Of a stretch of 64,000 nt of DNA, positions 1-64,000 are shown piece by piece. Each line of letters begins with the position of its first letter. Positions within the stretch are counted from its first letter, which is position 1. The DNA comes from Streptomyces fulvoviolaceus (GTDB lineage: Bacteria > Actinomycetota > Actinomycetes > Streptomycetales > Streptomycetaceae), in NCBI RefSeq assembly GCF_000718165.1, contig NZ_JOEY01000016.1, positions 1 through 64,000 on the forward strand. The letters are read 5' to 3'. A program made the position numbers and the translations under genes. The notes below the pieces were generated by a model, which saw nothing but the letters and a program-made list of their open reading frames with translations, searched no databases and was not told where the DNA came from.

Positions 1-66
1 CTGCACCCCCGTCCCCACCCCCGCCCACTCCACTCCCCGGGCGATACGCGTGCGAAGGAGCCCGCG

Positions 67-2166
67 ATGAGCGACATGATCACCGCGGACCTGGTCGATC
101 TCGACCTGTCCGCCGATACCAAGGAAGCGGCGGCGCGTGCCCTCGCCGAGCGCATGGTGGCCCTGGGCCGGGTGACCGACCTGGAGGGCTTCCTCGCCGA
201 CGTGGCCGCCCGCGAGGCACAGATGCCGACCGGCCTCGACGGCGGCATCGGTATCCCGCACTGCCGCAGCGAGCACGTCACCGAGCCGACGCTCGCCTTC
301 GGGCGCAGCACCGCCGGCATCGACTTCGGCGCGGCCGACGGCCCCGCCGACCTGATCTTCCTGATCGCCGCGCCGGCCGGTGCGGACGATGCCCATCTGA
401 CGATCCTGTCGTCGCTGGCGCGGCAGCTCATGAACGCGGAGTTCACCGACGCGCTGCGGTCGGTGGGTGACGCGGAGGCCGCGGCGGCGCTGATCCGCGG
501 GGACGAGGCGCCGGCGGCGGGCGAGGGCGCTTCCGAGGGCGCGGGTGGCGCGCAGAGCCCCTCCGAAGACTCCGTTGCGGCATCGGCGGCGGCCTCCGCC
601 GATGCCGCAACGGCCAGTGCGGCGGCGGCGTCGGACGCGCCGTCCGCTTCCGATGAGCGCCCCTTCCGCATCGTCGCCGTCACGTCCTGTCCGACCGGCA
701 TCGCCCACACCTACATGGCGGCCGAGTCGCTGGAGAACGCGGGCCGCGAGGCGGGCGTCGAACTCGTCGTCGAGACGCAGGGGTCGGCCGGCTTCGACCG
801 GCTCGACCCGGCCGTGATCGCGGACGCGGACGGCGTGATCTTCGCGCACGACGTGCCCGTACGGGACAAGGACCGCTTCGCCGGGAAGCCGACGGTCGAC
901 GTCGGCGTGAAGGCGGGCATCAACCGTCCCGGCGAGCTGATCACGGACGTGCGCGGGAAGGCGGCGCGCGGTGAGGTGACGGCGGGCGCCGCCGCGGGCG
1001 GCGGTACGCCGGTCGAGCGGGCCGGTGAGTCCGGCGACAACTACGGCACCAGGCTCCGCAAGTGGCTGATGACCGGCGTGAGTTACATGGTCCCGTTCGT
1101 CGCCGCGGGCGGTCTGCTGATCGCTCTCGGGTTCGCGATCGGCGGCTGGGAGATCACCAAGGCGCCCTCGGTCATGGAGCACTTCTCCTGGACCCAGGTC
1201 GACAGCTGGGGTGCCCTGCTGCTCCAGATCGGCCAGGTCGCCTTCGGCTTCCTCATCCCGGTCCTCGCCGGATACATCGCGTACGGCATGGCGGACCGCC
1301 CCGGTCTCGTTCCCGGCTTCGTCGGCGGCATGATCGCCTCCAACATCGCGGCCGGTTTCCTCGGCGGTCTGGCCGCCGGTCTGCTGGCGGGTGGCGTCGT
1401 CCTCGCGATCCAGCGGATCAAGATCCCACCGGTGCTGCGCGGCATCATGCCGGTGGTGGTGATCCCACTGATCTCCTCGATCGTCGTCGGCTTCCTGATG
1501 TTCGTCGTGATCGGCAAGCCCATCGCCGAGGCCCAGAAGGGCATGACGGACTGGCTCTCCGGCCTCTCCGGCACCAACGCCGTCCTGCTCGGCATCCTGC
1601 TCGGCCTGATGATGTGCTTCGACCTCGGCGGCCCGGTCAACAAGGTCGCGTACGCCTTCGCCACGGCCGGTATCGCAGTCCAGGACCCCAGCGACTCCGC
1701 GATGAAGATCATGGCCGCCGTGATGGCCGCGGGCATGGTCCCGCCGCTGGGCATGGCGCTGGCGACCACCGTCCGCAAGAAGCTCTTCACGCAGACCGAG
1801 CGCGAGAACGGCAAGGCCGCCTGGGTCCTGGGCGCCTCCTTCATCTCCGAGGGCGCGATCCCGTTCGCCGCGGCGGACCCGCTGCGCGTCATCCCGGCCT
1901 CGATGGCGGGCGGCGCGGTGACAGGCGCTCTGTCGATGGCCTTCGGAGCCACCCTGCGCGCCCCGCACGGCGGCATCTTCGTGGTCCCGCTGATCGGCAG
2001 CCCGTTCCTCTACCTGATCGCCATCGCGGTGGGCGTCTGCGTCACGACCGCACTGGTGGTCGTCCTGAAGAGCATGCGCAAGCCGGTGGCGGGGGCAGCG
2101 GCCACCGAAGCGCCGGAGGGCGCCGGCTCACCGAAGACCGAGCAGAAGCAGCCGGTCGCCGCGTAA
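67..2166 (+). CDS. fruA: PTS fructose transporter subunit IIABC
   Basis: The gene encodes the membrane permease of the fructose phosphotransferase system, which imports fructose and phosphorylates it to fructose-1-phosphate. The 699-residue protein has three parts in order. An EIIA domain (about 1-150) has a phospho-accepting His65 in GIPHC. A long Ala/Ser-rich linker covers about 150-200. An EIIB domain has Cys208 in TSCPTG, and a hydrophobic EIIC domain (about 335-690) carries the conserved MMCFDLGGPVNK segment. The EIIA-B-C fusion is the usual actinobacterial form. A strong GAAGGAG Shine-Dalgarno lies just before the ATG. The regulator and 1-phosphofructokinase genes usually lie upstream, outside the window. 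Confidence 0.96.
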   Translation: MSDMITADLVDLDLSADTKEAAARALAERMVALGRVTDLEGFLADVAAREAQMPTGLDGGIGIPHCRSEHVTEPTLAFGRSTAGIDFGAADGPADLIFLIAAPAGADDAHLTILSSLARQLMNAEFTDALRSVGDAEAAAALIRGDEAPAAGEGASEGAGGAQSPSEDSVAASAAASADAATASAAAASDAPSASDERPFRIVAVTSCPTGIAHTYMAAESLENAGREAGVELVVETQGSAGFDRLDPAVIADADGVIFAHDVPVRDKDRFAGKPTVDVGVKAGINRPGELITDVRGKAARGEVTAGAAAGGGTPVERAGESGDNYGTRLRKWLMTGVSYMVPFVAAGGLLIALGFAIGGWEITKAPSVMEHFSWTQVDSWGALLLQIGQVAFGFLIPVLAGYIAYGMADRPGLVPGFVGGMIASNIAAGFLGGLAAGLLAGGVVLAIQRIKIPPVLRGIMPVVVIPLISSIVVGFLMFVVIGKPIAEAQKGMTDWLSGLSGTNAVLLGILLGLMMCFDLGGPVNKVAYAFATAGIAVQDPSDSAMKIMAAVMAAGMVPPLGMALATTVRKKLFTQTERENGKAAWVLGASFISEGAIPFAAADPLRVIPASMAGGAVTGALSMAFGATLRAPHGGIFVVPLIGSPFLYLIAIAVGVCVTTALVVVLKSMRKPVAGAAATEAPEGAGSPKTEQKQPVAA

Positions 2167-2180
2167 CCGAAGGGCACCTC

Positions 2181-2202
2181 GGGACAAGACGCTTCTTGTC
2201 CC
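2181..2202 (+). terminator. Hairpin downstream of fruA
   Basis: GGGACAAG and CTTGTCCC form an 8-bp perfect stem with a 6-nt loop 15 nt after the fruA stop, followed by CTTTGGG. It is a plausible intrinsic terminator or processing hairpin for the fructose operon. Confidence 0.55.
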
Positions 2203-2244
2203 TTTGGGTAGCTGTGAGTAGTTCACGGCACCTGCGAGATACGT

Positions 2245-2274
2245 CACGGTCCGGGACCAAAGTCCCGGACCGTG
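2245..2274. terminator. Strong 13-bp hairpin between fruA and the next gene
   Basis: CACGGTCCGGGAC (2245-2257) pairs perfectly with GTCCCGGACCGTG (2262-2274) around a CAAA loop. It has no T-tract, which is normal for Streptomyces terminators. It ends only 16 nt before the start codon of the following small gene. Confidence 0.6.
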
Positions 2275-2290
2275 GTGTCTACTGGAGCGC

Positions 2291-2545
2291 ATGCCTGAGC
2301 ACGTCTCCGTCTACCAGTTGCTTGGTATGACCCTTCTCGCCCTGGTGACCGTCGCCTGGGCGATCGGTCTGGTCTTCATGCTGCGCCGCGGCCGCTTCGA
2401 GGCCGCGCTCCGGCGCACCGGCCACATCCTGCCCGCGCTCCCGTACCAGCGTCAGGTCGGCCCACGGGTGGAGTCCGTCGAACTGACCCCGGCGGAGGAG
2501 GACGCGTTCGCGGGGCTGGTACGACAGCTCAGCAGCGGTCGCTGA
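2291..2545 (+). CDS. Small single-pass membrane protein of unknown function
   Basis: I do not recognise this 84-residue protein as a named family. Residues about 9-31 (LLGMTLLALVTVAWAIGLVF) form one hydrophobic segment followed by basic residues, which suggests an N-out/C-in single-pass protein. The rest is a short charged tail. The ATG has a GGAG Shine-Dalgarno 3-4 nt upstream, close but usable. There is no room for a separate promoter between it and the strong hairpin at 2245-2274, so it may be expressed by read-through from fruA or from a promoter within that hairpin region. Confidence 0.7.
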   Translation: MPEHVSVYQLLGMTLLALVTVAWAIGLVFMLRRGRFEAALRRTGHILPALPYQRQVGPRVESVELTPAEEDAFAGLVRQLSSGR

Positions 2546-2619
2546 CGCCGCCCGCCCGCTCCCTGCGGACCACTGGGGGCGTACGGCGTGATGCGTGCGG
2601 CGTGATGCGTGAGCCTCGC

Positions 2620-3366
2620 TCAGGAAACCCGCGCCGCGCGCCGCTCCATCGCATCCCGGGCCGCGTCCTCGCTCACGTACACCTCGCACATGTGCCGTCC
2701 GTCGGGCGTCGCCGTGTGCTCGACCTCCCAGAGGGAGACCTCCACGCCGTCGCGCAGCAGGAACGCGTGCTCGTACAGCGAGAAGCACAACCCGGCGCGG
2801 CCCGCCCGGCACGGGCGCCCGAAAGCCTGCGTGATCTGGTGCGCGCACGCCGTCGCCAGCAGCGCCGCCGTCTCCGCGTCCGGCCGGTCCGCGTTCTCCG
2901 CGCGGCGCAGAAGCCGGCGCGCGTGGTCCGCCGAGTCGTCCGGAACGTAGGCGTGCCGCGGGGCGTGCATCGGCGTCAGCTGCACCGTCACCGGCAGCTC
3001 GAAGTCCGGCGCGTCCGGCGGCAGCGGCAGCCGCGCGGTCGCGGCGCGCAGCTCCTCCTCGTCGACGTACACCTCGTGCTGCGGGACGCTGCCCCGCGCG
3101 GTGTTGTGGACGAGCTCCCACAGAGTGAGCGCCGAACCGTCGGCGAGCAGCCACGTGTGCCGGTACGTCTCGCGATGCAGCCCCGCGCTGTGGTGCGCGG
3201 AGTGCAGCGAACTGTCGTGCGCCAGTGCGCAGTCCAGTCGCCGTATCGTCTCGTCGGGCAGCTCGAAGGAGTTCAGGGCACGTCCGAGGAGTCGCGCGAG
3301 GTGCTCCTCCGGAGACTCGGGCGACTCGGGTGGTTCGTACGCTGCCGTCTCGTACGGAACGCTCAA
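2620..3366 (-). CDS. DUF6227-type Streptomyces protein
   Basis: This is a conserved Streptomyces protein of unknown function (248 residues), which I match to the DUF6227 family from memory. It contains two internally related halves. The motif RHTWLLADGSALTLWELVHN, followed by an EVYVDEEE strand, recurs near the C-terminus as FSLYEHAFLLRDGVEVSLWE followed by CEVYVSEDAA. It therefore looks like a duplicated alpha/beta domain. There is no signal peptide or membrane segment. It is transcribed away from fruA, and a 15-bp palindrome at 3424-3438 lies about 58 nt upstream of the start. Confidence 0.75.
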   Translation of the reverse strand: MSVPYETAAYEPPESPESPEEHLARLLGRALNSFELPDETIRRLDCALAHDSSLHSAHHSAGLHRETYRHTWLLADGSALTLWELVHNTARGSVPQHEVYVDEEELRAATARLPLPPDAPDFELPVTVQLTPMHAPRHAYVPDDSADHARRLLRRAENADRPDAETAALLATACAHQITQAFGRPCRAGRAGLCFSLYEHAFLLRDGVEVSLWEVEHTATPDGRHMCEVYVSEDAARDAMERRAARVS

Positions 3367-3423
3367 GGTTTCTCCCGGCGTTGCTGCATGTCACCTTGTG
3401 GGTGCATACCGTAGCCCCTCGGT

Positions 3424-3438
3424 CGGACATCATGTCCG
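3424..3438. promoter_or_regulatory. 15-bp palindrome upstream of the DUF6227 gene
   Basis: CGGACAT-C-ATGTCCG is a perfect 7-1-7 inverted repeat in the 197-bp gap between the DUF6227 gene and the L,D-transpeptidase gene. Its position fits a repressor site for the gene starting at 3366. The cognate regulator is unknown. Confidence 0.35.
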
Positions 3439-3563
3439 GGAACCGAGAAAACGTACGCCCGGAAAACTCCCGGGCCGCGCAGGAAGTTCCCACGCGACCC
3501 CATGATCCGTCAAAAGCCCCCGGTCAGAAGGGTCTTGCGGGGCCGGATTGAGCTGCGTCCATC

Positions 3564-4781
3564 TCAGACGGAACTTCCCGCAACCCACTCGTTCCATGCC
3601 AAGTTCCAGCCGTTCAACCCGTTGTCCGGCGACACCGTCTTGTCGGGGGAGTTCTTGACGATCACCACGTCCCCGAGGATCGAGTTGTCGTAGAACCACT
3701 TCGCCGGCGTGGCGCCCTGTCCGCCCTTCACGTCCTGAAGCCCCACGCAGCCGTGGCTGGTCCCCTGGCGGCCGAAGGGCGGGTTGCCCTTGTTGTACCA
3801 GTAGTTGCCGTGGATGAACGTCCCCGACTGCGTCAGCCGCATCGCGTCCGGCACGTCCTTGATGTCGTACGCGTTGGCGAGGTCGACCGTCCGGCTGTCC
3901 ATGCGGATCTTCTTGTACTTCTCGGAGATCACCATCTGTCCGTTGTAGGTGGTGAACTCCGGGCTGCCCGTCGAGATCGGCACCGACTTGACGGTCTTGC
4001 CGTCCCGCACGACCTTCATGGTCTGTGTGTTCGCGTCCACCGTGGAGACCTGCGAGCGTCCGATGGCGAAGGTGACGGTCTTCTTCTGCACCCCGTAGAC
4101 GCCGTTTGTGCCCTGCACGCCGTCCAGGTCGATCTTCATCGTGACCTTGGAGCCGGCCTTCCAGTACTCCTCGGGCCGGAAGTCGAGCCGCTGCGACCCG
4201 AACCAGTGCCCGACCACCTGCTGCCCGCTGCTCGACGTCACCGTGATGTGCGACTGCACGGCCTTCTTGTCGCTGATCACCTTGTCGAAGTTGAACGACA
4301 CCGGCATCCCGACCCCGACGGTCGTTCCGCCGTCCGGTGTGTACGTCCCTATGAAGCTGTTCTGCGGAGTGACCGTCGTGAAGGTGGAGTTGGCGGCGGA
4401 GGTCTTGCCGTCCTCGTCCTTCGCGGTCGCCGATATCTCGTACTTCGTCCCGCGCTCCAGCTGTTCCTTCGGCTTCCAGCTGCCGCCGTTCGCGGATGTC
4501 GAGCCCGGCACCGCCTGGCCCGTCCCCGCCACCGTCATCTTCACGTCGGTCAGCGTGCCGTCACTGACCTGCACGCCGGTCGAGTTGATCGACGCGCCCG
4601 TCGAACCGTTCTTCGCCGAGATGACGATCTTCGCGACTGAGGTCTTGGCGGACTCCTTGCCGCCCTTGTCGTCGTTCTTGGCGTTCGCGTTGCCGCCGCA
4701 CGCGGTGAGGGTGAGGGTGCCGACCATCAGGACGGCACAGGCCCCCAGTGCGCGCCGTGCTGCTATGTCCGGCGTCGTCAC
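3564..4781 (-). CDS. L,D-transpeptidase lipoprotein (Ig-like plus YkuD domains)
   Basis: This is an exported cell-wall enzyme that forms 3-3 peptidoglycan cross-links. The GTG at 4781 is chosen as start. It has a GGAG Shine-Dalgarno and is followed at once by a lipoprotein signal with lipobox LTAC (Cys28); the longer upstream reading frame lacks these. Residues about 50-240 resemble the two bacterial Ig-like domains found before YkuD in actinobacterial enzymes. The C-terminal YkuD domain carries HGNYWYN and SHGCVG, with Cys345 as the expected nucleophile. Its length of 405 residues is typical. The preceding 240 bp contain only its promoter region. Confidence 0.92.
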   Translation of the reverse strand: MTTPDIAARRALGACAVLMVGTLTLTACGGNANAKNDDKGGKESAKTSVAKIVISAKNGSTGASINSTGVQVSDGTLTDVKMTVAGTGQAVPGSTSANGGSWKPKEQLERGTKYEISATAKDEDGKTSAANSTFTTVTPQNSFIGTYTPDGGTTVGVGMPVSFNFDKVISDKKAVQSHITVTSSSGQQVVGHWFGSQRLDFRPEEYWKAGSKVTMKIDLDGVQGTNGVYGVQKKTVTFAIGRSQVSTVDANTQTMKVVRDGKTVKSVPISTGSPEFTTYNGQMVISEKYKKIRMDSRTVDLANAYDIKDVPDAMRLTQSGTFIHGNYWYNKGNPPFGRQGTSHGCVGLQDVKGGQGATPAKWFYDNSILGDVVIVKNSPDKTVSPDNGLNGWNLAWNEWVAGSSV

Positions 4782-5021
4782 AGGCTGCTCCAGGTTCGGG
4801 TGATGTGGGTTGTCCGCTCCACTGCGTGGAGGAAGAGGGGGTCGCCCCCAGACCGGGTTCCCATCAACCGCCGTGAATGCCATCACGTGACATAACCGGG
4901 ACAATCGCGGCGGGGAGCGCCCGCTCGCCCTGTGGGCCGGGCGCCCCGCGCACCCGTTCCCGAGTGAGCGCACCGGGGCGCCCGCGCCGCGATGCCTACA
5001 CCGGGGCGCCCGCGCTCCCTG

Positions 5022-6050
5022 TCACCGGCTCCCGTACAACTCCTCGTACGACGGCCACGCCCCACCCGGCCCGTCCACCGGCTCGGCGGCGCGCACCGCC
5101 CGCACGATCGCGCGCGTCACCAGATCCGCGCCCGCGGCGAGGATGTCGTTCAGCGCGAGTGGGCGCTCCGCGTCGAGCGGGCGCGCTCCCGTGGCCAGCG
5201 CGAACACCGTGTCCCCGTCGTGGAGCAGGTGAACGGGCCGCACGGCGCGCGCGATGCCGTCGTGCGCCGTGCCGGCCAGCTTCTGCGCCTGCGCCTTCGA
5301 CAGCTCCGCGTCGGTGGCCACCACCGCCAGTGTGGTGTTCAGCGGGGGCGGCGCATTCTTCGCCGAGCTCTCGGCGAGCCGGCGGCGCGCGCTCTCATGG
5401 ACACGCGCCTCCGGGTAGTTCACGCGCCCCTGGAACAACTCGCCGTACAGAACGCCCGTCTCCGGATCCATCACCGACCCCACCGCGTTGGCCACCACCA
5501 GCGCGGCCACGGTGATCCCCGACTCGAGCACGGTGCTCGCGGTCCCGACCCCACCCTTCATCGGTCCGACCGCGGCTCCCGTCCCCGCGCCCACGCACCC
5601 TTCCCTCACCCGCGCGCCGATCTCACTCGCAGCGGCGGCCTCGACGGCGGCCCGACCGGTGGCCGCGTCCGGCCTGGCCCGGAAGTCGCCGCCCCGCCCC
5701 AGGTCGAAGACGCACGCCGCGGGCACGACCGGGACGACGTGCGCCGGGTCCGGTCCGACGGGCACTCCGCGCCCCTGCTCCTCCAGCCAGGCCATCACCC
5801 CGGAGGCCGCGTCGAGCCCGTACGCGCTGCCTCCGGTCAGCACGATCGCCTCGACCTTCTGCACCACGTTGCGCGGGTCGAGAGCGTCGGTCTCCTTGGT
5901 GCCGGGACCGCCGCCGCGCACATCCACGGCGGCGACGGCCCCGCCCTCGGGAGCGAGCACGACGGTGGTGCCGGTGAGCCAACCGTCGCCCGTGCGCGAC
6001 GCGTGCCCCACGCGTACGCCGGTGACGTCCGTCAAAGCGTCGACTGTCAT
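5022..6050 (-). CDS. P1 family (DmpA-type, S58) peptidase
   Basis: The 342-residue protein resembles the P1/DmpA family of self-processing N-terminal-nucleophile aminopeptidases. Recognisable parts are the N-terminal TDVTGVRVGHA, the glycine-rich LTGGSAYGLDAASGV stretch, and GPMKGGVGTAS followed by a hydrophobic strand, where autoprocessing occurs in this family. I have not assigned the nucleophile residue. There is no signal peptide, so it is probably cytoplasmic. The ATG at 6050 begins directly with the conserved segment. It lies 48 bp from ltrA on the same strand and could be co-transcribed with it. Confidence 0.88.
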   Translation of the reverse strand: MTVDALTDVTGVRVGHASRTGDGWLTGTTVVLAPEGGAVAAVDVRGGGPGTKETDALDPRNVVQKVEAIVLTGGSAYGLDAASGVMAWLEEQGRGVPVGPDPAHVVPVVPAACVFDLGRGGDFRARPDAATGRAAVEAAAASEIGARVREGCVGAGTGAAVGPMKGGVGTASTVLESGITVAALVVANAVGSVMDPETGVLYGELFQGRVNYPEARVHESARRRLAESSAKNAPPPLNTTLAVVATDAELSKAQAQKLAGTAHDGIARAVRPVHLLHDGDTVFALATGARPLDAERPLALNDILAAGADLVTRAIVRAVRAAEPVDGPGGAWPSYEELYGSR

Positions 6051-6098
6051 GGGACCAGTCTCGTCCAGTCATCGGCGCAGGCCAGGGAAAGGGAGCAG

Positions 6099-7334
6099 TC
6101 AGGCTTCCCGCGCCGCCGGCTCCTTGTGTTCACGGGCGGCCATGCGCGCGGTCAGCGTCGTTCCGGTCGCCACTGCCAGCGCCGTAACGATGCCTGCCGC
6201 GAACACCGCCCAGTCGCCCAGGAAGGTGCAGCAGATCACCAGCAACGCGGTCACCGGCAGCACCAGTTGCTGGGCGGTGCCCACCTTGAAGTGGCGGGAG
6301 TGCAGCGCCCAGACGGTGAGCAGGTAGAGAGCCGTCGGCAGGGTCACGGCAGCCGACGCGGCCAGTGTGGAGATGTGCGCCTTGCCCACGGACTGCTCGA
6401 CGGCCACCTCCAGCCCCGCGCCGATCGCGGCGGCCGAGGCGAAGACGACGTAGTGGCCGTAACCCCACAGGAACGCCTGCTTGTTGGAGCGCAGATGGCC
6501 GTGGATGGGCACCACGAAGTAGATCCACCAGGCGGAGAAGATGATCAGCAGGCCGCCCGCGGCGATCGGCAGCAGCTCGCCCAGCGCGTCGTTCTCGTCG
6601 ATGCCGGACTTCACGGCGACCGTGGCCGCGGCGATCGTCTCGCCGAGCACGATGATCGTGAACAGCCCGTACCGTTCGGCGATGTGATGCGGATGCCAGG
6701 AGGTGGGGTGGTCCTTCTCCGCATAGGGCGGCACGCACATCTCCAGCAGCGCCATCACCAGGAACACCCAGGGCCGCGCGCCCTCGGGCAGAACCACCAG
6801 CCCCAGCCAGCCGACCAGGCAGAGCAGCACGCCGCCGGCGTACCGCAGGGCCATCGTTCTCTCCGCGCCCTCGCTCGCACGCGCCACGCGCAGCCACTGC
6901 GCCGTCATCGCGAGCCGCATGATCACGTAGCCCAGCCAGACGGCCAGGAACTCGTGCTCCTCGAACGCCCGGGAGATCCCGGCGGCCAGCACCAGGACGC
7001 CGGCGATCTGGACCAGCGTGACGACGCGGTAGAGCGCGTCGTCGTTGTCGTACGCCGAAGCGAACCAGGTGAAGTTCATCCAGGCCCACCAGATGGCGAA
7101 GAAGACCATCGCGTAGTTGAGGATCCCCTCGCCCGTGTGCGCCTCGGCGACGGCGTGGACCAGGGCGATGCCCGCCTGGGCGATGGCCACCACGAAACAC
7201 AGGTCGAAGAAGAGCTCGAGCGGTGAGGCGACCCGGTGCGCCTCGTCGCGGCCGCGGGCGGTGAGTCTGCGCAGAGGGCCGCGGCCGCCGGGCGCCTCGT
7301 GGGACGCAGGCGGGGGAGTTGAACTGGACGTCAT
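6099..7334 (-). CDS. ltrA: Low temperature requirement protein A (LtrA) family membrane protein
   Basis: This is a 411-residue polytopic membrane protein of the LtrA family, whose biochemical role is not established. It begins with a short cytoplasmic segment and the family signature VASPLELFFDLCFVVAIAQ, followed by about ten hydrophobic helices. GLFTIIVLGETIAAATVAV near the middle is also characteristic. The frame stays open far upstream of 7334, but the ATG at 7334 immediately precedes the conserved domain and the upstream part is antisense to other genes, so the longer form is rejected. Confidence 0.9.
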   Translation of the reverse strand: MTSSSTPPPASHEAPGGRGPLRRLTARGRDEAHRVASPLELFFDLCFVVAIAQAGIALVHAVAEAHTGEGILNYAMVFFAIWWAWMNFTWFASAYDNDDALYRVVTLVQIAGVLVLAAGISRAFEEHEFLAVWLGYVIMRLAMTAQWLRVARASEGAERTMALRYAGGVLLCLVGWLGLVVLPEGARPWVFLVMALLEMCVPPYAEKDHPTSWHPHHIAERYGLFTIIVLGETIAAATVAVKSGIDENDALGELLPIAAGGLLIIFSAWWIYFVVPIHGHLRSNKQAFLWGYGHYVVFASAAAIGAGLEVAVEQSVGKAHISTLAASAAVTLPTALYLLTVWALHSRHFKVGTAQQLVLPVTALLVICCTFLGDWAVFAAGIVTALAVATGTTLTARMAAREHKEPAAREA

Positions 7335-7370
7335 GCGTCCAAGCACAGCAGATAAACCGCCGGAATTCTT

Positions 7371-7931
7371 GTGAACGGATTCACAAACGCGCGAGGGTGC
7401 GGCCACGGGCGGCGGCGCCACCGTCAGTGGGGAGAGCCGCTGCTGCAGCCCGTGTTCACCGGTGAGCTGCTGCACCGCTTCAAGCACGAACTCGGTCTGC
7501 ACACCGCTCTGGACACTTCGGGCTTCCTCGGCGTCCGAGCCAACGACGCCCTGCTGCGCGGCACCGACCTGGTCCTGCTCGACATCAAGTCCTGGGACCG
7601 CGCCACCTACCGCGAGGTCACCCGCCGTCCGCTGGAGCCCACCCTCGACTTCGCCCGCAGGCTGGCCGACCTCGGCAAGGAGGTCCACGTCCGCTTCGTG
7701 CTCGTGCCCGGCCTCACCGACGACCCCGCCGACATCGAGGGCGTCGCCGCCTTCGCGGCCTCCCTCGGCAACGTCGGCCGTGTCGACGTCCTGCCCTTCC
7801 CCAAGCTGGGGGAGGCCAAGTGGCAGGCGCTCGGCCGGCCCTTCGCGCTCCGCGACACTCCCTGCCCCACGCCTGGGCAGATCGCCCAGGCCGGAAGCAT
7901 CTTCGGGGCCCACGGCCGCCACGCCGTGTGA
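7371..7931 (+). pseudogene. Remnant of a pyruvate formate-lyase activating enzyme
   Basis: The translated frame from about 7434 matches the C-terminal two thirds of a glycyl-radical-enzyme activase: GEPLLQP, LDTSGFLG, LVLLDIKSWD, VRFVLVPGLTDD and VDVLPFPKLGEAKW. The N-terminal part with the radical-SAM CxxxCxxC motif is absent, because the upstream sequence is the ltrA promoter region. In addition, the run AGTGGGGAGAG (7430-7440) encodes the expected GGATVSG in one frame and GEPLLQP in the next. One G has therefore been lost, giving a frameshift. Without the Fe-S motif it cannot be a working activase. No glycyl-radical enzyme gene is nearby. Confidence 0.85.
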
Positions 7932-7974
7932 GTCCCCGGTACGGCCGTCAGGACGGCGGCCGTACTCTGGAGGC

Positions 7975-8157
7975 ATGACCACCGCTCCCGACCCCGAGCC
8001 GCGCGAGCCGAAGCCCGCGCTGATCTTCGACGACCCACTGGACCAGCAGTCCTCGGACGACACGGACCGCGGGTGGGGCGAGCGGCCCGGCACCGAAAAC
8101 GACAGTGCGGCCGACCTGAAGCGCTTCCTCGACGAGAAGCCGCCCCACCACATCTGA
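7975..8157 (+). CDS. Small acidic hypothetical protein
   Basis: This is a 60-residue soluble, acidic, proline-rich protein beginning MTTAPDPEPREPKPALIFDD and ending DLKRFLDEKPPHHI. I recognise no domain. The ATG is preceded by CTGGAGGC, a good Shine-Dalgarno at normal spacing, which supports real translation. It lies 43 bp after the activase remnant and is convergent with mscL. It may be a conserved short Streptomyces protein. Confidence 0.6.
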   Translation: MTTAPDPEPREPKPALIFDDPLDQQSSDDTDRGWGERPGTENDSAADLKRFLDEKPPHHI

Positions 8158-8227
8158 GTCGGCCGGTCCGCCCACCACCTCCGAGCCGGCCGCACTGCCG
8201 CCAGCCAGAGCCGGCGGACCGTGAGCG

Positions 8228-8686
8228 CTACTGCTCGTCGTGTCCCGACCCCCGCTGCGCGACCAGCGCGTCGCGGATCTCCTTGAGCACCTCCAGCTCG
8301 GTCACCTCGATGACCTCGTGCGTGCCCTCCTTCGCCTTCTGACGGGCCGCCTGCCGGGCCAGGTACTTCGACATCGGCAGGACCATCAGGAAGTAGACGA
8401 CGGCCGCGGTGATCACGAAGGTCAGCGTCGCTCCGAGGACCGAGCCCCACAGGAGCTGAATGCCCTCGTCGCCCTGGCAGCTGTCGCTCAGGCACGAGCT
8501 GTAGCTGTCGAGGTTCTTGGTGCCGATCGCTCCGACGAGCGGGTTGATGAGTCCCTTCACCACCGCGTTGACGATGTTGGTGAAGGCGGCGCCGATGACC
8601 ACCGCAACTGCCAGATCGACGACGTTCCCGCGCGTCAGGAAGGCCTTGAAGCCCTGCCAGACGCTCGGTTCCTTCTTCTCGCTCAC
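8228..8686 (-). CDS. mscL: Large-conductance mechanosensitive channel
   Basis: This is an osmotic safety valve that opens under membrane tension. The 152-residue product has the MscL N-terminus VWQGFKAFLTRGNVVDLAVA followed by the pore helix VIGAAFTNIVNAVVKGLI, a periplasmic loop, TM2 and a charged cytoplasmic helix. The GTG at 8686, with AAGAGG eight bases upstream, is preferred over the longer frame to 8710. The loop carries two cysteines (SSCLSDSC), absent from E. coli MscL. It sits in a block (SAF protein, MTA phosphorylase, zinc-ribbon gene) that resembles the order near mscL in mycobacteria. Confidence 0.95.
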   Translation of the reverse strand: MSEKKEPSVWQGFKAFLTRGNVVDLAVAVVIGAAFTNIVNAVVKGLINPLVGAIGTKNLDSYSSCLSDSCQGDEGIQLLWGSVLGATLTFVITAAVVYFLMVLPMSKYLARQAARQKAKEGTHEVIEVTELEVLKEIRDALVAQRGSGHDEQ

Positions 8687-8824
8687 TGCGGGGCCTCTTC
8701 TCGCATGCACAGGTTGTGGAACAAACAGCTCCGCAACCTACGTCAACGCGAGGCAACCATGTCCAATTGGGTAGCTCTAACGGGGGACTTGACAGGAAGT
8801 CACGCAACAGGCTGCCTGCACGGC

Positions 8825-9418
8825 TCAACACAGCGTCACCGCCAGCCGTGCCGTCGTGCTCGCGCCGGCGAGGCGTGCCGCGGTGGAGCGGGGCACCGAC
8901 AGCACGACCAGTGCCCCACCCTCGGTCACGCCGTCCACCGGCTCCGGCACCTTGGTCACCCGCACCCCGCGCGCGACCACATGGGCGTCGCCGCCCGTCG
9001 CCGCATCCTCGGCGGCGATGACGTCGACGCGGTCTCCGGGCCGCAGCAGCCGGACCGTCGCCCCGTCGGCGATCCGCACCGGTGCCGACACCGTCTCGAC
9101 GGCACGGTGCTTCCGTACGGGCTCGGCCACCGGATGCCCCCGCGCCCGGTCGGTGTCCTGCGGGCCCGCCGCCACGAGCGCGGCAGCGGTGATGGCCAGG
9201 CCGGCCGCCACGGCCCGCCTCCGGTGCCGTACGAGCCGCCGTAGTTGATACCGTCCACCGCGCACGCGCACCGGCGCGAAATGCGGGACTTCGCACGTAG
9301 GGGGAGCATCCGCGCCGGGTGGGCGCGGAGAGAGGGGAGAGGGAGACGGAGCGAACGACACGAGAACCACCACCTGTGACGAGAGATCGGCTTGCGATGC
9401 CACGATGAGGCTTCGCAC
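8825..9418 (-). CDS. SAF-domain (CpaB/RcpC-like) membrane-anchored protein
   Basis: The protein of up to 197 residues has a basic cytoplasmic N-terminus, one membrane helix (about 70-87, AVAAGLAITAAALVAAG) and a C-terminal SAF-like beta-clip region. That region contains APVRIADGATVRLLRPGDRVDVIAAED and GALVVLSVPRSTAARLAG. The SAF/CpaB fold occurs in pilus assembly proteins, but no pilus genes are nearby, so the function is unknown. The start is uncertain: GTG at 9418 is used, and other GTG codons follow at 9403, 9373 and 9361. The gene after mscL in the same direction often has this type of product in actinobacteria. Confidence 0.75.
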   Translation of the reverse strand: MRSLIVASQADLSSQVVVLVSFAPSPSPLSPRPPGADAPPTCEVPHFAPVRVRGGRYQLRRLVRHRRRAVAAGLAITAAALVAAGPQDTDRARGHPVAEPVRKHRAVETVSAPVRIADGATVRLLRPGDRVDVIAAEDAATGGDAHVVARGVRVTKVPEPVDGVTEGGALVVLSVPRSTAARLAGASTTARLAVTLC

Positions 9419-9512
9419 CGATTCCCGCTGAGGCCGGTGGACTACCGACGGGTTGTGGACAACTCCCTCACCCGAACGGGAAGTTCCGCACTCGAGCCCG
9501 CCCTCGGTTCCG

Positions 9513-10346
9513 CTACGGCAGCTCGAACCCCGGATCCATCCCGCCCAGCGCGCTCGTGCACAGGCAGTCCCGTTCCTGGTTCGCCGGCAGCGCGGCCACC
9601 GCGTCGAACAGCACGCCCCGCAGCCGGTCCACGTTCGCCGCGAAGACCTGCAGCACCTCGTCGTGAGAGACGCCCTCGCCGGTCTCCGCGCCCGCGTCGA
9701 GGTCGGTGACCAGCGTCAACGACGTGTAGCAGAGCTCGAGTTCACGGGCGAGCACCGCCTCGGGATGGCCGGTCATGCCCACCACCGACCAGCCCTGAGC
9801 CCGGTGCCACAACGATTCGGCACGGGTCGAGAACCGCGGTCCCTCGACCACGACCAGCGTGCCGCCGTCCACTACCTCCCAGTCCCGCCCGCGCGCCGCC
9901 TTCAGTGCGACCGCCCGTCCGACGGGGCAGTACGGGTCGGCGAGGGACACATGCACCACGTTCGGCACGGTGCCGCCGGGCAGCGGCAGCCCGTCGAAGT
10001 ACGTCCCCACCCGGGACTTCGTACGGTCGACCAACTGGTCCGGCACGAGCAGCGTGCCCGGCCCGTACTCGGGGCGCAGGCCGCCCACGGCGCACGGGCC
10101 GAGGACCTGGCGCGCCCCGACCGATCGCAGTGCCCACAGGTTGGCCCGATAGTTGATCCGGTGCGGCGGCAGATGGTGGCCGCGTCCGTGCCGGGGCAGG
10201 AAGGCGACCCGCCGGCCGGCGATCTCGCCGAGGAAGAGGGAGTCGCTGGGCGGCCCGTACGGGGTGTCCACCTGGATCTCGGTCACGTCGTCGAGGAACG
10301 AGTAGAAGCCGGAGCCGCCGATTACGCCGATCTCTGCGTTCGCCAT
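9513..10346 (-). CDS. mtnP: S-methyl-5'-thioadenosine phosphorylase
   Basis: The enzyme cleaves methylthioadenosine with phosphate to adenine and methylthioribose-1-phosphate, salvaging the by-product of polyamine synthesis. The 277-residue protein begins with IGVIGGSGFYSF and continues with FLPRHGRGHHLPPHRINYRANLWAL split over the phosphate/base-binding loops. It then has VVVEGPRFSTRAES and GMTGHPEAVLARELELCY, all typical of PNP/MTAP family 2. The ATG at 10346 starts directly before the first strand. The frame runs a little further upstream but without conservation. Confidence 0.93.
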   Translation of the reverse strand: MANAEIGVIGGSGFYSFLDDVTEIQVDTPYGPPSDSLFLGEIAGRRVAFLPRHGRGHHLPPHRINYRANLWALRSVGARQVLGPCAVGGLRPEYGPGTLLVPDQLVDRTKSRVGTYFDGLPLPGGTVPNVVHVSLADPYCPVGRAVALKAARGRDWEVVDGGTLVVVEGPRFSTRAESLWHRAQGWSVVGMTGHPEAVLARELELCYTSLTLVTDLDAGAETGEGVSHDEVLQVFAANVDRLRGVLFDAVAALPANQERDCLCTSALGGMDPGFELP

Positions 10347-10403
10347 GACGAGCACATTAACCGGCGTCGACAGCACCCGGCGCCCGGGCCCGGAAACGCC
10401 GAA

Positions 10404-10431
10404 GACCCTGCCGTCCTACGACGGCAGGGTC
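10404..10431 (-). terminator. Terminator hairpin of the zinc-ribbon gene
   Basis: GACCCTGCCGTC and GACGGCAGGGTC form a 12-bp perfect stem with a CTAC loop. It lies 28 nt beyond the stop of the gene at 10459-10785 (minus strand) and before mtnP. Confidence 0.75.
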
Positions 10432-10458
10432 CCGTGAGGCCTGTCTTGCGCGCCGGTC

Positions 10459-10785
10459 TTACGCGGCGGAGCTGTTGCTCGAAGAGGTGCCCGTGCTCGA
10501 CGACTTGGAGTCCGAGGAGGACTTCGAGTCGGAAGACGACTTCGAGTCCGAGGACGAAGAGGACGTCGACGACTTCGAGGACGACGCCGGCGAGCTGCTC
10601 GACGAGGAGCCACGGCTGTCGTTGCGGTAGAAGCCGGAGCCCTTGAAGACAATGCCGACCGCGGAGAACACCTTCTTCAGGCGGCCAGCGCAGCTGGGGC
10701 ACTCGGTCAGGGCGTCGTCGGTGAACTTCTGCACCGCCTCGAGGCCCTCGCCGCACTCGGTGCACTGGTACTGGTAGGTCGGCAC
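10459..10785 (-). CDS. FmdB-type zinc-ribbon protein, Ruc-like redox-regulated chaperone
   Basis: The 108-residue protein has an N-terminal zinc ribbon with CxxC pairs at Cys8/Cys11 and Cys29/Cys32, then GIVFKGSGFYRND. It ends in a disordered Ser/Asp/Lys tail built from repeated SSSDSK units. GTG at 10785 is the start, with a near-perfect AGGAGGAAG Shine-Dalgarno. The layout matches Mycobacterium tuberculosis Rv0991c (Ruc), a heat-induced, oxidation-activated holdase that lies beside the cyclo-ligase/galU/moeA block as here. A CIRCE-like HrcA operator covers 10797-10823, immediately upstream of the Shine-Dalgarno. The chaperone role is inference from that orthology. Confidence 0.88.
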   Translation of the reverse strand: MPTYQYQCTECGEGLEAVQKFTDDALTECPSCAGRLKKVFSAVGIVFKGSGFYRNDSRGSSSSSSPASSSKSSTSSSSSDSKSSSDSKSSSDSKSSSTGTSSSNSSAA

Positions 10786-10796
10786 TTGTCTTCCTC

Positions 10797-10823
10797 CTGG
10801 CACTCTCACTCAATGAGTGCTAA
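10797..10823 (-). promoter_or_regulatory. CIRCE-like HrcA operator
   Basis: CTGGCACTC-N9-GAGTGCTAA matches the CIRCE consensus TTAGCACTC-N9-GAGTGCTAA at 16 of 18 positions with exact spacing. It lies directly upstream of the Shine-Dalgarno of the zinc-ribbon gene, the usual place for CIRCE in the 5' untranslated region. It predicts heat induction through HrcA. Confidence 0.8.
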
Positions 10824-10853
10824 CGAGCGTCCATAGTGACGTATTCCCGAGGA

Positions 10854-12116
10854 TCAGTCCACTGCCACCGGCACGCGGTGACCGACGCCACGTGCGACGG
10901 TACGGCTGCGGGGCCGTCCCGCGAGCCGTGACCGCAGCGCCAGCAGGGTCCCCAGGGCGAGCAGAGTGCCGCCCATCGGCACCAGGAATCCGGCACCGCC
11001 CCAGAAGCGGTCCTCCAGTTGTCCGGCGACCGTCACGGCGGCCGCCTGACCCAGTGCGACCGCGCCGGTCAGCCAGGTGAAGGCCTCGGTGCGGGCGCCG
11101 GCCGGGACCAGGTCCTCGACCAGGGTGTAGCCGGTGATCAGGGCGGGCGCGATGCACATGCCGACGAGGAGGCCGAGTCCGGCCAGGACGAGCACCGAGT
11201 GCGCGGCCCACAGGCCGGAGGCCGTCAGCGCGAGGGCGGCGTAGCCGACAACGAGGCGCCGCTGCGGGGCCACCTTCCACGCGATGGCACCACAGGCGAG
11301 ACCGGAGAGCATGTTGCCCGCCGCGAAGACGCCGTACAGGACACCGTTCAGGCCCGGTTCGCCGATCGACTCCGTGAACGCGGCCAGCGAGACCTGCATG
11401 CCGCCGAAGACGGAACCGATGCCCAGGAAGGCCACGATCAGGACGCGCACTCCGGGGATGCGCAGCGCTGAACCGTGCTCCACGCGCGCGTGCCCGGCGG
11501 CGGTGACAAGCGGCTGAGTGCTCTTCTGCGCGGCGAACAGCAGGCCGCCCGCCAGCGTCAGCGACGCCTCCGTCAGCAGGCCCGCGGCCGGGTGGACGGT
11601 CGTGCACAGCGCGGTGGCCAGCAGCGGGCCGAAGACGAAGGTCAGCTCGTCCGTGACGGACTCGAAGGCCGCCGCGGTGGTCATCAGCGGCGAGCCCTGG
11701 AGCTTCACGCCCCAGCGGGCGCGCACCATGGGCCCGACCTGCGGCACGGAGGCGCCCGTGGGCACGGCCGCCACGAACAGCGCCCACAGGGGCGCGTGCG
11801 AGAGCGCGAGCGCCGTCAGGGTCACGACGGACGCCGAGTGCACCAGCACGCCGGGAAGCAGGACGGCGCGCTGCCCGTAGCGGTCCGCGAGGCGGCCGGT
11901 GAAGGGCGCGAACAGCGCCATGGAGACGCCCGTGACGGCCGCGGCGGCGCCCGCCGCGCCGTACGAGCCGGTGGTGTGCTGCACGAGCAGCACGATGGAG
12001 ATGGTGAGCATCGCGAACGGCTGGCGCGCCGCGAAGCCGGGGAGGAGGAATGTCCAGGCGCCGCGTGTACGCAGCAGTTGCCCGTATCCAGGGCGGGAAG
12101 CGACCGTGGATGCCAC
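10854..12116 (-). CDS. MFS transporter
   Basis: This is a 420-residue major facilitator with about twelve hydrophobic helices. The loop 2-3 signature appears as APFTGRLADRYGQR, and a related segment recurs in the second half. The substrate cannot be told from sequence; small-molecule efflux is the usual role. GTG at 12116 is chosen because it precedes the first helix and has AGAAAGG nine bases upstream. The open frame continues to 12257, but that part is low-complexity arginine-rich and unlikely to be protein. No regulator is adjacent. Confidence 0.82.
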   Translation of the reverse strand: MASTVASRPGYGQLLRTRGAWTFLLPGFAARQPFAMLTISIVLLVQHTTGSYGAAGAAAAVTGVSMALFAPFTGRLADRYGQRAVLLPGVLVHSASVVTLTALALSHAPLWALFVAAVPTGASVPQVGPMVRARWGVKLQGSPLMTTAAAFESVTDELTFVFGPLLATALCTTVHPAAGLLTEASLTLAGGLLFAAQKSTQPLVTAAGHARVEHGSALRIPGVRVLIVAFLGIGSVFGGMQVSLAAFTESIGEPGLNGVLYGVFAAGNMLSGLACGAIAWKVAPQRRLVVGYAALALTASGLWAAHSVLVLAGLGLLVGMCIAPALITGYTLVEDLVPAGARTEAFTWLTGAVALGQAAAVTVAGQLEDRFWGGAGFLVPMGGTLLALGTLLALRSRLAGRPRSRTVARGVGHRVPVAVD

Positions 12117-12393
12117 GGCCCGTGCCTTTCTGCCGCCTGGTAGCGCGGCCCCTTTTCTTGGGCGTCGGCGCCGAGAGCTGTCCTCTTGCGCGGACTGCGG
12201 TAGATGCCGGAGCCCACTGCGGAGCGCTTCTCGGCCGCCATACGGTCGCGCCAGCACTGCATCAGGCAGAGTTGGTTCGATCAGAATGCGCCTTCATCGT
12301 ACAGGGAGTAACGCGCGGTGTGCCTGTGAAAACGAGCACCACGCGCGCGTTCACCTGTGATTGGCGCAGGTGTGAACCGTATGAAACATGTCC
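12117..12393. other. 277-bp region without a supported gene
   Basis: This gap lies between the antiporter stop and the MFS start and holds the MFS promoter region. CACCTG-N9-CAGGTG (about 12353-12373) is an inverted repeat and the surroundings are less GC-rich than the genes. I see no convincing coding sequence. Confidence 0.4.
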
Positions 12394-13899
12394 TTAATGG
12401 TCGGCGTGGCCGTTACCCGTCCCGAGCCACCCCGCGAGCTTGCCGCCGTGACCCACTGCGCGCAGCCGCCGCTCCGCCGCGTCCCGGACCGGGTCCGTGG
12501 CGACCACGAGCAGTTCGTCGCCGCGCCGCAGCACCGTCGTCGGCAGCGGAACGAACGATTTTCCCTCGCGTACGACGAGAGTGACGGCGGCCCCGGCCGG
12601 CAGCCGCAGCTCGTTCACCTCGACGCCGTGCATCTTCGACCCCTCGGGGATCGCGACGGACAGCAGGTGTCCGCGCAGCCGCTCCAGGGGTGCTGACTCG
12701 ATGCCGAGATCGGCGGCCTCGGCATCCCCGCCCAGGCGCAGCTTGCGGGCCAGCCAGGGCAGCGTCGGCCCCTGGACCAGGGTGTAGACGACGACCAGGA
12801 CGAAGACGATGTTGAAGATCCGGCGACTGGCCTCGACGCCCTGCACCATCGGGATCGTCGCCAGGATGATGGGCACGGCGCCGCGCAGCCCGGCCCAGGA
12901 CATGAGTGTCTGCTCCTGCCACGACACCCGGAACGGCGTCAGGCACAGCACGACGCTCAGCGGGCGGGCCACCATCGTCAGCACCAGCCCGATGACGAGC
13001 GCGGGCCATACGTCGTCACCGAGCTCGTGCGGGGTGACCAGCAGGCCGAGCAGGACGAACATGCCGATCTGGGCGATCCAGCCGAGCCCGTCCGCGAACC
13101 CGCGCGTGGCGGGCCAGTGCGGCAGCTTCGCGTTGCCCATCACCATCGAGGCGAGGTAGACGCCGAGGAAGCCGCTGCCGTGCGCCAGCGCACCCCCCGC
13201 GTACGCCGTCACCGCGATCGCCATGACCGCGATCGGGTAGAGGCCGGAGGCGGGCAGCGCCACGTGCCTGAGGCCCCAGGAGCCCAGCCAGCCGACCGCG
13301 AGGCCGATGGCGGCGCCGATGGTCAGCTCCAGAGCTATCTCGGCGATCAGCATGTACCAGTGCTCGACCGGGCCCGCCGTGGAGAAGGCGACGACGAGGA
13401 TGACCACCGGGGCGTCGTTGAAGCCGGACTCGGCCTCCAGCGTGCCCGTCACGCGCGCGGGGAGGGGGATCTTCCGGAGCACCGAGAAGACCGCCGCCGC
13501 ATCCGTCGAGGACACGACCGCCCCGATGATGAGCGCCTGACGCCACTCCAGCCCGATCAGGTAGTGCGCGGCCGTCGCCGTGACCCCGACACTCACCGCG
13601 ACCCCGGCCAGCGCCAGCGCGGTGGCGGCGGGCAGGGCCGGTTTGATCTCCTTCCACTTCGTGCCCAGACCGCCCTCGGCCAGGATCACGACCAGGGCCG
13701 CGTATCCGATGACCTGGGTCAGTTCGGCGTTGTCGAAGTGGATGTCGCCGATGCCGTCCTGGCCCATGGCGACGCCGATCCCCAGGTAGACGAGCAGGCT
13801 GGGGAGCCCGCTGCGCGAGGAGATCCGGACCGCTGCCACGGCGACGAGCAGGACGAGCGAGCAGACGAGCAGGAGCTGGTTGAGATGGTGGACAGTCAG
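12394..13899 (-). CDS. Potassium/proton antiporter (CPA1, NhaP2-type) with TrkA-C domain
   Basis: This membrane protein exchanges monovalent cations for protons and so takes part in pH and K+ homeostasis. Residues about 5-390 form the Na+/H+ exchanger core, including SSTDAAAVFS and ESGFNDAPVVI, which hold the conserved acidic residues of the ion site. A C-terminal TrkA-C ligand-binding domain follows, with MHGVEVNELRLPAGAAVTL and RRGDELLVVATD. The start is probably CTG at 13899 (giving LTVHHLNQ), because AAGGGAA stands seven bases upstream. The in-frame GTG 13923 and ATG 13932 lack a Shine-Dalgarno. If those were used, the protein would be 8-11 residues longer. Confidence 0.88.
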   Translation of the reverse strand: MTVHHLNQLLLVCSLVLLVAVAAVRISSRSGLPSLLVYLGIGVAMGQDGIGDIHFDNAELTQVIGYAALVVILAEGGLGTKWKEIKPALPAATALALAGVAVSVGVTATAAHYLIGLEWRQALIIGAVVSSTDAAAVFSVLRKIPLPARVTGTLEAESGFNDAPVVILVVAFSTAGPVEHWYMLIAEIALELTIGAAIGLAVGWLGSWGLRHVALPASGLYPIAVMAIAVTAYAGGALAHGSGFLGVYLASMVMGNAKLPHWPATRGFADGLGWIAQIGMFVLLGLLVTPHELGDDVWPALVIGLVLTMVARPLSVVLCLTPFRVSWQEQTLMSWAGLRGAVPIILATIPMVQGVEASRRIFNIVFVLVVVYTLVQGPTLPWLARKLRLGGDAEAADLGIESAPLERLRGHLLSVAIPEGSKMHGVEVNELRLPAGAAVTLVVREGKSFVPLPTTVLRRGDELLVVATDPVRDAAERRLRAVGHGGKLAGWLGTGNGHADH

Positions 13900-14171
13900 C
13901 GGCCGTTCCCTTCCCTGGCTCACGCACATCACGCGCGCGTGAGCTCACGTACATAGGACACGAAGTGGGGGCGCTCCGTATCCAAGTACTTCGTTACCTT
14001 ACCTAACTCTTGACGATTTCTTGACGCTTCTCGGGGCAAGATCGAACGCTCGTCCGCGCTGGTTCCCGACTCCGCGTCAAGTGGCCACAGGCCCTGCGCC
14101 TATGGTTGCTCCAGCGTTCAGTCAAAAGCACAGCCCGCCCTGCCGCTCGCGTTAGGACAGCAAGGACAGCG

Positions 14172-16949
14172 ATGCCCCCCACCACCACCGCCTCTTCGGG
14201 TCAGCAGCCCGGCAAGTCCGGCAGGAAGAAGGGGCGCAAGGCCCGTCTGATCGTTCTCGTCCTTGTACTGGCCATCATCGGGGGCGTCGCCTACGGGGCG
14301 TACTGGAGCATCAGCACCGTCCGCGCGTCCTTCCCGCAGACCAAGGGCTCGATCACGCTGGAGGGCCTCTCGGGCCCCGTCGACGTCAAGCGCGACAGCT
14401 ATGGCATCCCGCAGATCTACGCCTCCTCCGACGCGGACCTGTTCATGGCGCAGGGCTACGTCCAGGCGCAGGACCGGTTCTACGAGATGGACGTGCGCCG
14501 TCACATGACCTCCGGGCGCCTGTCGGAGATGTTCGGCAAGGGCCAGGTCGACAACGACGAGTTCCTGCGCACCCTGGGCTGGGACCGGGTCGCGAAGGAG
14601 GAGTACGACAAGACGCTGTCGGCCTCCACGAAGAAGTACCTCCAGGCGTACGCCAAGGGAGTCAATGCCTACCTCCAGGGCAAGGACGGCAAGGAGATCT
14701 CCCTGGAGTACGCGGCCCTCGGCTTCGAGAACGACTACAAGCCCGAGCAGTGGACCCCGGTCGACTCGGTCTCCTGGCTGAAGGCGATGGCCTGGGACCT
14801 GCGCGGCAACATGCAGGACGAGATCGACCGCGCCCTGATGACCAGCCGCCTCGGCCCCCAGCAGATCAAGGACCTGTACCCGGACTACCCGTACAGCCGG
14901 AACCAGACGATCGTCCAGGAGGGCCAGTACAACGAGCTCACCCAGACGTTCGAGCAGAACGGCAGCACGTCGGACAGCGGCACGTCCACCAGCGGCTCCA
15001 CGACGGGCACCACGGGCACGTCGTCCTCGACCTCGACGTCGGCCACCTCGGCCCTGCAGAGCCAGCTCTCGGGCCTCTACAACGTCCTGGACGACGTCCC
15101 CACGGCCGTCGGCGTGAACGGCAACGGCATCGGCTCCAACTCCTGGGTCGTCGCGGGCTCGCACACCATCACCGGCAAGCCGCTGCTGGCCAACGACCCG
15201 CACCTGTCGGCCTCACTGCCGTCCGTCTGGTACCAGATGGGCCTGCACTGCCGCACCGTCTCCAGCAAGTGCCAGTACGACGTCACCGGCTACACCTTCG
15301 CGGGCATGCCCGGCGTGGTCATCGGACACAACGCGGACATCGCCTGGGGCATGACCAACTCCGGCGTCGACGTCACCGACCTCTACCTGGAGAAGCTCAC
15401 CGGCGACGGCTACCTGTACGACGGCAAGGTGAAGCCCTTCACCACGCGCGAGGAGACCATCAAGGTCGCCGGCGGCAAGTCCAAGAAGATCGTCGTCCGG
15501 GAGACCAACAACGGGCCTCTGCTGTCCGACCGCAACGACGAACTCGTGAAGGTCGGCAAGAAGGCCGAGGTCAACAACGCCGCGCCCGACCGCGGCAACG
15601 GCTACGGCGTCGCCCTGCGCTGGACCGCCCTGGACCCGGGCACCTCCATGGACGCCGTCTTCGCGATGGACAAGGCGGCCGACTGGACCGAGTTCCGCGC
15701 GGCGGCCGCGCTGTTCGACGTGCCCTCGCAGAACCTCACCTACGCCGACAGCACGAACATCGGCTACACGCTGCCCGGGCGCATCCCGGTGCGCGCGAAG
15801 GGCGACGACGGCTCGATCCCGGCGCCGGGCTGGGACTCCAAGTACAGCTGGACCGGCGAGTACATCAAGCAGGACGAGCTGCCGTACGAGTACAACCCGG
15901 AGCGTGGCTACATCGTCACCGCCAACCAGGCCGTGATCGACAAGGACAAGTACCCCTACACGCTCACCACGGACTGGGGCTACGGCACCCGCAGCCAGCG
16001 CATCACCGACCTGATCGAGCAGAAGATCAAGGGCGGCGGCAAGATCTCCACCGACGACATGCGCCAGATGCAGCTGGACAACAACAGCGCGATCGCCAGC
16101 CTGCTCGTGCCCATGCTGCTGAAGATCGACGTCGGCGACAAGGACGTCCGCGAGGCGCAGGAGCTGCTGGAGGGCTGGGACTACACCCAGGACGCCGACT
16201 CGGCGGCGGCCGCGTACTTCAACTCGGTCTGGCGCAACATCCTCAAGCTCGCCTTCGGCAACAAGCTGCCCAAGGAGCTGCGGGTCAAGGGCCAGTGCCT
16301 GTGGGTCGACCCGGCCGACAGCACCGGGCCGGTCGACGACACCCAGAAGGTGCGCGAGTGCGGCGAGCGCGACGCCGACCAGGCGCAGCCCGACGGCGGC
16401 GACCGCTGGTTCCAGGTGGTCCGCAACCTGCTCGAGGACGAGAACAGCGACTGGTGGAAGACGCCCTCCTCGGGCACCCGCCCCGGCGCCGACAACCGCG
16501 ACGAACTGTTCAAGCGCGCCATGATCGACGCCCGCTGGGAACTGACCGCCAAGCTCGGCAAGGACATCGACACCTGGAGCTGGGGCCGGCTGCACCGCCT
16601 GTTCCTGAAGAACCAGACCCTGGGCACCGACGGCCCCGGCTACCTGCAGTACATGCTCAACCGTGGCCCCTGGAAGCTCAGCGGCGGCGAGGCGACGGTC
16701 AACGCCACCGGGTGGAACGCCGCCGGCGGCTACGGCGTCGTCTGGGTGCCGTCGATGCGCATGGTGGTCAACCTCGGCGACATCGACAAATCGAAGTGGA
16801 TCAACCTCACCGGCGCCTCCGGGCACGCCTTCAGCGCCCACTACACCGACCAGACGAGCAAGTGGGCCGACGGCGAACTGCTGGACTGGTCCTTCTCGGA
16901 CGACGCGGTCGACAAGAGCACGAGCGACACACTGGTGCTGAAGCCGTGA
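14172..16949 (+). CDS. Penicillin acylase family (S45) N-terminal-nucleophile hydrolase
   Basis: This is a 925-residue amidohydrolase precursor that in its family is cut into alpha and beta subunits. It starts with a basic tail and a membrane helix (about 26-46), so it is anchored or exported. The alpha part includes DSYGIPQIYA and AQGYVQAQDRFYEMD. A Ser/Thr/Gly-rich spacer covers about 282-310, followed by GSNSWVV. Ser322 there is the expected N-terminal catalytic residue of the beta chain. NDPHL and MPGVVIGHN also fit. The substrate is unknown; acyl-homoserine lactones or antibiotics are typical. The ATG has AAGGA upstream. The gene is transcribed divergently from the antiporter. Confidence 0.92.
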   Translation: MPPTTTASSGQQPGKSGRKKGRKARLIVLVLVLAIIGGVAYGAYWSISTVRASFPQTKGSITLEGLSGPVDVKRDSYGIPQIYASSDADLFMAQGYVQAQDRFYEMDVRRHMTSGRLSEMFGKGQVDNDEFLRTLGWDRVAKEEYDKTLSASTKKYLQAYAKGVNAYLQGKDGKEISLEYAALGFENDYKPEQWTPVDSVSWLKAMAWDLRGNMQDEIDRALMTSRLGPQQIKDLYPDYPYSRNQTIVQEGQYNELTQTFEQNGSTSDSGTSTSGSTTGTTGTSSSTSTSATSALQSQLSGLYNVLDDVPTAVGVNGNGIGSNSWVVAGSHTITGKPLLANDPHLSASLPSVWYQMGLHCRTVSSKCQYDVTGYTFAGMPGVVIGHNADIAWGMTNSGVDVTDLYLEKLTGDGYLYDGKVKPFTTREETIKVAGGKSKKIVVRETNNGPLLSDRNDELVKVGKKAEVNNAAPDRGNGYGVALRWTALDPGTSMDAVFAMDKAADWTEFRAAAALFDVPSQNLTYADSTNIGYTLPGRIPVRAKGDDGSIPAPGWDSKYSWTGEYIKQDELPYEYNPERGYIVTANQAVIDKDKYPYTLTTDWGYGTRSQRITDLIEQKIKGGGKISTDDMRQMQLDNNSAIASLLVPMLLKIDVGDKDVREAQELLEGWDYTQDADSAAAAYFNSVWRNILKLAFGNKLPKELRVKGQCLWVDPADSTGPVDDTQKVRECGERDADQAQPDGGDRWFQVVRNLLEDENSDWWKTPSSGTRPGADNRDELFKRAMIDARWELTAKLGKDIDTWSWGRLHRLFLKNQTLGTDGPGYLQYMLNRGPWKLSGGEATVNATGWNAAGGYGVVWVPSMRMVVNLGDIDKSKWINLTGASGHAFSAHYTDQTSKWADGELLDWSFSDDAVDKSTSDTLVLKP

Positions 16950-16970
16950 GCCGCTGAAGCGAAGCTCGCC

Positions 16971-17006
16971 GAAAGGGTCCTCCACACGCGTGTGGAGGAC
17001 CCTTTC
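16971..17006. terminator. Bidirectional terminator, perfect 36-bp palindrome
   Basis: GAAAGGGTCCTCCACACG is followed directly by its exact reverse complement. It lies between the convergent penicillin acylase and 5-formyl-THF cyclo-ligase genes, 22 nt after the former's stop codon, so it can end transcription from both sides. Confidence 0.85.
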
Positions 17007-17083
17007 GCATGCGGAGGCGTGGTGCGCGCAGAGGCGCGCGAGACATCTGTAATGCGCCCCCTGGATGTCGAGGGGAGCGCTGC

Positions 17084-17716
17084 TCAGGAGTCGGCGCGAA
17101 AACGGCGCACGCCCGATGGCGTCACCACCGCGTGCACCGGTCGGTCATGCGCCTCCTCCGGGACGTGCTGGACGACCTCGTAGTCGTACAGGAGCACCAC
17201 CAGCGCGGGGTGTGCGCCCGCGCGCTCCAGGCGCGCGAGAACACGGTCGTACGACCCCCCGCCGCGCCCCAGGCGCATCCCGCGCGCGTCCACCGCCAGC
17301 CCGGGCAGCAGCACGACGTCGGCGGCGGTCACGGCGTCCGGGCCGAGGCGCTCCCCGGCGGGCTCGAAGAGGGCCATTTTTCCGCCGTGTTGGATGCGTG
17401 TGAGGGAGCCTTCTCCGGCGTACGCGCCCCAGTCCAGGTCGTTGTCCGGCAGGAGCGCCGGGAGCAGGACGTGCACGCCCCGCGCGCGCAGCGCGTCCAG
17501 CAGCGCCGGCGTGCCGGGCTCGCTCCCCACGGAGACGTACGCCGCCACCGTGCGCGCACGCGCCAGCTCGGGCAGCTCGAGCGCCCGCTCGGACAGCGCG
17601 GCCGCCGCTTCCCGCACGTCATCGGCCGTCAACCTGTTCCTCACCGCGAGGAACTCTCGCCGCAACATTCGCTTGTCAGGCTCGGCGGGACGTCCGACGT
17701 GACTCAAAGTCTGCAC
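17084..17716 (-). CDS. fthC: 5-formyltetrahydrofolate cyclo-ligase
   Basis: The enzyme converts 5-formyltetrahydrofolate to 5,10-methenyl-THF with ATP hydrolysis, returning stored folate to one-carbon metabolism. The 210-residue protein has KRMLRREFLAVRNRL at the N-terminus, VAAYVSVGSEPGT, and the ATP/folate-site motif GMRLGRGGGSYDRVLA near the C-terminus. The start is GTG at 17716. It is divergent from galU with an 84-bp promoter region between them, the same arrangement seen in mycobacteria next to galU and moeA1. Confidence 0.92.
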   Translation of the reverse strand: MQTLSHVGRPAEPDKRMLRREFLAVRNRLTADDVREAAAALSERALELPELARARTVAAYVSVGSEPGTPALLDALRARGVHVLLPALLPDNDLDWGAYAGEGSLTRIQHGGKMALFEPAGERLGPDAVTAADVVLLPGLAVDARGMRLGRGGGSYDRVLARLERAGAHPALVVLLYDYEVVQHVPEEAHDRPVHAVVTPSGVRRFRADS

Positions 17717-17800
17717 CCGTACCCCTTCAATGCGCTCATATCAGAGCTTATTAACCGGAGCCTCAGATTCACTGCAAAGGCACCGGATAAGGTTGCGGAC

Positions 17801-18703
17801 ATGACTCAGTCGCACCCTCGGATCAGCAAGGCTGTCATCCCCGCAGCTGGCCTCGGCACCCGGTTCCTGCCGGCCACCAAGGCCACTCCCAAAGAGATGC
17901 TGCCGGTCGTGGACAAGCCGGCGATCCAGTACGTGGTCGAGGAGGCCGCGTCCGCGGGCCTCGATGACGTCCTCATGATCACGGGCCGCAACAAGCGGCC
18001 CCTGGAGGACCACTTCGACCGCAACTACGAGCTGGAATCGGCCCTTCAGAAGAAGGGCGACGCCGACCGGCTCGCGAAGGTGCAGGAGTCCAGCGACCTC
18101 GCCACCATGCACTACGTCCGCCAGGGCGACCCCAAGGGCCTCGGCCACGCCGTCCTGTGCGCGGCCCCGCACGTGGGCCACGAGCCCTTCGCGGTCCTCC
18201 TCGGCGACGACCTGATCGACCCGCGCGACCCGCTGCTCAAGCGGATGGTCGAGGTCCAGGAGCAGCGCGGCGGCAGCGTCATCGCGCTCATGGAGGTCGA
18301 GCCGGAGCAGATCCACCTCTACGGATGCGCTGCTGTCGAGCCCACCGACGATGCTGACACCGTCAAGGTCACCGGCCTGGTGGAGAAGCCCGACCCGACG
18401 GACGCCCCGTCGAACTACGCGGTCATCGGCCGCTACGTCCTCGACCCGCACATCTTCGACATACTGCGCAAGACCGAGCCCGGTCGCGGCGGCGAGATCC
18501 AGCTCACCGACGCCCTCCAGCAGCTCGCCGAGGACGAGAAGGTCGGCGGCCCGGTGCACGGCGTCGTCTTCAAGGGCCGCCGCTATGACACCGGCGACCG
18601 CGGCGACTACCTGCGTGCCATTGTCAGACTCGCGTGCGAACGTGAAGACCTGGGCCCGGACTTCCGGACCTGGCTTCGCAGTTACGTAGCCGAGGAGATG
18701 TAG
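17801..18703 (+). CDS. galU: UTP-glucose-1-phosphate uridylyltransferase
   Basis: The enzyme makes UDP-glucose from UTP and glucose-1-phosphate for cell-wall and capsule sugars and trehalose. The 300-residue protein has the nucleotide-binding AAGLGTRFLPATKATPKEML loop, VVDKPAIQYVVEEA, GLGHAV and the GDD metal site (LLGDDLIDP). The late GRRYDTGDRGDYL fits the sugar-binding end. The ATG begins shortly before the first strand. The MoeA-like gene follows after only 5 nt, so the two are an operon. Confidence 0.96.
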   Translation: MTQSHPRISKAVIPAAGLGTRFLPATKATPKEMLPVVDKPAIQYVVEEAASAGLDDVLMITGRNKRPLEDHFDRNYELESALQKKGDADRLAKVQESSDLATMHYVRQGDPKGLGHAVLCAAPHVGHEPFAVLLGDDLIDPRDPLLKRMVEVQEQRGGSVIALMEVEPEQIHLYGCAAVEPTDDADTVKVTGLVEKPDPTDAPSNYAVIGRYVLDPHIFDILRKTEPGRGGEIQLTDALQQLAEDEKVGGPVHGVVFKGRRYDTGDRGDYLRAIVRLACEREDLGPDFRTWLRSYVAEEM

Positions 18704-18708
18704 CAACG

Positions 18709-20031
18709 TTGAGCAGCGCCGCGCCCCGCACCACCGGCCAGGACCACCTCTGGTCGGTGGACGAGCACCTGGAGGACATCCTCGCGACCGTCCGCCCCCT
18801 GGAGCCCATCGAGCTGCAACTGCTCGACGCCCAGGGCTGTGTCCTGGTCGACGACGTCACGGTGCCGGTGTCCATGCCGCCGTTCGACAACAGCTCGATG
18901 GACGGGTACGCGGTGCGGGTCGCGGATGTCGCGGGCGCGAGCGAGGAGTTCCCCGCCGTCCTGGACGTCGTCGGGGACGTCGCGGCGGGCCAGGCCGATC
19001 TGCTCCACGTGGGTCCCGGCCAGGCCGCCCGCATCATGACCGGCGCCCCGCTGCCGCCCGGCGCCGAGGCCGTCGTCCCCGTGGAGTGGACCGACGGCGG
19101 CCTGGGTGAGGGCCCGGTGAGCGGGATGAACGCCCGCAGCCTGGCCCCTGAGGGCGCCTCCGGGCACGTGCACGTGTTCCGGCCAGCCGAGGCCCGCGCT
19201 CACGTGCGCGCGAAGGGCAGCGACGTGAAGGCCGGAGACCGTGCTCTGGAAGCCGGTACCGTGCTCGGTCCGCCGCAGATCGCGCTGCTCGCCACGATCG
19301 GCCGCGGCACCGTACGCGTGCGCCCGCGCCCCCGCGTGGTCGTGATGTCCACCGGCAGCGAACTCGTACAGCCCGGCGAGGAACTGGCCGGCGGGCAGAT
19401 CTACGACTCCAACAGCTTCGCCCTCACCGCGGCCGCCCGTGACGCCGGTGCCATCGCCTACCGCGTGGGCGCCGTCGCCGACGACGCCGAAACACTCCGG
19501 TCCACCATCGAGGACCAGCTCGTCCGCGCCGACCTCATGGTCACCACGGGCGGTGTGAGCGTCGGGGCGTACGACGTCGTCAAGGAGGCGCTGTCGTACG
19601 TCGGTGACGAGGACGAGGCCGGCAGCGGCATCGACTTCCGCAAGCTCGCCATGCAGCCCGGCAAGCCCCAGGGCTTCGGCTCCATCGGCCCCGACCACAC
19701 CCCGCTGCTGGCCCTCCCCGGCAACCCGGTGTCGTCGTACGTCTCCTTCGAACTGTTCGCCCGCCCCGCGATCCGCACCCTCATGGGGCTCGAGGACGTC
19801 CACCGGCCGAGGACCACGGCGACCCTGACCGCGGACAAGGCGCTGACCTCGCCGAAGGGCCGCAGGCAGTTCCTGCGGGGGACCTACGCCGATGGCGCGG
19901 TGAGCCCGGTCGGCGGTGCCGGATCCCACCTGGTCGCGGCCCTCGCACACGCCGACGCGCTGATCGTCGTCCCCGAGGACGTCGAGTCCGTGGAGCCCGG
20001 CACCGAGGTCGAGGTCGTCCTGCTCGGCTGA
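18709..20031 (+). CDS. glp: MoeA-like (gephyrin-like) protein, probable divisome factor Glp
   Basis: The 440-residue protein has the full MoeA architecture: PPFDNSSMDGYAVR (57-70), MTGAPLPPGAEAVVPVE, TTGGVSVGAYD (279-289) and LPGNPVSSYVSFELF. MoeA inserts molybdate into molybdopterin. However, its place after galU, with rimJ and sepX/glpR downstream, is that of actinobacterial Glp. In Corynebacterium Glp binds FtsZ and the membrane receptor GlpR. The residue matching E. coli MoeA Glu188 (GGVSVGEAD) is Ala here, though this may be common among actinobacterial MoeA proteins. The start is TTG at 18709, 5 nt after galU. Both roles remain possible, especially as moaC and mogA follow. Confidence 0.88.
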   Translation: MSSAAPRTTGQDHLWSVDEHLEDILATVRPLEPIELQLLDAQGCVLVDDVTVPVSMPPFDNSSMDGYAVRVADVAGASEEFPAVLDVVGDVAAGQADLLHVGPGQAARIMTGAPLPPGAEAVVPVEWTDGGLGEGPVSGMNARSLAPEGASGHVHVFRPAEARAHVRAKGSDVKAGDRALEAGTVLGPPQIALLATIGRGTVRVRPRPRVVVMSTGSELVQPGEELAGGQIYDSNSFALTAAARDAGAIAYRVGAVADDAETLRSTIEDQLVRADLMVTTGGVSVGAYDVVKEALSYVGDEDEAGSGIDFRKLAMQPGKPQGFGSIGPDHTPLLALPGNPVSSYVSFELFARPAIRTLMGLEDVHRPRTTATLTADKALTSPKGRRQFLRGTYADGAVSPVGGAGSHLVAALAHADALIVVPEDVESVEPGTEVEVVLLG

Positions 20032-20160
20032 GCCCACGCGCGTGCGCTGTCCGTGGGGGAGTCCTGATCCGTTGTTTGCGTCGACTTGGCGGTACCGTGT
20101 CGCGCACAACAGGCCCACGCGCCGCACCGCGACGGGCCCGGACCGGGAGCGCCACACGCC

Positions 20161-20673
20161 ATGACTGTGCCTTCCCGGGGGGAGACCCCCGGACCCTTTG
20201 TGCAGGACCGACTGACCCACATCGACGAGGCCGGGGCCGCCCGCATGGTCGACGTGTCCGGGAAGGACGTGACCGCGCGCACCGCCCGCGCCAGCGGCCG
20301 AGTCCTGGTCTCGCCCCGTGTGGTCGAGTTGCTGCGCGGCGAGGGCGTCCCCAAGGGAGACGCCCTGGCCACGGCACGGATCGCGGGCATCATGGGCGCC
20401 AAACGCACGCCGGACCTCATCCCGCTGTGCCACCCGTTGTCGGTGTCCGGTGTGAAACTGGATCTGTCGGTCGCGGACGACGCCGTGGAGATCCTGGCCA
20501 CGGTGAAGACGACGGACCGCACAGGCGTCGAGATGGAGGCCCTCACCGCGGTCTCCGTCGCCGCGCTCACCGTGATCGACATGGTCAAGGCGGTCGACAA
20601 GGGAGCGGTCATCACGGACGTACGGGTGGAGGAGAAGACGGGCGGCAAGTCGGGCGACTGGAGCCGGTCATGA
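20161..20673 (+). CDS. moaC: Cyclic pyranopterin monophosphate synthase
   Basis: MoaC turns the MoaA product into cyclic pyranopterin monophosphate, the first stable intermediate of molybdenum cofactor synthesis. The 170-residue protein shows [38 protein letters not shown] (with the conserved His) and [20 protein letters not shown] (with the active-site Asp/Lys region nearby in DMVKAVDKG). The ATG at 20161 is followed by a short non-conserved tail before the domain. Its stop codon overlaps the next start (ATGA), so mogA is translationally coupled. Confidence 0.95.
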
Positions 20674-21212
20674 CACTCGACGCGTCGACCGGCGGCACGC
20701 TCCTCGCGCCGTACTGCGCGCTGGTCGTGACCGCCTCCAACCGGGCCGCCGCCGGGGTCTACGAGGACAAGGGCGGGCCGTTGATCGCCGCGGGCCTCGA
20801 AGGCTTCGGCTTCGCCGTCGACGGGCCGCAGGTCGTCCCCGACGGTGACCCCGTGGAGGCCGTGCTGCGCGCGGGCGCCGAGGCCGGCTACGACGTGATC
20901 GTCACGACCGGCGGCACCGGCATCTCGCCCACCGACCGCACACCCGAGGCGACCCGCAAGGTGATCGACTACGAGGTGCCGGGCATCGCCGAGGCCATCC
21001 GCGCGTTCGGGCGGGGGAAGGTGCCGACCGCGGCGCTCTCCCGGGGCCTGGCAGGGGTGGCGGGGCTGACGCTGATCGTCAACCTGCCGGGTTCCAGCGG
21101 CGGGGTGAAGGACGGACTGGCCGTCCTGGAGCCCCTGTTGACGCACGCCGTCGACCAGATCCGCGGCGGCGACCATCCCAGACCCGACGCCGGCAGTGGG
21201 GGTGCGAGCTGA
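20670..21212 (+). CDS. mogA: Molybdopterin adenylyltransferase (MogA/MoaB)
   Basis: The enzyme adenylylates molybdopterin before molybdate insertion. The 180-residue protein has [20 protein letters not shown], the signature [18 protein letters not shown] and [13 protein letters not shown], all classic MogA/MoaB substrate-site motifs. It overlaps moaC by 4 nt. The moaC-mogA pair is inserted between glp and rimJ, where mycobacteria and corynebacteria have fewer genes. This could mean the MoeA-like protein upstream also serves cofactor synthesis. Confidence 0.93.
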
Positions 21213-21898
21213 ACAGCCCATCCTGGCCCGTCGTGCTGGCGGACGGCGATGTCGTCCTCCGGCCGATAAAGATGCGCGACCAGCGGGCCTGGCGCGAGGT
21301 CAACCGGCGCAACCGGGACTGGCTGCGCCCCTGGGAGGCGACCATCCCGCCGCCCACCCCCAGCGGGCCGATCACGCACCGGCCGACCTACCGCCAGATG
21401 GTGAGACATCTGCGGTCCGAGGCGAACGCGGGCCGGATGCTGCCGTTCGTCATCGAGTACCAGGGGCGGCTGGTCGGGCAGTTGACGGTCGCCGGGATTA
21501 CCTGGGGCTCTATGTGCTCGGGGCACATCGGCTACTGGGTGGACGAGGCGGTGGCCGGCCGCGGAGTGATGCCCACATCCGTGGCGCTTGTCGTGGACCA
21601 CTGTTTCCGGACCGTTGGTCTGCACCGCATCGAGGTCTGTATTCGCCCCGAGAACGGGCCCAGCCGCCGGGTCGTGGAGAAACTCGGATTCCGTGAGGAG
21701 GGGCTGCGCCCGCGCTATCTCCACATCGACGGCGCCTGGCGCGACCACCTCGTCTTCGCGCTCACCGCGGAGGAGGCCCCCGACGGCCTGCTGAGGCGTT
21801 GGCAGCGGTCACGCTCGCAGAACGCTCCCCACGACACCTCCGGCACACACCACAACACCCCCCGGAACCCGCAGAACACTCCGGGGAATCCCGCGTAG
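21209..21898 (+). CDS. rimJ: RimJ-type GNAT N-acetyltransferase
   Basis: This is an acetyl-CoA-dependent acetyltransferase of the RimJ/RimL type, which acetylates protein N-termini. GHIGYWVDEAVAGRGVMPTS holds the acetyl-CoA loop, and RIEVCIRPENGPSRRVVEKLGFREEG is the typical C-terminal motif. GTG at 21233 would give a start inside the conserved first strand. The frame upstream contains SWPVVLADGDV, which resembles homologues, and the only candidate start is CTG at 21209. That CTG overlaps the mogA stop by 4 nt and has a GGGGG run six bases upstream. The last 40 residues are Asn/Thr/Pro-rich. It is part of the conserved glp-rimJ-glpR block. Confidence 0.85.
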   Translation: MNSPSWPVVLADGDVVLRPIKMRDQRAWREVNRRNRDWLRPWEATIPPPTPSGPITHRPTYRQMVRHLRSEANAGRMLPFVIEYQGRLVGQLTVAGITWGSMCSGHIGYWVDEAVAGRGVMPTSVALVVDHCFRTVGLHRIEVCIRPENGPSRRVVEKLGFREEGLRPRYLHIDGAWRDHLVFALTAEEAPDGLLRRWQRSRSQNAPHDTSGTHHNTPRNPQNTPGNPA

Positions 21899-22065
21899 GC
21901 GGGAAGCGACCCCAGGGAATTGAATAAACGTTCGAAAATGATCGGCAGGTGACCGTCTCAGGGCGCGGAATTCGCGTCTTCGGTGGCCTGCTGATCGGAT
22001 CGGTCACAAAAAAAGCTCGAAATATCAGCCAGATCGTGCGACACACCGGCTCAATTGGCAGATGG

Positions 22066-22094
22066 CCTCACACAAACCCCTCTACCGTGTGAGG
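22066..22094 (+). promoter_or_regulatory. Inverted repeat overlapping the sepX translation start region
   Basis: CCTCACAC (22066-22073) and GTGTGAGG (22087-22094) are perfect complements around a 13-nt loop, ending one base before the GTG start at 22096. The right arm contains the only candidate Shine-Dalgarno (GAGG). As RNA it could hide the ribosome site; as DNA it could be an operator. Confidence 0.5.
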
Positions 22095-22095
22095 C

Positions 22096-23358
22096 GTGAG
22101 CAGCAGCGGCCTCATCTACGCAGTCATTGTCGGGGCCTGGGCCGCCTACTTGGTGCCGATGTGGCTCCGTAGGCAGGACGAGCTGAACGAGGCCCGTCCG
22201 ACGGAACGCTTCAGCACCGCCATCCGGTTGCTGTCCGGACGGGCGGGGATGGAGCGCCGGTACGCCAAGGACCTGCGGGCGCGCTCCACCGATGAGGGGG
22301 AGCACAGCGCCGGCAACCCGGGCGCGGTCACCGACTCGGTGGACGTCCGGGCCTTCGCCATGCCTCCGACCCGTCCTCAGGCGCAGGCGAAGGTTCAGGC
22401 GCCGGTTTCCGGGCGCTCCGAACCGGCGCGCGAAGCAGCACGCGAGCCCGCGCGCGAAGTGGTGCGCGAGCCCGCGCGTGATGCCGCGCGCGAATCGGCG
22501 CGCGCACATGCGCCCGCGCCCGAACGCGGTGGCGCGCCGGCGCGCAAGCGCGCGCCCGTCGCCCGGCGCACGCCCGCGGCGGAAGCGGCCGCGGCGCGCG
22601 CCCAGCGCACGAAGGCCCTCGCGCGCCGCCGGCGCACAACAGTGGTGCTCTTCCTCGCCTTCACGCTCGGCGCGATCGTCGCCGCCGTCGGCGGGCTCGC
22701 GTTCCTGTGGGCGCCCGGCGTGCCCGCCGTCCTGCTCAGCGCGTACATCGTGTACCTGCGCTCCCAGGAACGCCGACGCTTCGCCTACCAGATGGACCGA
22801 CGCCAGGCCGAGGCCGCCGCGCAGAGACTGCGCGAGAGCGCGCGCCAGCCACGCCGGCGCGCCTCCGTCGCCACGAGCGCGGACGCCGACGAACCGGACG
22901 AGGGACCAGAGCCGGAAACGGACCCCGGGTTGTCGGCGCTCGCCGCGGACCGACGCGCCCTCGTCGAGCAGACCGACCACGCGGAGTGGGTCGACCAGCA
23001 GCGCGAGCGGCAGCGGAGGCCGGGCCACGGAGACAGCTGGGACCCGGTGCCGGTGCCGTTGCCGACGTACGTGACCGCGCCGGTCGCTCCGCGGGCCACC
23101 ACCGACGTGGATCTCGGGGCGCCGGACGCGTGGAGCTCGGCGCGGTCCACTTCCGTCGCGCCGGAGCAGGAGGCGAAGCCCGTAGCGGAGGACGGGGGAT
23201 CGGAGGAGCCGGCGTCCGATGCGGAGGGCATGCCGGCGGCGGACGGTCGTACTGACGCCCGTCGCGCCGCCTCCGCCCGCCGCGCCCGCGAGCGCGGACG
23301 CACGCCGCTCTTCGACCAGTACGAGGACGGCGACCGGCCGCGAGCGGCCAACGAGTGA
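22096..23358 (+). CDS. sepX: Divisome protein SepX/GlpR
   Basis: The 420-residue membrane protein fits SepX (Streptomyces) and GlpR (Corynebacterium), an actinobacterial division-site protein that acts as the membrane receptor of the MoeA-like protein Glp. A first helix (about 5-22) is followed by MWLRRQDELNEARPTERFS. A low-complexity basic/acidic stretch (about 108-180) has repeated REPAR units. A second hydrophobic hairpin (about 181-222) is followed by a long acidic tail. The identification rests on this layout and on the galU-glp-rimJ context. The GTG start overlaps a hairpin. A GACAC WhiA-type motif lies at 22040-22044. Confidence 0.85.
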   Translation: MSSSGLIYAVIVGAWAAYLVPMWLRRQDELNEARPTERFSTAIRLLSGRAGMERRYAKDLRARSTDEGEHSAGNPGAVTDSVDVRAFAMPPTRPQAQAKVQAPVSGRSEPAREAAREPAREVVREPARDAARESARAHAPAPERGGAPARKRAPVARRTPAAEAAAARAQRTKALARRRRTTVVLFLAFTLGAIVAAVGGLAFLWAPGVPAVLLSAYIVYLRSQERRRFAYQMDRRQAEAAAQRLRESARQPRRRASVATSADADEPDEGPEPETDPGLSALAADRRALVEQTDHAEWVDQQRERQRRPGHGDSWDPVPVPLPTYVTAPVAPRATTDVDLGAPDAWSSARSTSVAPEQEAKPVAEDGGSEEPASDAEGMPAADGRTDARRAASARRARERGRTPLFDQYEDGDRPRAANE

Positions 23359-23483
23359 TGTCCGGGGCGGGTGCGCATCAGCACGGTGCGGGTCCCGCAG
23401 GGTCCCGCGGGCCGCGTCCCTGACCAGCCGGGAACGGATTTCCAAGCACCCTGACGGGGATGCTAGAGTTTCACTCGTTGCAA

Positions 23484-23557
23484 GGGCCTGTGGCGCAGTC
23501 TGGTAGCGCACCTCGTTCGCATCGAGGGGGTCTGGGGTTCAAATCCCCACAGGTCCA
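23484..23557 (+). tRNA. tRNA-Ala (anticodon CGC)
   Basis: The sequence folds into a full cloverleaf. The acceptor stem is GGGCCTG/CAGGTCC, the D stem is GCGC/GCGC, and the anticodon stem CCTCG/CGAGG carries loop TTCGCAT. The TTCAAAT T-loop is closed by TGGGG/CCCCA. The anticodon CGC (23518-23520) reads GCG alanine codons, and the G3-U70 wobble pair is the alanine identity element. The discriminator base is A and CCA is not encoded. Confidence 0.96.
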
Positions 23558-23592
23558 CCGCAACAACTCTCCGGGGCGACCTGGGAGTTGAG

Positions 23593-23628
23593 AAGATCCC
23601 GTCCGATCGGTTGATCGGGCGGGATCTT
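23593..23628 (+). terminator. Intrinsic terminator downstream of tRNA-Ala
   Basis: AAGATCCCGTCCGATC pairs with GATCGGGCGGGATCTT (16 bp with one G-T pair) around GGTT, and is followed by TGTATTT. It ends the tRNA transcript and separates it from the MFS gene. Confidence 0.85.
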
Positions 23629-23681
23629 TGTATTTCCGCAGCCCGTGGGACATGTGGCTCATGTGGGACATGAGGGGGAGC

Positions 23682-24977
23682 ATGAAGGCCACCGCCGGTT
23701 TACCGACGACGAGCCGGACGGCGCCCCTCAGGATCGCGGCGTTCCGGCGGTTCGTGCTGGCCGATCTGATCTCCGCGACCGGGTCCGCGATGGCCCCGCT
23801 CGCGCTGGCGTACTCCGTCATCGAGCAGGGCGGGGGAGCGGGGTCGCTGGCGCTGGTGCTGGCGACGAACACCGTGCCGACGATCGTTCTGTTGCTGGTG
23901 GGCGGAGTCCTCGCGGACCGGCTGTCGCGCAGCCGGATCCTCTTCCTCGGCAACCTGCTGGCCGCCGTCGCGCAGGGCGCGTTGGCCGTGACCGTCGCCA
24001 CAGGGCACGCGTCGACGACCTCCATCGCCGCGTGCGGCTTCGTCTCGGGGGCCGCGGTGGCCTTCACCGTGCCGGCGATTCAAGGGGCCGTCAGCCAGAT
24101 CGTCCCCGCGGAGCATCTGCAGCAGGCCAACGCGCTGCTGCGGCTGCCGAGCAACGCGGTCAAGGTGCTCGGCCCCGTCATCGGCGGACTCGTCGTCGCG
24201 GTCAGCGGGCCGGCCTGGGCGCTGGCCTGGGACGCGCTGACCTTCGCCGTAGCGGCTCTCCTGCTCCTCGGGCTCAGGCTGGACGCTCCCCTCGCCGCCG
24301 TCGGCAGCGCGCTGAGTGAACTGCGCGCGGGATGGACCGGGTTCTGGTCGCGGACCTGGCTGTGGACCTACACGGCCGCCGGAACCGTGCTCGTCGCCGC
24401 ATGGCTGGCCGGCTTCCAACTCCTCGGCCCCCTCGTTGCCGCACGCCACTACGCGGGCGCACGCGACTGGGGGCTGGTCCAAGCGGCCTTCGCGTCCGGC
24501 CTGTTGGCCGGGACGCTGGTGTGCCTGCGCTGGCGGCCGCGCCGCCTGCTGACCGTGGCCATCGCGGGCGCCGCGGCGCTCGCGCTGCCCCTCGCCGCGA
24601 TGGGGCAGGGGCTGGCGCTGCCCGCCGTGATGATCGCCACGCTGCTGGCGGGGATCGGGCTCGACGTGGCGATCGTCGCGTGGACCACCGCCTTCCAGCA
24701 GCACGTGCCGCAGGCCGAACTGGGCCGCATGAGCGCCTTCAACAACGTGGGCGAACGGCTCGCCATCCCCCTCGGCTACCTCATCACGGCCCTCGCGACC
24801 CGCACTTGGGACGACCGGACGGTCCTGACGGCGTGCGCCGGCCTCATCGCCGCCGCCAGCGTCCTCAACCTCTGCGTCCCCGACGTGTACCGCATCAACC
24901 GCGCCGACCGCCCCAGGGAGGGCCGACTCCCGGGAGGCCGCCCCCAAGAAAGCGAACGGGAGAACGAACAGGCCTGA
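23682..24977 (+). CDS. MFS transporter (EntS-like)
   Basis: This is a 431-residue major facilitator resembling the EntS/MFS_3 group, with LADLISATGSAMAPLALAYS in helix 1, GGVLADRLSRSRIL in the 2-3 loop and PSNAVKVLGPVIGGLVV in helix 5. About twelve hydrophobic segments are present. Members export siderophores or drugs, and the substrate here is unknown. ATG at 23682 is chosen since GGGGGAG stands just upstream; the in-frame ATG at 23670 has no ribosome site. Its C-terminus is a charged hydrophilic tail. It is convergent with the following GNAT gene, with an 18-bp gap. Confidence 0.88.
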   Translation: MKATAGLPTTSRTAPLRIAAFRRFVLADLISATGSAMAPLALAYSVIEQGGGAGSLALVLATNTVPTIVLLLVGGVLADRLSRSRILFLGNLLAAVAQGALAVTVATGHASTTSIAACGFVSGAAVAFTVPAIQGAVSQIVPAEHLQQANALLRLPSNAVKVLGPVIGGLVVAVSGPAWALAWDALTFAVAALLLLGLRLDAPLAAVGSALSELRAGWTGFWSRTWLWTYTAAGTVLVAAWLAGFQLLGPLVAARHYAGARDWGLVQAAFASGLLAGTLVCLRWRPRRLLTVAIAGAAALALPLAAMGQGLALPAVMIATLLAGIGLDVAIVAWTTAFQQHVPQAELGRMSAFNNVGERLAIPLGYLITALATRTWDDRTVLTACAGLIAAASVLNLCVPDVYRINRADRPREGRLPGGRPQESERENEQA

Positions 24978-24995
24978 AGCTCTACGGCCCCCGCC

Positions 24996-25472
24996 TCACA
25001 GCCCCTTCGCGAAGCACCGGCTCTCCTCATGGAACCGGTAGTGGCCGAACTTCTCACACAGCTCGTACCCGCTGGACGTGTACAGCGCGATCGCCTCCGG
25101 CTGCTCGGTGCCGGTCTCCAGGACCATGCGGCTACGGCCGGCCGCGCGGGCGTCGGCCTCCAGAGCGGCCAGGATGCGCCGGGCGAGACCCCGGCCGCGC
25201 ATCGCGTCGATGACGTACATGCGCTTGACCTCGGCGTCCCCGTCCAGGTTGCCCTCGTCGTTCATGTCCTGGGCACGCCAGCCACCCGTGGCGACGGGTC
25301 TGTCCGTCTCGTCGTACGCGATCAGGTAGACGCCGTTCGGAGGGTCGAAGTCGGCCGGAGCCAGGAAGGTCGCGTCGCCGCCGTCGCCGTAGCGGGCGTG
25401 GTACTCGGCCTGGACCTCTTCGTCCAGCTTGACGGCGTCGGGGTGGTCGAAGGGAACCTGACGTATATGCAT
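24996..25472 (-). CDS. GNAT family N-acetyltransferase
   Basis: This is a 158-residue single-domain acetyltransferase. VKRMYVIDAMRGRGLARRIL is the acetyl-CoA-binding motif A, and MVLETGTEQPEAIALYTSSGY is the following motif B. The substrate is unknown. ATG at 25472 is preferred over GTG at 25481, although the ribosome site is weak (GGTGAT). It is divergent from the exonuclease III gene across 67 bp of relatively AT-rich sequence that must carry both promoters. Confidence 0.88.
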   Translation of the reverse strand: MHIRQVPFDHPDAVKLDEEVQAEYHARYGDGGDATFLAPADFDPPNGVYLIAYDETDRPVATGGWRAQDMNDEGNLDGDAEVKRMYVIDAMRGRGLARRILAALEADARAAGRSRMVLETGTEQPEAIALYTSSGYELCEKFGHYRFHEESRCFAKGL

Positions 25473-25539
25473 GTTAATCACCGTATATCAATCCAGAACG
25501 GAGGCGGGACCCGATCCAGTCTGCCGGTATCGTGCCGGA

Positions 25540-26343
25540 GTGCTCACTGTGACCTCCGCCAATGTGAATGGACTGCGCGCCGCCGCGAAGAAGGGCTTCG
25601 TGGAGTGGCTCGCGGACACCTCCGCCGATGTGCTCTGCCTGCAGGAGGTGCGCGCCGAGCCGCAGCAACTGCCCGAGCACGTCCGCACCCCCGACGGCTG
25701 GCACGTCGTGCACGCCCCCGCCGCCGCCAAGGGCCGCGCCGGCGTCTCCCTCTACACCCGCCGCGAGCCCGACCGCATCCAGGTCGGCTTCCGGTCGAGC
25801 GAGTTCGACACCAGCGGGCGTTACGTCGAGGCCGATCTGCCCGGCGTCACGGTCGCCTCCCTCTACCTCCCCTCCGGTGAGGTCGGCACCGAGCGGCAGG
25901 ACGAGAAGATCCGCTTCATGGCCGAGTTCCTCGCCTACCTCAAGGACCTCCGGGTACGCGCCGCCGCCGACGGCCGTGAGGTCCTCGTCTGCGGCGACTG
26001 GAACATCGCCCACCAGCCGGCCGACCTCAAGAACTGGCGCGCCAACCAGAAGAACTCCGGGTTCCTGCCGGAGGAGCGGGAGTGGCTCACGCAGGTTCTG
26101 ACACCGGCCGACGGGGGGTACGTCGACGTCGTACGGTCGCTGCATCCGGATGTGGAGGGGCCGTACTCGTGGTGGTCGTATCGCGGACGTGCGTTCGACA
26201 ACGACTCGGGATGGCGCATCGACTACCACTGCTCCACGCCCGGCCTCGCCGGCAAGGCGGTCAAGGGGTTCGTGGAGCGTGCCGCCACGCACGCCGAGCG
26301 GTGGTCGGATCACGCGCCGGTCACTGTCGTCTACGCCCTCTAG
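25540..26343 (+). CDS. xthA: Exodeoxyribonuclease III / AP endonuclease
   Basis: This DNA-repair enzyme removes 3' blocking groups and cuts at abasic sites. The 267-residue protein has the fold motifs in order: SANVNGLRAA (metal and phosphate contacts), LCLQEVRAE (catalytic Glu), ASLYLPSGE, CGDWNIAHQPADLKNW (Asp and Asn of the active site), SWWSYRGRAFDNDSGWRIDY, and a final WSDHAPV with the catalytic His. GTG at 25540 begins directly before the first strand. The Shine-Dalgarno is weak. Confidence 0.95.
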   Translation: MLTVTSANVNGLRAAAKKGFVEWLADTSADVLCLQEVRAEPQQLPEHVRTPDGWHVVHAPAAAKGRAGVSLYTRREPDRIQVGFRSSEFDTSGRYVEADLPGVTVASLYLPSGEVGTERQDEKIRFMAEFLAYLKDLRVRAAADGREVLVCGDWNIAHQPADLKNWRANQKNSGFLPEEREWLTQVLTPADGGYVDVVRSLHPDVEGPYSWWSYRGRAFDNDSGWRIDYHCSTPGLAGKAVKGFVERAATHAERWSDHAPVTVVYAL

Positions 26344-26349
26344 AAGCGC

Positions 26350-27003
26350 CTAGGGTTCCTGGCCCTGCTTCCGCAACCGCCGGTCCAGCGCCAGCGAAAG
26401 CTCCGCCTCCACCACGCTCCGGGCCAGTGGCCGCAGTCGTTGCAGGTCGTCCTCGGTGGCGTGGCGGAGGACCAACTCGGCGAACATCTCGGCCAGGTCG
26501 TCCACGTGTTCGCGGACCCGCTTGCCGGCGGTGAGGACCTCGGCGAGGGGGATGCCCTCGCGGACCAGGGCCGAGGAGACGTCGAGGAGGCGGCGGCTGA
26601 TGTGGACGATCTCGTCGCCGTCGGTGCCGAGGTAGCCGAGGTCGAGGGCGGCGGCCAGGTTCTCCGTGGTGACCTGGCCCTCGAAGCGGGCGGCGAGTTC
26701 CTCGGGGGTGAGGCGGACCGGTTCCTCTTCCGTGGGGGCGGCGACGCCCAGGAGGTCGGCGACGCCGCGGCCGTGGTCCAGGGCCTCCGCCAGTTCCGCG
26801 ATGCCGGTGAGGGTGTGGCCGCGTTCCAGAAGGGCCGCGATCGTGCGGAGACGGGCCAGGTGGTGGTCGTCGTACCAGGCGATACGGCCTTCTCGGCGGG
26901 GCGGGGGGATCAGCTTGCGTTCGCGGTAGAAGCGCAGGGTGCGCACCGTGATGCCGGCCAGCTCGGCCAGCTCCTCCATGCGGTACTCACGCTTCTCGGT
27001 CAC
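26350..27003 (-). CDS. MerR family transcriptional regulator
   Basis: The 217-residue regulator has an N-terminal winged-helix domain, YRMEELAELAGITVRTLRFY followed by ERKLIPPPRREGRIAWYDD, and a coiled-coil dimerisation helix. The C-terminal half (about 100-217) is a helical effector domain without the cysteine pattern of metal sensors, so an organic ligand is likelier. It is divergent from the monooxygenase operon across 134 bp and is the natural candidate for its regulator. Confidence 0.9.
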   Translation of the reverse strand: MTEKREYRMEELAELAGITVRTLRFYRERKLIPPPRREGRIAWYDDHHLARLRTIAALLERGHTLTGIAELAEALDHGRGVADLLGVAAPTEEEPVRLTPEELAARFEGQVTTENLAAALDLGYLGTDGDEIVHISRRLLDVSSALVREGIPLAEVLTAGKRVREHVDDLAEMFAELVLRHATEDDLQRLRPLARSVVEAELSLALDRRLRKQGQEP

Positions 27004-27088
27004 GTCGGCACCCTATGTTGTACCTCGGGTGACTTCCCTGTCCCTGCCCCCTACCCATCAGTACGGAGCTGCTCTACCCTCCCATTGC

Positions 27089-27104
27089 GCCAGTGTTCAC
27101 TGGC
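27089..27104. promoter_or_regulatory. Palindrome in the MerR/monooxygenase divergent promoter
   Basis: GCCAGTG-TT-CACTGGC is a perfect 7-2-7 inverted repeat 33 nt upstream of the monooxygenase start. MerR proteins bind such repeats within long promoter spacers, though another regulator type is possible. Confidence 0.5.
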
Positions 27105-27137
27105 AGAGTTCGAAAAGCGACGCGTGGAGGCTTCGGG

Positions 27138-28643
27138 ATGGCCGAGCACGAACACGAGCATGTGCGGGTGGCGGTGGTCGGGTCCGGGTTCGGGGGACTC
27201 GGGGCCGCCGTGCGGCTGCGGCGCGAGGGCGTCACCGACTTCGTCGTCCTGGAGCGGGCCGACAGTGTCGGGGGCACCTGGCGGGACAACAGTTATCCCG
27301 GGTGTGCGTGTGACGTGCCGTCCCATCTCTACTCCTTCTCCTTCGCGCCGAATCCCGACTGGCCGCGCACCTTCTCCGGGCAGGAGCACATCCGCGCCTA
27401 TCTGGAGCACGTGACCGACGTCTTCCGGCTCCGCCCGCACATCCGCTTCAACTCCGAAGTGAAGAAGATGACTTGGGACGGGGAGAAGCTTCGGTGGGAC
27501 ATCGAGACGACCAGCGGCTCGCTCTCCGCCGACGTCGTCGTCTCCGCCACCGGGCCGCTGTCCGACCCGAAGATCCCCGACATCCCGGGGCTCGACTCCT
27601 TCCCCGGCAAGGTCTTCCACTCCGCTCGCTGGGACCACGACTACGACCTGCGCGGCAAGCGGGTCGCGATGGTGGGGACGGGGGCGTCCGCCATCCAGAT
27701 CGTGCCCGTCATCCAGCCCGTCGCACAGAAGGTCACCCTCTTCCAGCGCACGCCGCCGTGGGTGATGCCCCGCGTCGACCGGGCGATCAGCGGTGCGGAG
27801 CGCGCGCTGCACCGGGCACTGCCCTTCACCACCCAGGCCCGGCGCGGACTCCTTTGGGGCCTGCGGGAGTTGCAGGTCCAGGCCTTCACCAAGCATCCCA
27901 ACGAGCTCGGCCTGATCGAGAAGTTGGCCAAGCAGAACATGGCGCGTGCCATCAAGGACCCGTCCCTGCGTGCCAAGTTGACCCCCGACTACCGCCTCGG
28001 CTGCAAGCGGGTCCTGCTGAGCAGTGAGTACTACCCGGCGCTCGCCCGGCCCAACGTCGACCTCGTCGCGAGCGGGCTCACCGAGGTCCGCGGCTCCACG
28101 CTCGTCGCCGCCGACGGCAGCGAGGCCGAGGTCGACGCGATCGTCTTCGGTACGGGCTTCCACGTCACGGACATGCCCATCGCCGACCGGGTCGTCGGCG
28201 CGGACGGGCGGACCCTCGCCGAGTCCTGGAAGGGCGGGATGGAGGCGCTGCGGGGCGCGTCCGCGGCCGGCTTCCCCAACTGGATGACGATCATCGGGCC
28301 CAACACCGGCCTCGGCAACTCCTCGATGATCCTGATGATCGAGTCCCAGCTGAACTACATGGCCGACTTCGTACGGCAGCTCGACGTCCTCGGTGGGCGG
28401 GCCGCCCTCGACGCCCGTCCCGCCGCCGTGCAGGCCTGGAACCACCGGGTCCAGGAACGCATGAAGCGCACGGTGTGGAACACCGGCGGCTGCACCAGCT
28501 GGTACCTCGACGCGAACGGCCGTAACACCACCATCTGGCCGGGGACGACGAGCGAGTTCCGGCGGGCCACACGGCGCGTGGATCTCTCGGAGTACGAACT
28601 CCTCCGGGTGCCGGCCGACAGCAAGGCCGAGGTGACCGCGTGA
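27138..28643 (+). CDS. Type I Baeyer-Villiger / flavin-containing monooxygenase
   Basis: This FAD- and NADPH-dependent enzyme inserts oxygen into ketones or oxidises S/N atoms. The 501-residue protein begins with the FAD-binding GSGFGGLGAA motif. It then has GGTWRDNSYPGCACDVPSHL and the Baeyer-Villiger fingerprint FPGKVFHSARWD at 155-166 (FxGxxxHxxxWD). A second Rossmann site, VAMVGTGASAIQI, binds NADPH. GPNTGLGNSS is near the C-terminus. The ATG at 27138 has a GGAGG site upstream. It overlaps the next gene by GTGA. The set FMO-hydrolase-SDR recalls the mycobacterial mymA operon. The substrate is unknown. Confidence 0.92.
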   Translation: MAEHEHEHVRVAVVGSGFGGLGAAVRLRREGVTDFVVLERADSVGGTWRDNSYPGCACDVPSHLYSFSFAPNPDWPRTFSGQEHIRAYLEHVTDVFRLRPHIRFNSEVKKMTWDGEKLRWDIETTSGSLSADVVVSATGPLSDPKIPDIPGLDSFPGKVFHSARWDHDYDLRGKRVAMVGTGASAIQIVPVIQPVAQKVTLFQRTPPWVMPRVDRAISGAERALHRALPFTTQARRGLLWGLRELQVQAFTKHPNELGLIEKLAKQNMARAIKDPSLRAKLTPDYRLGCKRVLLSSEYYPALARPNVDLVASGLTEVRGSTLVAADGSEAEVDAIVFGTGFHVTDMPIADRVVGADGRTLAESWKGGMEALRGASAAGFPNWMTIIGPNTGLGNSSMILMIESQLNYMADFVRQLDVLGGRAALDARPAAVQAWNHRVQERMKRTVWNTGGCTSWYLDANGRNTTIWPGTTSEFRRATRRVDLSEYELLRVPADSKAEVTA

Positions 28644-29557
28644 GCCGTCTCATGCACGTGGCCTCCGGCCCGTACGCCCCGCCCGTCCCCGTCCGCGAAC
28701 TCACCGCCGTGTCCGCCGACGGCGCCCGCCTGCACGTCGAGATCCACGGACCCGACAAGGCGCCGGCCGTCGTCCTCGCCCACGGCTGGACCTGCTCGAC
28801 GGCCTTCTGGGCAGCCCAGATACGGGAGTTGGCCACAGACCACCGGGTCATCGCCTACGACCAGCGCGGCCACGGACGCAGCCCCGCGAGCCCCGCCTGC
28901 AGTACGGACGCACTCGCCGACGACCTCGAAGCCGTACTCGAAGCGACCCTCGCGCCGGGGGAGAAGGCCGTGATCGCCGGTCACTCCATGGGCGGGATGA
29001 CGGTGATGGCGGCGGCGGACAGGAAACGCTTCCGGGAACACGCGGCCGCCGTCCTGCTGTGCAGCACGGGTGCGTCGCGGCTGGTCGCCGAGTCGAGGGT
29101 CGTACCGATCCGGCCGGGACGCCTGCGGACCTGGCTGACCAAGCACATCCTCGGGGCACGGGCGCCGCTCGGACCGGTCACTCCACTGGCCCGGCGGATC
29201 CTCAAGTACGGGACGATGGGCCCCGGTTCGGCCCCGCACATGGTCGAGGCGTGCGCCCGTATCGTGCACGCGTGTCCGCGCAAGGTGCGGTACGCCTGGT
29301 CGCACGTGCTGGATCTGCTCGACCTGGACCACGGGGTACGGCAACTCCGCGTGCCCACAGCCATAGTCGTCGGTACGGCGGACCGGATGACCCCGCCGGT
29401 GCACGCCCGTTCGCTGGCCGCCGCGCTGCCCGACTGCCTCGGCGTGACCGAACTGCCCGGCCTCGGCCACATGACGCCGGTCGAGGCGCCCGAGCTGGTG
29501 ACCGGGAAGATCCGCGAGCTCGTGGTGACGTACGCAACGATCAAGGAGGGCGCATGA
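28640..29557 (+). CDS. Alpha/beta hydrolase
   Basis: The 305-residue protein has the alpha/beta-hydrolase fold, with LAHGWTCSTAFW forming the oxyanion region, YDQRGHGRS, and the nucleophile elbow GHSMGG. PTAIVVGTADRMTPP carries the acidic residue and LPGLGHMTPVEAP the catalytic His. It probably hydrolyses an ester, such as the product of the upstream Baeyer-Villiger enzyme. The GTG start overlaps the previous stop and its own end overlaps the SDR start, so the three genes are coupled. Confidence 0.9.
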   Translation: MSRLMHVASGPYAPPVPVRELTAVSADGARLHVEIHGPDKAPAVVLAHGWTCSTAFWAAQIRELATDHRVIAYDQRGHGRSPASPACSTDALADDLEAVLEATLAPGEKAVIAGHSMGGMTVMAAADRKRFREHAAAVLLCSTGASRLVAESRVVPIRPGRLRTWLTKHILGARAPLGPVTPLARRILKYGTMGPGSAPHMVEACARIVHACPRKVRYAWSHVLDLLDLDHGVRQLRVPTAIVVGTADRMTPPVHARSLAAALPDCLGVTELPGLGHMTPVEAPELVTGKIRELVVTYATIKEGA

Positions 29558-30438
29558 GCAGGGTGAGCCTCGAAGGACAGGTCGCCGTCGTCACCGGAGC
29601 GGCGCGGGGCGTGGGTGAGCTGCTCGCCCGCAAGCTGTCGGCGCGCGGGGCGAAGATCGCGCTGGTCGGGCTGGAGGCGGACGCGCTCAAGCAGGTCTCC
29701 GAGCGGCTGCACGGCGACAGCGACCACTGGTACGCCGACGTCACCGACCACGAGGCGATGGCGCGGGTCGCGCAGGAGGTCAAGGAGCGGTTCGGGAAGG
29801 TCGACATCGTCGTCGCCAACGCGGGAGTCGCGACCGGCGGTCCCTTCGTCGACTCCGATCCGGAGGCGTGGCGGCGGGTGATCGAGGTGAATCTGATCGG
29901 GTCGGCGGTGACGGCCCGGGCGTTCCTGCCGGTGCTGATGGAGAGCCGGGGGTACCTGCTCCAGATCGCCTCGCTCGCCGCCATCACCCCGGCGCCGATG
30001 ATGACCGCGTACTGCGCGTCCAAGTCCGGTGTGGAGGCTTTCGCGCACTGTCTGCGGGCCGAGGTCGGCCACAAGGGCGTGCGGGTCGGGGTCGGTTACC
30101 TGTCGTGGACCGACACGGACATGGTGCGCGGGGCCGATCAGGACGACGTGATGCGGGAGTTGCGGCAGCGGCTGCCGTGGCCGGCCAACAAGACGTATCC
30201 GCTGGGGCCGGCGGTCGACCGGATCGTGGCCGGGATCGAGCGGCGGTCGAGCCATGTGTACGGGCAGGGGTGGCTGCGTGGGACGCAGGGTGTGCGCGGG
30301 TATCTGCCGGGGCTCATCGGGACGGTCGGTCAGCGGGAGATGCGGCGGTTCGGGGACCGGTTGGAGGGCATCCGGTCCGGGCTCGTCGGTGCAGGTGGGG
30401 CGGCTGATGAGGAGGCGCGGGCTACGCTCCGTAACTGA
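29554..30438 (+). CDS. Short-chain dehydrogenase/reductase
   Basis: The 294-residue NAD(P)-dependent oxidoreductase has the cofactor motif TGAARGVGE, the structural NAGVA motif (VVANAGVATGGP), and YCASK with the catalytic Tyr and Lys. The catalytic Ser is in LQIASLAAITP. It is longer than the 250-residue classical form by a C-terminal basic tail that may touch membranes. The ATG has AAGGAGG upstream and overlaps the hydrolase stop. Its likely role is to convert an alcohol to the ketone used by the monooxygenase, or the reverse. Confidence 0.9.
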   Translation: MSRVSLEGQVAVVTGAARGVGELLARKLSARGAKIALVGLEADALKQVSERLHGDSDHWYADVTDHEAMARVAQEVKERFGKVDIVVANAGVATGGPFVDSDPEAWRRVIEVNLIGSAVTARAFLPVLMESRGYLLQIASLAAITPAPMMTAYCASKSGVEAFAHCLRAEVGHKGVRVGVGYLSWTDTDMVRGADQDDVMRELRQRLPWPANKTYPLGPAVDRIVAGIERRSSHVYGQGWLRGTQGVRGYLPGLIGTVGQREMRRFGDRLEGIRSGLVGAGGAADEEARATLRN

Positions 30439-30529
30439 TCGAAATGCGCGGTCTGTCCGGTCGTGTGAATCTGGTCGAGGCCCCACCACGGGGCTCATCC
30501 CCCCCCACTCATCACGGGAGTGAACCCAC

Positions 30530-30712
30530 ATGGGTATGAAGGACCAGTTCCAGGACAAGTCGGAGCAGTGGCAGGAGCAGGCCAAGCAGAAGGCCCAGGA
30601 GGCCAAGGAGCAGGCCCAGCAGCGCGGCAAGCAGCGGGGTGACCGCGACACGGAGACGGAGCGCCTCCAGCAGGAGGAGCAGGACCGTTTCGACCAGGAC
30701 TACGACGCCTGA
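30530..30712 (+). CDS. Small charged coiled-coil protein
   Basis: This is a 60-residue, strongly hydrophilic protein (MGMKDQFQDKSEQWQEQAKQ followed by repeated KAQEAKEQAQQ units and an acidic end). It should form a single helix. It recalls small stress-related CsbD-like or hydrophilin proteins, but I assign no family. A clear ribosome site (GGGAG) and a dedicated strong terminator directly after it argue that it is an independently expressed gene. Confidence 0.75.
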   Translation: MGMKDQFQDKSEQWQEQAKQKAQEAKEQAQQRGKQRGDRDTETERLQQEEQDRFDQDYDA

Positions 30713-30730
30713 CGTCTGCCTGCGCTGAGC

Positions 30731-30762
30731 AGAAGGGGTGCCCCTGAGGGGGCACCCCTTCT
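30731..30762 (+). terminator. Terminator of the small coiled-coil gene
   Basis: AGAAGGGGTGCCCC and GGGGCACCCCTTCT form a 14-bp perfect stem with a TGAG loop, 18 nt after the stop codon. Confidence 0.85.
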
Positions 30763-30827
30763 CGCGTGCCGACTCCGTGCTGCACACTGCTGGTTGACGC
30801 GCAGCCGAGGGCGGGGGGAGCCGGGTC

Positions 30828-31592
30828 GTGCGGCAGGAGCTGTCGGTCAATCTCATCGCCTCGCTGCTGGCCTTCCTGGTGGGCTGGATCGGCCGGAACC
30901 TCGTCCACCACTACCGGACCAGGAAGCCCGCCGCACGGGTGTGGCGGCTGGACCGCGGCCGGCGGGTGGTGATGGTCGTCGGTGAGTCCCGTTCGGGGTC
31001 GTCCCGCTATCCGAAGATTCCCGAGGCGGACGCCCTCGCGGCCATGAACTTGCGGCAGTCCCTCTCCCAGGACCTGCGGATCCACGAGGCGGCGACGGTC
31101 CGGGCGAGTGCCTTCGTCATGGCGTCGGACGCCGAGGAGAACCTGGTGGTGATCGGCGGCCCGGCGCAGAACGCCGTCTGGCGGCTTCTGGCCGACCGCC
31201 TGAACGCCCCGTTCGTGTTCCGCCAGTTCCCGACCGAGTACCGCATCGTGTCCGCGGACGGGAGCGACGGCGCCGAAGAGTACGGCGAGACGGCAGTGGA
31301 CGGCACGACGCTCGTGGACCACGCCATCGTCCTGCTGGCCCGCAATCCTTTCGCCGCCCGGAGTCGTCTCGTGATGGTCGCGGGCTGTGGGTACCTCGCC
31401 ACCGTGGGCGCGACCCAGCTCTTCACCCGGGGCGGGATACGCGAACTGGCCAAGGGACATGACACCGCCTCGCCCCTCGCGCTCGTCGTTTCCGTGGAGA
31501 GCGTGGGCGGTTACGTGACCAGGCCGGTCGTGGTGGCCGCCGTCAACTTCATTCAGGCGCCCGCCGGCGCCGCCCCCGCCTCACAGGTCTGA
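30828..31592 (+). CDS. Membrane-anchored protein of unknown function with Rossmann-like repeats
   Basis: I do not recognise this family. The 254-residue protein has one N-terminal helix (about 6-22, LIASLLAFLVGWIGRNL), a basic stretch, and then two alternating alpha/beta regions. The first starts VVMVVGESRSGSSRY and leads to FVMASDAEENLVVIGGPAQN. The second includes AIVLLARNPF and LVMVAGCGYLATVGATQLFT, a glycine-rich turn like those of nucleotide-binding folds. It probably faces the cytoplasm. Its stop overlaps the convergent tricorn gene by 12 nt. Confidence 0.7.
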   Translation: MRQELSVNLIASLLAFLVGWIGRNLVHHYRTRKPAARVWRLDRGRRVVMVVGESRSGSSRYPKIPEADALAAMNLRQSLSQDLRIHEAATVRASAFVMASDAEENLVVIGGPAQNAVWRLLADRLNAPFVFRQFPTEYRIVSADGSDGAEEYGETAVDGTTLVDHAIVLLARNPFAARSRLVMVAGCGYLATVGATQLFTRGGIRELAKGHDTASPLALVVSVESVGGYVTRPVVVAAVNFIQAPAGAAPASQV

Positions 31593-34500
31593 CGTGCGTG
31601 GGGGCAGCTTCGGGCGGGACCGGTCCGGCACATTCGAGTAATCCGGGGGTGTCGCGGGCGGGTTGGTCTCCAGCAGGTCCAGTGCGAGCTGCACCGCGTC
31701 GTCCAGTTGGGCGTGGCGGCCCTCTGCCCAGTCCAGCGGGGTGCGGAGGATCTCCAGGTCCGGGGTGACGCCCTGGTTCTCCACGGACCAGCCGTACGCG
31801 TCGAACCAGGCCGCGTTCATCGGTACGGTGATCACCGTGCCGTCGCCGAGTTGGTGGCGGCCGGTCATGCCGACGACTCCGCCCCAGGTGCGTTGGCCGA
31901 CCACCGGGCCGAGCTTGAGCAGCTTGAAGGCGGCCGTGATCATATCGCCGTCGGAGGAGGTCGCCTCGTCCGCGAGGGCGACGATCGGGCCGCGGGGGGC
32001 GTTGGAGGCGTACGACACCGGCTGGGCGTTTCTCGTGAGGTCCCAGCCGAGGATCGTGCGGGTCAGCTTCTCCACGACGAGTTCGCTGATGTGGCCGCCC
32101 GCGTTGCCGCGCACGTCGACGAGCAGGGCGGGCCGGGAGACCTCCAGGCGCAGGTCGCGGTTGAACTGGGCCCAGCCGGAGCCGCCCATGTCGGGGATGT
32201 GCAGGTAGCCGCAGCGGCCGCCGCTCAACTCCCGTACGACGTCCCGGCGTTTGGCCACCCAGTCCTGGTAGCGCAGGGGGCGCTCGTCCAGCAGCGGGAC
32301 CACCGCGACCCGCCGCGCCCGGCCCTCGCTCTCCGCCGGGGTGAACGTCAGCTCCACCGTCGTACCGCCCGCCCCCGCCAGCAACGGATACGGGCCCGTC
32401 ACCGCGTCCACCGGGCGGCCGTCCACGTGGGTCAGCACCGCGCCCTCCCGGATGCCCGTGCCGGCCAGCGGGGAACGTGCCTTGGAGTCGGAGGAGTCGC
32501 CGGGGAGGATCCGCCTCACCGTCCAACCCGCCTCCCGCAGCACGAAGTTGGCGCCCAGCAGGCCCTGCCGGCGCTGGTAGTGCGGTGGCCCTTCGTTGCG
32601 GCGGGCGGCCGTGACGTAGGCGTGCGACGTGCCCAGCTCGCCCAGGACTTCACGGAGGAGGTCCGCGAACTCGTCGGGGGACGCCACCCGTTCGACCAGC
32701 GGACGGTACTGGTCGAGGACCGCCTCCCAGTCGATGCCGCACATCCCCGGCTCCCAGTAGTACGCCCGGATCAGGCGGCCGGCCTCCTCGTACGACTGGC
32801 GCCACTCGGCGGGCGGGTCGACCTCGTGCAGGATGCGGCGCAGGTCGATCCAGACGGTCGAGTCGCTGTCGCCGGACTCGGTCGAGGGGGTCGCCCGCAG
32901 CTCGTCCTCGTCCACCACGACCAGCCGCGAGCCGTCGCCGCTGACCGCGAACCAGTCCAGATGGTCGACGAGTTCGGACTTCTTCGCCTTGCTGATGCTG
33001 AAGTACTCCAGGGTCGGCCGCCCGGAGGTGTCGTCCGGGTTCACGAACGTCTCGCCCAGCGCGCCCGAGATCGGCCAGCGCAGCCAGACCAGGCCGCCGC
33101 CCGAGACCGGGTGCATCGCCGAGTACTTGGACGCGGTGACCGGGAAGGGCGTCACCCGGCTCTCCAAGCCCTCGATCTCGACGGTCACCGCACCGCCCTC
33201 CCCGCCCTCGTCCTCGACGGGGTCCAGGCCTCCGGCGGCCGGCCGGCCCTCGGGGTTCAGGGCGAAGGGGGAGGGGGTGGCGGAGGACAGGGGGACCAGG
33301 TACGGGCGGCAGCCGAGAGGGAAGGACAGGTCCCCCGTGTGCACGTCGTACACCGGGTCGAAGCCTCGCCAGGACAGGAAGGCCAGGTAGCGGCCGTCCC
33401 TCGTGAACACCGGGTTCTCGTCCTCGAAGCGGCCGTTGGTGACGTCGACGATCAGGCGGTCCTCCCCTCCCTTCGGGGAAATACGCGCCATCTTGATCTG
33501 GCGCAGCGAGCGGCCGATCCCGGGGTGCGACCACGTCAGCCACGCCCCGTCCGGCGAGAAGGCGAGGTCCCGCACCGGGCCGTTGATCGACCGGATCAGC
33601 TCGGTCACCTCGCCGTTGGACTCCTCCGTCGTGTCGATGAGCAGCAGCCGTCCGTCGTGCGCGGCGATGGCCAGGCGCTCGCCCTGCGGGTCCGACACCA
33701 GCTCCAGGACCCGGCCCAGCTCCCCGGAGGCCAGCCGCCGCGGCTCACGGTCACCGGTGGCCCGCGGCAGATAGGCGATCTCGATCGCGTCCTCGCCCTC
33801 CGCGTCCGTGACGTACGCGACCTGGCCGACGGAACCGAGCATCTCCGGGAGGCGGACCCGTACGCCCGGAGTGTCGGTGATGGTGCGGGCGGGACCGTCG
33901 CGATGGGTCAGCCAGTACAGGCTGCCGCGGACGACGACGGCGCTCGCGCGGCCCGTCTCGTCGACCGAGATGCCGTCCACGTGCTGGGCGGCGGGCACCT
34001 GGTACGTACGGCGTCCCGCGCGCGGTCCGCTCAGCCGTACGTCGAGCTTCCGCGGCTCACGGGAGAGGTCGTCGACGATCCACAGGTCGCCCCCGCACTG
34101 GTACACCACCCGGGTGCCGTCGCTCGCCGCGTGCCGGGCGTAGAAGGCGTCGTGGTCGGTGTGGCGGCGCAGGTCGGAGCCATCGTGGGCGCAGGAGTAG
34201 AGGTTGCCGACGCCCTCGTGGTCGGAGAGGAAGGCGATCCGGTCGCCGACGAACATGGGGGAGTGGAGGTGGCCGCCGATGTCGGGCAGCAGCCGTTCGC
34301 CGTGCAGCCAGAGGCGGCCCGTGGCGCCGCCCCGGTAGCGCTTCCAGGCGGCCGGTTCGTGGGGCGGGGTGCCGGTGAGGAGCAAGGTCCTGCGATCGCC
34401 GTCCAGGTCGGCGACCTGGATGTCGGAGACCGGGCCCCAGGGGAGCTTGCGGCCGGGGGAGCCGTCGGTGCGGACCTTGTACGCCCAGGTGAAGTAGGAG

Positions 34501-34826
34501 AAGGGCTCGCCGTGGGAGGCGACGGCGAGGATGGTGCCCTCCGGTGTCCAGCCGCAGACCTGCGTGTCGGCGGACCCCCAGTAGGTGAGCCGCCTGCCCG
34601 GTCCCCCCTCCACGTCCGCCAGATGGATCTCGGGGACGAGACTGCGCCAGCTCGTGTAAGCGATGTGGCGGCCGTCGGGCGAGAAGCGCGGGTGGCCGAC
34701 CTTGGTGCGGTCCACGGTCAGGCGCCAGGCGCGGCCCGGGCCGTCGAGGGGGGCCAGCCACAGGTCGTCCTCGGCCACGAAGGACAGCAGGTCGCCGCTC
34801 AGGTGCGGCAGGCGCAGATAGCTCAC
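31581..34826 (-). CDS. Tricorn-type protease (S41 family)
   Basis: This is a large cytoplasmic protease that degrades peptides released by the proteasome or Clp. The 1081-residue protein has the tricorn layout: an N-terminal six-blade WD40-like propeller (about 1-320, FSPDGRHIAYTSW), a second propeller (about 320-640, FTRDGRYLAFLSW), a PDZ domain (LLGANFVL to VDGRPVDAV), and a C-terminal S41 domain. That domain has DVRGNAGGHISELV and DEATSSDGDMI, which holds the catalytic Ser. Its length matches the family. The start ATG at 34826 has GGAGGTGAG upstream. Confidence 0.95.
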   Translation of the reverse strand: MSYLRLPHLSGDLLSFVAEDDLWLAPLDGPGRAWRLTVDRTKVGHPRFSPDGRHIAYTSWRSLVPEIHLADVEGGPGRRLTYWGSADTQVCGWTPEGTILAVASHGEPFSYFTWAYKVRTDGSPGRKLPWGPVSDIQVADLDGDRRTLLLTGTPPHEPAAWKRYRGGATGRLWLHGERLLPDIGGHLHSPMFVGDRIAFLSDHEGVGNLYSCAHDGSDLRRHTDHDAFYARHAASDGTRVVYQCGGDLWIVDDLSREPRKLDVRLSGPRAGRRTYQVPAAQHVDGISVDETGRASAVVVRGSLYWLTHRDGPARTITDTPGVRVRLPEMLGSVGQVAYVTDAEGEDAIEIAYLPRATGDREPRRLASGELGRVLELVSDPQGERLAIAAHDGRLLLIDTTEESNGEVTELIRSINGPVRDLAFSPDGAWLTWSHPGIGRSLRQIKMARISPKGGEDRLIVDVTNGRFEDENPVFTRDGRYLAFLSWRGFDPVYDVHTGDLSFPLGCRPYLVPLSSATPSPFALNPEGRPAAGGLDPVEDEGGEGGAVTVEIEGLESRVTPFPVTASKYSAMHPVSGGGLVWLRWPISGALGETFVNPDDTSGRPTLEYFSISKAKKSELVDHLDWFAVSGDGSRLVVVDEDELRATPSTESGDSDSTVWIDLRRILHEVDPPAEWRQSYEEAGRLIRAYYWEPGMCGIDWEAVLDQYRPLVERVASPDEFADLLREVLGELGTSHAYVTAARRNEGPPHYQRRQGLLGANFVLREAGWTVRRILPGDSSDSKARSPLAGTGIREGAVLTHVDGRPVDAVTGPYPLLAGAGGTTVELTFTPAESEGRARRVAVVPLLDERPLRYQDWVAKRRDVVRELSGGRCGYLHIPDMGGSGWAQFNRDLRLEVSRPALLVDVRGNAGGHISELVVEKLTRTILGWDLTRNAQPVSYASNAPRGPIVALADEATSSDGDMITAAFKLLKLGPVVGQRTWGGVVGMTGRHQLGDGTVITVPMNAAWFDAYGWSVENQGVTPDLEILRTPLDWAEGRHAQLDDAVQLALDLLETNPPATPPDYSNVPDRSRPKLPPRTSDL

Positions 34827-34919
34827 CTCCCCATGCTTTTCCGGGAGATGCGGCCGGGCAACTTATCCGGGCAACTCATGAAAAAGTCGCATAGACGGGC
34901 CGGCGTGACCCGCAACACG

Positions 34920-34936
34920 AACGAAACAGTTTCGTT
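34920..34936. promoter_or_regulatory. TetR operator copy 1
   Basis: AACGAAA-CAG-TTTCGTT is a perfect 7-3-7 inverted repeat 70 nt upstream of the TetR gene. A second closely related copy follows at 34966-34982, one of the few repeats in this gap, so both are probably sites of the downstream regulator. Confidence 0.7.
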
Positions 34937-34965
34937 TCGATGGAGAGTGCGCTACATTCGTCACG

Positions 34966-34982
34966 TACGAAACCGTGTCGTT
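34966..34982. promoter_or_regulatory. TetR operator copy 2
   Basis: TACGAAACCGTGTCGTT matches copy 1 at 14 of 17 positions. It lies 23 nt upstream of the TetR start, 46 bp from copy 1, downstream of a possible -10 element (TACATT, 34953-34958). Confidence 0.65.
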
Positions 34983-35005
34983 CGGAACCGGAGAAGGTGG
35001 GAATC

Positions 35006-35608
35006 ATGGCTGAGGTCGCAACGGCGCGTCGCAGTCGGATCACGCCCGAGCGCGAGGCCGAGCTGTACGAGGCCGTGCTCGACCTGCTCCGGGAAGTCGG
35101 CTACGACGCCCTCACCATGGACGCCGTGGCCGCGCGCACCCGGTCCAGCAAGGCGACGCTCTACCGCCAGTGGGGCGGCAAGGCCGAGCTGGTCGCGAAG
35201 GCCGTACGGCACGACAAGCCGGGCGGCTCTCTCAGCGACATCGACACCGGGTCGCTCAGGGGCGATCTCCACGCTCTGACGATGCTGTCGGACGACTGCA
35301 AGATGGAGCAGAACTCCGCGCTGATGCGGGGTCTGGCCATGGCGATCCACTCCAACCCGGATCTCCTGAGCGCGTTCCGGGAGCACATCATCGAGCCGGA
35401 GCTGCTGGAGCTCCAGCGTCTGCTGCAGCGGGCGATCGACCGGGGCGAGGTCCGTGCGGACAACCCGGCGCTGGACTACATGGTCCACATGATGATCGGC
35501 GCGTTCGCCGCCCGCACCCTGATCGACGAGCAGCCGCCGACGCAGGTCTTCCTCCTTTCGTACATCGACGCCGTGGTTCTCCCTGCCCTCGGCGTACCCA
35601 CCCTCTAG
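35006..35608 (+). CDS. TetR/AcrR family transcriptional regulator
   Basis: This is a 200-residue one-component repressor. The N-terminal helix-turn-helix covers about 20-65: LYEAVLDLLREVGYDALTMD, AVAARTRSSKATLYRQWGGK. The C-terminal all-helical ligand domain (TetR_C_33-like by memory) follows. The ATG at 35006 has GGAGAAGGTGGG upstream. It stands in front of, and is co-oriented with, an MMPL exporter gene, and two matching palindromes lie in its own promoter. Autoregulation and control of the exporter are therefore likely. Confidence 0.92.
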   Translation: MAEVATARRSRITPEREAELYEAVLDLLREVGYDALTMDAVAARTRSSKATLYRQWGGKAELVAKAVRHDKPGGSLSDIDTGSLRGDLHALTMLSDDCKMEQNSALMRGLAMAIHSNPDLLSAFREHIIEPELLELQRLLQRAIDRGEVRADNPALDYMVHMMIGAFAARTLIDEQPPTQVFLLSYIDAVVLPALGVPTL

Positions 35609-35661
35609 CAAGTCCCCGCAGCTGGACCCCTTCCTGACGTAACCGCTCACGTCGTCGGGCC

Positions 35662-35699
35662 GATCACCCCTGCCACCCACCGGGTTGATCACCCCTGCC
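35662..35699. repeat. 13-nt direct repeat upstream of the MMPL gene
   Basis: GATCACCCCTGCC occurs at 35662-35674 and again at 35687-35699, a 25-bp period (about 2.4 helical turns) in the 127-bp gap before the MMPL gene. It may be a local duplication or a binding-site pair. Confidence 0.6.
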
Positions 35700-35735
35700 C
35701 TGAACAACCCACGACCTGACCGGGAGTACGCCCTC

Positions 35736-37934
35736 GTGGCCACGTTCCTCTACAAACTCGGCCGGCTCGCCTTCCGGCGACGGCATTTCGTCGCCCTGAT
35801 ATGGGTCGCCCTGCTGACGCTCGCGGGCGTCGGTGCGGCCTCCGCGCCCGCCGCGGGCACCACCTCCTTCTCCATCCCCGGCACCGAGGCCCAGAAGGCC
35901 TTCGACCTGCTGGAACAGCGTTTCCCCGGTGCCAGCGCCGACGGCGCGACCGGGCGCCTGGTCTTCAAGGCGCCCGAGGGCGAGAAGATGACGGACGCCG
36001 CCAACAAGGCGACCGTCGCGAAGACCGTCAAGGAGCTGAGCGACGGCTCCGAGGTCGTCTCCGTCACCGACCCGTTCACGACGAACGCCGTGAGCAAGGA
36101 CGGCACGGTCGCCTACACGTCGGTGAAGTACGACCTTCCCGGCATGGAGCTGAAGGACTCGACCAGGGATGCCCTCGAGGCGGCCGGGGACGATGCCCGG
36201 GCCACCGGGCTGACCGTCGACGTCGGCGGTGACGCGCTGCAGGCCGGGGCCGAGGCGGGGGCCATCGGAGAGGTCATCGGCCTCGCCATCGCCGCGGTCG
36301 TCCTCGTCATCACCCTGGGCTCGCTGGTCGCGGCCGGGCTGCCGCTGCTGACCGCGATCATCGGCGTCGGAATCGGCGTCTCCACCATCACCGCCCTCGC
36401 CAAGGCGCTCGACCTCGGCGACACCACCTCCACCCTCGCCCTGATGATCGGTCTCGCGGTCGGCATCGACTACGCGCTGTTCATCGTCTCCCGCTACCGG
36501 AGCGAGCTGGCCGAGGGCCGCGACCGCGAGGAGGCGGCCGGCCGGGCCACCGGCACCGCCGGCTCGGCGGTGGTCTTCGCCGGCCTCACGGTCGTCATCG
36601 CGCTGGCCGGCCTCGCGGTCGTCAACGTGCCGATGCTGACCAAGATGGGCCTCGCGGCGGCGGGCACGGTCGTGATCGCCGTCCTCATCGCGCTGACCAT
36701 GATCCCGGCGCTGCTCGGGTACGCGGGCCGGAAGGTCCGGCCGACGGGCGAGAAGCGCAAGAAGACGGCCGTAGAGGGCAAGCCCAACCTGGGCACCCGC
36801 TGGGCGAGCTTCGTCATCCGCCGCCCCGCCGCCGTACTGCTCCTCGGTGTGGTCGGTCTCGGCACCATCGCCCTCCCGGCCACCCAGCTGGAGCTGGGCC
36901 TGCCCGACGACGGCTCGCAGCCGACGTCCACCACGCAGCGCCGTGCCTACGACCTCCTCTCGGAGGGCTTCGGCCCCGGCTTCAACGGCCCCCTGATGAT
37001 CGTGGTCGACGCCAAGGGCAGCGACGACCCGAAGGCCGCGGCCACCTCGGTGACCGACGGGATCGAGGGGCTCAAGGACGTCGTCACGGTCACCCCGGCG
37101 ACCTTCAACAAGGCCGGCGACACCGCGACCATCACCGTGATCCCGGACTCCAAGCCGTCCTCGACCCAGACCGAGGACCTGGTGCACGCCATCCGTGACC
37201 AGGGTGCCGAGATCAAGTCCGACACGGGCGCGGACGTCCTGGTCACCGGCACCACCGCGATGAACATCGACTTCTCGCAGAAGCTCAGCGATGCGCTGAT
37301 CCCGTATCTGGCGCTGGTGGTGGGCCTCGCCTTCCTGCTCCTGATCGTGGTCTTCCGCTCGATCCTGGTACCGCTGAAGGCGGCCCTCGGCTTCCTGCTG
37401 TCGGTGCTCGCCGCGCTCGGTGCCGTGGTCGCGGTCTTCCAGTGGGGCTGGCTCGCCGGCCTGATCGGCGTCGAGGAGACCGGCCCGATCATGTCGATGA
37501 TGCCGATCTTCATGGTGGGCGTCGTCTTCGGTCTCGCGATGGACTACGAGGTGTTCCTCGTGACCCGCATGCGCGAGGCGTACGTCCACGGCGAGTCGCC
37601 GAGCCAGGCCGTGGTGACCGGGTTCCGGCACAGCGCCCGGGTCGTGGCCGCCGCCGCGGTCATCATGATGGCCGTCTTCGGAGGCTTCATCAGCTCCAGC
37701 GAGTCGATGATCAAGATGATCGGCTTCGGCCTCGCCATCGCGGTCTTCTTCGACGCCTTCGTCGTCCGGATGGCGATCGTCCCGGCGGTCCTGGCCCTGC
37801 TCGGCAAGAAGGCCTGGTGGCTGCCGAAGTGGCTGGACCGCGCGCTCCCGAACGTGGACGTCGAGGGCGAGGGCCTGCGCACGGAGTCGAAGGGCAACGA
37901 CTCCGACGAGGACCGGGAGTTGGTACGGGTCTGA
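35736..37934 (+). CDS. MMPL family (RND) transporter
   Basis: This is a 732-residue inner-membrane exporter of the MMPL/RND class, which moves lipids or drugs using proton motive force. It has a first helix (about 20-40), a periplasmic domain, then a block of five helices with GLAVGIDYALFIVSRYR. The same arrangement repeats in the second half with GLAMDYEVFLVTRMREAY. The Asp-Tyr pairs in these segments are the proton-relay motif. GTG at 35736 begins VATFLYKLGRLAFRRR with GGGAG upstream. Only the 127-bp gap with a direct repeat separates it from tetR. A strong terminator follows. Confidence 0.92.
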   Translation: MATFLYKLGRLAFRRRHFVALIWVALLTLAGVGAASAPAAGTTSFSIPGTEAQKAFDLLEQRFPGASADGATGRLVFKAPEGEKMTDAANKATVAKTVKELSDGSEVVSVTDPFTTNAVSKDGTVAYTSVKYDLPGMELKDSTRDALEAAGDDARATGLTVDVGGDALQAGAEAGAIGEVIGLAIAAVVLVITLGSLVAAGLPLLTAIIGVGIGVSTITALAKALDLGDTTSTLALMIGLAVGIDYALFIVSRYRSELAEGRDREEAAGRATGTAGSAVVFAGLTVVIALAGLAVVNVPMLTKMGLAAAGTVVIAVLIALTMIPALLGYAGRKVRPTGEKRKKTAVEGKPNLGTRWASFVIRRPAAVLLLGVVGLGTIALPATQLELGLPDDGSQPTSTTQRRAYDLLSEGFGPGFNGPLMIVVDAKGSDDPKAAATSVTDGIEGLKDVVTVTPATFNKAGDTATITVIPDSKPSSTQTEDLVHAIRDQGAEIKSDTGADVLVTGTTAMNIDFSQKLSDALIPYLALVVGLAFLLLIVVFRSILVPLKAALGFLLSVLAALGAVVAVFQWGWLAGLIGVEETGPIMSMMPIFMVGVVFGLAMDYEVFLVTRMREAYVHGESPSQAVVTGFRHSARVVAAAAVIMMAVFGGFISSSESMIKMIGFGLAIAVFFDAFVVRMAIVPAVLALLGKKAWWLPKWLDRALPNVDVEGEGLRTESKGNDSDEDRELVRV

Positions 37935-37958
37935 CGTACCGCTTCTGAGCAAGACCGG

Positions 37959-37995
37959 CCGGTGAGGGCTCCGTGGGGACGGGTGCCTTCACCGG
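37959..37995 (+). terminator. Terminator of the MMPL gene
   Basis: CCGGTGAGGGC pairs with GCCTTCACCGG (one G-T pair), with an inner CCGT-GGGG-ACGG stem-loop. It is followed by CTTCCCTTTTA, a T-rich tail rare in this genome. Confidence 0.8.
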
Positions 37996-38003
37996 CTTCC
38001 CTT

Positions 38004-38462
38004 TTACGCGGGGCCCAGCGGGGTGTCGAGGAGGCTGGTCAGGGTCTGCTTGAAGGCCTCGGTGCGGGGGTCGTCCAGGCCGCCCAGCGGGGCGAGGAGC
38101 CGGTCGAGCAGCAGTTGTACGGCGTCGATGGCGGGCCGCACGGTGGTGCGGCCGGCGTCGGTGAGGGCGAGCCGTACGACCCGGGTGTCCTCGGCGTCAC
38201 GGGTACGGCGGACGAGCCCGGCCGACTCCAGCGAGCGGGCCAGCTTCGAGATGTACAGCGCCTCCAGGCCCGTGTAGTCGGCGAGTTCACGCTGGCTCGG
38301 CCGCGTGCCGGAGCGCTCCATCCCGGAGAGGGAGGCCAGCAGCACGTACTGGGCGTGGGTCAGGTCCAGGGGCGCCAGGGCCTGGTCCACGGCGGTGCGC
38401 CATCTGTTGGACAGGAGCCAGACGAGATGGCCGGCGGTGGCGCCTTTCGGTGTGTCACTCAC
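38004..38462 (-). CDS. MarR family transcriptional regulator
   Basis: This is a 152-residue winged-helix repressor. It has the MarR pattern LDLTHAQYVLLASLSGMERS, then the recognition region PSQRELADYTGLEALYISKL and the wing GLVRRTRDAEDTRVVRLALT, between helices used for dimerisation. It has no redox cysteines, so its signal is probably a small molecule. It is divergent from the cysteine hydrolase gene across 67 bp, which makes that gene its likely target. Confidence 0.92.
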   Translation of the reverse strand: MSDTPKGATAGHLVWLLSNRWRTAVDQALAPLDLTHAQYVLLASLSGMERSGTRPSQRELADYTGLEALYISKLARSLESAGLVRRTRDAEDTRVVRLALTDAGRTTVRPAIDAVQLLLDRLLAPLGGLDDPRTEAFKQTLTSLLDTPLGPA

Positions 38463-38529
38463 GACGGATACCGTACATGGCTACTAATCCCGACGGTGAT
38501 TGTCAGTGTGGCGCTCTAGCGTGGGGTGC

Positions 38530-39090
38530 ATGACCACACTGTCAGCACGGCCCCACACCGCCTTGCTCGTGATCGATGTCCAGAAGGGTGTCGTCGCCGA
38601 GGCGCACCAGCGTGACGAGATCGTCGCGACCATCGGCTCCCTCGTGGACAGGGCCCGCGAGCAGGGCGTCCCTGTCGTCTGGGTCCAGCACTCCGACGAG
38701 GGGCTGGAGAAGGGCAGCGAAGGCTGGGAGTACGTCTCCGAGCTGCCCCGCCAGGACACGGAGTCCCTGGTCCACAAGTCGTACGGCGACTCCTTCGAGG
38801 ACACCGACCTGGAGACCGTCCTCGCGCGTGCCGGAGTGGGCCACCTGGTGGTGACCGGCGCGGAGACCGACGCCTGCATACGCTCCACCATCCACGGCGC
38901 CTTCGTCCGTGGCTACGACGTCACCCTCGTCGCCGACGCCCACACGGCCCCGGACAACAGCAAGTGGGGCTCCCCGCCGCCGGACCAGGTCATCGCGCAC
39001 ACCAACCTCTACTGGCGGTACCAGTCGGCACCGGGCCGTACGGCGGGAGTGGTGGCGGCGAAGGACGTGACGTTCAGCGGGGGTTCATGA
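38530..39090 (+). CDS. Isochorismatase-family cysteine hydrolase
   Basis: This is a 186-residue cysteine hydrolase of the nicotinamidase/isochorismatase superfamily. ALLVIDVQKGVV supplies the catalytic Asp, VHKSYGDSF the catalytic Lys, and VTGAETDACIRSTIHGAF the nucleophile Cys, preceded by the usual cis-peptide region. The substrate is unknown. It is divergent from a MarR regulator, and its last 17 bp overlap the convergent GNAT gene. Confidence 0.92.
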   Translation: MTTLSARPHTALLVIDVQKGVVAEAHQRDEIVATIGSLVDRAREQGVPVVWVQHSDEGLEKGSEGWEYVSELPRQDTESLVHKSYGDSFEDTDLETVLARAGVGHLVVTGAETDACIRSTIHGAFVRGYDVTLVADAHTAPDNSKWGSPPPDQVIAHTNLYWRYQSAPGRTAGVVAAKDVTFSGGS

Positions 39091-39730
39091 GCTCTGCCGT
39101 CGGGGCCGTGGGGGACGTCGGGCGGCCGAGGTAGGTGACGGTCGCGTCGGCGTCCGGCACGTCGATCTCGTGGAAGCCGAGACGGTCGTAGAACGCCCGG
39201 GCCGGGGTGTTGGCCGTGACCATGGAGAGGTGCACGGCCGGCACGCCCGCGCGGTGCAGCGCGTCGAGGAACGTCAGCATCAACGCCCGGCCGTACCCGC
39301 GCCCCTGCCACGCCGGGAGCAGATCGATGTGCAGATGGGCGGGGTACGCGGCGACCTCCGGGACGAGCAGCCGCTCCGGGTGGTGGAGGAGCGGGACGAT
39401 CTCGTCGTCCGGCGTCCTCGGCACCCCGCTGGGCTCCGGGTAACGGCCGGCGACCAACGGCAGCCACTTCATCCGGAAGTCCTCGACGAAACGGGGGGTG
39501 TCGGCGGTGCCGAGGATGTATCCCACGGCCTGTCCTCGCCCGTCGTCCAGTACGAAGGCCAGCTCCGGCTCCAGGTGGACGTACGGCGCCGCGAAGATCG
39601 CCGGGAAGATGCTCGGGTCGGCGTAGAAGGGGCGGCTGTCCTGGCCGGCGTGGGCGGTGCGGACGCAGATGTCTTCGAGGGCTTCGCGGTCTTCGGGGCG
39701 GTAGGGGCGTACGGCGGGGGACGGGGTCAT
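39074..39730 (-). CDS. GNAT acetyltransferase of the O-GlcNAcase C-terminal-like group
   Basis: The 218-residue GNAT protein has HIDLLPAWQGRGYGRALMLT (acetyl-CoA motif) and VHLSMVTANTPARAFYDRLG. The N-terminal half (CVRTAHAGQDSRPFYADPSI) and the helix after it resemble the pseudo-acetyltransferase domain at the C-terminus of animal O-GlcNAcase, for which a Streptomyces homologue has been studied. I recall this only by pattern. ATG at 39730 has AGGA upstream; an ATG at 39745 is also possible. The substrate is unknown. Confidence 0.85.
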   Translation of the reverse strand: MTPSPAVRPYRPEDREALEDICVRTAHAGQDSRPFYADPSIFPAIFAAPYVHLEPELAFVLDDGRGQAVGYILGTADTPRFVEDFRMKWLPLVAGRYPEPSGVPRTPDDEIVPLLHHPERLLVPEVAAYPAHLHIDLLPAWQGRGYGRALMLTFLDALHRAGVPAVHLSMVTANTPARAFYDRLGFHEIDVPDADATVTYLGRPTSPTAPTAELMNPR

Positions 39731-39874
39731 CGCAGCATCCTGCATGAGCGGAGGGGAAGGTGGAACGTCCCGGACATTAGGAGCGCGCGCTGCTGTTGCC
39801 CGTAGCCGGCCTCGTGGCGCAGGTCGTCGTAACCCGGTCGCATGGCACCTACACCCACCGCTAGCGTGCCGTGC

Positions 39875-40381
39875 ATGACGACGACCGATACCGAAGACTC
39901 CGGAGCCCACCCCCGTTTCGCCGAGGCGCTCGACGCGCTCGGGCTCGGTGAACTGCGCGCCGAGATCCGCCGCTTCCCCGACGCCACCCGCACCGCCGCC
40001 GAGGCTGCCGCCGCGATCGGGTGCGAACTGAGCGAGATCTGCAAGTCGTTGATCTTCGCCGCGGACGGGGTTCCGGTGCTCGTCCTCATGGACGGGGCGT
40101 CGCGGGTGGATCTGGAGCTCGTCCAGCAGGCGCTCGGGGCCGGGAAGGTCACGCGGGCCAAGGCCGAGGTCGTACGGGACACGACCGGGTACGCCATCGG
40201 GGGCGTGCCGCCCTTCGGGCACCGTACGAGGACGCGCGTCCTCGCCGACCGGTCCCTCCTCGACCACGACGTCGTCTGGGCCGCCGCCGGCAACCCGCAC
40301 GCCGTCTTCCCCATGGAGCCCAAGGACCTGGTCGCCCACGCCGGAGCCACCCTGGTGGACGTGCGCGAGCGCACCCAGTGA
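39875..40381 (+). CDS. YbaK/EbsC family aminoacyl-tRNA deacylase
   Basis: This is a 168-residue editing-domain protein that in its family hydrolyses misacylated tRNA such as Cys-tRNA(Pro). It shows TAAEAAAAIGCELSEICKSL with the conserved Lys, FAADGVPVLVLMDGASRVDL, GYAIGGVPPFGH, and AAAGNPHAVFPM at the C-terminus, which line the active site. The next gene starts within its stop codon (GTGA), so the DMT transporter is co-translated. Confidence 0.92.
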   Translation: MTTTDTEDSGAHPRFAEALDALGLGELRAEIRRFPDATRTAAEAAAAIGCELSEICKSLIFAADGVPVLVLMDGASRVDLELVQQALGAGKVTRAKAEVVRDTTGYAIGGVPPFGHRTRTRVLADRSLLDHDVVWAAAGNPHAVFPMEPKDLVAHAGATLVDVRERTQ

Positions 40382-41223
40382 CCCCGGTCGTCACCGCGGC
40401 CGTCCTGCTCGCCGCGGTCACGCACGCCAGCTGGAACGCCATCGCCCACCAGATCACCGACAAGCTCGTCGGGTTCACGCTGATCGCGGGCGGCGGGATG
40501 CTCATCGGGCTGGCGATGGTGCCGTTCGTGGCCGTCCCGGCGGCGGGAGCGTGGCCGTATCTGATCGCCTCGGCGCTCATCCACATCGTTTACTACGTGC
40601 TGCTGATGAAGTCCTTCCGGCTGGGGGACTTCGGCCAGGCGTACCCGATCGCGCGCGGCACGGCGCCCCTCGTCGTCACCCTCCTCGCCGCCCTCTTCGC
40701 CCACGAGGTCCCGGATGGGTGGGCGGCCGCCGGTATCGCCGTGTCCTGTGCGGGACTTACGGGTGTCGCCCTGTGGGGCATGCGCGGGCGCCGCCCCAAC
40801 TGGGCTGCGATCGGTGCCGCGTTGGCGACCGGTCTGACCATCGCCGCGTACACCGTCGTCGACGGGCTCGGCGTGCGCGCCTCCGGTTCCTCCCTCGGCT
40901 ACATCGCCTGGCTGATGGCGCTGGAGGGGGTGGCGATCCCGGCGTTCGCGCTCTATCGGTGGCGCGGTCAACTCGTCACCGTTCTACGGCCGTTCGCGGG
41001 CGTCGGTCTGCTGGGTGCCGCGCTCTCCGTCGCGGCGTACGGGCTCGTCCTGTGGGCGCAGACCAAGGCGGAACTCGCGCCGATCGCCGCCCTGCGCGAG
41101 TCCTCGATCATCGTGGGCGCGGCGATCGGCGCCGTGTTCTTCAAGGAGACGTTCGGTGCGCCGAGGATCGCCGCGGCCGGGCTCCTGGTGGTCGGGATCG
41201 GGCTGATGCTGCACGCCGGGTAG
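40378..41223 (+). CDS. EamA/DMT family transporter
   Basis: This is a 281-residue membrane protein with ten hydrophobic helices in two related halves of five, the drug/metabolite transporter layout. AYPIARGTAPLVVTLLAALF in the first half and LAPIAALRESSIIVGAAIGA in the second are the paired EamA signatures. The latter is followed by FFKETFGAPRIAAAGLLVVG. The substrate is unknown, with amino-acid or metabolite export typical. GTG overlaps the YbaK stop by 4 nt. Confidence 0.9.
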   Translation: MTPVVTAAVLLAAVTHASWNAIAHQITDKLVGFTLIAGGGMLIGLAMVPFVAVPAAGAWPYLIASALIHIVYYVLLMKSFRLGDFGQAYPIARGTAPLVVTLLAALFAHEVPDGWAAAGIAVSCAGLTGVALWGMRGRRPNWAAIGAALATGLTIAAYTVVDGLGVRASGSSLGYIAWLMALEGVAIPAFALYRWRGQLVTVLRPFAGVGLLGAALSVAAYGLVLWAQTKAELAPIAALRESSIIVGAAIGAVFFKETFGAPRIAAAGLLVVGIGLMLHAG

Positions 41224-41323
41224 GGCGGTCCGAGACGCGGGGCAGGTCGGTCATTCCGCCTGGATCGTGCATCGGCGGCTCCGGAGGGGCACCCTGGAAG
41301 GAGGTCTTCCGGAGGTGATCGTC

Positions 41324-41596
41324 ATGCACACCACTGTGGGATGGCACATCGAGCTGGAGTTCAAGGAGGACGACCAGCACACGCGGGCGGCCGCGCTGGT
41401 GCGGCTGCCGGACGGCACGGAGGTACGCACACAGGGGCACGCGAGCCGCCACCACTCCGACTCGAATCAGCCACGGGTGGGAGAGGAGGTCGCAGCGGCA
41501 CGCGCCCTCAACGAGCTCGCGATGCAGCTGCTGACCAAGGCGCACGGCGAGATCGACGAGGCGTCCGGGCGCACGTCCCACCCGATCAACGTCTAG
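41324..41596 (+). CDS. DUF1876 domain protein
   Basis: This is a 90-residue protein with the DUF1876 dsRBD-like fold: GWHIELEFKEDDQHTRAAAL, then RLPDGTEVRTQGHASRH and GEEVAAARALNELAMQLL. Function is unknown; the family is confined largely to actinobacteria and can bind nucleic acid by fold analogy only. ATG at 41324 has CCGGAGGTGA upstream. Its stop shares the tetranucleotide CTAG with the convergent serine hydrolase stop. Confidence 0.88.
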   Translation: MHTTVGWHIELEFKEDDQHTRAAALVRLPDGTEVRTQGHASRHHSDSNQPRVGEEVAAARALNELAMQLLTKAHGEIDEASGRTSHPINV

Positions 41597-42747
41597 AGGG
41601 CTCCCCGCACCGCCCGTACCAGCGCCTGCGCCCGCGGATCCGCCGTCACCGTCTTGCGGAAGCCGTTGGTGACATAGCCGAGGGCGATGCCCGACTCAGG
41701 GTCGGCGAAGCCCAGGGCGCCGCCTCGGCCCGGGTGGCCGAACGAACCCGGGCCGAGGAACGGCGACGCGCTGCCGTGCAGCATGTAGCCCAGCCCGAAA
41801 CGGGTGTTGACGACCAGCACACGGTCCGGCCCCGCCGACTCCTCGGTCCGGGCGAGGTCGGCGGTGGCGGGGGAGAAGAGGCGCACGCCGTCCAGCTCGC
41901 CGATGAGCGCCGCGTAGAAACGGGCCAGCCCGTCCGCCGTCGCGATGCCGTTCGTCGCGGGCAGGGCGCTCGCGCGGTACGCCGGGTCGTTCTGGTCGGG
42001 GAACGGGGTGATCGCGCCGAACGCCCGGTTGGTGAGGGAGTCCGGGTCGGTGTAGGCCTCGGTGACCGAGCGCTTCGGGCGGGCGCGCAGGACGGTGGCG
42101 GGCTCGGGCGCCTCGACGCGGCCCACGCGCCCGGCCCGGCCGGCCTCCGCCTCGGGCAGTCCCAGCCACAGATCGGCGCCCAGCGGCCCGGCGATCTCCG
42201 CCGCGATCCACTCGCCGGCGCCCTGCCCGGTCACCCGCCGCACCAGCTCGTCGAGCAGCCAGCCGTACGTCAGCGCGTGGTACCCGTGGTCCGTGCCGGG
42301 CTCCCAGACGGGGGCCTGCGCGGCGACGGCCTCGGGGCCCTTCAGCGGGTCCAGGGCCTCCTCCGGCGTGAGCGGGCGGTCCAGCATCGGCAGCCCGGCG
42401 CGATGGTTCAGCACGTGCCGGACCAGCACCCGCTCCTTGCCGCGCGCCTTGAACTCCGGCCAGTACTCGGCCACCGGCGCGTCCAGGTCCAGCAGTCCCC
42501 GCTGATGCAGCAGCAGCGGTACGGCGGCGGCGACGCCCTTGGTCGCCGAGCGCATGATCTGCGCGGTGCCGTGCTGCCAGGGGTCCGTGCCGTCGACGTC
42601 CTTGGTGCCGCCCCACAGGTCGACGACCTTGCGCCCGTCCCGGTACACGGCGACCGCCGCGCCCCGGTCCCCGAGCGCCTCGAAGTTCCGTACGAACGCC
42701 TCCCTGACCGGCTCGAAGCCCTCGGCCACTGTGCCGTTCACGTCCAC
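41593..42747 (-). CDS. Serine hydrolase (class C beta-lactamase / EstB-type)
   Basis: The 384-residue protein has the SxxK motif (MRSATKGV), where Ser is the nucleophile. YHALTYGWLLDELVRR provides the YxL-type tyrosine motif and GHPGRGGALGFADPESG the C-terminal HxG-type segment. No signal peptide is present, so it is probably a cytoplasmic esterase rather than a secreted beta-lactamase. The start is in MDVNGTVAEGFEPVREAF, with CAGGAGGAG upstream. Confidence 0.9.
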   Translation of the reverse strand: MDVNGTVAEGFEPVREAFVRNFEALGDRGAAVAVYRDGRKVVDLWGGTKDVDGTDPWQHGTAQIMRSATKGVAAAVPLLLHQRGLLDLDAPVAEYWPEFKARGKERVLVRHVLNHRAGLPMLDRPLTPEEALDPLKGPEAVAAQAPVWEPGTDHGYHALTYGWLLDELVRRVTGQGAGEWIAAEIAGPLGADLWLGLPEAEAGRAGRVGRVEAPEPATVLRARPKRSVTEAYTDPDSLTNRAFGAITPFPDQNDPAYRASALPATNGIATADGLARFYAALIGELDGVRLFSPATADLARTEESAGPDRVLVVNTRFGLGYMLHGSASPFLGPGSFGHPGRGGALGFADPESGIALGYVTNGFRKTVTADPRAQALVRAVRGAL

Positions 42748-42781
42748 GTCCGTACTCCTCCTGCTTCCGGGTGCTCCCTAC

Positions 42782-43228
42782 TCACCCAAGCAGGATCGTC
42801 ACGTCGATGTTCCCGCGGGTCGCGTTGGAGTACGGGCACACCTCGTGGGCCTCGTCCACCAGCTTGGCCGCGACGTCCGCGTCCAGGACCGGCAGCGAGA
42901 CGCTGAGGGCGACCGCGAGGCCGTAGCCGCGCTGCTGGTTGGGGCCGATGCCGACCTTCGCGGCGACCGTGGAACCGGACAGGTCGAAGCCGGAGCGGCG
43001 GCCGACCATGACGAGCGCGTTGTGGAAGCAGGAGCTGTAGCCGGCCGCGAACAGCTGCTCCGGGTTGGTGCCGTTGCCGTCCCCGCCGAGTTCCGGCGGC
43101 ATCGCGACCTTCAGTTCGATCTGGCCGTCCTGGCTGGTGACGTAGCCGTCCCGGCCACCGTGTGCGGTGGCCTCGGCGACGTACATGATCTTCGACGGAC
43201 GGGTGTCGACAGCAGCAGTCTCGGTCAC
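42782..43228 (-). CDS. ohr: Organic hydroperoxide resistance protein
   Basis: This thiol peroxidase detoxifies lipid and other organic peroxides. The 148-residue protein has both reactive cysteines in their motifs, GYSSCFHNALV and VCPYSNATRGNI, plus IMYVAEATAHGGRDG. The GTG at 43228 has GGGGGAGG upstream. It follows ohrR on the same strand after 129 bp, which contain an inverted repeat (43275-43295) suited to the OhrR repressor. Confidence 0.95.
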   Translation of the reverse strand: MTETAAVDTRPSKIMYVAEATAHGGRDGYVTSQDGQIELKVAMPPELGGDGNGTNPEQLFAAGYSSCFHNALVMVGRRSGFDLSGSTVAAKVGIGPNQQRGYGLAVALSVSLPVLDADVAAKLVDEAHEVCPYSNATRGNIDVTILLG

Positions 43229-43274
43229 GACAGGACCTCCCCCAGAACGAACACAACGGCAGGCAGCACAGGAG

Positions 43275-43295
43275 TGTGCAAGTACATCGTGCACA
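43275..43295. promoter_or_regulatory. Candidate OhrR operator
   Basis: TGTGCA-N9-TGCACA is a perfect inverted repeat 47-67 nt upstream of ohr. The repeated CTGACAG at 43312-43318 and 43323-43329 may be part of the promoter. The assignment rests on position between ohrR and ohr. Confidence 0.6.
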
Positions 43296-43357
43296 AGGTA
43301 CCGGCCAGTAGCTGACAGTTTTCTGACAGGGGGGTGGCAACCGTGGGTAACTACAGG

Positions 43358-43825
43358 TCAGCGGGAGCGCTCGGCCGCGGCCTCCGCGCGCTGTGCGAGC
43401 CTCCACAACTCCTCGCGCAACCGCGCGACCTCCGCGCCGTCGAGCTCCGTCGCCGCGAGCAGCGCGCCGGGTACGCGAGCAGCGCGCTCCCTCAGTTCCT
43501 CTCCGCGCCCCGTGCACGCGACGAGCACCGAGCGCTCGTCGCTCACCGCGCGCTCCCGGCGCACAACCCCGGCGCTCTCCAGCCGCTTGAGCAAGGGCGA
43601 CACCGTGCCGTAGTCCAGCCGCAGCGCGCCCGCCAGCTCCTTCACCGTCGTCTCGCCGCGCTCCCACAGCACCAGCAGGACGAGGTACTGCGGGTAGGTG
43701 AGCCCGAGTTCCTCCAGGAGCGGGCGGTAGGCGGCCGTCACCGCGCGCTGGGCGGCGTACAGCGCGAAGCACAGCTGCTCGTCCAGCAGCGGCGAGCCGG
43801 CGTCCGGGGTCTCCTCGTTCGTCAC
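43358..43825 (-). CDS. ohrR: Organic peroxide sensor OhrR (MarR family)
   Basis: This is a 155-residue MarR regulator with the OhrR-specific reactive cysteine in LDEQLCFALYAA near the N-terminus. The winged-helix part has LTYPQYLVLLVLWERGETTV and LRLDYGTVSPLLKRLES. Oxidation of the cysteine by organic peroxide releases it from DNA. It lies 10 bp after the ECF transporter ATPase gene on the same strand, so it may be partly transcribed with that operon, and it precedes ohr. Confidence 0.94.
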   Translation of the reverse strand: MTNEETPDAGSPLLDEQLCFALYAAQRAVTAAYRPLLEELGLTYPQYLVLLVLWERGETTVKELAGALRLDYGTVSPLLKRLESAGVVRRERAVSDERSVLVACTGRGEELRERAARVPGALLAATELDGAEVARLREELWRLAQRAEAAAERSR

Positions 43826-43835
43826 GCGCCCATTG

Positions 43836-44594
43836 TCATGGACCGCCGAGCGCGGCCGCGGCGGAACGGGGGTCGTAACCGAAGGGGAGTTCCAGGCGGT
43901 GGGCGCGCATCAGCTCGTCGTCGGAGAGCAGCTCGGCCGTCTTGCCGTCGGCCACGATCGTGCCCTCGCTCAGGATCAGCGAGCGCGGGCACAGTTCGAG
44001 GGCGTACGGCAGGTCGTGCGTGACCATGAGGACGGTGACGTCCAGGGAGCGCAGGATGTCGGCGAGTTCGCGGCGGGAGGCGGGGTCGAGGTTGGAGGAG
44101 GGCTCGTCGAGGACGAGGATCTCCGGCTCCATGGCGAGCACGGTGGCCACCGCCACCCGGCGCCGCTGGCCGAAGGAGAGGTGGTGCGGGGGCCGGTTCT
44201 TGAACTCCGCCATGCCGACCTGCTGCAGAGCGCGGTCGACCCGCTCCTCCAGCTCGGGCCCCTTCAGCCCGGCCGCCGCGGGCCCGAAGGCCACGTCCTC
44301 CCGGACCGTCGGCATGAAGAGCTGGTCGTCCGGGTCCTGGAAGACGATGCCGACCTTGCGCCGGATCTCGGCCATGTGCTTCTTGCCGACCGGAAGTCCG
44401 GCGACCCGGACCGTGCCCACCCCGCCACTGTGGATGCCGTTGAGGTGGAGCACGAGGGTCGTCTTGCCGGCGCCGTTCGGGCCGAGCAGCGCGACCCGTT
44501 CGCCGCGGGAGATCGAGAAGTCCACGCCGAACAGGGCCTGGTGCCCGTCGGGGTAGGCGAAGGCCAGACCGGCCACTTCCAGAGAAGGTGTCAC
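43836..44594 (-). CDS. nikO: ECF transporter ATPase (CbiO/NikO)
   Basis: This is the ATP-binding subunit of an energy-coupling-factor importer for Ni2+ or Co2+. The 252-residue protein has Walker A (LLGPNGAGKTTL), the Q-loop region VFQDPDDQLF, signature LSFGQRRRVAVA, Walker B ILVLDEPSSNLD and the H-loop VTHDL. The GTG at 44594 overlaps the nikQ stop by GTGA. ATG 44603 is also in frame but has no ribosome site. The nickel assignment depends on the operator at 46418; cobalt is the alternative. Confidence 0.9.
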   Translation of the reverse strand: MTPSLEVAGLAFAYPDGHQALFGVDFSISRGERVALLGPNGAGKTTLVLHLNGIHSGGVGTVRVAGLPVGKKHMAEIRRKVGIVFQDPDDQLFMPTVREDVAFGPAAAGLKGPELEERVDRALQQVGMAEFKNRPPHHLSFGQRRRVAVATVLAMEPEILVLDEPSSNLDPASRRELADILRSLDVTVLMVTHDLPYALELCPRSLILSEGTIVADGKTAELLSDDELMRAHRLELPFGYDPRSAAAALGGP

Positions 44595-45382
44595 AGGGCC
44601 CATCCCAACACGCAGACGACGAGGGCGGCGACGGGGAGGGCGAGGGCGTACGACCACTGCGCCCGGGACGCGGTCACCTCGTCGATGACCGGCATCGAAC
44701 CGGCGTACCCCCGGCTGATCATGGCCAGATGGACCCGCTCGCCGCGTTCGTAGGAGCGGATGAACAGTGCGCCGGCCGACTTCGCCAGCACGCCCCAGTG
44801 CCGGACACCCCGGGCCTCGAAACCCCGGGACTCCCGCGCGATCCGCATCCGCCGCATCTCGTCCGTGATGACATCGCCGTAGCGGATCATGAAGGACGCG
44901 ATCTGCACCAGCAGGGGCGGGAGCTTCAACCGCTGCAGTCCCAGCAGGAGTTCACGCAGCTCGGTGGTGGAGGCGAGCAGCACGGACGCGGCGACGCCGA
45001 GCGTCCCCTTGGCGAGCACGTTCCAGGCGCCCCACAGGCCGCTCACGCTCAGGGACATCCCGAGCACCTCGACCCGCTCGCCCTCCGCCACGAACGGCAT
45101 GAGCACCGCGAACGCGACGAACGGGACCTCGATCAGCAGTCGCTTGAGCAGAAAGCCGGCGGGCACGCGCGCGACGTACGCGACGACGCCCAGCAGGACG
45201 GCGTACAGGCCGAACGCCCACATCGCCTCCCGCGGCGTCGACACCACGACCACCACGAACGCGAAGACGGCCGCGAGCTTGGTGTGCGGCGGCAGACCGT
45301 GCACGGGCGAGTGCCCGTGCCGGTAGAGCTTGTGCGCGTGCCCGGCGCCCACGTCAGGCGCTCGTGCCCACGGGCGAGACAT
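44591..45382 (-). CDS. nikQ: ECF transporter transmembrane subunit (CbiQ/NikQ)
   Basis: This is the T component linking substrate-binding protein to the ATPases. The 263-residue protein has several membrane helices and the two coupling-helix motifs of CbiQ, RIARESRGFEARG and MISRGYAG, each with the conserved Ala/Ser-Arg-Gly. PPHTKLAAVFAFVVVV lies at the N-terminus. The start is uncertain: ATG at 45382 overlaps the preceding gene by 29 nt, whereas GTG at 45352 lies one base after its stop. Confidence 0.92.
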   Translation of the reverse strand: MSRPWARAPDVGAGHAHKLYRHGHSPVHGLPPHTKLAAVFAFVVVVVSTPREAMWAFGLYAVLLGVVAYVARVPAGFLLKRLLIEVPFVAFAVLMPFVAEGERVEVLGMSLSVSGLWGAWNVLAKGTLGVAASVLLASTTELRELLLGLQRLKLPPLLVQIASFMIRYGDVITDEMRRMRIARESRGFEARGVRHWGVLAKSAGALFIRSYERGERVHLAMISRGYAGSMPVIDEVTASRAQWSYALALPVAALVVCVLGWAL

Positions 45383-46397
45383 CAGCGGTACGCCGCCTGC
45401 GCACCACCCAGAACACCGCGCTGCCCGCGACGACGGTGGCCCCGACGCCGATCACGCCGGCGAGACCGCCGGACAGACGCGCGTCGGTGATGTCCTTCAC
45501 TCCGTAGTCGGCGAGCGGGGAGTCGGCCGCCGCGTGCTCCTCGGCCTTCTGGTCGATGCCCTTGTCGGCGGCGACCTTCTCCAGGCCGTCGGGGTTGGCC
45601 GAGGCGTAGAAGCTGACGAATCCGGCGAGGACGAGGGAGGTGACCAGGCCGACGGCCCACACCTTGCGGTGCGAGCGGGCGGCGACCGGGACGGGCGCCA
45701 CGGGGGGAACGTCCACGAGCTCGCCGTTGACCCGCAGTTTGAGCTTCTGCCGCAGATCGCGCGCGCCGTACACGAGGTCCGGGCGTACGGCGACGACGGC
45801 GCCGACGGTCAGGGCCGTGATGGCCGCCTCGCCGATGCCGATCAGGACGTGCACGCCGACCATCGCGGTGGCGACCTTGCCGAGGGAGACGTCGGTGGTG
45901 CCGCCGATCGAGTAGATCAGGGTGAAGGCGACGGCCGCCGCCGGCACGGAGAGCAGGGCGGCGACGAAGGAGGCGGCGGTGATGGAGCGCCGGCCGCGCG
46001 GGAGCGCCTTCACCAGGCCGCGGAAGACGGCGTACGCGACGACCGTCGTGACGACCGCCATGTCGGTGATGTTCACGCCGAGCGCGGTCAGGCCGCCGTC
46101 CGCGAAGAGGATGCCCTGCATGAGCAGGACGACGGAGATGCAGAGGACCCCCGTGTAGGGGCCGACGAGTATCGCGGCGAGCGCGCCGCCGAGCAGGTGG
46201 CCGCTGGTCCCCGCCGCGACGGGGAAGTTGAGCATCTGCACGGCGAAGATGAACGCGGCCACCAGGCCGGCCAGCGGCGCGGTCCGCTCGTCGAGCTCGC
46301 GGCGCGCGCCGCGCAGGCTCACGGCGACGGCTGCCGCCGCGACCACGCCGGTCGCGGCGGACATCGGGGCGTCTATGAATCCATCAGGCACATGCAC
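45354..46397 (-). CDS. nikMN: ECF transporter substrate-specific subunit (CbiM/NikM with fused PDGLE domain)
   Basis: This is the metal-binding S component. The 347-residue protein starts MHVPDGFID, where the N-terminal amine and His coordinate Ni or Co in CbiM/NikM. It continues with QMLNFPVAAGTSGHLLGGAL. After about residue 240 a separate helix-loop-helix module contains ANPDGLEKVAADKGID, the PDGLE (N-type) domain, so the M and N functions are fused. It starts at GTG 46397 without a ribosome site. A -10-like TATCAT places the mRNA start at this GTG, so the mRNA may be leaderless. Confidence 0.92.
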   Translation of the reverse strand: MHVPDGFIDAPMSAATGVVAAAAVAVSLRGARRELDERTAPLAGLVAAFIFAVQMLNFPVAAGTSGHLLGGALAAILVGPYTGVLCISVVLLMQGILFADGGLTALGVNITDMAVVTTVVAYAVFRGLVKALPRGRRSITAASFVAALLSVPAAAVAFTLIYSIGGTTDVSLGKVATAMVGVHVLIGIGEAAITALTVGAVVAVRPDLVYGARDLRQKLKLRVNGELVDVPPVAPVPVAARSHRKVWAVGLVTSLVLAGFVSFYASANPDGLEKVAADKGIDQKAEEHAAADSPLADYGVKDITDARLSGGLAGVIGVGATVVAGSAVFWVVRRRRTADVSPVGTSA

Positions 46398-46417
46398 CGT
46401 TCGATGATAGTGGCTTG

Positions 46418-46434
46418 TTGCGAACTACTCGCAA
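46418..46434. promoter_or_regulatory. Nur-box-like operator over the nikMNQO promoter
   Basis: TTGCGA-ACTAC-TCGCAA is a perfect 6-5-6 repeat that fits the Nur consensus tTGCaa-N5-ttGCAA at all four fixed TTGC/GCAA positions and in spacing. It covers a -35-like TTGCGA and part of the spacer before TATCAT (46404-46409, minus strand). It could repress the ECF operon when nickel is plentiful. Confidence 0.75.
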
Positions 46435-46556
46435 GAGCGATGCGTGAGGAACAGCATCTTCGTCTCCGGGGGCGTGTCCCGGGAAATGTGCGACATTGGA
46501 GGGGGAGTGGATGCACAGCTTCCGCACAGGTCACGCAGCGTGAGAGGGCCGTCACG

Positions 46557-46910
46557 ATGTCCGTAGTCGAACAGTACGCACGAGCCCACATCGTCACGGA
46601 CGCCGACATCCCCGACGAGGGAGCCGACGCCGTCCCCGTGACCCTGCGCTACGACCCCGAGGCCGACCCGCGTTCCGTACGGATCGGCCTGCCAGGGACC
46701 CATGAGTGGACGTTTTCGCGTGCACTCCTTGAGCAGGGGCTGAGGGCGCCCGCCGGCAGTGGCGAGGTCCGGGTCTGGCCCTGTGGTCGGGTACAGGCCG
46801 TAGTCGAGTTCCACTCCGCGCAGGGCGTCTCGGTGGTGCAGTTCGAGACGAAGGCACTGCTGCGGTTCCTGCGGCGGACGTACACGGCGACCGCTCCGGT
46901 GAGGAGCTGA
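46557..46910 (+). CDS. ssgE: SsgA-like sporulation/cell-division protein, probably SsgE
   Basis: The 117-residue protein has the SALP (SsgA-like protein) fold, including VPVTLRYDPEADPRSVRIGL, WTFSRALLEQGLRAPAGSGE and VWPCGRVQAVVEFHS. This family is confined to sporulating actinomycetes and controls septum-site placement and spore-wall processing. The identification as SsgE comes from its neighbours (tandem PBPs, Pmt, RpfB) and is an inference. Its ATG has a GAGAGGG region upstream. It is divergent from the metal transporter and convergent with the PBP gene. Confidence 0.88.
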   Translation: MSVVEQYARAHIVTDADIPDEGADAVPVTLRYDPEADPRSVRIGLPGTHEWTFSRALLEQGLRAPAGSGEVRVWPCGRVQAVVEFHSAQGVSVVQFETKALLRFLRRTYTATAPVRS

Positions 46911-46923
46911 CCGTACGTAAGGG

Positions 46924-46938
46924 GGCTGAGTTTCAGCC
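46924..46938. terminator. Short hairpin between ssgE and the PBP gene
   Basis: GGCTGA-GTT-TCAGCC forms a 6-bp stem across the convergent ends, overlapping the PBP stop codon. It is a weak candidate bidirectional terminator. Confidence 0.4.
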
Positions 46939-48615
46939 ACCCATCTTCAGCAGTGCGGCCACGATCGGCCCCGCCGTGTCGCCGCCGTGGCCGCCCGCCT
47001 GGACCACGCCCGCGGCCGCGAGGTCGCCGCGGTACGCCGTGAACCAGCCGTTGGGCTTCTTCTGGCCGTCGACCTCCGCGGAGCCCGTCTTCGCGCCGAC
47101 GTTGCCGTAGACACCGGACATCGCCTCGGCCGCCGTGCCGTAGCCCGCCGTGTACGCCATCAGCTCACGCAGCTGCGAGAGCGTGCCGGACGACATTGTG
47201 CGCGAGGCCGTGGCCAGCGTGCGGTTGTCGACCTCGGGAGAGACGAGGTAGGGCTGCTTGAAGGTGCCCGACTCGACGGTCGCGGAGACGGACGCCATGT
47301 TCAGCGGGTTCATGCGGACCGCGCCCTGGCCGATGAGCGAGGCCGCCATCTGGGCCGCGCTCTGCACCGGCACCGAGCCGTCGAAGGACGGGACGCCGAT
47401 GGCCCAGTTGTCCATGGACAGGCCGAAGACCTGCTGGGCCTGCTTGGTCAGGTCGTCGTTCTCCAGGTCGGGCGCCTGGCTGATGAAGGCCGTGTTGCAG
47501 GAGCGGGCGAAGCTCGCCTTGAAGGTGCCGCCCTTGATCGAGAACTTGTCGTCGTTCTGGAACTTCCAGCCGCCGTACGTGAAGTACTTCGGGCACGGAT
47601 GCGCCTTGTCCGCCGACGCCAGGCCCTTCTCGATCAGCAGCGAGGAGGTGATGACCTTCATCGTGGAGCCGGGGGCGAGGGAGCCCTGGAAGGCGGTGTT
47701 GAAGCCGTGGCCGGCGTTGGCCGCCGCGAGGATCTCGCCGGTCGACGGACGCAGGACGACGACGGAGGACCGTGCCGTGCCCGCCACCTGCCGCTCCGCC
47801 GCCGCCTGGAGCGTCGGGTTCAGCGTCGTCTTCACCGTGCCGGGCGTGCCCTTGCTGAGCTCGACGAGGGTCTTGTCCGATGCCTTCGACGACTTCGCGG
47901 ACTTGCCGCGGATCACGCGCAGCTCGACGCCCGCCTTGCCGCCGGCCGTCTTGCCGTACTTCTCGCGCAGCCCGTCCAACACCGTGCCCAGCGACGGGTA
48001 CTTGGCCTCGGTCAGCTCGCCGCCGTCCCGGTCGACCGCCTTGATCGGCGGGGTCCCGGACTCGCCGGTGACCAGGGTGTCGCCGTCCTTCAGGTCGGGG
48101 TGGACGACGGAGGAGTGCCAGTCGACCTGGGGCTTCCCCGTGGTGGTGCTACGGACGACGCTGAGTGCGCTGTCGTACGTCAGCGGCTTGCTGGTGCCCT
48201 TGTACGTCACCGTCGCCTTGACGGAGAAGGGGACCTTGTCGCCGGTGCGGGTGCCCGCGGTGAGCGTGACGCCCTTGATGTGGGCGTCCTTGGTGTAGCC
48301 GGTGAGGAGGGTGGTGGCGGCCTTGGTGTCGTCCGTGGCGGCGGCGGCCGTGGTGACCTTGCCCTGCTGCCAGGCCGTCAGGAACGTCTGCGCGGTGGTG
48401 TTGACCTCGGTCGCCGAGAGGGGGCCGGACGGGATGTCCTTCGCCTTGTCGTCGGCGGCCGCGGACGTGTTCTGCGTCCGGTCGTCGGCCGCCGCTCCGC
48501 CGCTGTACAGCGCGTAGACGCCGAAACCGGCGCCGCCGACCACCACGGCGATCATCCCGCCGATCACGGCGGGCCTGGTCTTCCGTCGCTCGGCGACGCG
48601 CCTTCTGTTACCCAC
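46933..48615 (-). CDS. Class B penicillin-binding protein (MecA_N/NTF2-like plus transpeptidase)
   Basis: This is a D,D-transpeptidase that cross-links peptidoglycan outside the membrane. The 560-residue protein has a basic N-terminus, one helix (about 14-36), an NTF2-like domain (about 70-180) and a transpeptidase domain. The catalytic motifs are GSTMK (Ser317), RSCNT (SxN) and GAKTGSAEV (KTG 509-511). There is no glycosyltransferase domain, so it depends on others for glycan polymerisation. A second, clearly paralogous PBP lies immediately upstream on the same strand, 98 bp away. Confidence 0.94.
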   Translation of the reverse strand: MGNRRRVAERRKTRPAVIGGMIAVVVGGAGFGVYALYSGGAAADDRTQNTSAAADDKAKDIPSGPLSATEVNTTAQTFLTAWQQGKVTTAAAATDDTKAATTLLTGYTKDAHIKGVTLTAGTRTGDKVPFSVKATVTYKGTSKPLTYDSALSVVRSTTTGKPQVDWHSSVVHPDLKDGDTLVTGESGTPPIKAVDRDGGELTEAKYPSLGTVLDGLREKYGKTAGGKAGVELRVIRGKSAKSSKASDKTLVELSKGTPGTVKTTLNPTLQAAAERQVAGTARSSVVVLRPSTGEILAAANAGHGFNTAFQGSLAPGSTMKVITSSLLIEKGLASADKAHPCPKYFTYGGWKFQNDDKFSIKGGTFKASFARSCNTAFISQAPDLENDDLTKQAQQVFGLSMDNWAIGVPSFDGSVPVQSAAQMAASLIGQGAVRMNPLNMASVSATVESGTFKQPYLVSPEVDNRTLATASRTMSSGTLSQLRELMAYTAGYGTAAEAMSGVYGNVGAKTGSAEVDGQKKPNGWFTAYRGDLAAAGVVQAGGHGGDTAGPIVAALLKMGG

Positions 48616-48713
48616 TGCTCTCGTTCCTCCGCGAAATCCCCAGGGTCCCCGTTGCCCTCATACACACCTCAACGACGAGTACCACCCTAGAGTCCCGTCC
48701 TGCGCGGGTGACT

Positions 48714-50348
48714 TCAGCCCGCAGCTCGTAGCACAGCTGCGACAATCGGGCCCGCCGCGTCGCCGCCGTGGCCGCCGCCCTGGACCAGGGCCGCCGCCGA
48801 GACGTCGTTGCGGAAGCCCGTGAACCAGCTGTCGGACACCGCGTTCCCGTCGACCTCGGCGGAACCGGTCTTCGCACCGATGTCCCCGCCGAGCCCGGCC
48901 ATCGCCTTCGCGGCGGTGCCCTGGGTCGCGGTCAGCCGCATCATCTGCTTGAGCTGGGAGGCCGTGTTGTACGGCAGCCCCTTCGCGGTGGCCAGTTGGC
49001 GGTCGTCGAGCTTCGGTGAGACCAGGTAGGGCTGGCGGAAAGCGCCGGTGATGGCGGTGGCCGTCACCGAGGCCATGTTCAGCGGGTTCATCTGGACCTG
49101 GCCCTGGCCGATCGCGCCCGCCGCGCGGTCCGGGCCGCTGACGGCGGGGACCTTGCCGTCGAAGGAGACGATGCCCGTCTGCCAGTCGTGGTTGATCCCG
49201 AACCGTTCCTCGGCCTCCTTCGTCAACGACTCGTCCGTGAGCGGCTTCTCGTCGATGAGCTTGATGAAGGCCGTGTTGCAGGAGCGCATGAAGCTGTTGG
49301 CGAGCGTGGCGTTCAGGTTGGGCTGCATGCCCGTGAGGTTCCTGAAGGTCTGGCCCTGCCACACGGCGTCTTCGGTGCAGGGCGCCGGGCCGTTCATCGA
49401 GGTCACGCCGTTGTCGATGAGCATCGCGGCGGTGATGATCTTCATGGTGGAGCCGGGGGCGACCGTGCCCTCGAACGCCGCGTTGAAGGCGTCCTTGCGG
49501 TTGTTCGCCACCGCCAGCACCTCGCCGGTGCTGGGCTTGACGGCGACGACCGAGGACTGGTCGTACAGCTTCACCGCCTTCTCGGCGGCCGCCTGCGCGG
49601 TGGCGCTGAGCGTCGTCTCCAACTTGCCCGCCTTGCCCTTGGCCAGGGTCAGCAGCGAGGTCTCGGCCACGCCCTCGGTCTGGTGGCGGATCGACAGCTC
49701 GATGCCGGGGGTGCCGCCCGCCTGCTCGCCGTACTTGGCGCGCAGGGCGTCGAGGACCGGTCCGAGGGACGGGTACTTCGCCTTCGTCAGCACGACGCCG
49801 TCGCGGTCCACCGCCTCGATCGGCGGGTTCGCCGACTCCTCGGTGACGAGCGTGTCGCCGGTCTGCAGTTCGGGATGGACGACCGACGGCTTCCAGTCGA
49901 CCAGCGCGCGCCCCGTGGTCACCCCGCGCACGACGGTCAGTCGGCTCTTGTACGACAGTGGCTTGGACTTGCCCGCGTACTTCACCGTGGCCTTCACGCC
50001 GTAGGGCACGGTGTCGCCCGTCGCCGTCCCGGGTGTGATCCGCACGTCGGTGATGTGCGCGGTGTCGCTGTACGCCGTCAACAGCTGCTCGGCCACGGTG
50101 CTGTTGTTCGTGTACGACGCCGCACTCGCCGCCTCGCCCTTCTCCCAGGCCGCGAAGAACTTCTTGCTCGTCTCCGCGACCTCGTCCTTGCTCGGCGGCC
50201 CGCTTCTCTTCGCGTCCGACGATCCCGCGGCGCCCGTTCCCCCGTCGCCGTTCAGCGCGGACACGATGTTGTACGCGCCGTACCCGGCACCGCCTACCAT
50301 CACGGCGAACGCCGTGCTGATGACGGCGACCTTTACCCCCCTGGCCAT
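48714..50348 (-). CDS. Class B penicillin-binding protein, paralogue of the neighbouring PBP
   Basis: This is a 544-residue transpeptidase with the same order as its neighbour: helix (about 7-28), NTF2-like domain, and transpeptidase motifs PGSTMK (Ser300), RSCNT and AKTGSAEV (KTG 493-495). Long stretches such as VDRDG(V/G) and the region around STMK are nearly identical to those of the downstream copy, so the pair arose by tandem duplication. The start ATG at 50348 has GGGAGGGG upstream. The two may act in different stages of growth or sporulation, given the adjacent ssgE. Confidence 0.94.
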   Translation of the reverse strand: MARGVKVAVISTAFAVMVGGAGYGAYNIVSALNGDGGTGAAGSSDAKRSGPPSKDEVAETSKKFFAAWEKGEAASAASYTNNSTVAEQLLTAYSDTAHITDVRITPGTATGDTVPYGVKATVKYAGKSKPLSYKSRLTVVRGVTTGRALVDWKPSVVHPELQTGDTLVTEESANPPIEAVDRDGVVLTKAKYPSLGPVLDALRAKYGEQAGGTPGIELSIRHQTEGVAETSLLTLAKGKAGKLETTLSATAQAAAEKAVKLYDQSSVVAVKPSTGEVLAVANNRKDAFNAAFEGTVAPGSTMKIITAAMLIDNGVTSMNGPAPCTEDAVWQGQTFRNLTGMQPNLNATLANSFMRSCNTAFIKLIDEKPLTDESLTKEAEERFGINHDWQTGIVSFDGKVPAVSGPDRAAGAIGQGQVQMNPLNMASVTATAITGAFRQPYLVSPKLDDRQLATAKGLPYNTASQLKQMMRLTATQGTAAKAMAGLGGDIGAKTGSAEVDGNAVSDSWFTGFRNDVSAAALVQGGGHGGDAAGPIVAAVLRAAG

Positions 50349-50433
50349 AACGCGGTCCCCTCCCGTTTTCCCCGTTGGCTGTGGGCAGCCTAAGCGGGAG
50401 GTGTGACAAGAGGGGCGGGAGTTTCCTCTTTCG

Positions 50434-52176
50434 TTAGACCCAGGTATCCAGCCACATACGTGAACGCCAGTTGTCGATCGGGATCGACGTCCCCGTATAC
50501 AGCGGCCAGAAATAAATGAAGTTCCAGGCGATCAGCAGAACCAGCACGCCGGCCGCGGTCGCGCCCGCGACGCGGCGGGCGTCGCTGGATTTCGGTGGGC
50601 CGATGATGGAGCCGATGAGCATGGCGAGAGCCAGGCAGAGGAAGGGGACGAAGACGATCGTGTAGAAGTAGAAGATCGTCCGTTCCTGGTAGTTGAACCA
50701 GGGGAGGTAGCCGGCCGCGATACCGCAGGCGATCGCGCCCGCGCGCCAGTCGCGGCGGAAGAACCAGCGCCACAGGACGTAGAGGATCGCGAAGCCGGCC
50801 GCCCACCACAGCAGGGGGGTGCCGATCGCGAGGACCTCGCGGGCGCACTTCTCGCCCGCGTCCGCGGGGCAGCCGTCGGCGCCGGGCGAGGGGGACTCGT
50901 AGAAGAACGAGACCGGGCGGCCGTCGACGATCCAGCTCCACGGGTTCGACTGGTAGGTGTGCGGCGAGGAGAGGCCGACGTTGAACTTGTAGACCTCGTG
51001 CTCGTAGTGCCACAGGCTGCGCCACCAGTCGGGGAAGAGCCAGGTCCAGCTGCCGCCCTTGCCGTCGGTCGCGGCCCAGTTGCGGTAGTAGCCGCCGCTG
51101 CCGTTCGCGGGGGAGAGGATCCAGCCGATCCACGAGGTGAAGTACGTGAGGATCGCGACCGGGACGGTGGAGAGGAACGCGAGGCCCAGGTCGTACTTGA
51201 ACACCGCCTCGTACGGGTGGCGGGCGCCCGCGACCTTGCGGGAGCCGGCGTCCCACAGCACCGTCAGGATGCCGAAGGCGACCAGGAAGAACAGGCCGTT
51301 CCACTTGGTGCCCATGGCGAGGCCCAGCATCAGGCCCGCCAGCCAGCGATAGGGGCGCCAGCCGAGCCGGAGGGTGTCGGCGATGTGCGCGTCGGGGCGG
51401 ACCAGGCCGTTCGCGTCGGCCGGGAGCGCGGCCGCGAGTTTCTCGCGCGCCCGGTCGCGGTCGATCACCAGGCAGGCGAACGCGGCCAGCACGAAGAACA
51501 TCAGCACGCCGTCGAGCAGCGCGGTGCGGGCCATCACGAAGGCCAGGCCGTCCACGGTCATCAGCGCGCCGGCCAGGCAGCCGAGGAAGGTCGAGCGGAA
51601 CATACGGCGGCCGATGCGGCACACGATGAGGATCGACAGCGTGCCCAGCAGCGCCGTCATGAACCGCCAGCCGAACGGGTTGAATCCGAACATCAGCTCG
51701 CCGAGCCCGATGACGTACTTGCCGACCGGCGGATGCACGACGTAGGACGCGTCCGTCGGGATCGGGACGTTGCCGTTCGAGGAGAGGATCAGCTTGTCGA
51801 TGTCCTTGGGCCAGCTGACCTCGTAGCCGCGGTGGACGAGCGCCCACGCGTCCTTGGCGTAGTACGTCTCGTCGAATATCACCGCCTTCGGGCTGCCCAG
51901 GTTCCAGAACCGCATCACGCCGGCCATCAGCGTCACCAGCAGCGGACCGCCCCAGCCCGACCAGCGGGTGATGCGCTCCGCGAGCGCCTGCGGAACGCCG
52001 AGCACCTGCCACATGCGCGGGCTGGGCTCGACATACGGCGGCACCAGGCGGTCGCGCACGTCGCTTCTGGGCTCCGCCGTGTAGCCGAATCGGCGCAGCC
52101 TCTGCTGCCACGACGGCCGCCGGTCCTGGGGGGCCTGGTCCTGCCGGGTGTCCGTGGAGGACGCGGTACTGGTCAC
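50434..52176 (-). CDS. pmt: Dolichyl-phosphate-mannose--protein mannosyltransferase
   Basis: This integral membrane enzyme O-mannosylates exported proteins using polyprenyl-phosphate-mannose (GT39). The 580-residue protein has about ten helices. NSPKAVIFDETYYAKDAW-type sequence (FDETYYAKDAWALV) carries the catalytic Asp-Glu of the first loop, then DASYVVHPPVGKYVIGLGE follows, and the C-terminus has FNYQERTIFYFYTIVFVPF. GTG at 52176 is the only start near the conserved N-terminus; the ribosome site is weak. It is divergent from rsmI (63 bp), as in most actinobacteria. Confidence 0.95.
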   Translation of the reverse strand: MTSTASSTDTRQDQAPQDRRPSWQQRLRRFGYTAEPRSDVRDRLVPPYVEPSPRMWQVLGVPQALAERITRWSGWGGPLLVTLMAGVMRFWNLGSPKAVIFDETYYAKDAWALVHRGYEVSWPKDIDKLILSSNGNVPIPTDASYVVHPPVGKYVIGLGELMFGFNPFGWRFMTALLGTLSILIVCRIGRRMFRSTFLGCLAGALMTVDGLAFVMARTALLDGVLMFFVLAAFACLVIDRDRAREKLAAALPADANGLVRPDAHIADTLRLGWRPYRWLAGLMLGLAMGTKWNGLFFLVAFGILTVLWDAGSRKVAGARHPYEAVFKYDLGLAFLSTVPVAILTYFTSWIGWILSPANGSGGYYRNWAATDGKGGSWTWLFPDWWRSLWHYEHEVYKFNVGLSSPHTYQSNPWSWIVDGRPVSFFYESPSPGADGCPADAGEKCAREVLAIGTPLLWWAAGFAILYVLWRWFFRRDWRAGAIACGIAAGYLPWFNYQERTIFYFYTIVFVPFLCLALAMLIGSIIGPPKSSDARRVAGATAAGVLVLLIAWNFIYFWPLYTGTSIPIDNWRSRMWLDTWV

Positions 52177-52239
52177 CGCGCCATCGTAGGGAACGGCGCT
52201 GTGTGAGTCCCGTGCTTGGGTCCCTGCGAGGATAGAAAC

Positions 52240-53109
52240 GTGACAGTTGCGCCCGGAACCCTGGTCCTTGCCGGTACTCCCATCGGCGACGTCGCCGACG
52301 CCCCGCCCCGGCTCGCCGAGGAGCTGGCCGGGGCCGACGTCGTCGCCGCCGAGGACACGCGGCGGCTGCGGCGGCTGACGCAGGCGCTCGGTGTGACGCC
52401 CAAGGGGCGGGTCGTGTCGTACTTCGAGGGCAACGAGGCTGCCCGTACGCCCGAGTTGGTCGAGGCACTCGTGGGCGGCGCGCGCGTGCTGCTCGTGACC
52501 GACGCCGGGATGCCGTCGGTGTCGGACCCCGGCTACCGGCTGGTCGCCGCCGCGGTGGAGAAGGACATCCGGGTCACCGCCGTGCCGGGACCGTCCGCCG
52601 TGCTCACCGCGCTGGCGCTGTCCGGGCTGCCCGTCGACCGGTTCTGCTTCGAGGGGTTCCTGCCGCGCAAGGCGGGGGAGCGGCTGACCCGGCTGCGGGA
52701 GGTCGGTCAGGAGCGGCGGACTCTCGTGTACTTCGAGGCTCCCCACCGGCTCGACGACACCCTTGCCGCGATGGCCGAGGTGTTCGGGGCCGAGCGGCGG
52801 GCCGCCGTGTGCCGGGAACTGACCAAGACGTACGAAGAGGTCAAGCGGGGCGGGCTGGGGGAGCTGGCCGCGTGGGCTGCCGAGGGCGTGCGCGGGGAGA
52901 TCACCGTCGTCGTCGAGGGGGCGCCGGAGCGCGGTGCCGAGGAGCTCGACGCCGCTGAGCTGGTGCGACGGGTACGCGTGCGTGAGGACGCGGGGGAGCG
53001 GCGCAAGGAGGCGATCGCCGCGGTGGCCGCCGAGGCGGGGCTGCCGAAGCGGCAGGTGTTCGACGCGGTTGTGGCTGCGAAGAACGCCGCTTCGGGGAGT
53101 GTTTCGTGA
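52240..53109 (+). CDS. rsmI: 16S rRNA (cytidine(1402)-2'-O)-methyltransferase
   Basis: The enzyme methylates the 2'-O of C1402 in the decoding centre using S-adenosylmethionine. The 289-residue TP-methylase-fold protein has LVLAGTPIGDVADA, VVAAEDTRRLRRL, the conserved SDAG-like VTDAGMPSVSDPG, AVPGPSAVLTALALSGLP, and YFEAPHRL. A C-terminal helical region ends with PKRQVFDAVVAAKN. The GTG at 52240 has GAGGA eight bases upstream. Confidence 0.95.
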   Translation: MTVAPGTLVLAGTPIGDVADAPPRLAEELAGADVVAAEDTRRLRRLTQALGVTPKGRVVSYFEGNEAARTPELVEALVGGARVLLVTDAGMPSVSDPGYRLVAAAVEKDIRVTAVPGPSAVLTALALSGLPVDRFCFEGFLPRKAGERLTRLREVGQERRTLVYFEAPHRLDDTLAAMAEVFGAERRAAVCRELTKTYEEVKRGGLGELAAWAAEGVRGEITVVVEGAPERGAEELDAAELVRRVRVREDAGERRKEAIAAVAAEAGLPKRQVFDAVVAAKNAASGSVS

Positions 53110-53365
53110 GGTGTCCGTGACGTGCCCGTGAACTGCGCCACACCCCCTCTGAGCAGGGCGCATATCGTCTGAGCGCGCGCCCCACGGGCAGGCAAAGGAC
53201 AGTGGCGAAAGGCAAAGCGCAGCCCCTGCCCCAGAGGCCGGTATGGCAAGGAAAGTCCAAATGGGACCCAACACTCGACAGGGCTGATGCATTCGCTCCG
53301 GCAGAGGCGTCCACTGGTTGAAGGGACGCACCCGTCCCTGTGTCCAGCGGACCAGAGGAGCTGGC
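53110..53365 (+). other. 256-bp intergenic region, possible structured leader
   Basis: I see no gene here. The region is less GC-rich and includes repeated GGCAAAG motifs (GGCAAAGGACAGTGGCGAAA, then GGCAAAGCGC). It also has a GGGACG-CACC-CGTCCC hairpin just before the start of the zinc-ribbon gene. The length suggests a long 5' leader or small RNA, but I recognise no riboswitch family. Confidence 0.4.
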
Positions 53366-53764
53366 ATGAGCGAGATCGCAGGGCAGACCGCCGCACTGCG
53401 CAGTGGCGCCGACGCCGTCGTCCACGAGTCGTATTCCTTCGCCTGCATGCGTTGCGGGCACGGCTGGGAGCAGTCGTACGAGATCGAGCACCACCGGGAC
53501 GCCGACGGCCACGAGTTCGTGATGTACGTGGCGAACGGCCAGGTCGTCCCCTCCCCGCTGAGCCGGCCCGCGTGCCTCAACTGCGACGGCCATGTCGTGC
53601 GCATCATGCGTGCGGGCCAGGTGTCGTCGGTGCTCGACGCGGCGCAGCGGCAGCATCGCCGGACGCCGTCCGCCGAGGCGCCGGAGGTGCCCGAGCAGGC
53701 CGGGGAACGCCACCACTGGCATCTGTCCGATCTCCTGCACCCGTTCCACCGCAAGGCGAGCTGA
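53366..53764 (+). CDS. Conserved zinc-ribbon-like protein of unknown function
   Basis: The 132-residue soluble protein has cysteine pairs CMRCGHGWEQSYEIEHH and CLNCDGHVVRIMR, a treble-clef or zinc-ribbon arrangement, with charged linkers and a His-rich end (RHHWHLSDLLHPFHRKAS). I do not recognise a named domain. The ATG at 53366 has AGAGGAG upstream. It stands between rsmI and tatD, each in the same direction, and its function is unknown. Confidence 0.75.
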   Translation: MSEIAGQTAALRSGADAVVHESYSFACMRCGHGWEQSYEIEHHRDADGHEFVMYVANGQVVPSPLSRPACLNCDGHVVRIMRAGQVSSVLDAAQRQHRRTPSAEAPEVPEQAGERHHWHLSDLLHPFHRKAS

Positions 53765-53816
53765 GCCCTCTCCCTCCCCCCGGTAGGAAGGCATGCCCCT
53801 TTCGTAGGATCGGGGC

Positions 53817-54695
53817 ATGCCTTCCTCCAGCGAGAAGAACGCGGCGCCGCCGCTCCCGGAACCTCTCCGGGTACCGGTCGCCGACTCCCACACCCACCTG
53901 GACATGCAGTCCGGCACGGTGGAGGAGGGGCTCGCGAAAGCCGCGTCGGTCGGTGTCACGACGGTCGTCCAGGTGGGCTGCGACGTCCGCGGCTCGCAGT
54001 GGGCCGCGGAGACGGCGGCCGCCCACGAGAGCGTCCACGCGACCGTCGCCCTGCACCCCAACGAAGCCCCGCGCATCGTCCACGGCGACCCCGACGGCTG
54101 GTCCCGGCAGGGCGCGCGGCAACCGGGGGGCGCGGGGGCACTCGACGAGGCGCTCGCCGAGATCGACCGCCTGGCCGCGCTCCCCCAGGTCAAGGGCGTC
54201 GGCGAGACCGGCCTCGACTACTTCCGCACCGGGCCCGAGGGCAAGGAGGCGCAGGAGGGCTCCTTCCGCGCCCACATCGAGATCGCCAAGCGGCACGGCA
54301 AGGCCCTCGTCATCCACGACCGCGACGCCCACGCCGACGTGCTGCGGGTGTTGAAGGAGGAGGGTGCCCCCGAGCGCACCGTCTTCCACTGCTACTCCGG
54401 CGACGCCGAGATGGCGGAGATCTGCGCCCGCGCCGGATACTTCATGTCCTTCGCCGGCAACGTCACCTTCAAGAACGCCCAGAACCTGCGGGACGCGGTG
54501 GCCGTCGCCCCGCTGGAACTGCTCCTCGTGGAGACCGACGCGCCCTTCCTGACGCCGGCGCCGTACCGCGGACGGCCCAACGCCCCTTATCTCATTCCGG
54601 TCACGGTGCGCGCCCTGGCCGCCGTGCGCGGCATCGACGAGGACGCGCTGGCGTCGGCACTCGCGGCCAACACGGCACGCGCGTTCGGCTACTGA
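53817..54695 (+). CDS. tatD: TatD family deoxyribonuclease/hydrolase
   Basis: This is a metal-dependent nuclease of the TIM-barrel amidohydrolase class. The 292-residue protein has DSHTHLDM (metal ligands), VGETGLDYFRTGPEG with the conserved Glu, LVIHDRDAH, FHCYSGD, and ETDAPFLTPAPYRGRPNAP near the C-terminus, which are all family motifs. The N-terminal 20 residues are a variable extension. It is the first gene of the tatD-rpfB-ksgA-ispE order common in actinobacteria. Confidence 0.95.
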   Translation: MPSSSEKNAAPPLPEPLRVPVADSHTHLDMQSGTVEEGLAKAASVGVTTVVQVGCDVRGSQWAAETAAAHESVHATVALHPNEAPRIVHGDPDGWSRQGARQPGGAGALDEALAEIDRLAALPQVKGVGETGLDYFRTGPEGKEAQEGSFRAHIEIAKRHGKALVIHDRDAHADVLRVLKEEGAPERTVFHCYSGDAEMAEICARAGYFMSFAGNVTFKNAQNLRDAVAVAPLELLLVETDAPFLTPAPYRGRPNAPYLIPVTVRALAAVRGIDEDALASALAANTARAFGY

Positions 54696-54822
54696 CCCGT
54701 TGCCGATCCGTTATTGACCAGCTCGAACACCACTCTGGGTAGCCGCGTCGCCTTGGTGAGTGACGATCGCTCCGCTAGGTTCTGGACCCCTCTGGACCCT
54801 CCGGCCCCTGGAGCGTGTCGGC

Positions 54823-56169
54823 GTGAGCAACTCGCAGTACCAGACGTTCGAGGCGTACGGCCCGAGTGAGCCGTACGCCGAACCGCACACAGATCTGCAC
54901 GGTGCCGAGACGCTGGCCTACGGCGTGTACGCGGCGCCGACGTCGTACGACGACACGTACCGGCCTGCCTACGAGGCGCAGCCGGCGCCCGCGCCCGTTG
55001 TGCCGGATCCCGTTGCGCGCGCTGGAGTGGACCGGCGTGCCACGCGTCGGCGCAAGGCGCGAGGTGGGGAGCGCTCGGACGGTGCCATGCGCCGTCTGCT
55101 CCCGCAGGCGCTGGTCGTCGCCTTCCTCGCCGGCGGTACCACCGCCTTCGTCGCCAAGGACAAGGCGATCGAGCTGAGCGTCGACGGCAAGCCGCGCACC
55201 CTGCACACCTTCGCGGACGACGTGACCGAGCTGCTCGCGGAGGAGGGCGTGGAGGTCGGGGCGCACGACGTGGTCGCGCCCGCCCCCGGCGAGGCGCTCG
55301 CCAGCGGCGACGAGGTCGCCGTGCGCTACGGGCGCCCCGTACGGCTCACGCTGGACGGTCAGCGGCGCGAGGTGTGGACCACGGCGGACACGGTGGACGG
55401 GGCGCTCGAACAGCTGAGGGTGCGTGCGGAGGGCGCGTACGTGTCCACCTCGCGCTCCCGGCGCATCGGGCGCGAGGGGCTCGCGCTGGACGTGCGCACC
55501 GAGCGCTCGGTGACGATCATGGCGGACGGCCGGGCGCGCACGATCCGCACCAACGCGGCGACCGTGCGCGAGGTCGTGGAGGAGGCCGGGATCACCCTGC
55601 GCGGACAGGACGCCACCTCCGTCGCGCCCGGCAGCTTCCCGCGCGACGGGCAGACCGTCACCGTGCTGCGGATCACCGGGACCAAGGAGGTCCGCGAGGA
55701 GTCGATCCCGTTCAACGAGGAGCGGACGGAGGACCCTTCCCTGTTCCGGGGCACGGAGCTCGTCGAGCGGGCGGGACAGCCGGGGCTGCGCCGGGTCACG
55801 TACTCCCTGCGCACGGTCAACGGCGTCAAGCAGAAGCCGCGCCGACTCAGGACCGAGGTCGTGCGGGAGCCCCGCACGCAGGTCGTGAAGGTGGGCACGA
55901 TGCCGCTGCCGACCTCGGTGCAGGGGGCGGACGACCTGAACTGGCAGGGGCTGGCCACGTGCGAGTCCGGCGGCCGGCCGGGTGCCGTCGACCCGTCCGG
56001 GACGTACGGCGGGCTCTACCAGTTCGACACGCAGACCTGGCAGAGCCTCGGCGGCAAGGGGCGCCCGCAGGACGCGTCGGCTGCGGAACAGACGTTCCGG
56101 GCGAAGAAGCTGTACGTGCGGCGCGGGGCGAGCCCGTGGCCGCACTGCGGGACGCGGTTGCACGGGTGA
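54823..56169 (+). CDS. rpfB: Resuscitation-promoting factor RpfB
   Basis: This peptidoglycan lytic enzyme promotes exit from dormancy and spore germination. The 448-residue protein has a long cytoplasmic N-terminus, a membrane helix (about 92-110), then three DUF348 repeats (IELSVDGKPRTLHTF, VRLTLDGQRREVWTT, VTIMADGRARTIRTN). A G5 domain (about 285-355, TKEVREESIPFNEERTED) and the C-terminal Rpf domain follow, with NWQGLATCESGG (catalytic Glu381). The start GTG at 54823 has GGAG about ten bases upstream; GTG 54817 is also possible. The 90-residue cytoplasmic tail before the helix is longer than in mycobacterial RpfB. Confidence 0.95.
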   Translation: MSNSQYQTFEAYGPSEPYAEPHTDLHGAETLAYGVYAAPTSYDDTYRPAYEAQPAPAPVVPDPVARAGVDRRATRRRKARGGERSDGAMRRLLPQALVVAFLAGGTTAFVAKDKAIELSVDGKPRTLHTFADDVTELLAEEGVEVGAHDVVAPAPGEALASGDEVAVRYGRPVRLTLDGQRREVWTTADTVDGALEQLRVRAEGAYVSTSRSRRIGREGLALDVRTERSVTIMADGRARTIRTNAATVREVVEEAGITLRGQDATSVAPGSFPRDGQTVTVLRITGTKEVREESIPFNEERTEDPSLFRGTELVERAGQPGLRRVTYSLRTVNGVKQKPRRLRTEVVREPRTQVVKVGTMPLPTSVQGADDLNWQGLATCESGGRPGAVDPSGTYGGLYQFDTQTWQSLGGKGRPQDASAAEQTFRAKKLYVRRGASPWPHCGTRLHG

Positions 56170-56245
56170 GGGCGGGCCGCGGGGCACGGTCGTAGGTCTG
56201 AGGGCGGGCCGCGGGACGCTGTCGTGGGTCTGAGGGCGGGCTGCG
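56167..56245 (+). repeat. 32-bp tandem repeat between rpfB and ksgA
   Basis: TGAGGGCGGGCCGCGGG begins copies at 56167 and 56199, with the start of a third, partial copy at 56231. The first two match over 32 bp (GTCGT[A/G]GGTC at the end) with four mismatches. The first copy begins at the rpfB stop codon. Confidence 0.85.
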
Positions 56246-56279
56246 TCGGCGCGGGCGGCCCCGGCGGGCCCGTACCCTT

Positions 56280-57212
56280 GTGGCCGTGAGCAGCAGCCCC
56301 AGCCCCGACGCCCTTCTGGGCCCCGCCGACGTCCGTGAGCTGGCGGCGGCTCTCGGCGTACGCCCCACCAAGCAGCGCGGCCAGAACTTCGTGATCGACG
56401 CGAACACGGTCCGCCGTATCGTCCGCACCGCGGGGGTCCGGCCCGACGACGTGGTCGTCGAAGTGGGCCCGGGGCTCGGTTCGCTCACGCTGGCGCTGCT
56501 TGAGGCCGCCGACCGGGTCACCGCCGTCGAGATCGACGACGTACTCGCGTCCGCGCTGCCCGCCACCATCGCGGCGCGGATGCCGGAGCGCGCCGACCGG
56601 TTCACGCTCGTGCACTCCGACGCGATGCAGGTGACCGAGCTGCCGGGGCCCGCCCCGACCGCGCTGGTCGCGAACCTGCCGTACAACGTCGCCGTGCCGG
56701 TGCTGCTGCACATGCTGGAGACCTTCCCGAGCATCGAGCGCACCCTCGTCATGGTCCAGTCGGAGGTCGCCGACCGCCTTGCCGCGGGGCCCGGCTCCCG
56801 GGTGTACGGCGTCCCGTCCGTCAAGGCCAACTGGTACGCCGAGGTCAAGCGGGCCGGGGCCATCGGCCGCACCGTCTTCTGGCCCGCGCCGAACGTCGAC
56901 AGCGGGCTGGTCTCGCTGGTCCGCAGGGCCGAGCCGCTCAAGACCACGGCCTCCCGGCGCGAGGTCTTCGCCGTCGTCGACGCGGCCTTCGCCCAGCGCC
57001 GCAAGACCCTGCGGGCCGCGCTCGCCGGATGGGCCGGGTCGGCGGCGGCGGCCGAGGCGGCCCTCGTCGCGGCGGGGGTGTCGCCGCAGGCGCGCGGGGA
57101 GGCCATCACCGTGGAGGAGTTCGCGCGGATCGCGGAGGCTGCATCATCCCGGGGGGCGACCCCCGAGCCCCCGAAGAGGCAGTCCGGCGAGAACGAGGAG
57201 CCCGGCAAGTGA
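56280..57212 (+). CDS. rsmA: 16S rRNA (adenine(1518)-N6/adenine(1519)-N6)-dimethyltransferase
   Basis: KsgA/RsmA dimethylates two adjacent adenines in the 3'-terminal helix of 16S rRNA late in assembly. The 310-residue protein has [21 protein letters not shown]-binding [16 protein letters not shown], catalytic NLPYNVAVP, and [20 protein letters not shown] 56280 and GTG 56286 are both possible starts. The stop overlaps the next gene by GTGA, so ispE is coupled. The C-terminus has a Pro/Glu-rich extension of about 20 residues. Confidence 0.94.
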
Positions 57213-58108
57213 GCGTCACCGTCCGCGTCCCCGCCAAGGTCAACGTCCAGCTCGCGGTGGGGGCCGCCCGGCCCGACGGGTTCCACGACCTGGCCAACGT
57301 GTTCCTCGCGGTCGGGCTCTACGACGAGGTCACCGTCACCCCCGCCGACGAACTGCGCGTCACCTGCGAGGGGCCGGACGCCGGCCAGGTCCCCCTGGAC
57401 CGTACGAACCTCGCGGCGCGCGCCGCGCTGATCCTCGCCGAGCGGCGCGGCCTCGACCCCGCCGTGCACCTCCACATCGCCAAGGACATCCCGGTGGCCG
57501 GGGGCATGGCCGGCGGCAGCGCGGACGGTGCGGGTGCGCTGCTCGCGTGCGACGCGCTGTGGGGCACGGGCGCCTCCCGTGAGGAACTCCTCGACATCTG
57601 CGCCGAGTTGGGCAGCGATGTGCCGTTCAGCCTGGTGGGCGGGGCGGCGCTCGGCACCGGGCGCGGCGAGAAGCTCAGGGCTCTCGAAGTCGGCGGGACC
57701 TTCCAGTGGGTCTTCGCGATGGCCGAGCGGGGGCTGTCGACCCCGGCCGTCTTCTGGGAGTTCGACCGGCTCACCGAGGGGCTCGACGTCCCGGAGCCCG
57801 TCGCCTCCGAGGAACTCCTCGATGCCCTGGCCACGGGCGACCCGGACGCGCTTGGCTCCGCCGTCTCCAATGACCTCCAGCCTGCCGCGCTCTCCCTCTT
57901 CCCGGAGCTGGCCGACACCCTTGCGGCAGGCCGCGCCGCGGGTGCGCTTGCCGCGCTCGTCTCTGGCTCGGGGCCGACCACGGCGTTCCTCGCGCGCGAC
58001 GCCGGGGCGGCGGAGAAGGTGGCGGAGGTGCTCCGTACCTCCGGTACGTGTCGGAGTGTGCGTACGGCTTCGGGGCCGGTGCAGGGGGCGACGGTGCTCG
58101 GCGGTTAG
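57209..58108 (+). CDS. ispE: 4-(cytidine 5'-diphospho)-2-C-methyl-D-erythritol kinase
   Basis: The enzyme phosphorylates CDP-methylerythritol in the MEP pathway to isoprenoids. The 299-residue GHMP kinase has [20 protein letters not shown] at the N-terminus, the ATP-binding [19 protein letters not shown], and [13 protein letters not shown]. Its GTG overlaps the rsmA stop. The 290 bp after the stop hold no gene but a dispersed repeat copy. Confidence 0.95.
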
Positions 58109-58399
58109 GGGCGGGTTGGTTGGGTGCCGGGCGAGTTGGTCCGGTGCTGCGGCAACTCGGTTTGGGTCGCGATATGCCGTCGTTTGGGTGCGGCGCCGTC
58201 GTGGCTGGTCGCGCAGTTCCCCGCGCCCCTGGGCGGGCTGCCGAATCGCATCTAACTTCGCGAGCCCCGCTCAGGCACCGGCTGCCTCGGCAAGTCGGTG
58301 GCGTGCCCAGGGCAAGTTGACCGGGCGCCAGGGCTGGTTAATCGCGTGCCCCAACCGGCTCCGCCCCCTAAGCTCCCCCCGGAAACGGGGGAGTTGAGC
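58109..58399. other. 291-bp gap with a Streptomyces interspersed repeat
   Basis: No gene is visible between ispE and the HEAT-like gene. It contains CGCAGTTCCCCGCGCCCCT, part of a sequence seen across Streptomyces genomes, and several short GGTTGG/GGTTTGG runs. The promoter of the next gene should lie here. Confidence 0.6.
58204..58238. repeat. Interspersed repeat copy 1
   Basis: GCTGGTCGCGCAGTTCCCCG (58204-58223) and the following CGCCCCTGGGCGGGC are a copy of a short repeat common in Streptomyces, with a related copy at 60704. The CCC/GGG arms can form a hairpin. Confidence 0.65.
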
Positions 58400-59641
58400 G
58401 TGGATTCACTGGTCGCGGCTGTACGGCGTGGCGATGCGGACGAGGTCAGGGCCCTGCTGGACGAGGGGGCGGATCCGGACACCCGCGCCGACGGCCTCCC
58501 GCTTCTCTGCCTGGCCGTGGCGGCGTACGACCAACCGGTCGCCGAAGCGCTGCTGGAAGGCGGGGCGGACCCGCTCCACCCCCTGCCGGACGGCGGAACG
58601 CCCTTGCTGCGGGCGGTCGACGCGGGCTCCGTGGGGATGGTCACCACGCTGCTGCCGGAACTCGTGCACCTCGCGCCCGCCGTACGGGACGGGCTGCTGG
58701 CCCGTGCCCGGCGGTGGGCCGAGAGGGGTGTGGAGGCCGAACTGCGGCGCAGGACCGGTGCGGTGGGCCCGGTCGAGCGGGTGTGGGTCGAGGACGCGTA
58801 CTGGTCCTGTGCATACGAGCAGTTCACGCTCGGCGGGCTGACCGTACTGGACGGGCACGCGGGGATCCTCACCGAGCTGGAGGTGTCGTTCCGGGTGCGT
58901 ACGCCCTTCGACGAGATGCTCGCGCGGGCGCTGGCGTATCCCGATGCCGACCATGCCGTCTGGGCGACGGTGGCGCTGGCCCTCGCCCGTCGGAAGGACG
59001 AGGAGACCTGGGCGGCCGCGGTCGCCCTCAGCCGTCACCCCGAGCGTCTGCACCGCCTGTTCGCCGCCGATGTGCTGCGGTGCGTGTTCCTGGTGGGGGA
59101 TCCGCTGACGGGATACACCGGGTTCGAGGGGCGCGCCGCCGAGGCCTTCCTGGCGTGGGCAGCCGAGGAACGGGACCCCGAAGTGCTGGCGATGGTGCTC
59201 AACGGGCTGACCGAGGAGGAGTGCGGCCCGGAGACCGAGGCCCTGGGGCTGTCGTATCTGGCGCATCCGGATTCCCGGGTCCGCTGCATGGTGCTGCACA
59301 CCCTGGAGCGGCGCGAGGACCGGCTGCTCGTCCGCCCCGAGGGCCTGGCGGCGGTCCTCACGCTGGCCCGCGACCCCGATGCCGGCGTGCGCGCGACCAC
59401 CTGCGACTGGCTCGCCGAGTATCCGGGGCGGGAGCCCGGGATCGCCGATGCGCTGTTCCAACTCGTCGACGAGGAGGAACAGTTGGTGCGAATCCACGCG
59501 GTCTACGGTCTCGCCAACCGCGACGACCCGCGCTGTGTCGAGGCCGGCCGGAGGATCGGACCCGTCGACCGGACCGAGTGGACGGACACCTGGATGCTGG
59601 ACGCGGTCCAGCGGTACGAGCGGCGTCGGGACGCGACCTGA
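58400..59641 (+). CDS. Mixed ankyrin-repeat and HEAT-like protein
   Basis: This is a 413-residue protein with two kinds of repeats. Residues about 1-80 are ankyrin-like (AAVRRGDADEVRALLDEGAD, then AEALLEGGADPLHPLPDGG). From about 180 on come helical repeats of the HEAT/Armadillo type (for example PDADHAVWATVALALARRKD and LARDPDAGVRATTCDWLAEY). There is no catalytic motif, so it is probably a scaffold. GTG at 58400 is the start because GGGGGAG stands six bases upstream. GTG at 58346 is another option with a poor site. The function is unknown. Confidence 0.82.
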   Translation: MDSLVAAVRRGDADEVRALLDEGADPDTRADGLPLLCLAVAAYDQPVAEALLEGGADPLHPLPDGGTPLLRAVDAGSVGMVTTLLPELVHLAPAVRDGLLARARRWAERGVEAELRRRTGAVGPVERVWVEDAYWSCAYEQFTLGGLTVLDGHAGILTELEVSFRVRTPFDEMLARALAYPDADHAVWATVALALARRKDEETWAAAVALSRHPERLHRLFAADVLRCVFLVGDPLTGYTGFEGRAAEAFLAWAAEERDPEVLAMVLNGLTEEECGPETEALGLSYLAHPDSRVRCMVLHTLERREDRLLVRPEGLAAVLTLARDPDAGVRATTCDWLAEYPGREPGIADALFQLVDEEEQLVRIHAVYGLANRDDPRCVEAGRRIGPVDRTEWTDTWMLDAVQRYERRRDAT

Positions 59642-59675
59642 CAACCCCCTGACATACTCCCGACATCCGCCTGAC

Positions 59676-59691
59676 CTGCATAAATATGCAG
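59676..59691. promoter_or_regulatory. AT-rich palindrome upstream of the MHYT gene
   Basis: CTGCATA-AA-TATGCAG is a perfect 7-2-7 inverted repeat, AT-rich in a GC-rich genome, about 180 nt upstream of the MHYT start. It resembles a half-site pair of ArgR-like operators, but the identity is not clear. Confidence 0.4.
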
Positions 59692-59872
59692 ACGGGGTGT
59701 AACCCACGCCACAGTAATTTAATGTTCAGCAATCGCCTGTCATCAACCCTTTCGCGCCCTCTGTGCCATGGAAAGGGCTGGCATGATCCAGCCAACCCCG
59801 GCACCTCTGTTACCGGCGGTACTTCGTGCGCGCGGCCCCCGAACCGCGCGACGCGCGAGAGGAAATCCCCCC

Positions 59873-60652
59873 ATGGGCCACATGGATCACTTCAGCGCCG
59901 GATGGGTCACCCCCGTCCTCTCCTATGCGATGGCCTGCCTCGGCTCCGCGCTCGGACTGCGCTGCACCGTCAGGGCGCTCGAGGCGGACGGCGCCTCCAA
60001 GCGGAACTGGCTGCTGCTCGCCTCCGTAGCCATCGGCTCCGGCATCTGGACCATGCACTTCGTCGCCATGCTCGGCTTCAGCGTCGAGGGCACCCCCATC
60101 CGCTACGACGTCCCGCTCACCGTGCTCAGCCTGCTGATGTCCATCGGCGTGGTCGCGGCCGGCGTCTTCACCGCCGGCTACGGGCGCTCCCGAGTGACCT
60201 CGGTCGTGTTCGGCGGCCTGGGCACCGGCGTCGGCGTCGCCGCGATGCACTACACCGGCATGGCCGCGCTCAACCTGCACGGCCAGGTCGACTACGACCC
60301 GCTGCTCGTCATCGCCTCCGTCGTGATCGCCGTCGTCGCCGCGACCGCCGCGCTCACGCTCACCCTCATCGTGCGCGGACCGGTCCTCGCGGCCGCCGCC
60401 GCGCTCGTCATGGGGCTCGCGGTCAGCAGCATGCACTACACCGCGATGTACGCCGTGAGCATCTCCCTCGCGCCCAGCAGCGCGTCCCTGTCCGGCGCCA
60501 CCCCCACGGAGTTCATCTTCCCGCTGGCCGTGGTGCTCGGTTCGTTCCTGTTCCTCGCCGCCGCGTACGTCGCGCTGTCCCCCACCGGCAAGCGCGAGGA
60601 GTCCGCCGCCGCCGCGGAGCTGCTGCGCCAGGTCGAACTCGCCACGGTCTGA
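59873..60652 (+). CDS. MHYT domain membrane protein
   Basis: This is a 259-residue membrane protein with seven hydrophobic segments and the MHYT signature near the ends of three of them: TMHFVAMLGF, AMHYTGMAAL and SMHYTAMYAV. The Met/His residues are thought to bind copper and to sense O2, CO or NO. No output domain (such as GGDEF) is attached, so it must act through a partner, perhaps the downstream CvnA-type kinase. ATG at 59873 has GAGAGGA upstream. Confidence 0.93.
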   Translation: MGHMDHFSAGWVTPVLSYAMACLGSALGLRCTVRALEADGASKRNWLLLASVAIGSGIWTMHFVAMLGFSVEGTPIRYDVPLTVLSLLMSIGVVAAGVFTAGYGRSRVTSVVFGGLGTGVGVAAMHYTGMAALNLHGQVDYDPLLVIASVVIAVVAATAALTLTLIVRGPVLAAAAALVMGLAVSSMHYTAMYAVSISLAPSSASLSGATPTEFIFPLAVVLGSFLFLAAAYVALSPTGKREESAAAAELLRQVELATV

Positions 60653-60703
60653 GCGGTTGCGCTCCGCTGGCTGTGCGGTTCTTTTGCCGCGGGCCCGGTG
60701 GAG

Positions 60704-60742
60704 GCTGCTCGCGCCGTTCCCCGCACCCCTGAAGGGGCGCGG
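60704..60742. repeat. Interspersed repeat copy 2
   Basis: GCTGCTCGCGCCGTTCCCCG followed by CACCCCTGAAGGGGCGCGG resembles copy 1 at 58204 (about 25 of the first 28 bases match). It has a CCCCTGAAGGGG hairpin at the end. Confidence 0.65.
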
Positions 60743-60868
60743 TTCCGCTGCCGACTTCATCAGGTCCGCCCAGAGCCTGTCCGACGGGCCCCACGCCGAC
60801 GCCGACACCGGACAACCAGCCCGGACCGTCGGCGTCGTACGCACGAACTCCCCCGAACGAGGTCCCCT

Positions 60869-62854
60869 ATGAGCGTCACCCGTACGTCCGCCCGGCTGCG
60901 TCCCAGATCGGTCCGGGCGAAGATCGTCTCCCTGCTCATGCTGCCCATCGTGTCCCTCATGGCGCTGTGGGGATTCGCCGCCGTGACGACCGCGTCCAGC
61001 ATCGGTGACACCGAGAACGCCAAGGACGTCAACTCCGAACTGCTCACCCCCGTCGGCGACTTCGTCACCGCGCTGCAGACCGAGCGGACCGCGGCGCTCA
61101 AGCGGGCTGCCGCGCCGGCGGAGTTCACCGCCGCGCGCAAGGCCACCGATGAGGCCTCCGCCGCTCTGCTGGACGGCATCAACGCCTCCAGCTCGGACGC
61201 GGCGCTCCTCGACGCGAGCCTGCCGGAGCGCATCGACAAGCTGAAGGCGGACACGGGTTCGCTCTCGGAGCTGCGCACCGCGGCGACCGGGAAGCCGGGG
61301 GCGGCCTCGGCGACGTACACGAAGTACACCGCGATCATCGAGCACGGTTTCTCCGTCACCGGTGCGCTCACCGGGGACCGCGGCACGGATGCCGCGTCCG
61401 AGGCGCGCGTGGTGCTCGAACTGAGCCGTGCGCGCGAGGCGGTGGCGCAGGAGCAGGCGCTGCTGGACGCCGCCGCCGCGGGCGGGGAGCTGGGCCGCGA
61501 GCAGTACGCGCTGTTCGTCGGCGCCGTGGCCACCCAGCGGGAGCTGCTGGAGCCGGCGGTCGCCGATCTGAACGTCGAGCACCGGACGGCGTACCGGAAG
61601 ACCCTGGACGGCGACGGGTACGCGCGCGTGCAGGCCGTGGAGAACCAGGTGCGCAAGGCCGGTCCCGGTACGGCGGCCGTGTCCGGGTCCGCCCTCGCGG
61701 GCTGGGAGACCTCGTCCGCCGCCGTGCTCAAGGGGCTGACCTCCGCCGAGTCGGCGGCCGGTACGGGCGCCACGGCCAAGGCCAACCCGTTCGGCTGGGA
61801 CACGCTCGGCGCCTCCGGGGTCGCGGTGGTGCTCGGTCTGGTCGGCGTGCTGCTGTCGCTGCTCGTGTCCGTCCTCGTCGGCCGCGGCCTCATCGTCGAA
61901 CTCCTCGACCTGCGCAACTCCGCCCTGGAGGTGGCCGGTCGGCGTCTGCCGCAGGCCATGCGCAAGCTGCACGCCGGACAGGGCGTCGACATCGACGCCG
62001 AGGCCCCCATGCGGCGCCTGGTCGGCGACGAACTCGCGCAGGTCGGCACCGCCCTCACCGCGGTCCAGCGGGCCGCGCTCAAGGCCGCCTCCGAGCGCGC
62101 CGAACTGCTCAGCGGGATCTCCGGGGTGTACGTCTCCCTCGCGCGCCGCAGCCAGGTGCTGCTGCACCGTCAGCTGGACCTGCTCGACGCGCTGGCGCAG
62201 CGCCAGCAGGACCCCGTGGAGCTGCAGGACCTGTACCGCGTCGACTACCTGGCCACCCGGATGCGCCGTCACTCCGAGAGCCTGCTGATCCTGTCCGGCA
62301 TCGCGCCCGGCCGCGGCTGGCGGGACCCGATCCAGCTGGCGGACGTGCTGCGGGCGGCGGTCGCCGAGATCGAGAACTCGTCCCGGGTGCAGATCTGGGC
62401 CGTGCCCCGGGTGTCCGTGGTGGGCGGCTCGGTGGCCGACGTGATCCACCTGCTCGCCGAACTGGTCGAGAACGCGACGGCGTTCTCCCCGCCGAGCACC
62501 AAGGTGCAGCTGAAGGCCGCGAGGATGCGCGACGGCGTCCTCATCGAGGTCGAGGACAGCGGCTTCGGCATGAACGAGGACGCCCTCGCCGACGCCAACC
62601 GCAAGATCCAGTCCGAGAAGGTCGACCTCCTCGACGCCAAGCAGATCGGCCTGTTCGTGGTCAACCGGCTGCGCGAGCGGCAGGGTCTGCGGGTCGAGGT
62701 CCGCGCCTCGCCGAGCGGCGGCGTGACCGCGGCCGTGTTCATCCCCGAAGGGCTGATCCGGGACGACATGCCGGTGGCCGAAGAGGCGCACCGGGGACGC
62801 GGGTTGGCGCCCGCGTCCGCGCTGATCCAGCAGCAGCGGATCGCCGGCGCCTGA
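60869..62854 (+). CDS. CvnA-type sensor histidine kinase (nitrate/nitrite-sensor-like)
   Basis: This is a 661-residue kinase of the actinomycete conservon type. A first helix (about 22-40) starts a large extracellular NIT-like sensor (45-310, helical), and a second helix (about 318-345) follows. A cytoplasmic dimerisation/phospho-acceptor region carries RMRRHSESLLILSG with a candidate His, then the HATPase_c motifs ELVENATAFSPP and VEDSGFGM. The cvnBCD genes that normally follow (roadblock, DUF742, GTPase) are absent. The next gene is an amidase, so this is an orphan. Confidence 0.9.
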   Translation: MSVTRTSARLRPRSVRAKIVSLLMLPIVSLMALWGFAAVTTASSIGDTENAKDVNSELLTPVGDFVTALQTERTAALKRAAAPAEFTAARKATDEASAALLDGINASSSDAALLDASLPERIDKLKADTGSLSELRTAATGKPGAASATYTKYTAIIEHGFSVTGALTGDRGTDAASEARVVLELSRAREAVAQEQALLDAAAAGGELGREQYALFVGAVATQRELLEPAVADLNVEHRTAYRKTLDGDGYARVQAVENQVRKAGPGTAAVSGSALAGWETSSAAVLKGLTSAESAAGTGATAKANPFGWDTLGASGVAVVLGLVGVLLSLLVSVLVGRGLIVELLDLRNSALEVAGRRLPQAMRKLHAGQGVDIDAEAPMRRLVGDELAQVGTALTAVQRAALKAASERAELLSGISGVYVSLARRSQVLLHRQLDLLDALAQRQQDPVELQDLYRVDYLATRMRRHSESLLILSGIAPGRGWRDPIQLADVLRAAVAEIENSSRVQIWAVPRVSVVGGSVADVIHLLAELVENATAFSPPSTKVQLKAARMRDGVLIEVEDSGFGMNEDALADANRKIQSEKVDLLDAKQIGLFVVNRLRERQGLRVEVRASPSGGVTAAVFIPEGLIRDDMPVAEEAHRGRGLAPASALIQQQRIAGA

Positions 62855-63009
62855 CGCACTCCTCCGGATCTCCACATCTCCACGAGGAATTCATGTGGCC
62901 CCTGGTGTAAATGAGATGGAAGTGACCAGTAGGGTCGATTGATAGTTCAAGCACCGCCCGTCGGGCTCCGCTCGGTGCTGTTCCTCAACTGAGCTGGAAG
63001 GTCACTTCC

Positions 63010-64000
63010 GTGTCAACCACCCCACATGGTCCCTCCTCTTCCTCCCACCGCCGCAAGACGCCCCTCTCCCGCCGCGGTGTGATCGGCGCCGCCGGAGCGG
63101 TGGCCGCCGGTGCGGCACTGACGCCGGTGGTCTTCGCGGCCACGGAGTCGGACAGTACGGACAACTCCTCGGCGGCTTCCGGTGATTCGGGTACGACGCC
63201 GCAGAAGTTCCCGGCCACCCGCACCGAGGCCGCCACCGGCACCGCCGGGACCGCCACCGCCTTCGCCGCCTCCTACGTCGGCGTCCGCTGGACCGGCGCG
63301 GCGGACGGCGCCGGGATCAAGTTCACCGACGGCGACGCGGCGGGCTCCTGGAAGCCGGCGGCCGGCGGCTGCGCGACCGTCGAGGGCGGGGGTACGGCCC
63401 TGGTGGCGGCCCAGAACGCCACGGGTTACGCCCTGAAGGTCCCGGACGGCGCGGACGCCGTGCGCTCGCTGGCGATCGACACCACCGACGGGTCCGCCCG
63501 CACCTTCGAGGTGCCGTCGGAGCCCACCCGCGTGCGTGGCGTCGGCTACCTCTCGCGCCCGGCCTGGGGCGCCGACGAGGCCAAGCGGTACAAGGACGGC
63601 AAGGTCAACTCGCCCGAGACGTACTACCCGTTGCAGACGATCACCGTCCACCACACGGACACGCCCAACGCCGACCCCGACCCGGCCGCGACCATCCGCG
63701 CGATCTACGAGTACCACGCGGTCACCCTCGACTGGGGCGACATCGGCTACCACTTCCTCATCGACGAGGCCGGCACCGTCTACGAGGGCCGCTACTCCGG
63801 CGACGACGTCATCCCCGCCTTCGACACCGACGGCAACCTGGTCACCGCCTTCCACACCGCCGGCTTCAACTCCGGCAACCTCGGCATCGCCCTCCTCGGC
63901 AACCTGGTCGACCAGGCTCCGACGGACGCGGCCAAGGCCTCGCTGACCCGTCTGATCAAGGTGATCTCCCGCTTCAAGGGCCTCGACCCGCAGGGGAAGA
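63010..64000 (+). CDS. Tat-exported N-acetylmuramoyl-L-alanine amidase (PGRP-type), truncated by the window end
   Basis: This is a secreted peptidoglycan amidase. GTG at 63010 has GGAAGG upstream. The N-terminus has twin arginines (SRRGVIG, Arg21-Arg22) followed by a hydrophobic stretch and AATES, so the Tat path is likely. After a Ser/Thr linker (about 45-70) and a beta-rich domain, the PGRP/amidase_2 domain begins near residue 178 with RPAWGADEAKRY, ITVHHTDTPNADP (zinc-ligand His) and GYHFLIDEAGTVYEGR. The coding sequence is open at 64000, so the C-terminal repeats or binding domain are not seen. Confidence 0.92.
   Translation, partial: MSTTPHGPSSSSHRRKTPLSRRGVIGAAGAVAAGAALTPVVFAATESDSTDNSSAASGDSGTTPQKFPATRTEAATGTAGTATAFAASYVGVRWTGAADGAGIKFTDGDAAGSWKPAAGGCATVEGGGTALVAAQNATGYALKVPDGADAVRSLAIDTTDGSARTFEVPSEPTRVRGVGYLSRPAWGADEAKRYKDGKVNSPETYYPLQTITVHHTDTPNADPDPAATIRAIYEYHAVTLDWGDIGYHFLIDEAGTVYEGRYSGDDVIPAFDTDGNLVTAFHTAGFNSGNLGIALLGNLVDQAPTDAAKASLTRLIKVISRFKGLDPQGK

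Follow-up and report, generated by a model that had tools for sequence, protein, structure and literature searches.

The locus examined here raises the question of whether a gene of Streptomyces fulvoviolaceus, which lies in a cell division neighbourhood and matches the NCBI model for divisome protein Glp, encodes a molybdenum-cofactor enzyme, a division scaffold, or both. It lies in a stretch of 64,000 nucleotides, referred to as the window. All six genes of the predicted order, galU, glp/moeA, moaC, mogA, rimJ and sepX, were found where they had been placed and on a single strand (Table 1). The stop codon of galU is followed by a 5 bp gap before the start of the MoeA-like gene, and the start of mogA overlaps the stop of moaC by 4 bp. 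This moaC is the sole MoaC match in the genome by profile search, and a single match was likewise found in 100 of 101 Streptomycetaceae genomes. The mogA gene is the sole non-MoeA PF00994 match in the genome; it scored below the NCBIfam equivalog cut-offs for MogA (NF006932, 95.9 vs 158) and MoaB (TIGR02667, 65.1 vs 222.4).

Table 1. Features of the galU-sepX block in the window.
Feature	Position	Strand	Details
galU, UTP-glucose-1-phosphate uridylyltransferase	17801..18703	+	First block gene; TIGR01099 347 bits, cut-off 327
MoeA-like gene	18709..20031	+	Glp orthologue by position, apparently enzyme-intact form; 440 aa, TTG start
EDQLVR	19510..19527	+	Codons 268-273; frequent in block copies, rare in non-block MoeA (column comparison)
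Short domain IV hairpin	19882..19905	+	Codons 392-399; at the position of the C. glutamicum Glp binding loop (alignment)
moaC, cyclic pyranopterin monophosphate synthase	20161..20673	+	TIGR00581 208, cut-off 141.5
mogA, MoaB/MogA-type molybdopterin adenylyltransferase	20670..21212	+	Assigned by family and context; PF00994 89, cut-off 26.6; single-domain
rimJ-like GNAT acetyltransferase	21233..21898 (about)	+	PF13302; start perhaps CTG 21209
GACAC	22040..22044	+	In conserved stretch upstream of sepX; possible WhiA-like site
sepX/glpR, septal membrane protein	22096..23358	+	420 aa; NF050099 'SepX/GlpR' 240, cut-off 150

The window protein contains the domains PF03453 (MoeA_N), PF00994 (MoCF_biosynth) and PF03454 (MoeA_C), all above cut-off. 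It exceeds the cut-off of NCBIfam NF045515, 'Glp' (565.7 vs 475 bits), from which it takes the label divisome protein, and many of these Streptomyces proteins carry the name divisome protein Glp in public records. It is below the cut-off of the model MoeA_actino, NF050098 (480.4 vs 560 bits). The genomic context galU-glp-rimJ-glpR is present, with moaC-mogA between glp and rimJ, and the proposed link to Glp and GlpR of Corynebacterium glutamicum is borne out.

The active site was then compared with that of known enzymes. Of 13 catalytic positions in E. coli MoeA, 12 are identical in the window protein, the exception being K279Q. This substitution was dropped as a sign of inactivity, as Q is usual in both the block and non-block actinobacterial MoeA of the alignment. 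Enzyme-conserved positions were defined from 26 non-block MoeA, with that of E. coli among them, as the 52 that reach 95% identity or more; the window protein keeps 52/52, whereas a poorly conserved active site is among the criteria given for Glp (Megrian 2025). An AF2 model (mean pLDDT 91.7) superposes best, as a monomer, on Cnx1E (rmsd 3.0 over 397), followed by 8bve and 8bvf (5.0 and 4.4) and E. coli MoeA 1g8l (6.2); ranked by Foldseek E-value, Glp chains come first. The monomer model favours neither the open dimer of Glp nor a closed one. The linkers between domains I and III, both proline-rich in Glp, read RPLEP and RPRPR, but the proline at C. glutamicum position 182 also has a frequency of 0.35 in non-block MoeA families. 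The EDQLVR motif may represent a candidate scaffold surface. Judged from sequence, the enzyme role of the block gene in Streptomyces is well supported, and behind the name of a division scaffold there seems to be an intact enzyme of molybdenum-cofactor synthesis. Catalytic activity, which we infer from these features, would make the block protein a working molybdenum insertase acting with the neighbouring MoaC and MogA.

The original prediction called for the MoeA paralogues of this genome to be counted, and there are two, with the canonical enzyme signature on the block copy and not on the other, which is on contig 27. The latter keeps 36/52 enzyme-conserved positions (0.69), and proteins of its type have lost about 28% of the enzyme positions, mostly identical ones across all 30 loci. 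Could the database name nevertheless be right, with the block gene encoding a catalytically dead scaffold and the contig 27 MoeA making the cofactor? The Glp model cut-off is exceeded, and Glp is predicted to have lost catalysis in bearers which have at least two copies (Megrian 2025). Of 61 Streptomyces genomes, 60 also have a match to the contig 27 type, at times a fragmented one, and this type retains D59, T100, R137, E188, D228, D259, P298 and P301 in 30/30 loci examined. As at least two MoeA_N matches occur in 100/101 Streptomycetaceae genomes, there is more than one candidate here. Nevertheless, we consider a dead block copy highly improbable, given that it is this copy which keeps every enzyme position and the contig 27 type which does not, and that no second MoeA was found alongside the block gene in 30 genomes from other families.

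To see how the block is built elsewhere, a class sample of 118 genomes was used; 13 were not taken in and nine more were without the block in the regions examined, leaving 96 block-bearing genomes. Within the block moaC was found in 77 of these 96. The two cofactor genes noted inside the block are present here as the majority state and not as something particular to this genome. Two of the 77 blocks (L039 and L060) are cut by contig ends and were held apart from the remaining 75 loci, of which all but one (74) have a detected mogA. A shared strand for glp, moaC, rimJ, sepX and, if detected, mogA is likewise seen at 74 of the 75. The MoeA-like gene lies beside rimJ at 94 loci of the class sample, and because sepX was found by profile in 93 of these, the block order is far beyond chance. 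Block copies of family f3, which group with C. glutamicum Glp, lack the moaC-mogA pair between glp and rimJ, although a mogA-like gene lies directly upstream of the block in 2/9. The absence of moaC-mogA from the block looks like a derived state.

Among block copies, the enzyme signature largely goes with the presence of moaC. In the class sample, copies from blocks with moaC (75 loci, 20 family codes) have a mean signature of 0.986 and a minimum of 0.923, and those from blocks without moaC (19 loci, eight family codes) a mean of 0.701; C. glutamicum Glp keeps 0.71. A lone exception among the 19 is G083, which has a block without moaC and an intact core. A second, named set consisted of the best 80 of 593 loci from a DGYAV-/LPGNPVS-like pattern scan, and is biased toward intact copies. 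In these best 80, the 64 loci with block and moaC have a mean of 0.989 (minimum 0.94), four with moaC and no detected rimJ score 0.98-1.0, and the two with a block and no moaC score 0.71 (Actinotalea) and 0.73 (Blastococcus). The other ten have neither moaC nor rimJ; two of these lie beside sepX (0.69 and 0.73) and eight do not (0.98-1.0).

Two groups of genomes bear on what the block gene does. In 30 genomes (10 family codes) that carry moaA, moaC and families of molybdoenzymes, no MoeA other than the block gene was found. Six genomes without moaA, moaC and PF00174 keep the gene beside sepX with scores of 0.52-0.77; their family codes are f32, f37, f38 and f40, and none is f3. In these six copies the retention of A-conserved columns is 0.60 close to the catalytic residues and 0.81 farther away (four family codes; over columns, p=7e-6), and the near/far pattern is opposite in non-block enzymes. 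For f3 and C. glutamicum alone the difference does not reach significance (0.64 vs 0.71, p=0.29), and across moaC-less copies overall the block-specific columns are no better kept than the enzyme-shared ones (0.72 each, p=0.25). L187 and L254 were excluded from alignment A2.

On a gene tree with E. coli outside, the block copies of f3 and Glp of C. glutamicum nest within a mostly enzyme-intact clade of block genes; this main clade of the class-sample tree does not include the block genes of f42, f52 and G089b. The named-set tree held 28 loci with block and moaC and four without moaC, chosen to limit Streptomyces. Decay was scored below 0.92 in the class-sample test, by which G083 counted as decayed, and below 0.85 in the named-set test, where D259E alone was not scored because non-block MoeA share it. 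Loss of moaC and erosion need only 3-5 events on these trees, and sign tests on independent pairs were not significant (p 0.125 to 0.5), so that the association between them is not statistically established. Most moaC-less rows cluster on long branches, as would be seen if these copies were one early paralogue which decayed once and then spread or was sorted, so that moaC loss and decay would go together through a single event. We regard this as improbable. The moaC-less copies occupy the same syntenic slot, long-branch attraction is likely, and f47 (G133) and f58 (G170) are placed separately in the class-sample tree. Furthermore, f40 shows three states: a copy with moaC in the block as the only MoeA (G096, together with G069, whose contig is cut), an intact block copy with moaC elsewhere (G083), and a decayed copy where the pathway is absent (G118).

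The division role in Streptomyces is a putative one. In the account of the loop given by Martinez (2023, PMC10522489), deletion of Met361-Leu370 in C. glutamicum Glp abolished binding to FtsZ and GlpR. At this place in domain IV the window protein has 11 residues against 17 in C. glutamicum Glp 356-372, the key contact residues are absent, and the AF2 model has a tight hairpin (386-394/397-400). The LMR..YL residues of the loop are limited to f3 and C. glutamicum among the aligned rows. The FtsZ tail read in this genome is AAEELDVPDFLK, and the LDVPxFL that Glp contacts is present. In its text, the pull-down study of SepX from S. venezuelae (Bush et al. 2022, PMC8748795) mentions no MoeA.

Upstream of sepX, GACAC occurs at -56 or -49 in 10/11 Streptomyces loci, against a background in which this 5-mer is found, on either strand, in 30% of random 200-mers from the same loci. 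We take it to resemble a WhiA site. Its place in a conserved upstream stretch suggests that sepX may have a separate promoter. Between 16900 and 23700, an Rfam scan gave no match besides tRNA, and a search for sigma-70-like promoters gave no match.

These observations could mean that the Streptomyces block gene is a plain MoeA, encoded in a moeA-moaC-mogA operon and without part in division; its adjacency to sepX would be old housekeeping, and the Glp role would have arisen only where catalysis was shed. The intact site, the tight gene spacing, the shortened loop, whose residues are confined to f3 and C. glutamicum in the alignment, and the conserved upstream region that sepX has for itself all fit this explanation. 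However, the block order is maintained over 20 family codes, and the six cofactor-less genomes have retained the gene next to sepX. This retention outside f3 suggests that a non-catalytic role is wider than the corynebacterial lineage, though Streptomyces may have lost it. On balance we find a plain MoeA here rather unlikely. Of the prediction that the MoeA-like protein may do both jobs, the part which the comparison favours is that for the block gene generally, as sole MoeA in some genomes and as the companion of sepX in genomes without the pathway; for Streptomyces itself, the shortened binding hairpin speaks against it.

We return to a block protein with two roles, for which a division role in Streptomyces may be proposed. 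It would be the orthologue of corynebacterial Glp, most likely retaining an older, non-catalytic role tied to SepX/GlpR. The ancestral actinomycete state would have been galU-moeA-moaC-mogA-rimJ-sepX with one MoeA for both jobs, an ancestral two-function protein being the simplest reading. Where a lineage loses the cofactor pathway, or gains a second moeA elsewhere, moaC-mogA would leave the block; the active site would then decay, while the fold and the link to sepX were kept, giving Glp as in C. glutamicum. The gene order, the intact active site, the single-MoeA genomes, the erosion without moaC in the block and the retention without the pathway are read from the sequences, and any contact with SepX or FtsZ and a direction from two functions to one are inferred. 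We give this account as a whole, a working MoeA with a retained SepX-linked role and later decay from a two-function ancestor, a probability of roughly 0.6. On this account a single protein may combine the two functions across many actinobacteria, with a later loss of the enzyme role in lineages like that of Corynebacterium. That the two-function MoeA was early in actinobacteria and survives in Streptomyces and most sampled Actinomycetes, the decayed corynebacterial and mycobacterial Glp being a later specialisation after moaC-mogA loss, is a more tentative proposal, to which we give somewhat less than even odds. Such a protein would have inserted molybdenum and supported septation next to SepX, much as gephyrin acts in metabolism and at synapses. 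If true, molybdenum cofactor supply and cell division could be coupled via one protein.

If the analysis holds, the block gene is a real MoeA in most sampled block-bearing genomes and the sole one in 30 of them, the scaffold came about through loss of an enzymatic function still in use in most lineages, the annotation should be corrected, and these genomes provide natural before and after cases of an enzyme becoming a scaffold. What appears to be new is the intact signature of the MoeA-like gene, set against both its divisome name and the prediction of Megrian (2025).

Among known systems, C. glutamicum Glp (Cgl0883; Martinez et al. 2023, PMC10522489) is like the window protein in its slot between galU and rimJ-glpR, its fold and its NCBI equivalog model, at 37% identity, and perhaps in its proline-rich linker PRPR. 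It differs in its active site, where D228 and D259 are among the residues lost, and in its protruding FtsZ/GlpR-binding loop; the f3 copies with which it groups also differ from the window in the lack of moaC-mogA between glp and rimJ. SepX of S. venezuelae (vnz_14865; Bush et al. 2022, PMC8748795) is a septal protein of the same genus and the same family, NF050099, with 344 aa compared to 420 aa in the window. E. coli MoeA and Arabidopsis Cnx1E, the latter being the best superposition of the window model, share its three MoeA domains and 12/13 catalytic positions; compared to E. coli MoeA, K279 is replaced by Q, as in most actinobacterial MoeA aligned, and the window gene is in a division block. 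Animal gephyrin is a MoeA protein with simultaneous enzyme and scaffold roles (Megrian 2025), in which MogA is fused, whereas in the window mogA is a separate gene and any contact with a receptor is putative.

The MoeA-like gene lies in a six-gene block, for which the coordinates and gene names of the original prediction proved correct, with profile matches and all genes on the + strand (see table). The genes are closely packed, with galU and moeA 5 bp apart, moaC and mogA overlapping by 4 bp and mogA about 20 bp from rimJ; wider gaps precede moaC (129 bp) and sepX (197 bp), and a tRNA-Ala follows at the sepX end. The window comes from a Streptomyces genome, and the top 120 homologues found for its MoeA-like protein (90-95% identity) are from Streptomyces wherever a name is given. 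A large penicillin-amidase-family protein is encoded upstream of the block.

Coordinates of the features discussed in the text
Feature	Coordinates	Strand	Remarks
galU, MoeA-like, moaC, mogA, rimJ-like acetyltransferase, sepX	17801-23358	+	all six on one strand
sepX	22096-23358	+	420 aa
Stretch upstream of sepX	22000-22096		strongly conserved in Streptomyces
Penicillin-amidase-family protein	14106-16949		PF01804, 826 bits
Second MoeA-like gene of the genome (L002)	G000:C27:99754-101127		contig 27
Separate cofactor cluster of genome G083	G083:C103:1-6800 (L148); G083:C103:2639-9087		own moeA, moaA, moaC, mogA, PF00384 protein

The conserved stretch upstream of sepX and the GACAC found at a near-fixed distance from the gene in 10 of 11 Streptomyces loci suggest that sepX has its own promoter region, with the conserved GACAC inside it. 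In S. venezuelae, sepX is a WhiA/WhiB target according to Bush 2022 (PMC8748795), where the account of the SepX pull-down in the text mentions metabolic enzymes and not MoeA. The window SepX is longer than that of S. venezuelae (344 aa), and its first disordered region contains a run of Glu-Pro-Ala-Arg-like repeats (EPAREVVREPARDAARESARA).

To place the block in context, 118 genomes of the class, including the window genome, were searched with the NCBI Glp model and for MoaC, MoaA and two families of molybdoenzymes, and gene orders were read from 120 fetched regions. The block was present in 96 of 118 genomes by this reading; none was found in the other 22, the regions of 13 of which lay outside it. 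The two molybdenum cofactor (Moco) genes predicted inside the block were borne out, and most sampled genomes share the arrangement. As moaC lies within 77 of the 96 blocks (two cut by contig ends; 19 lack it) and 74 of the 75 uncut loci also have a detected mogA, moaC-mogA in the block is the usual state within the sample. An iterative profile found sepX in 93 of 94 rimJ-bearing loci. The moaC-mogA pair is missing in family code f3 and in scattered others. The f3 block copies cluster with C. glutamicum Glp in the gene tree (support 100) and four f3 MoeA encoded elsewhere share 68-88% identity with MoeA of named mycobacteria, for which reasons f3 is taken to be Mycobacteriaceae.

Catalytic positions were read by E. 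coli MoeA numbering and verified letter by letter. The window protein retains 12 of 13 (D59, T100, R137, D142, E188, D228, D259, K275, P298, P301, R350 and S371); the thirteenth, K279, is Q, the commonest letter here among the actinobacterial MoeA compared. To avoid a hand-picked list, a signature was built from the 52 positions whose identity reaches 95% or more across 26 non-block MoeA (25 actinobacterial and E. coli), and the window protein keeps 52/52. Mean signature was 0.986 for 75 block copies with moaC (20 family codes), equal to the non-block enzymes (0.986), and 0.701 for 19 without it (8 family codes); C. glutamicum Glp scores 0.712. D228, the Mg2+ ligand according to a review, is lost in 9/9 f3 block copies. 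The exception is genome G083, whose block copy has an intact core though moaC sits in another cluster.

A named set of 80 loci gave the same picture. Its 64 loci with moaC in the block, which include Streptomyces, Kitasatospora, Nonomuraea, Streptosporangium, Actinomadura, Nocardioides, Kribbella, Knoellia, Kineococcus, Nocardiopsis and Parafrankia, averaged 0.989 (minimum 0.94); four moaC-less loci scored 0.69-0.73 (Actinotalea, Blastococcus, Trueperella and an Actinomycetales MAG, the last two recognised by sepX as rimJ was undetected), and the remaining 12, non-block or cut, 0.98-1.0. With decay set at a signature of 0.85, the combined tree set (n=129) held 105 rows with moaC and an intact copy, 23 with neither, one intact without moaC and none decayed with moaC. 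A stricter 11-position core, allowing D259E, was changed in 7 of the 105 moaC-bearing rows.

In 33 genomes, moaA and moaC are accompanied by just one MoeA match, upheld by a second model (MoeA_N) with one over-threshold match in each (G092 has an additional match below the cut-off). The block gene is the single MoeA found in 30 of them, across 10 family codes (one on a cut contig), with a lowest signature of 0.962. All 30 carry molybdoenzyme families: PF00174 in 28, and at least two PF00384 matches in the other two. On these sequences, the insertase of such genomes must be the block gene, unless an undetected or unrelated protein substitutes. Conversely, the profile search found moaA and moaC both missing in 16 of 118 genomes, which have no PF00174 and one weak PF00384 match each, presumably NuoG. 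Six of the 16 retain the block gene beside sepX, with signatures of 0.52-0.77. Conservation in these copies is 0.60 for columns no more than 5 residues from a catalytic position and 0.81 for those farther away (p=7e-6, computed over 171 columns from four family codes), the reverse of non-block enzymes (0.85 near, 0.69 distant). Constraint away from the decayed active site, and the position beside sepX, indicate that the block protein of pathway-less genomes probably has a non-catalytic job. Taken jointly, the 30 single-MoeA genomes and these six argue for an ancestral block protein with both enzyme and non-catalytic roles.

The window genome (11.58 Mb) proved to have two MoeA genes, a count of paralogues that the original prediction had suggested as a check. 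The second lies between a mobA-like gene and one resembling a K+ channel, scores 36/52 and belongs to a fast-evolving Streptomyces type, with catalytic aspartates retained, whose matches, in some cases fragmented, turned up in 60 of 61 Streptomyces genomes. The changes shared by the 30 members examined include N55T, M99A, D142E, S371P and H372A; because D59, T100, R137, E188, D228, D259, P298 and P301 are retained, this type could be active still or have become specialised. In the window genome, the block copy adjoins the only moaC and only mogA found, and given its canonical site, these neighbours and the fact that its kind is the sole MoeA elsewhere, it is taken to be the main insertase. Three MoaA (Mob_synth_C) matches were also seen, on contigs C30, C39 and C60; nearly all other sampled genomes have one or none.

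In a maximum-likelihood gene tree built without the test columns and read with E. coli as outside, the block copies of f3, along with Glp of C. glutamicum, are nested within a supported clade (SH-aLRT 95-100) in which most block genes are enzyme-intact; the block genes of families f42 and f52 and of G089b fall outside it. Family f40 presents three steps next to one another: a block with moaC as the only MoeA (G096; also G069, whose contig is cut), an intact block copy with moaC outside the block (G083) and a decayed copy without the pathway (G118). It is possible that the separate Moco cluster of G083, whose block lacks moaC-mogA, was an acquisition that freed the block gene. Only 3-5 changes of moaC state suffice on the trees, the long branches of decayed copies may be drawn together, and sign tests of moaC loss against decay were not significant (p=0.125 to 0.5). 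The link between moaC loss and signature decay is, in these sequences, strong as a pattern and weak as independent statistics.

An EDQLxR motif in domain III is frequent in block copies, whether or not moaC is present, and seldom seen in other MoeA, and is a candidate surface for the block lineage; a broader test, on columns specific to the block, gave a negative result. The FtsZ tail of the window genome, AAEELDVPDFLK, has the residues that Glp contacts. As judged from these comparisons, the most likely reading is that the window protein makes the cofactor and would, in addition, have a role in the division block.

The block itself is already known, and Martinez 2023 (PMC10522489) defined Glp and GlpR and found their synteny conserved; within the present sample, Moco genes are usual inside it. 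The word moaC is absent from the main texts of that paper and Megrian 2025, whose figures or supplements may show it. Titles, abstracts and passages, with few subscription papers among them, yielded no paper on moaC-mogA in the Glp block or on single-MoeA genomes, and a literature search mostly of non-subscription papers found none with both SepX and MoeA. By position the window protein is a Glp orthologue, and it passes the curated NCBI Glp model. In C. glutamicum Glp, deletion of Met361-Leu370 abolished FtsZ and GlpR binding (Martinez 2023); this loop region has 17 residues in Glp compared with 11 in the window protein, where the contact residues are missing and a tight hairpin is predicted by the structure model. 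Because the binding loop and the decayed site described for Glp both fail here, Glp in the strict sense was rejected, and on sequence grounds the window gene is a variant, with its enzyme site intact, of the gene that databases list as Glp.
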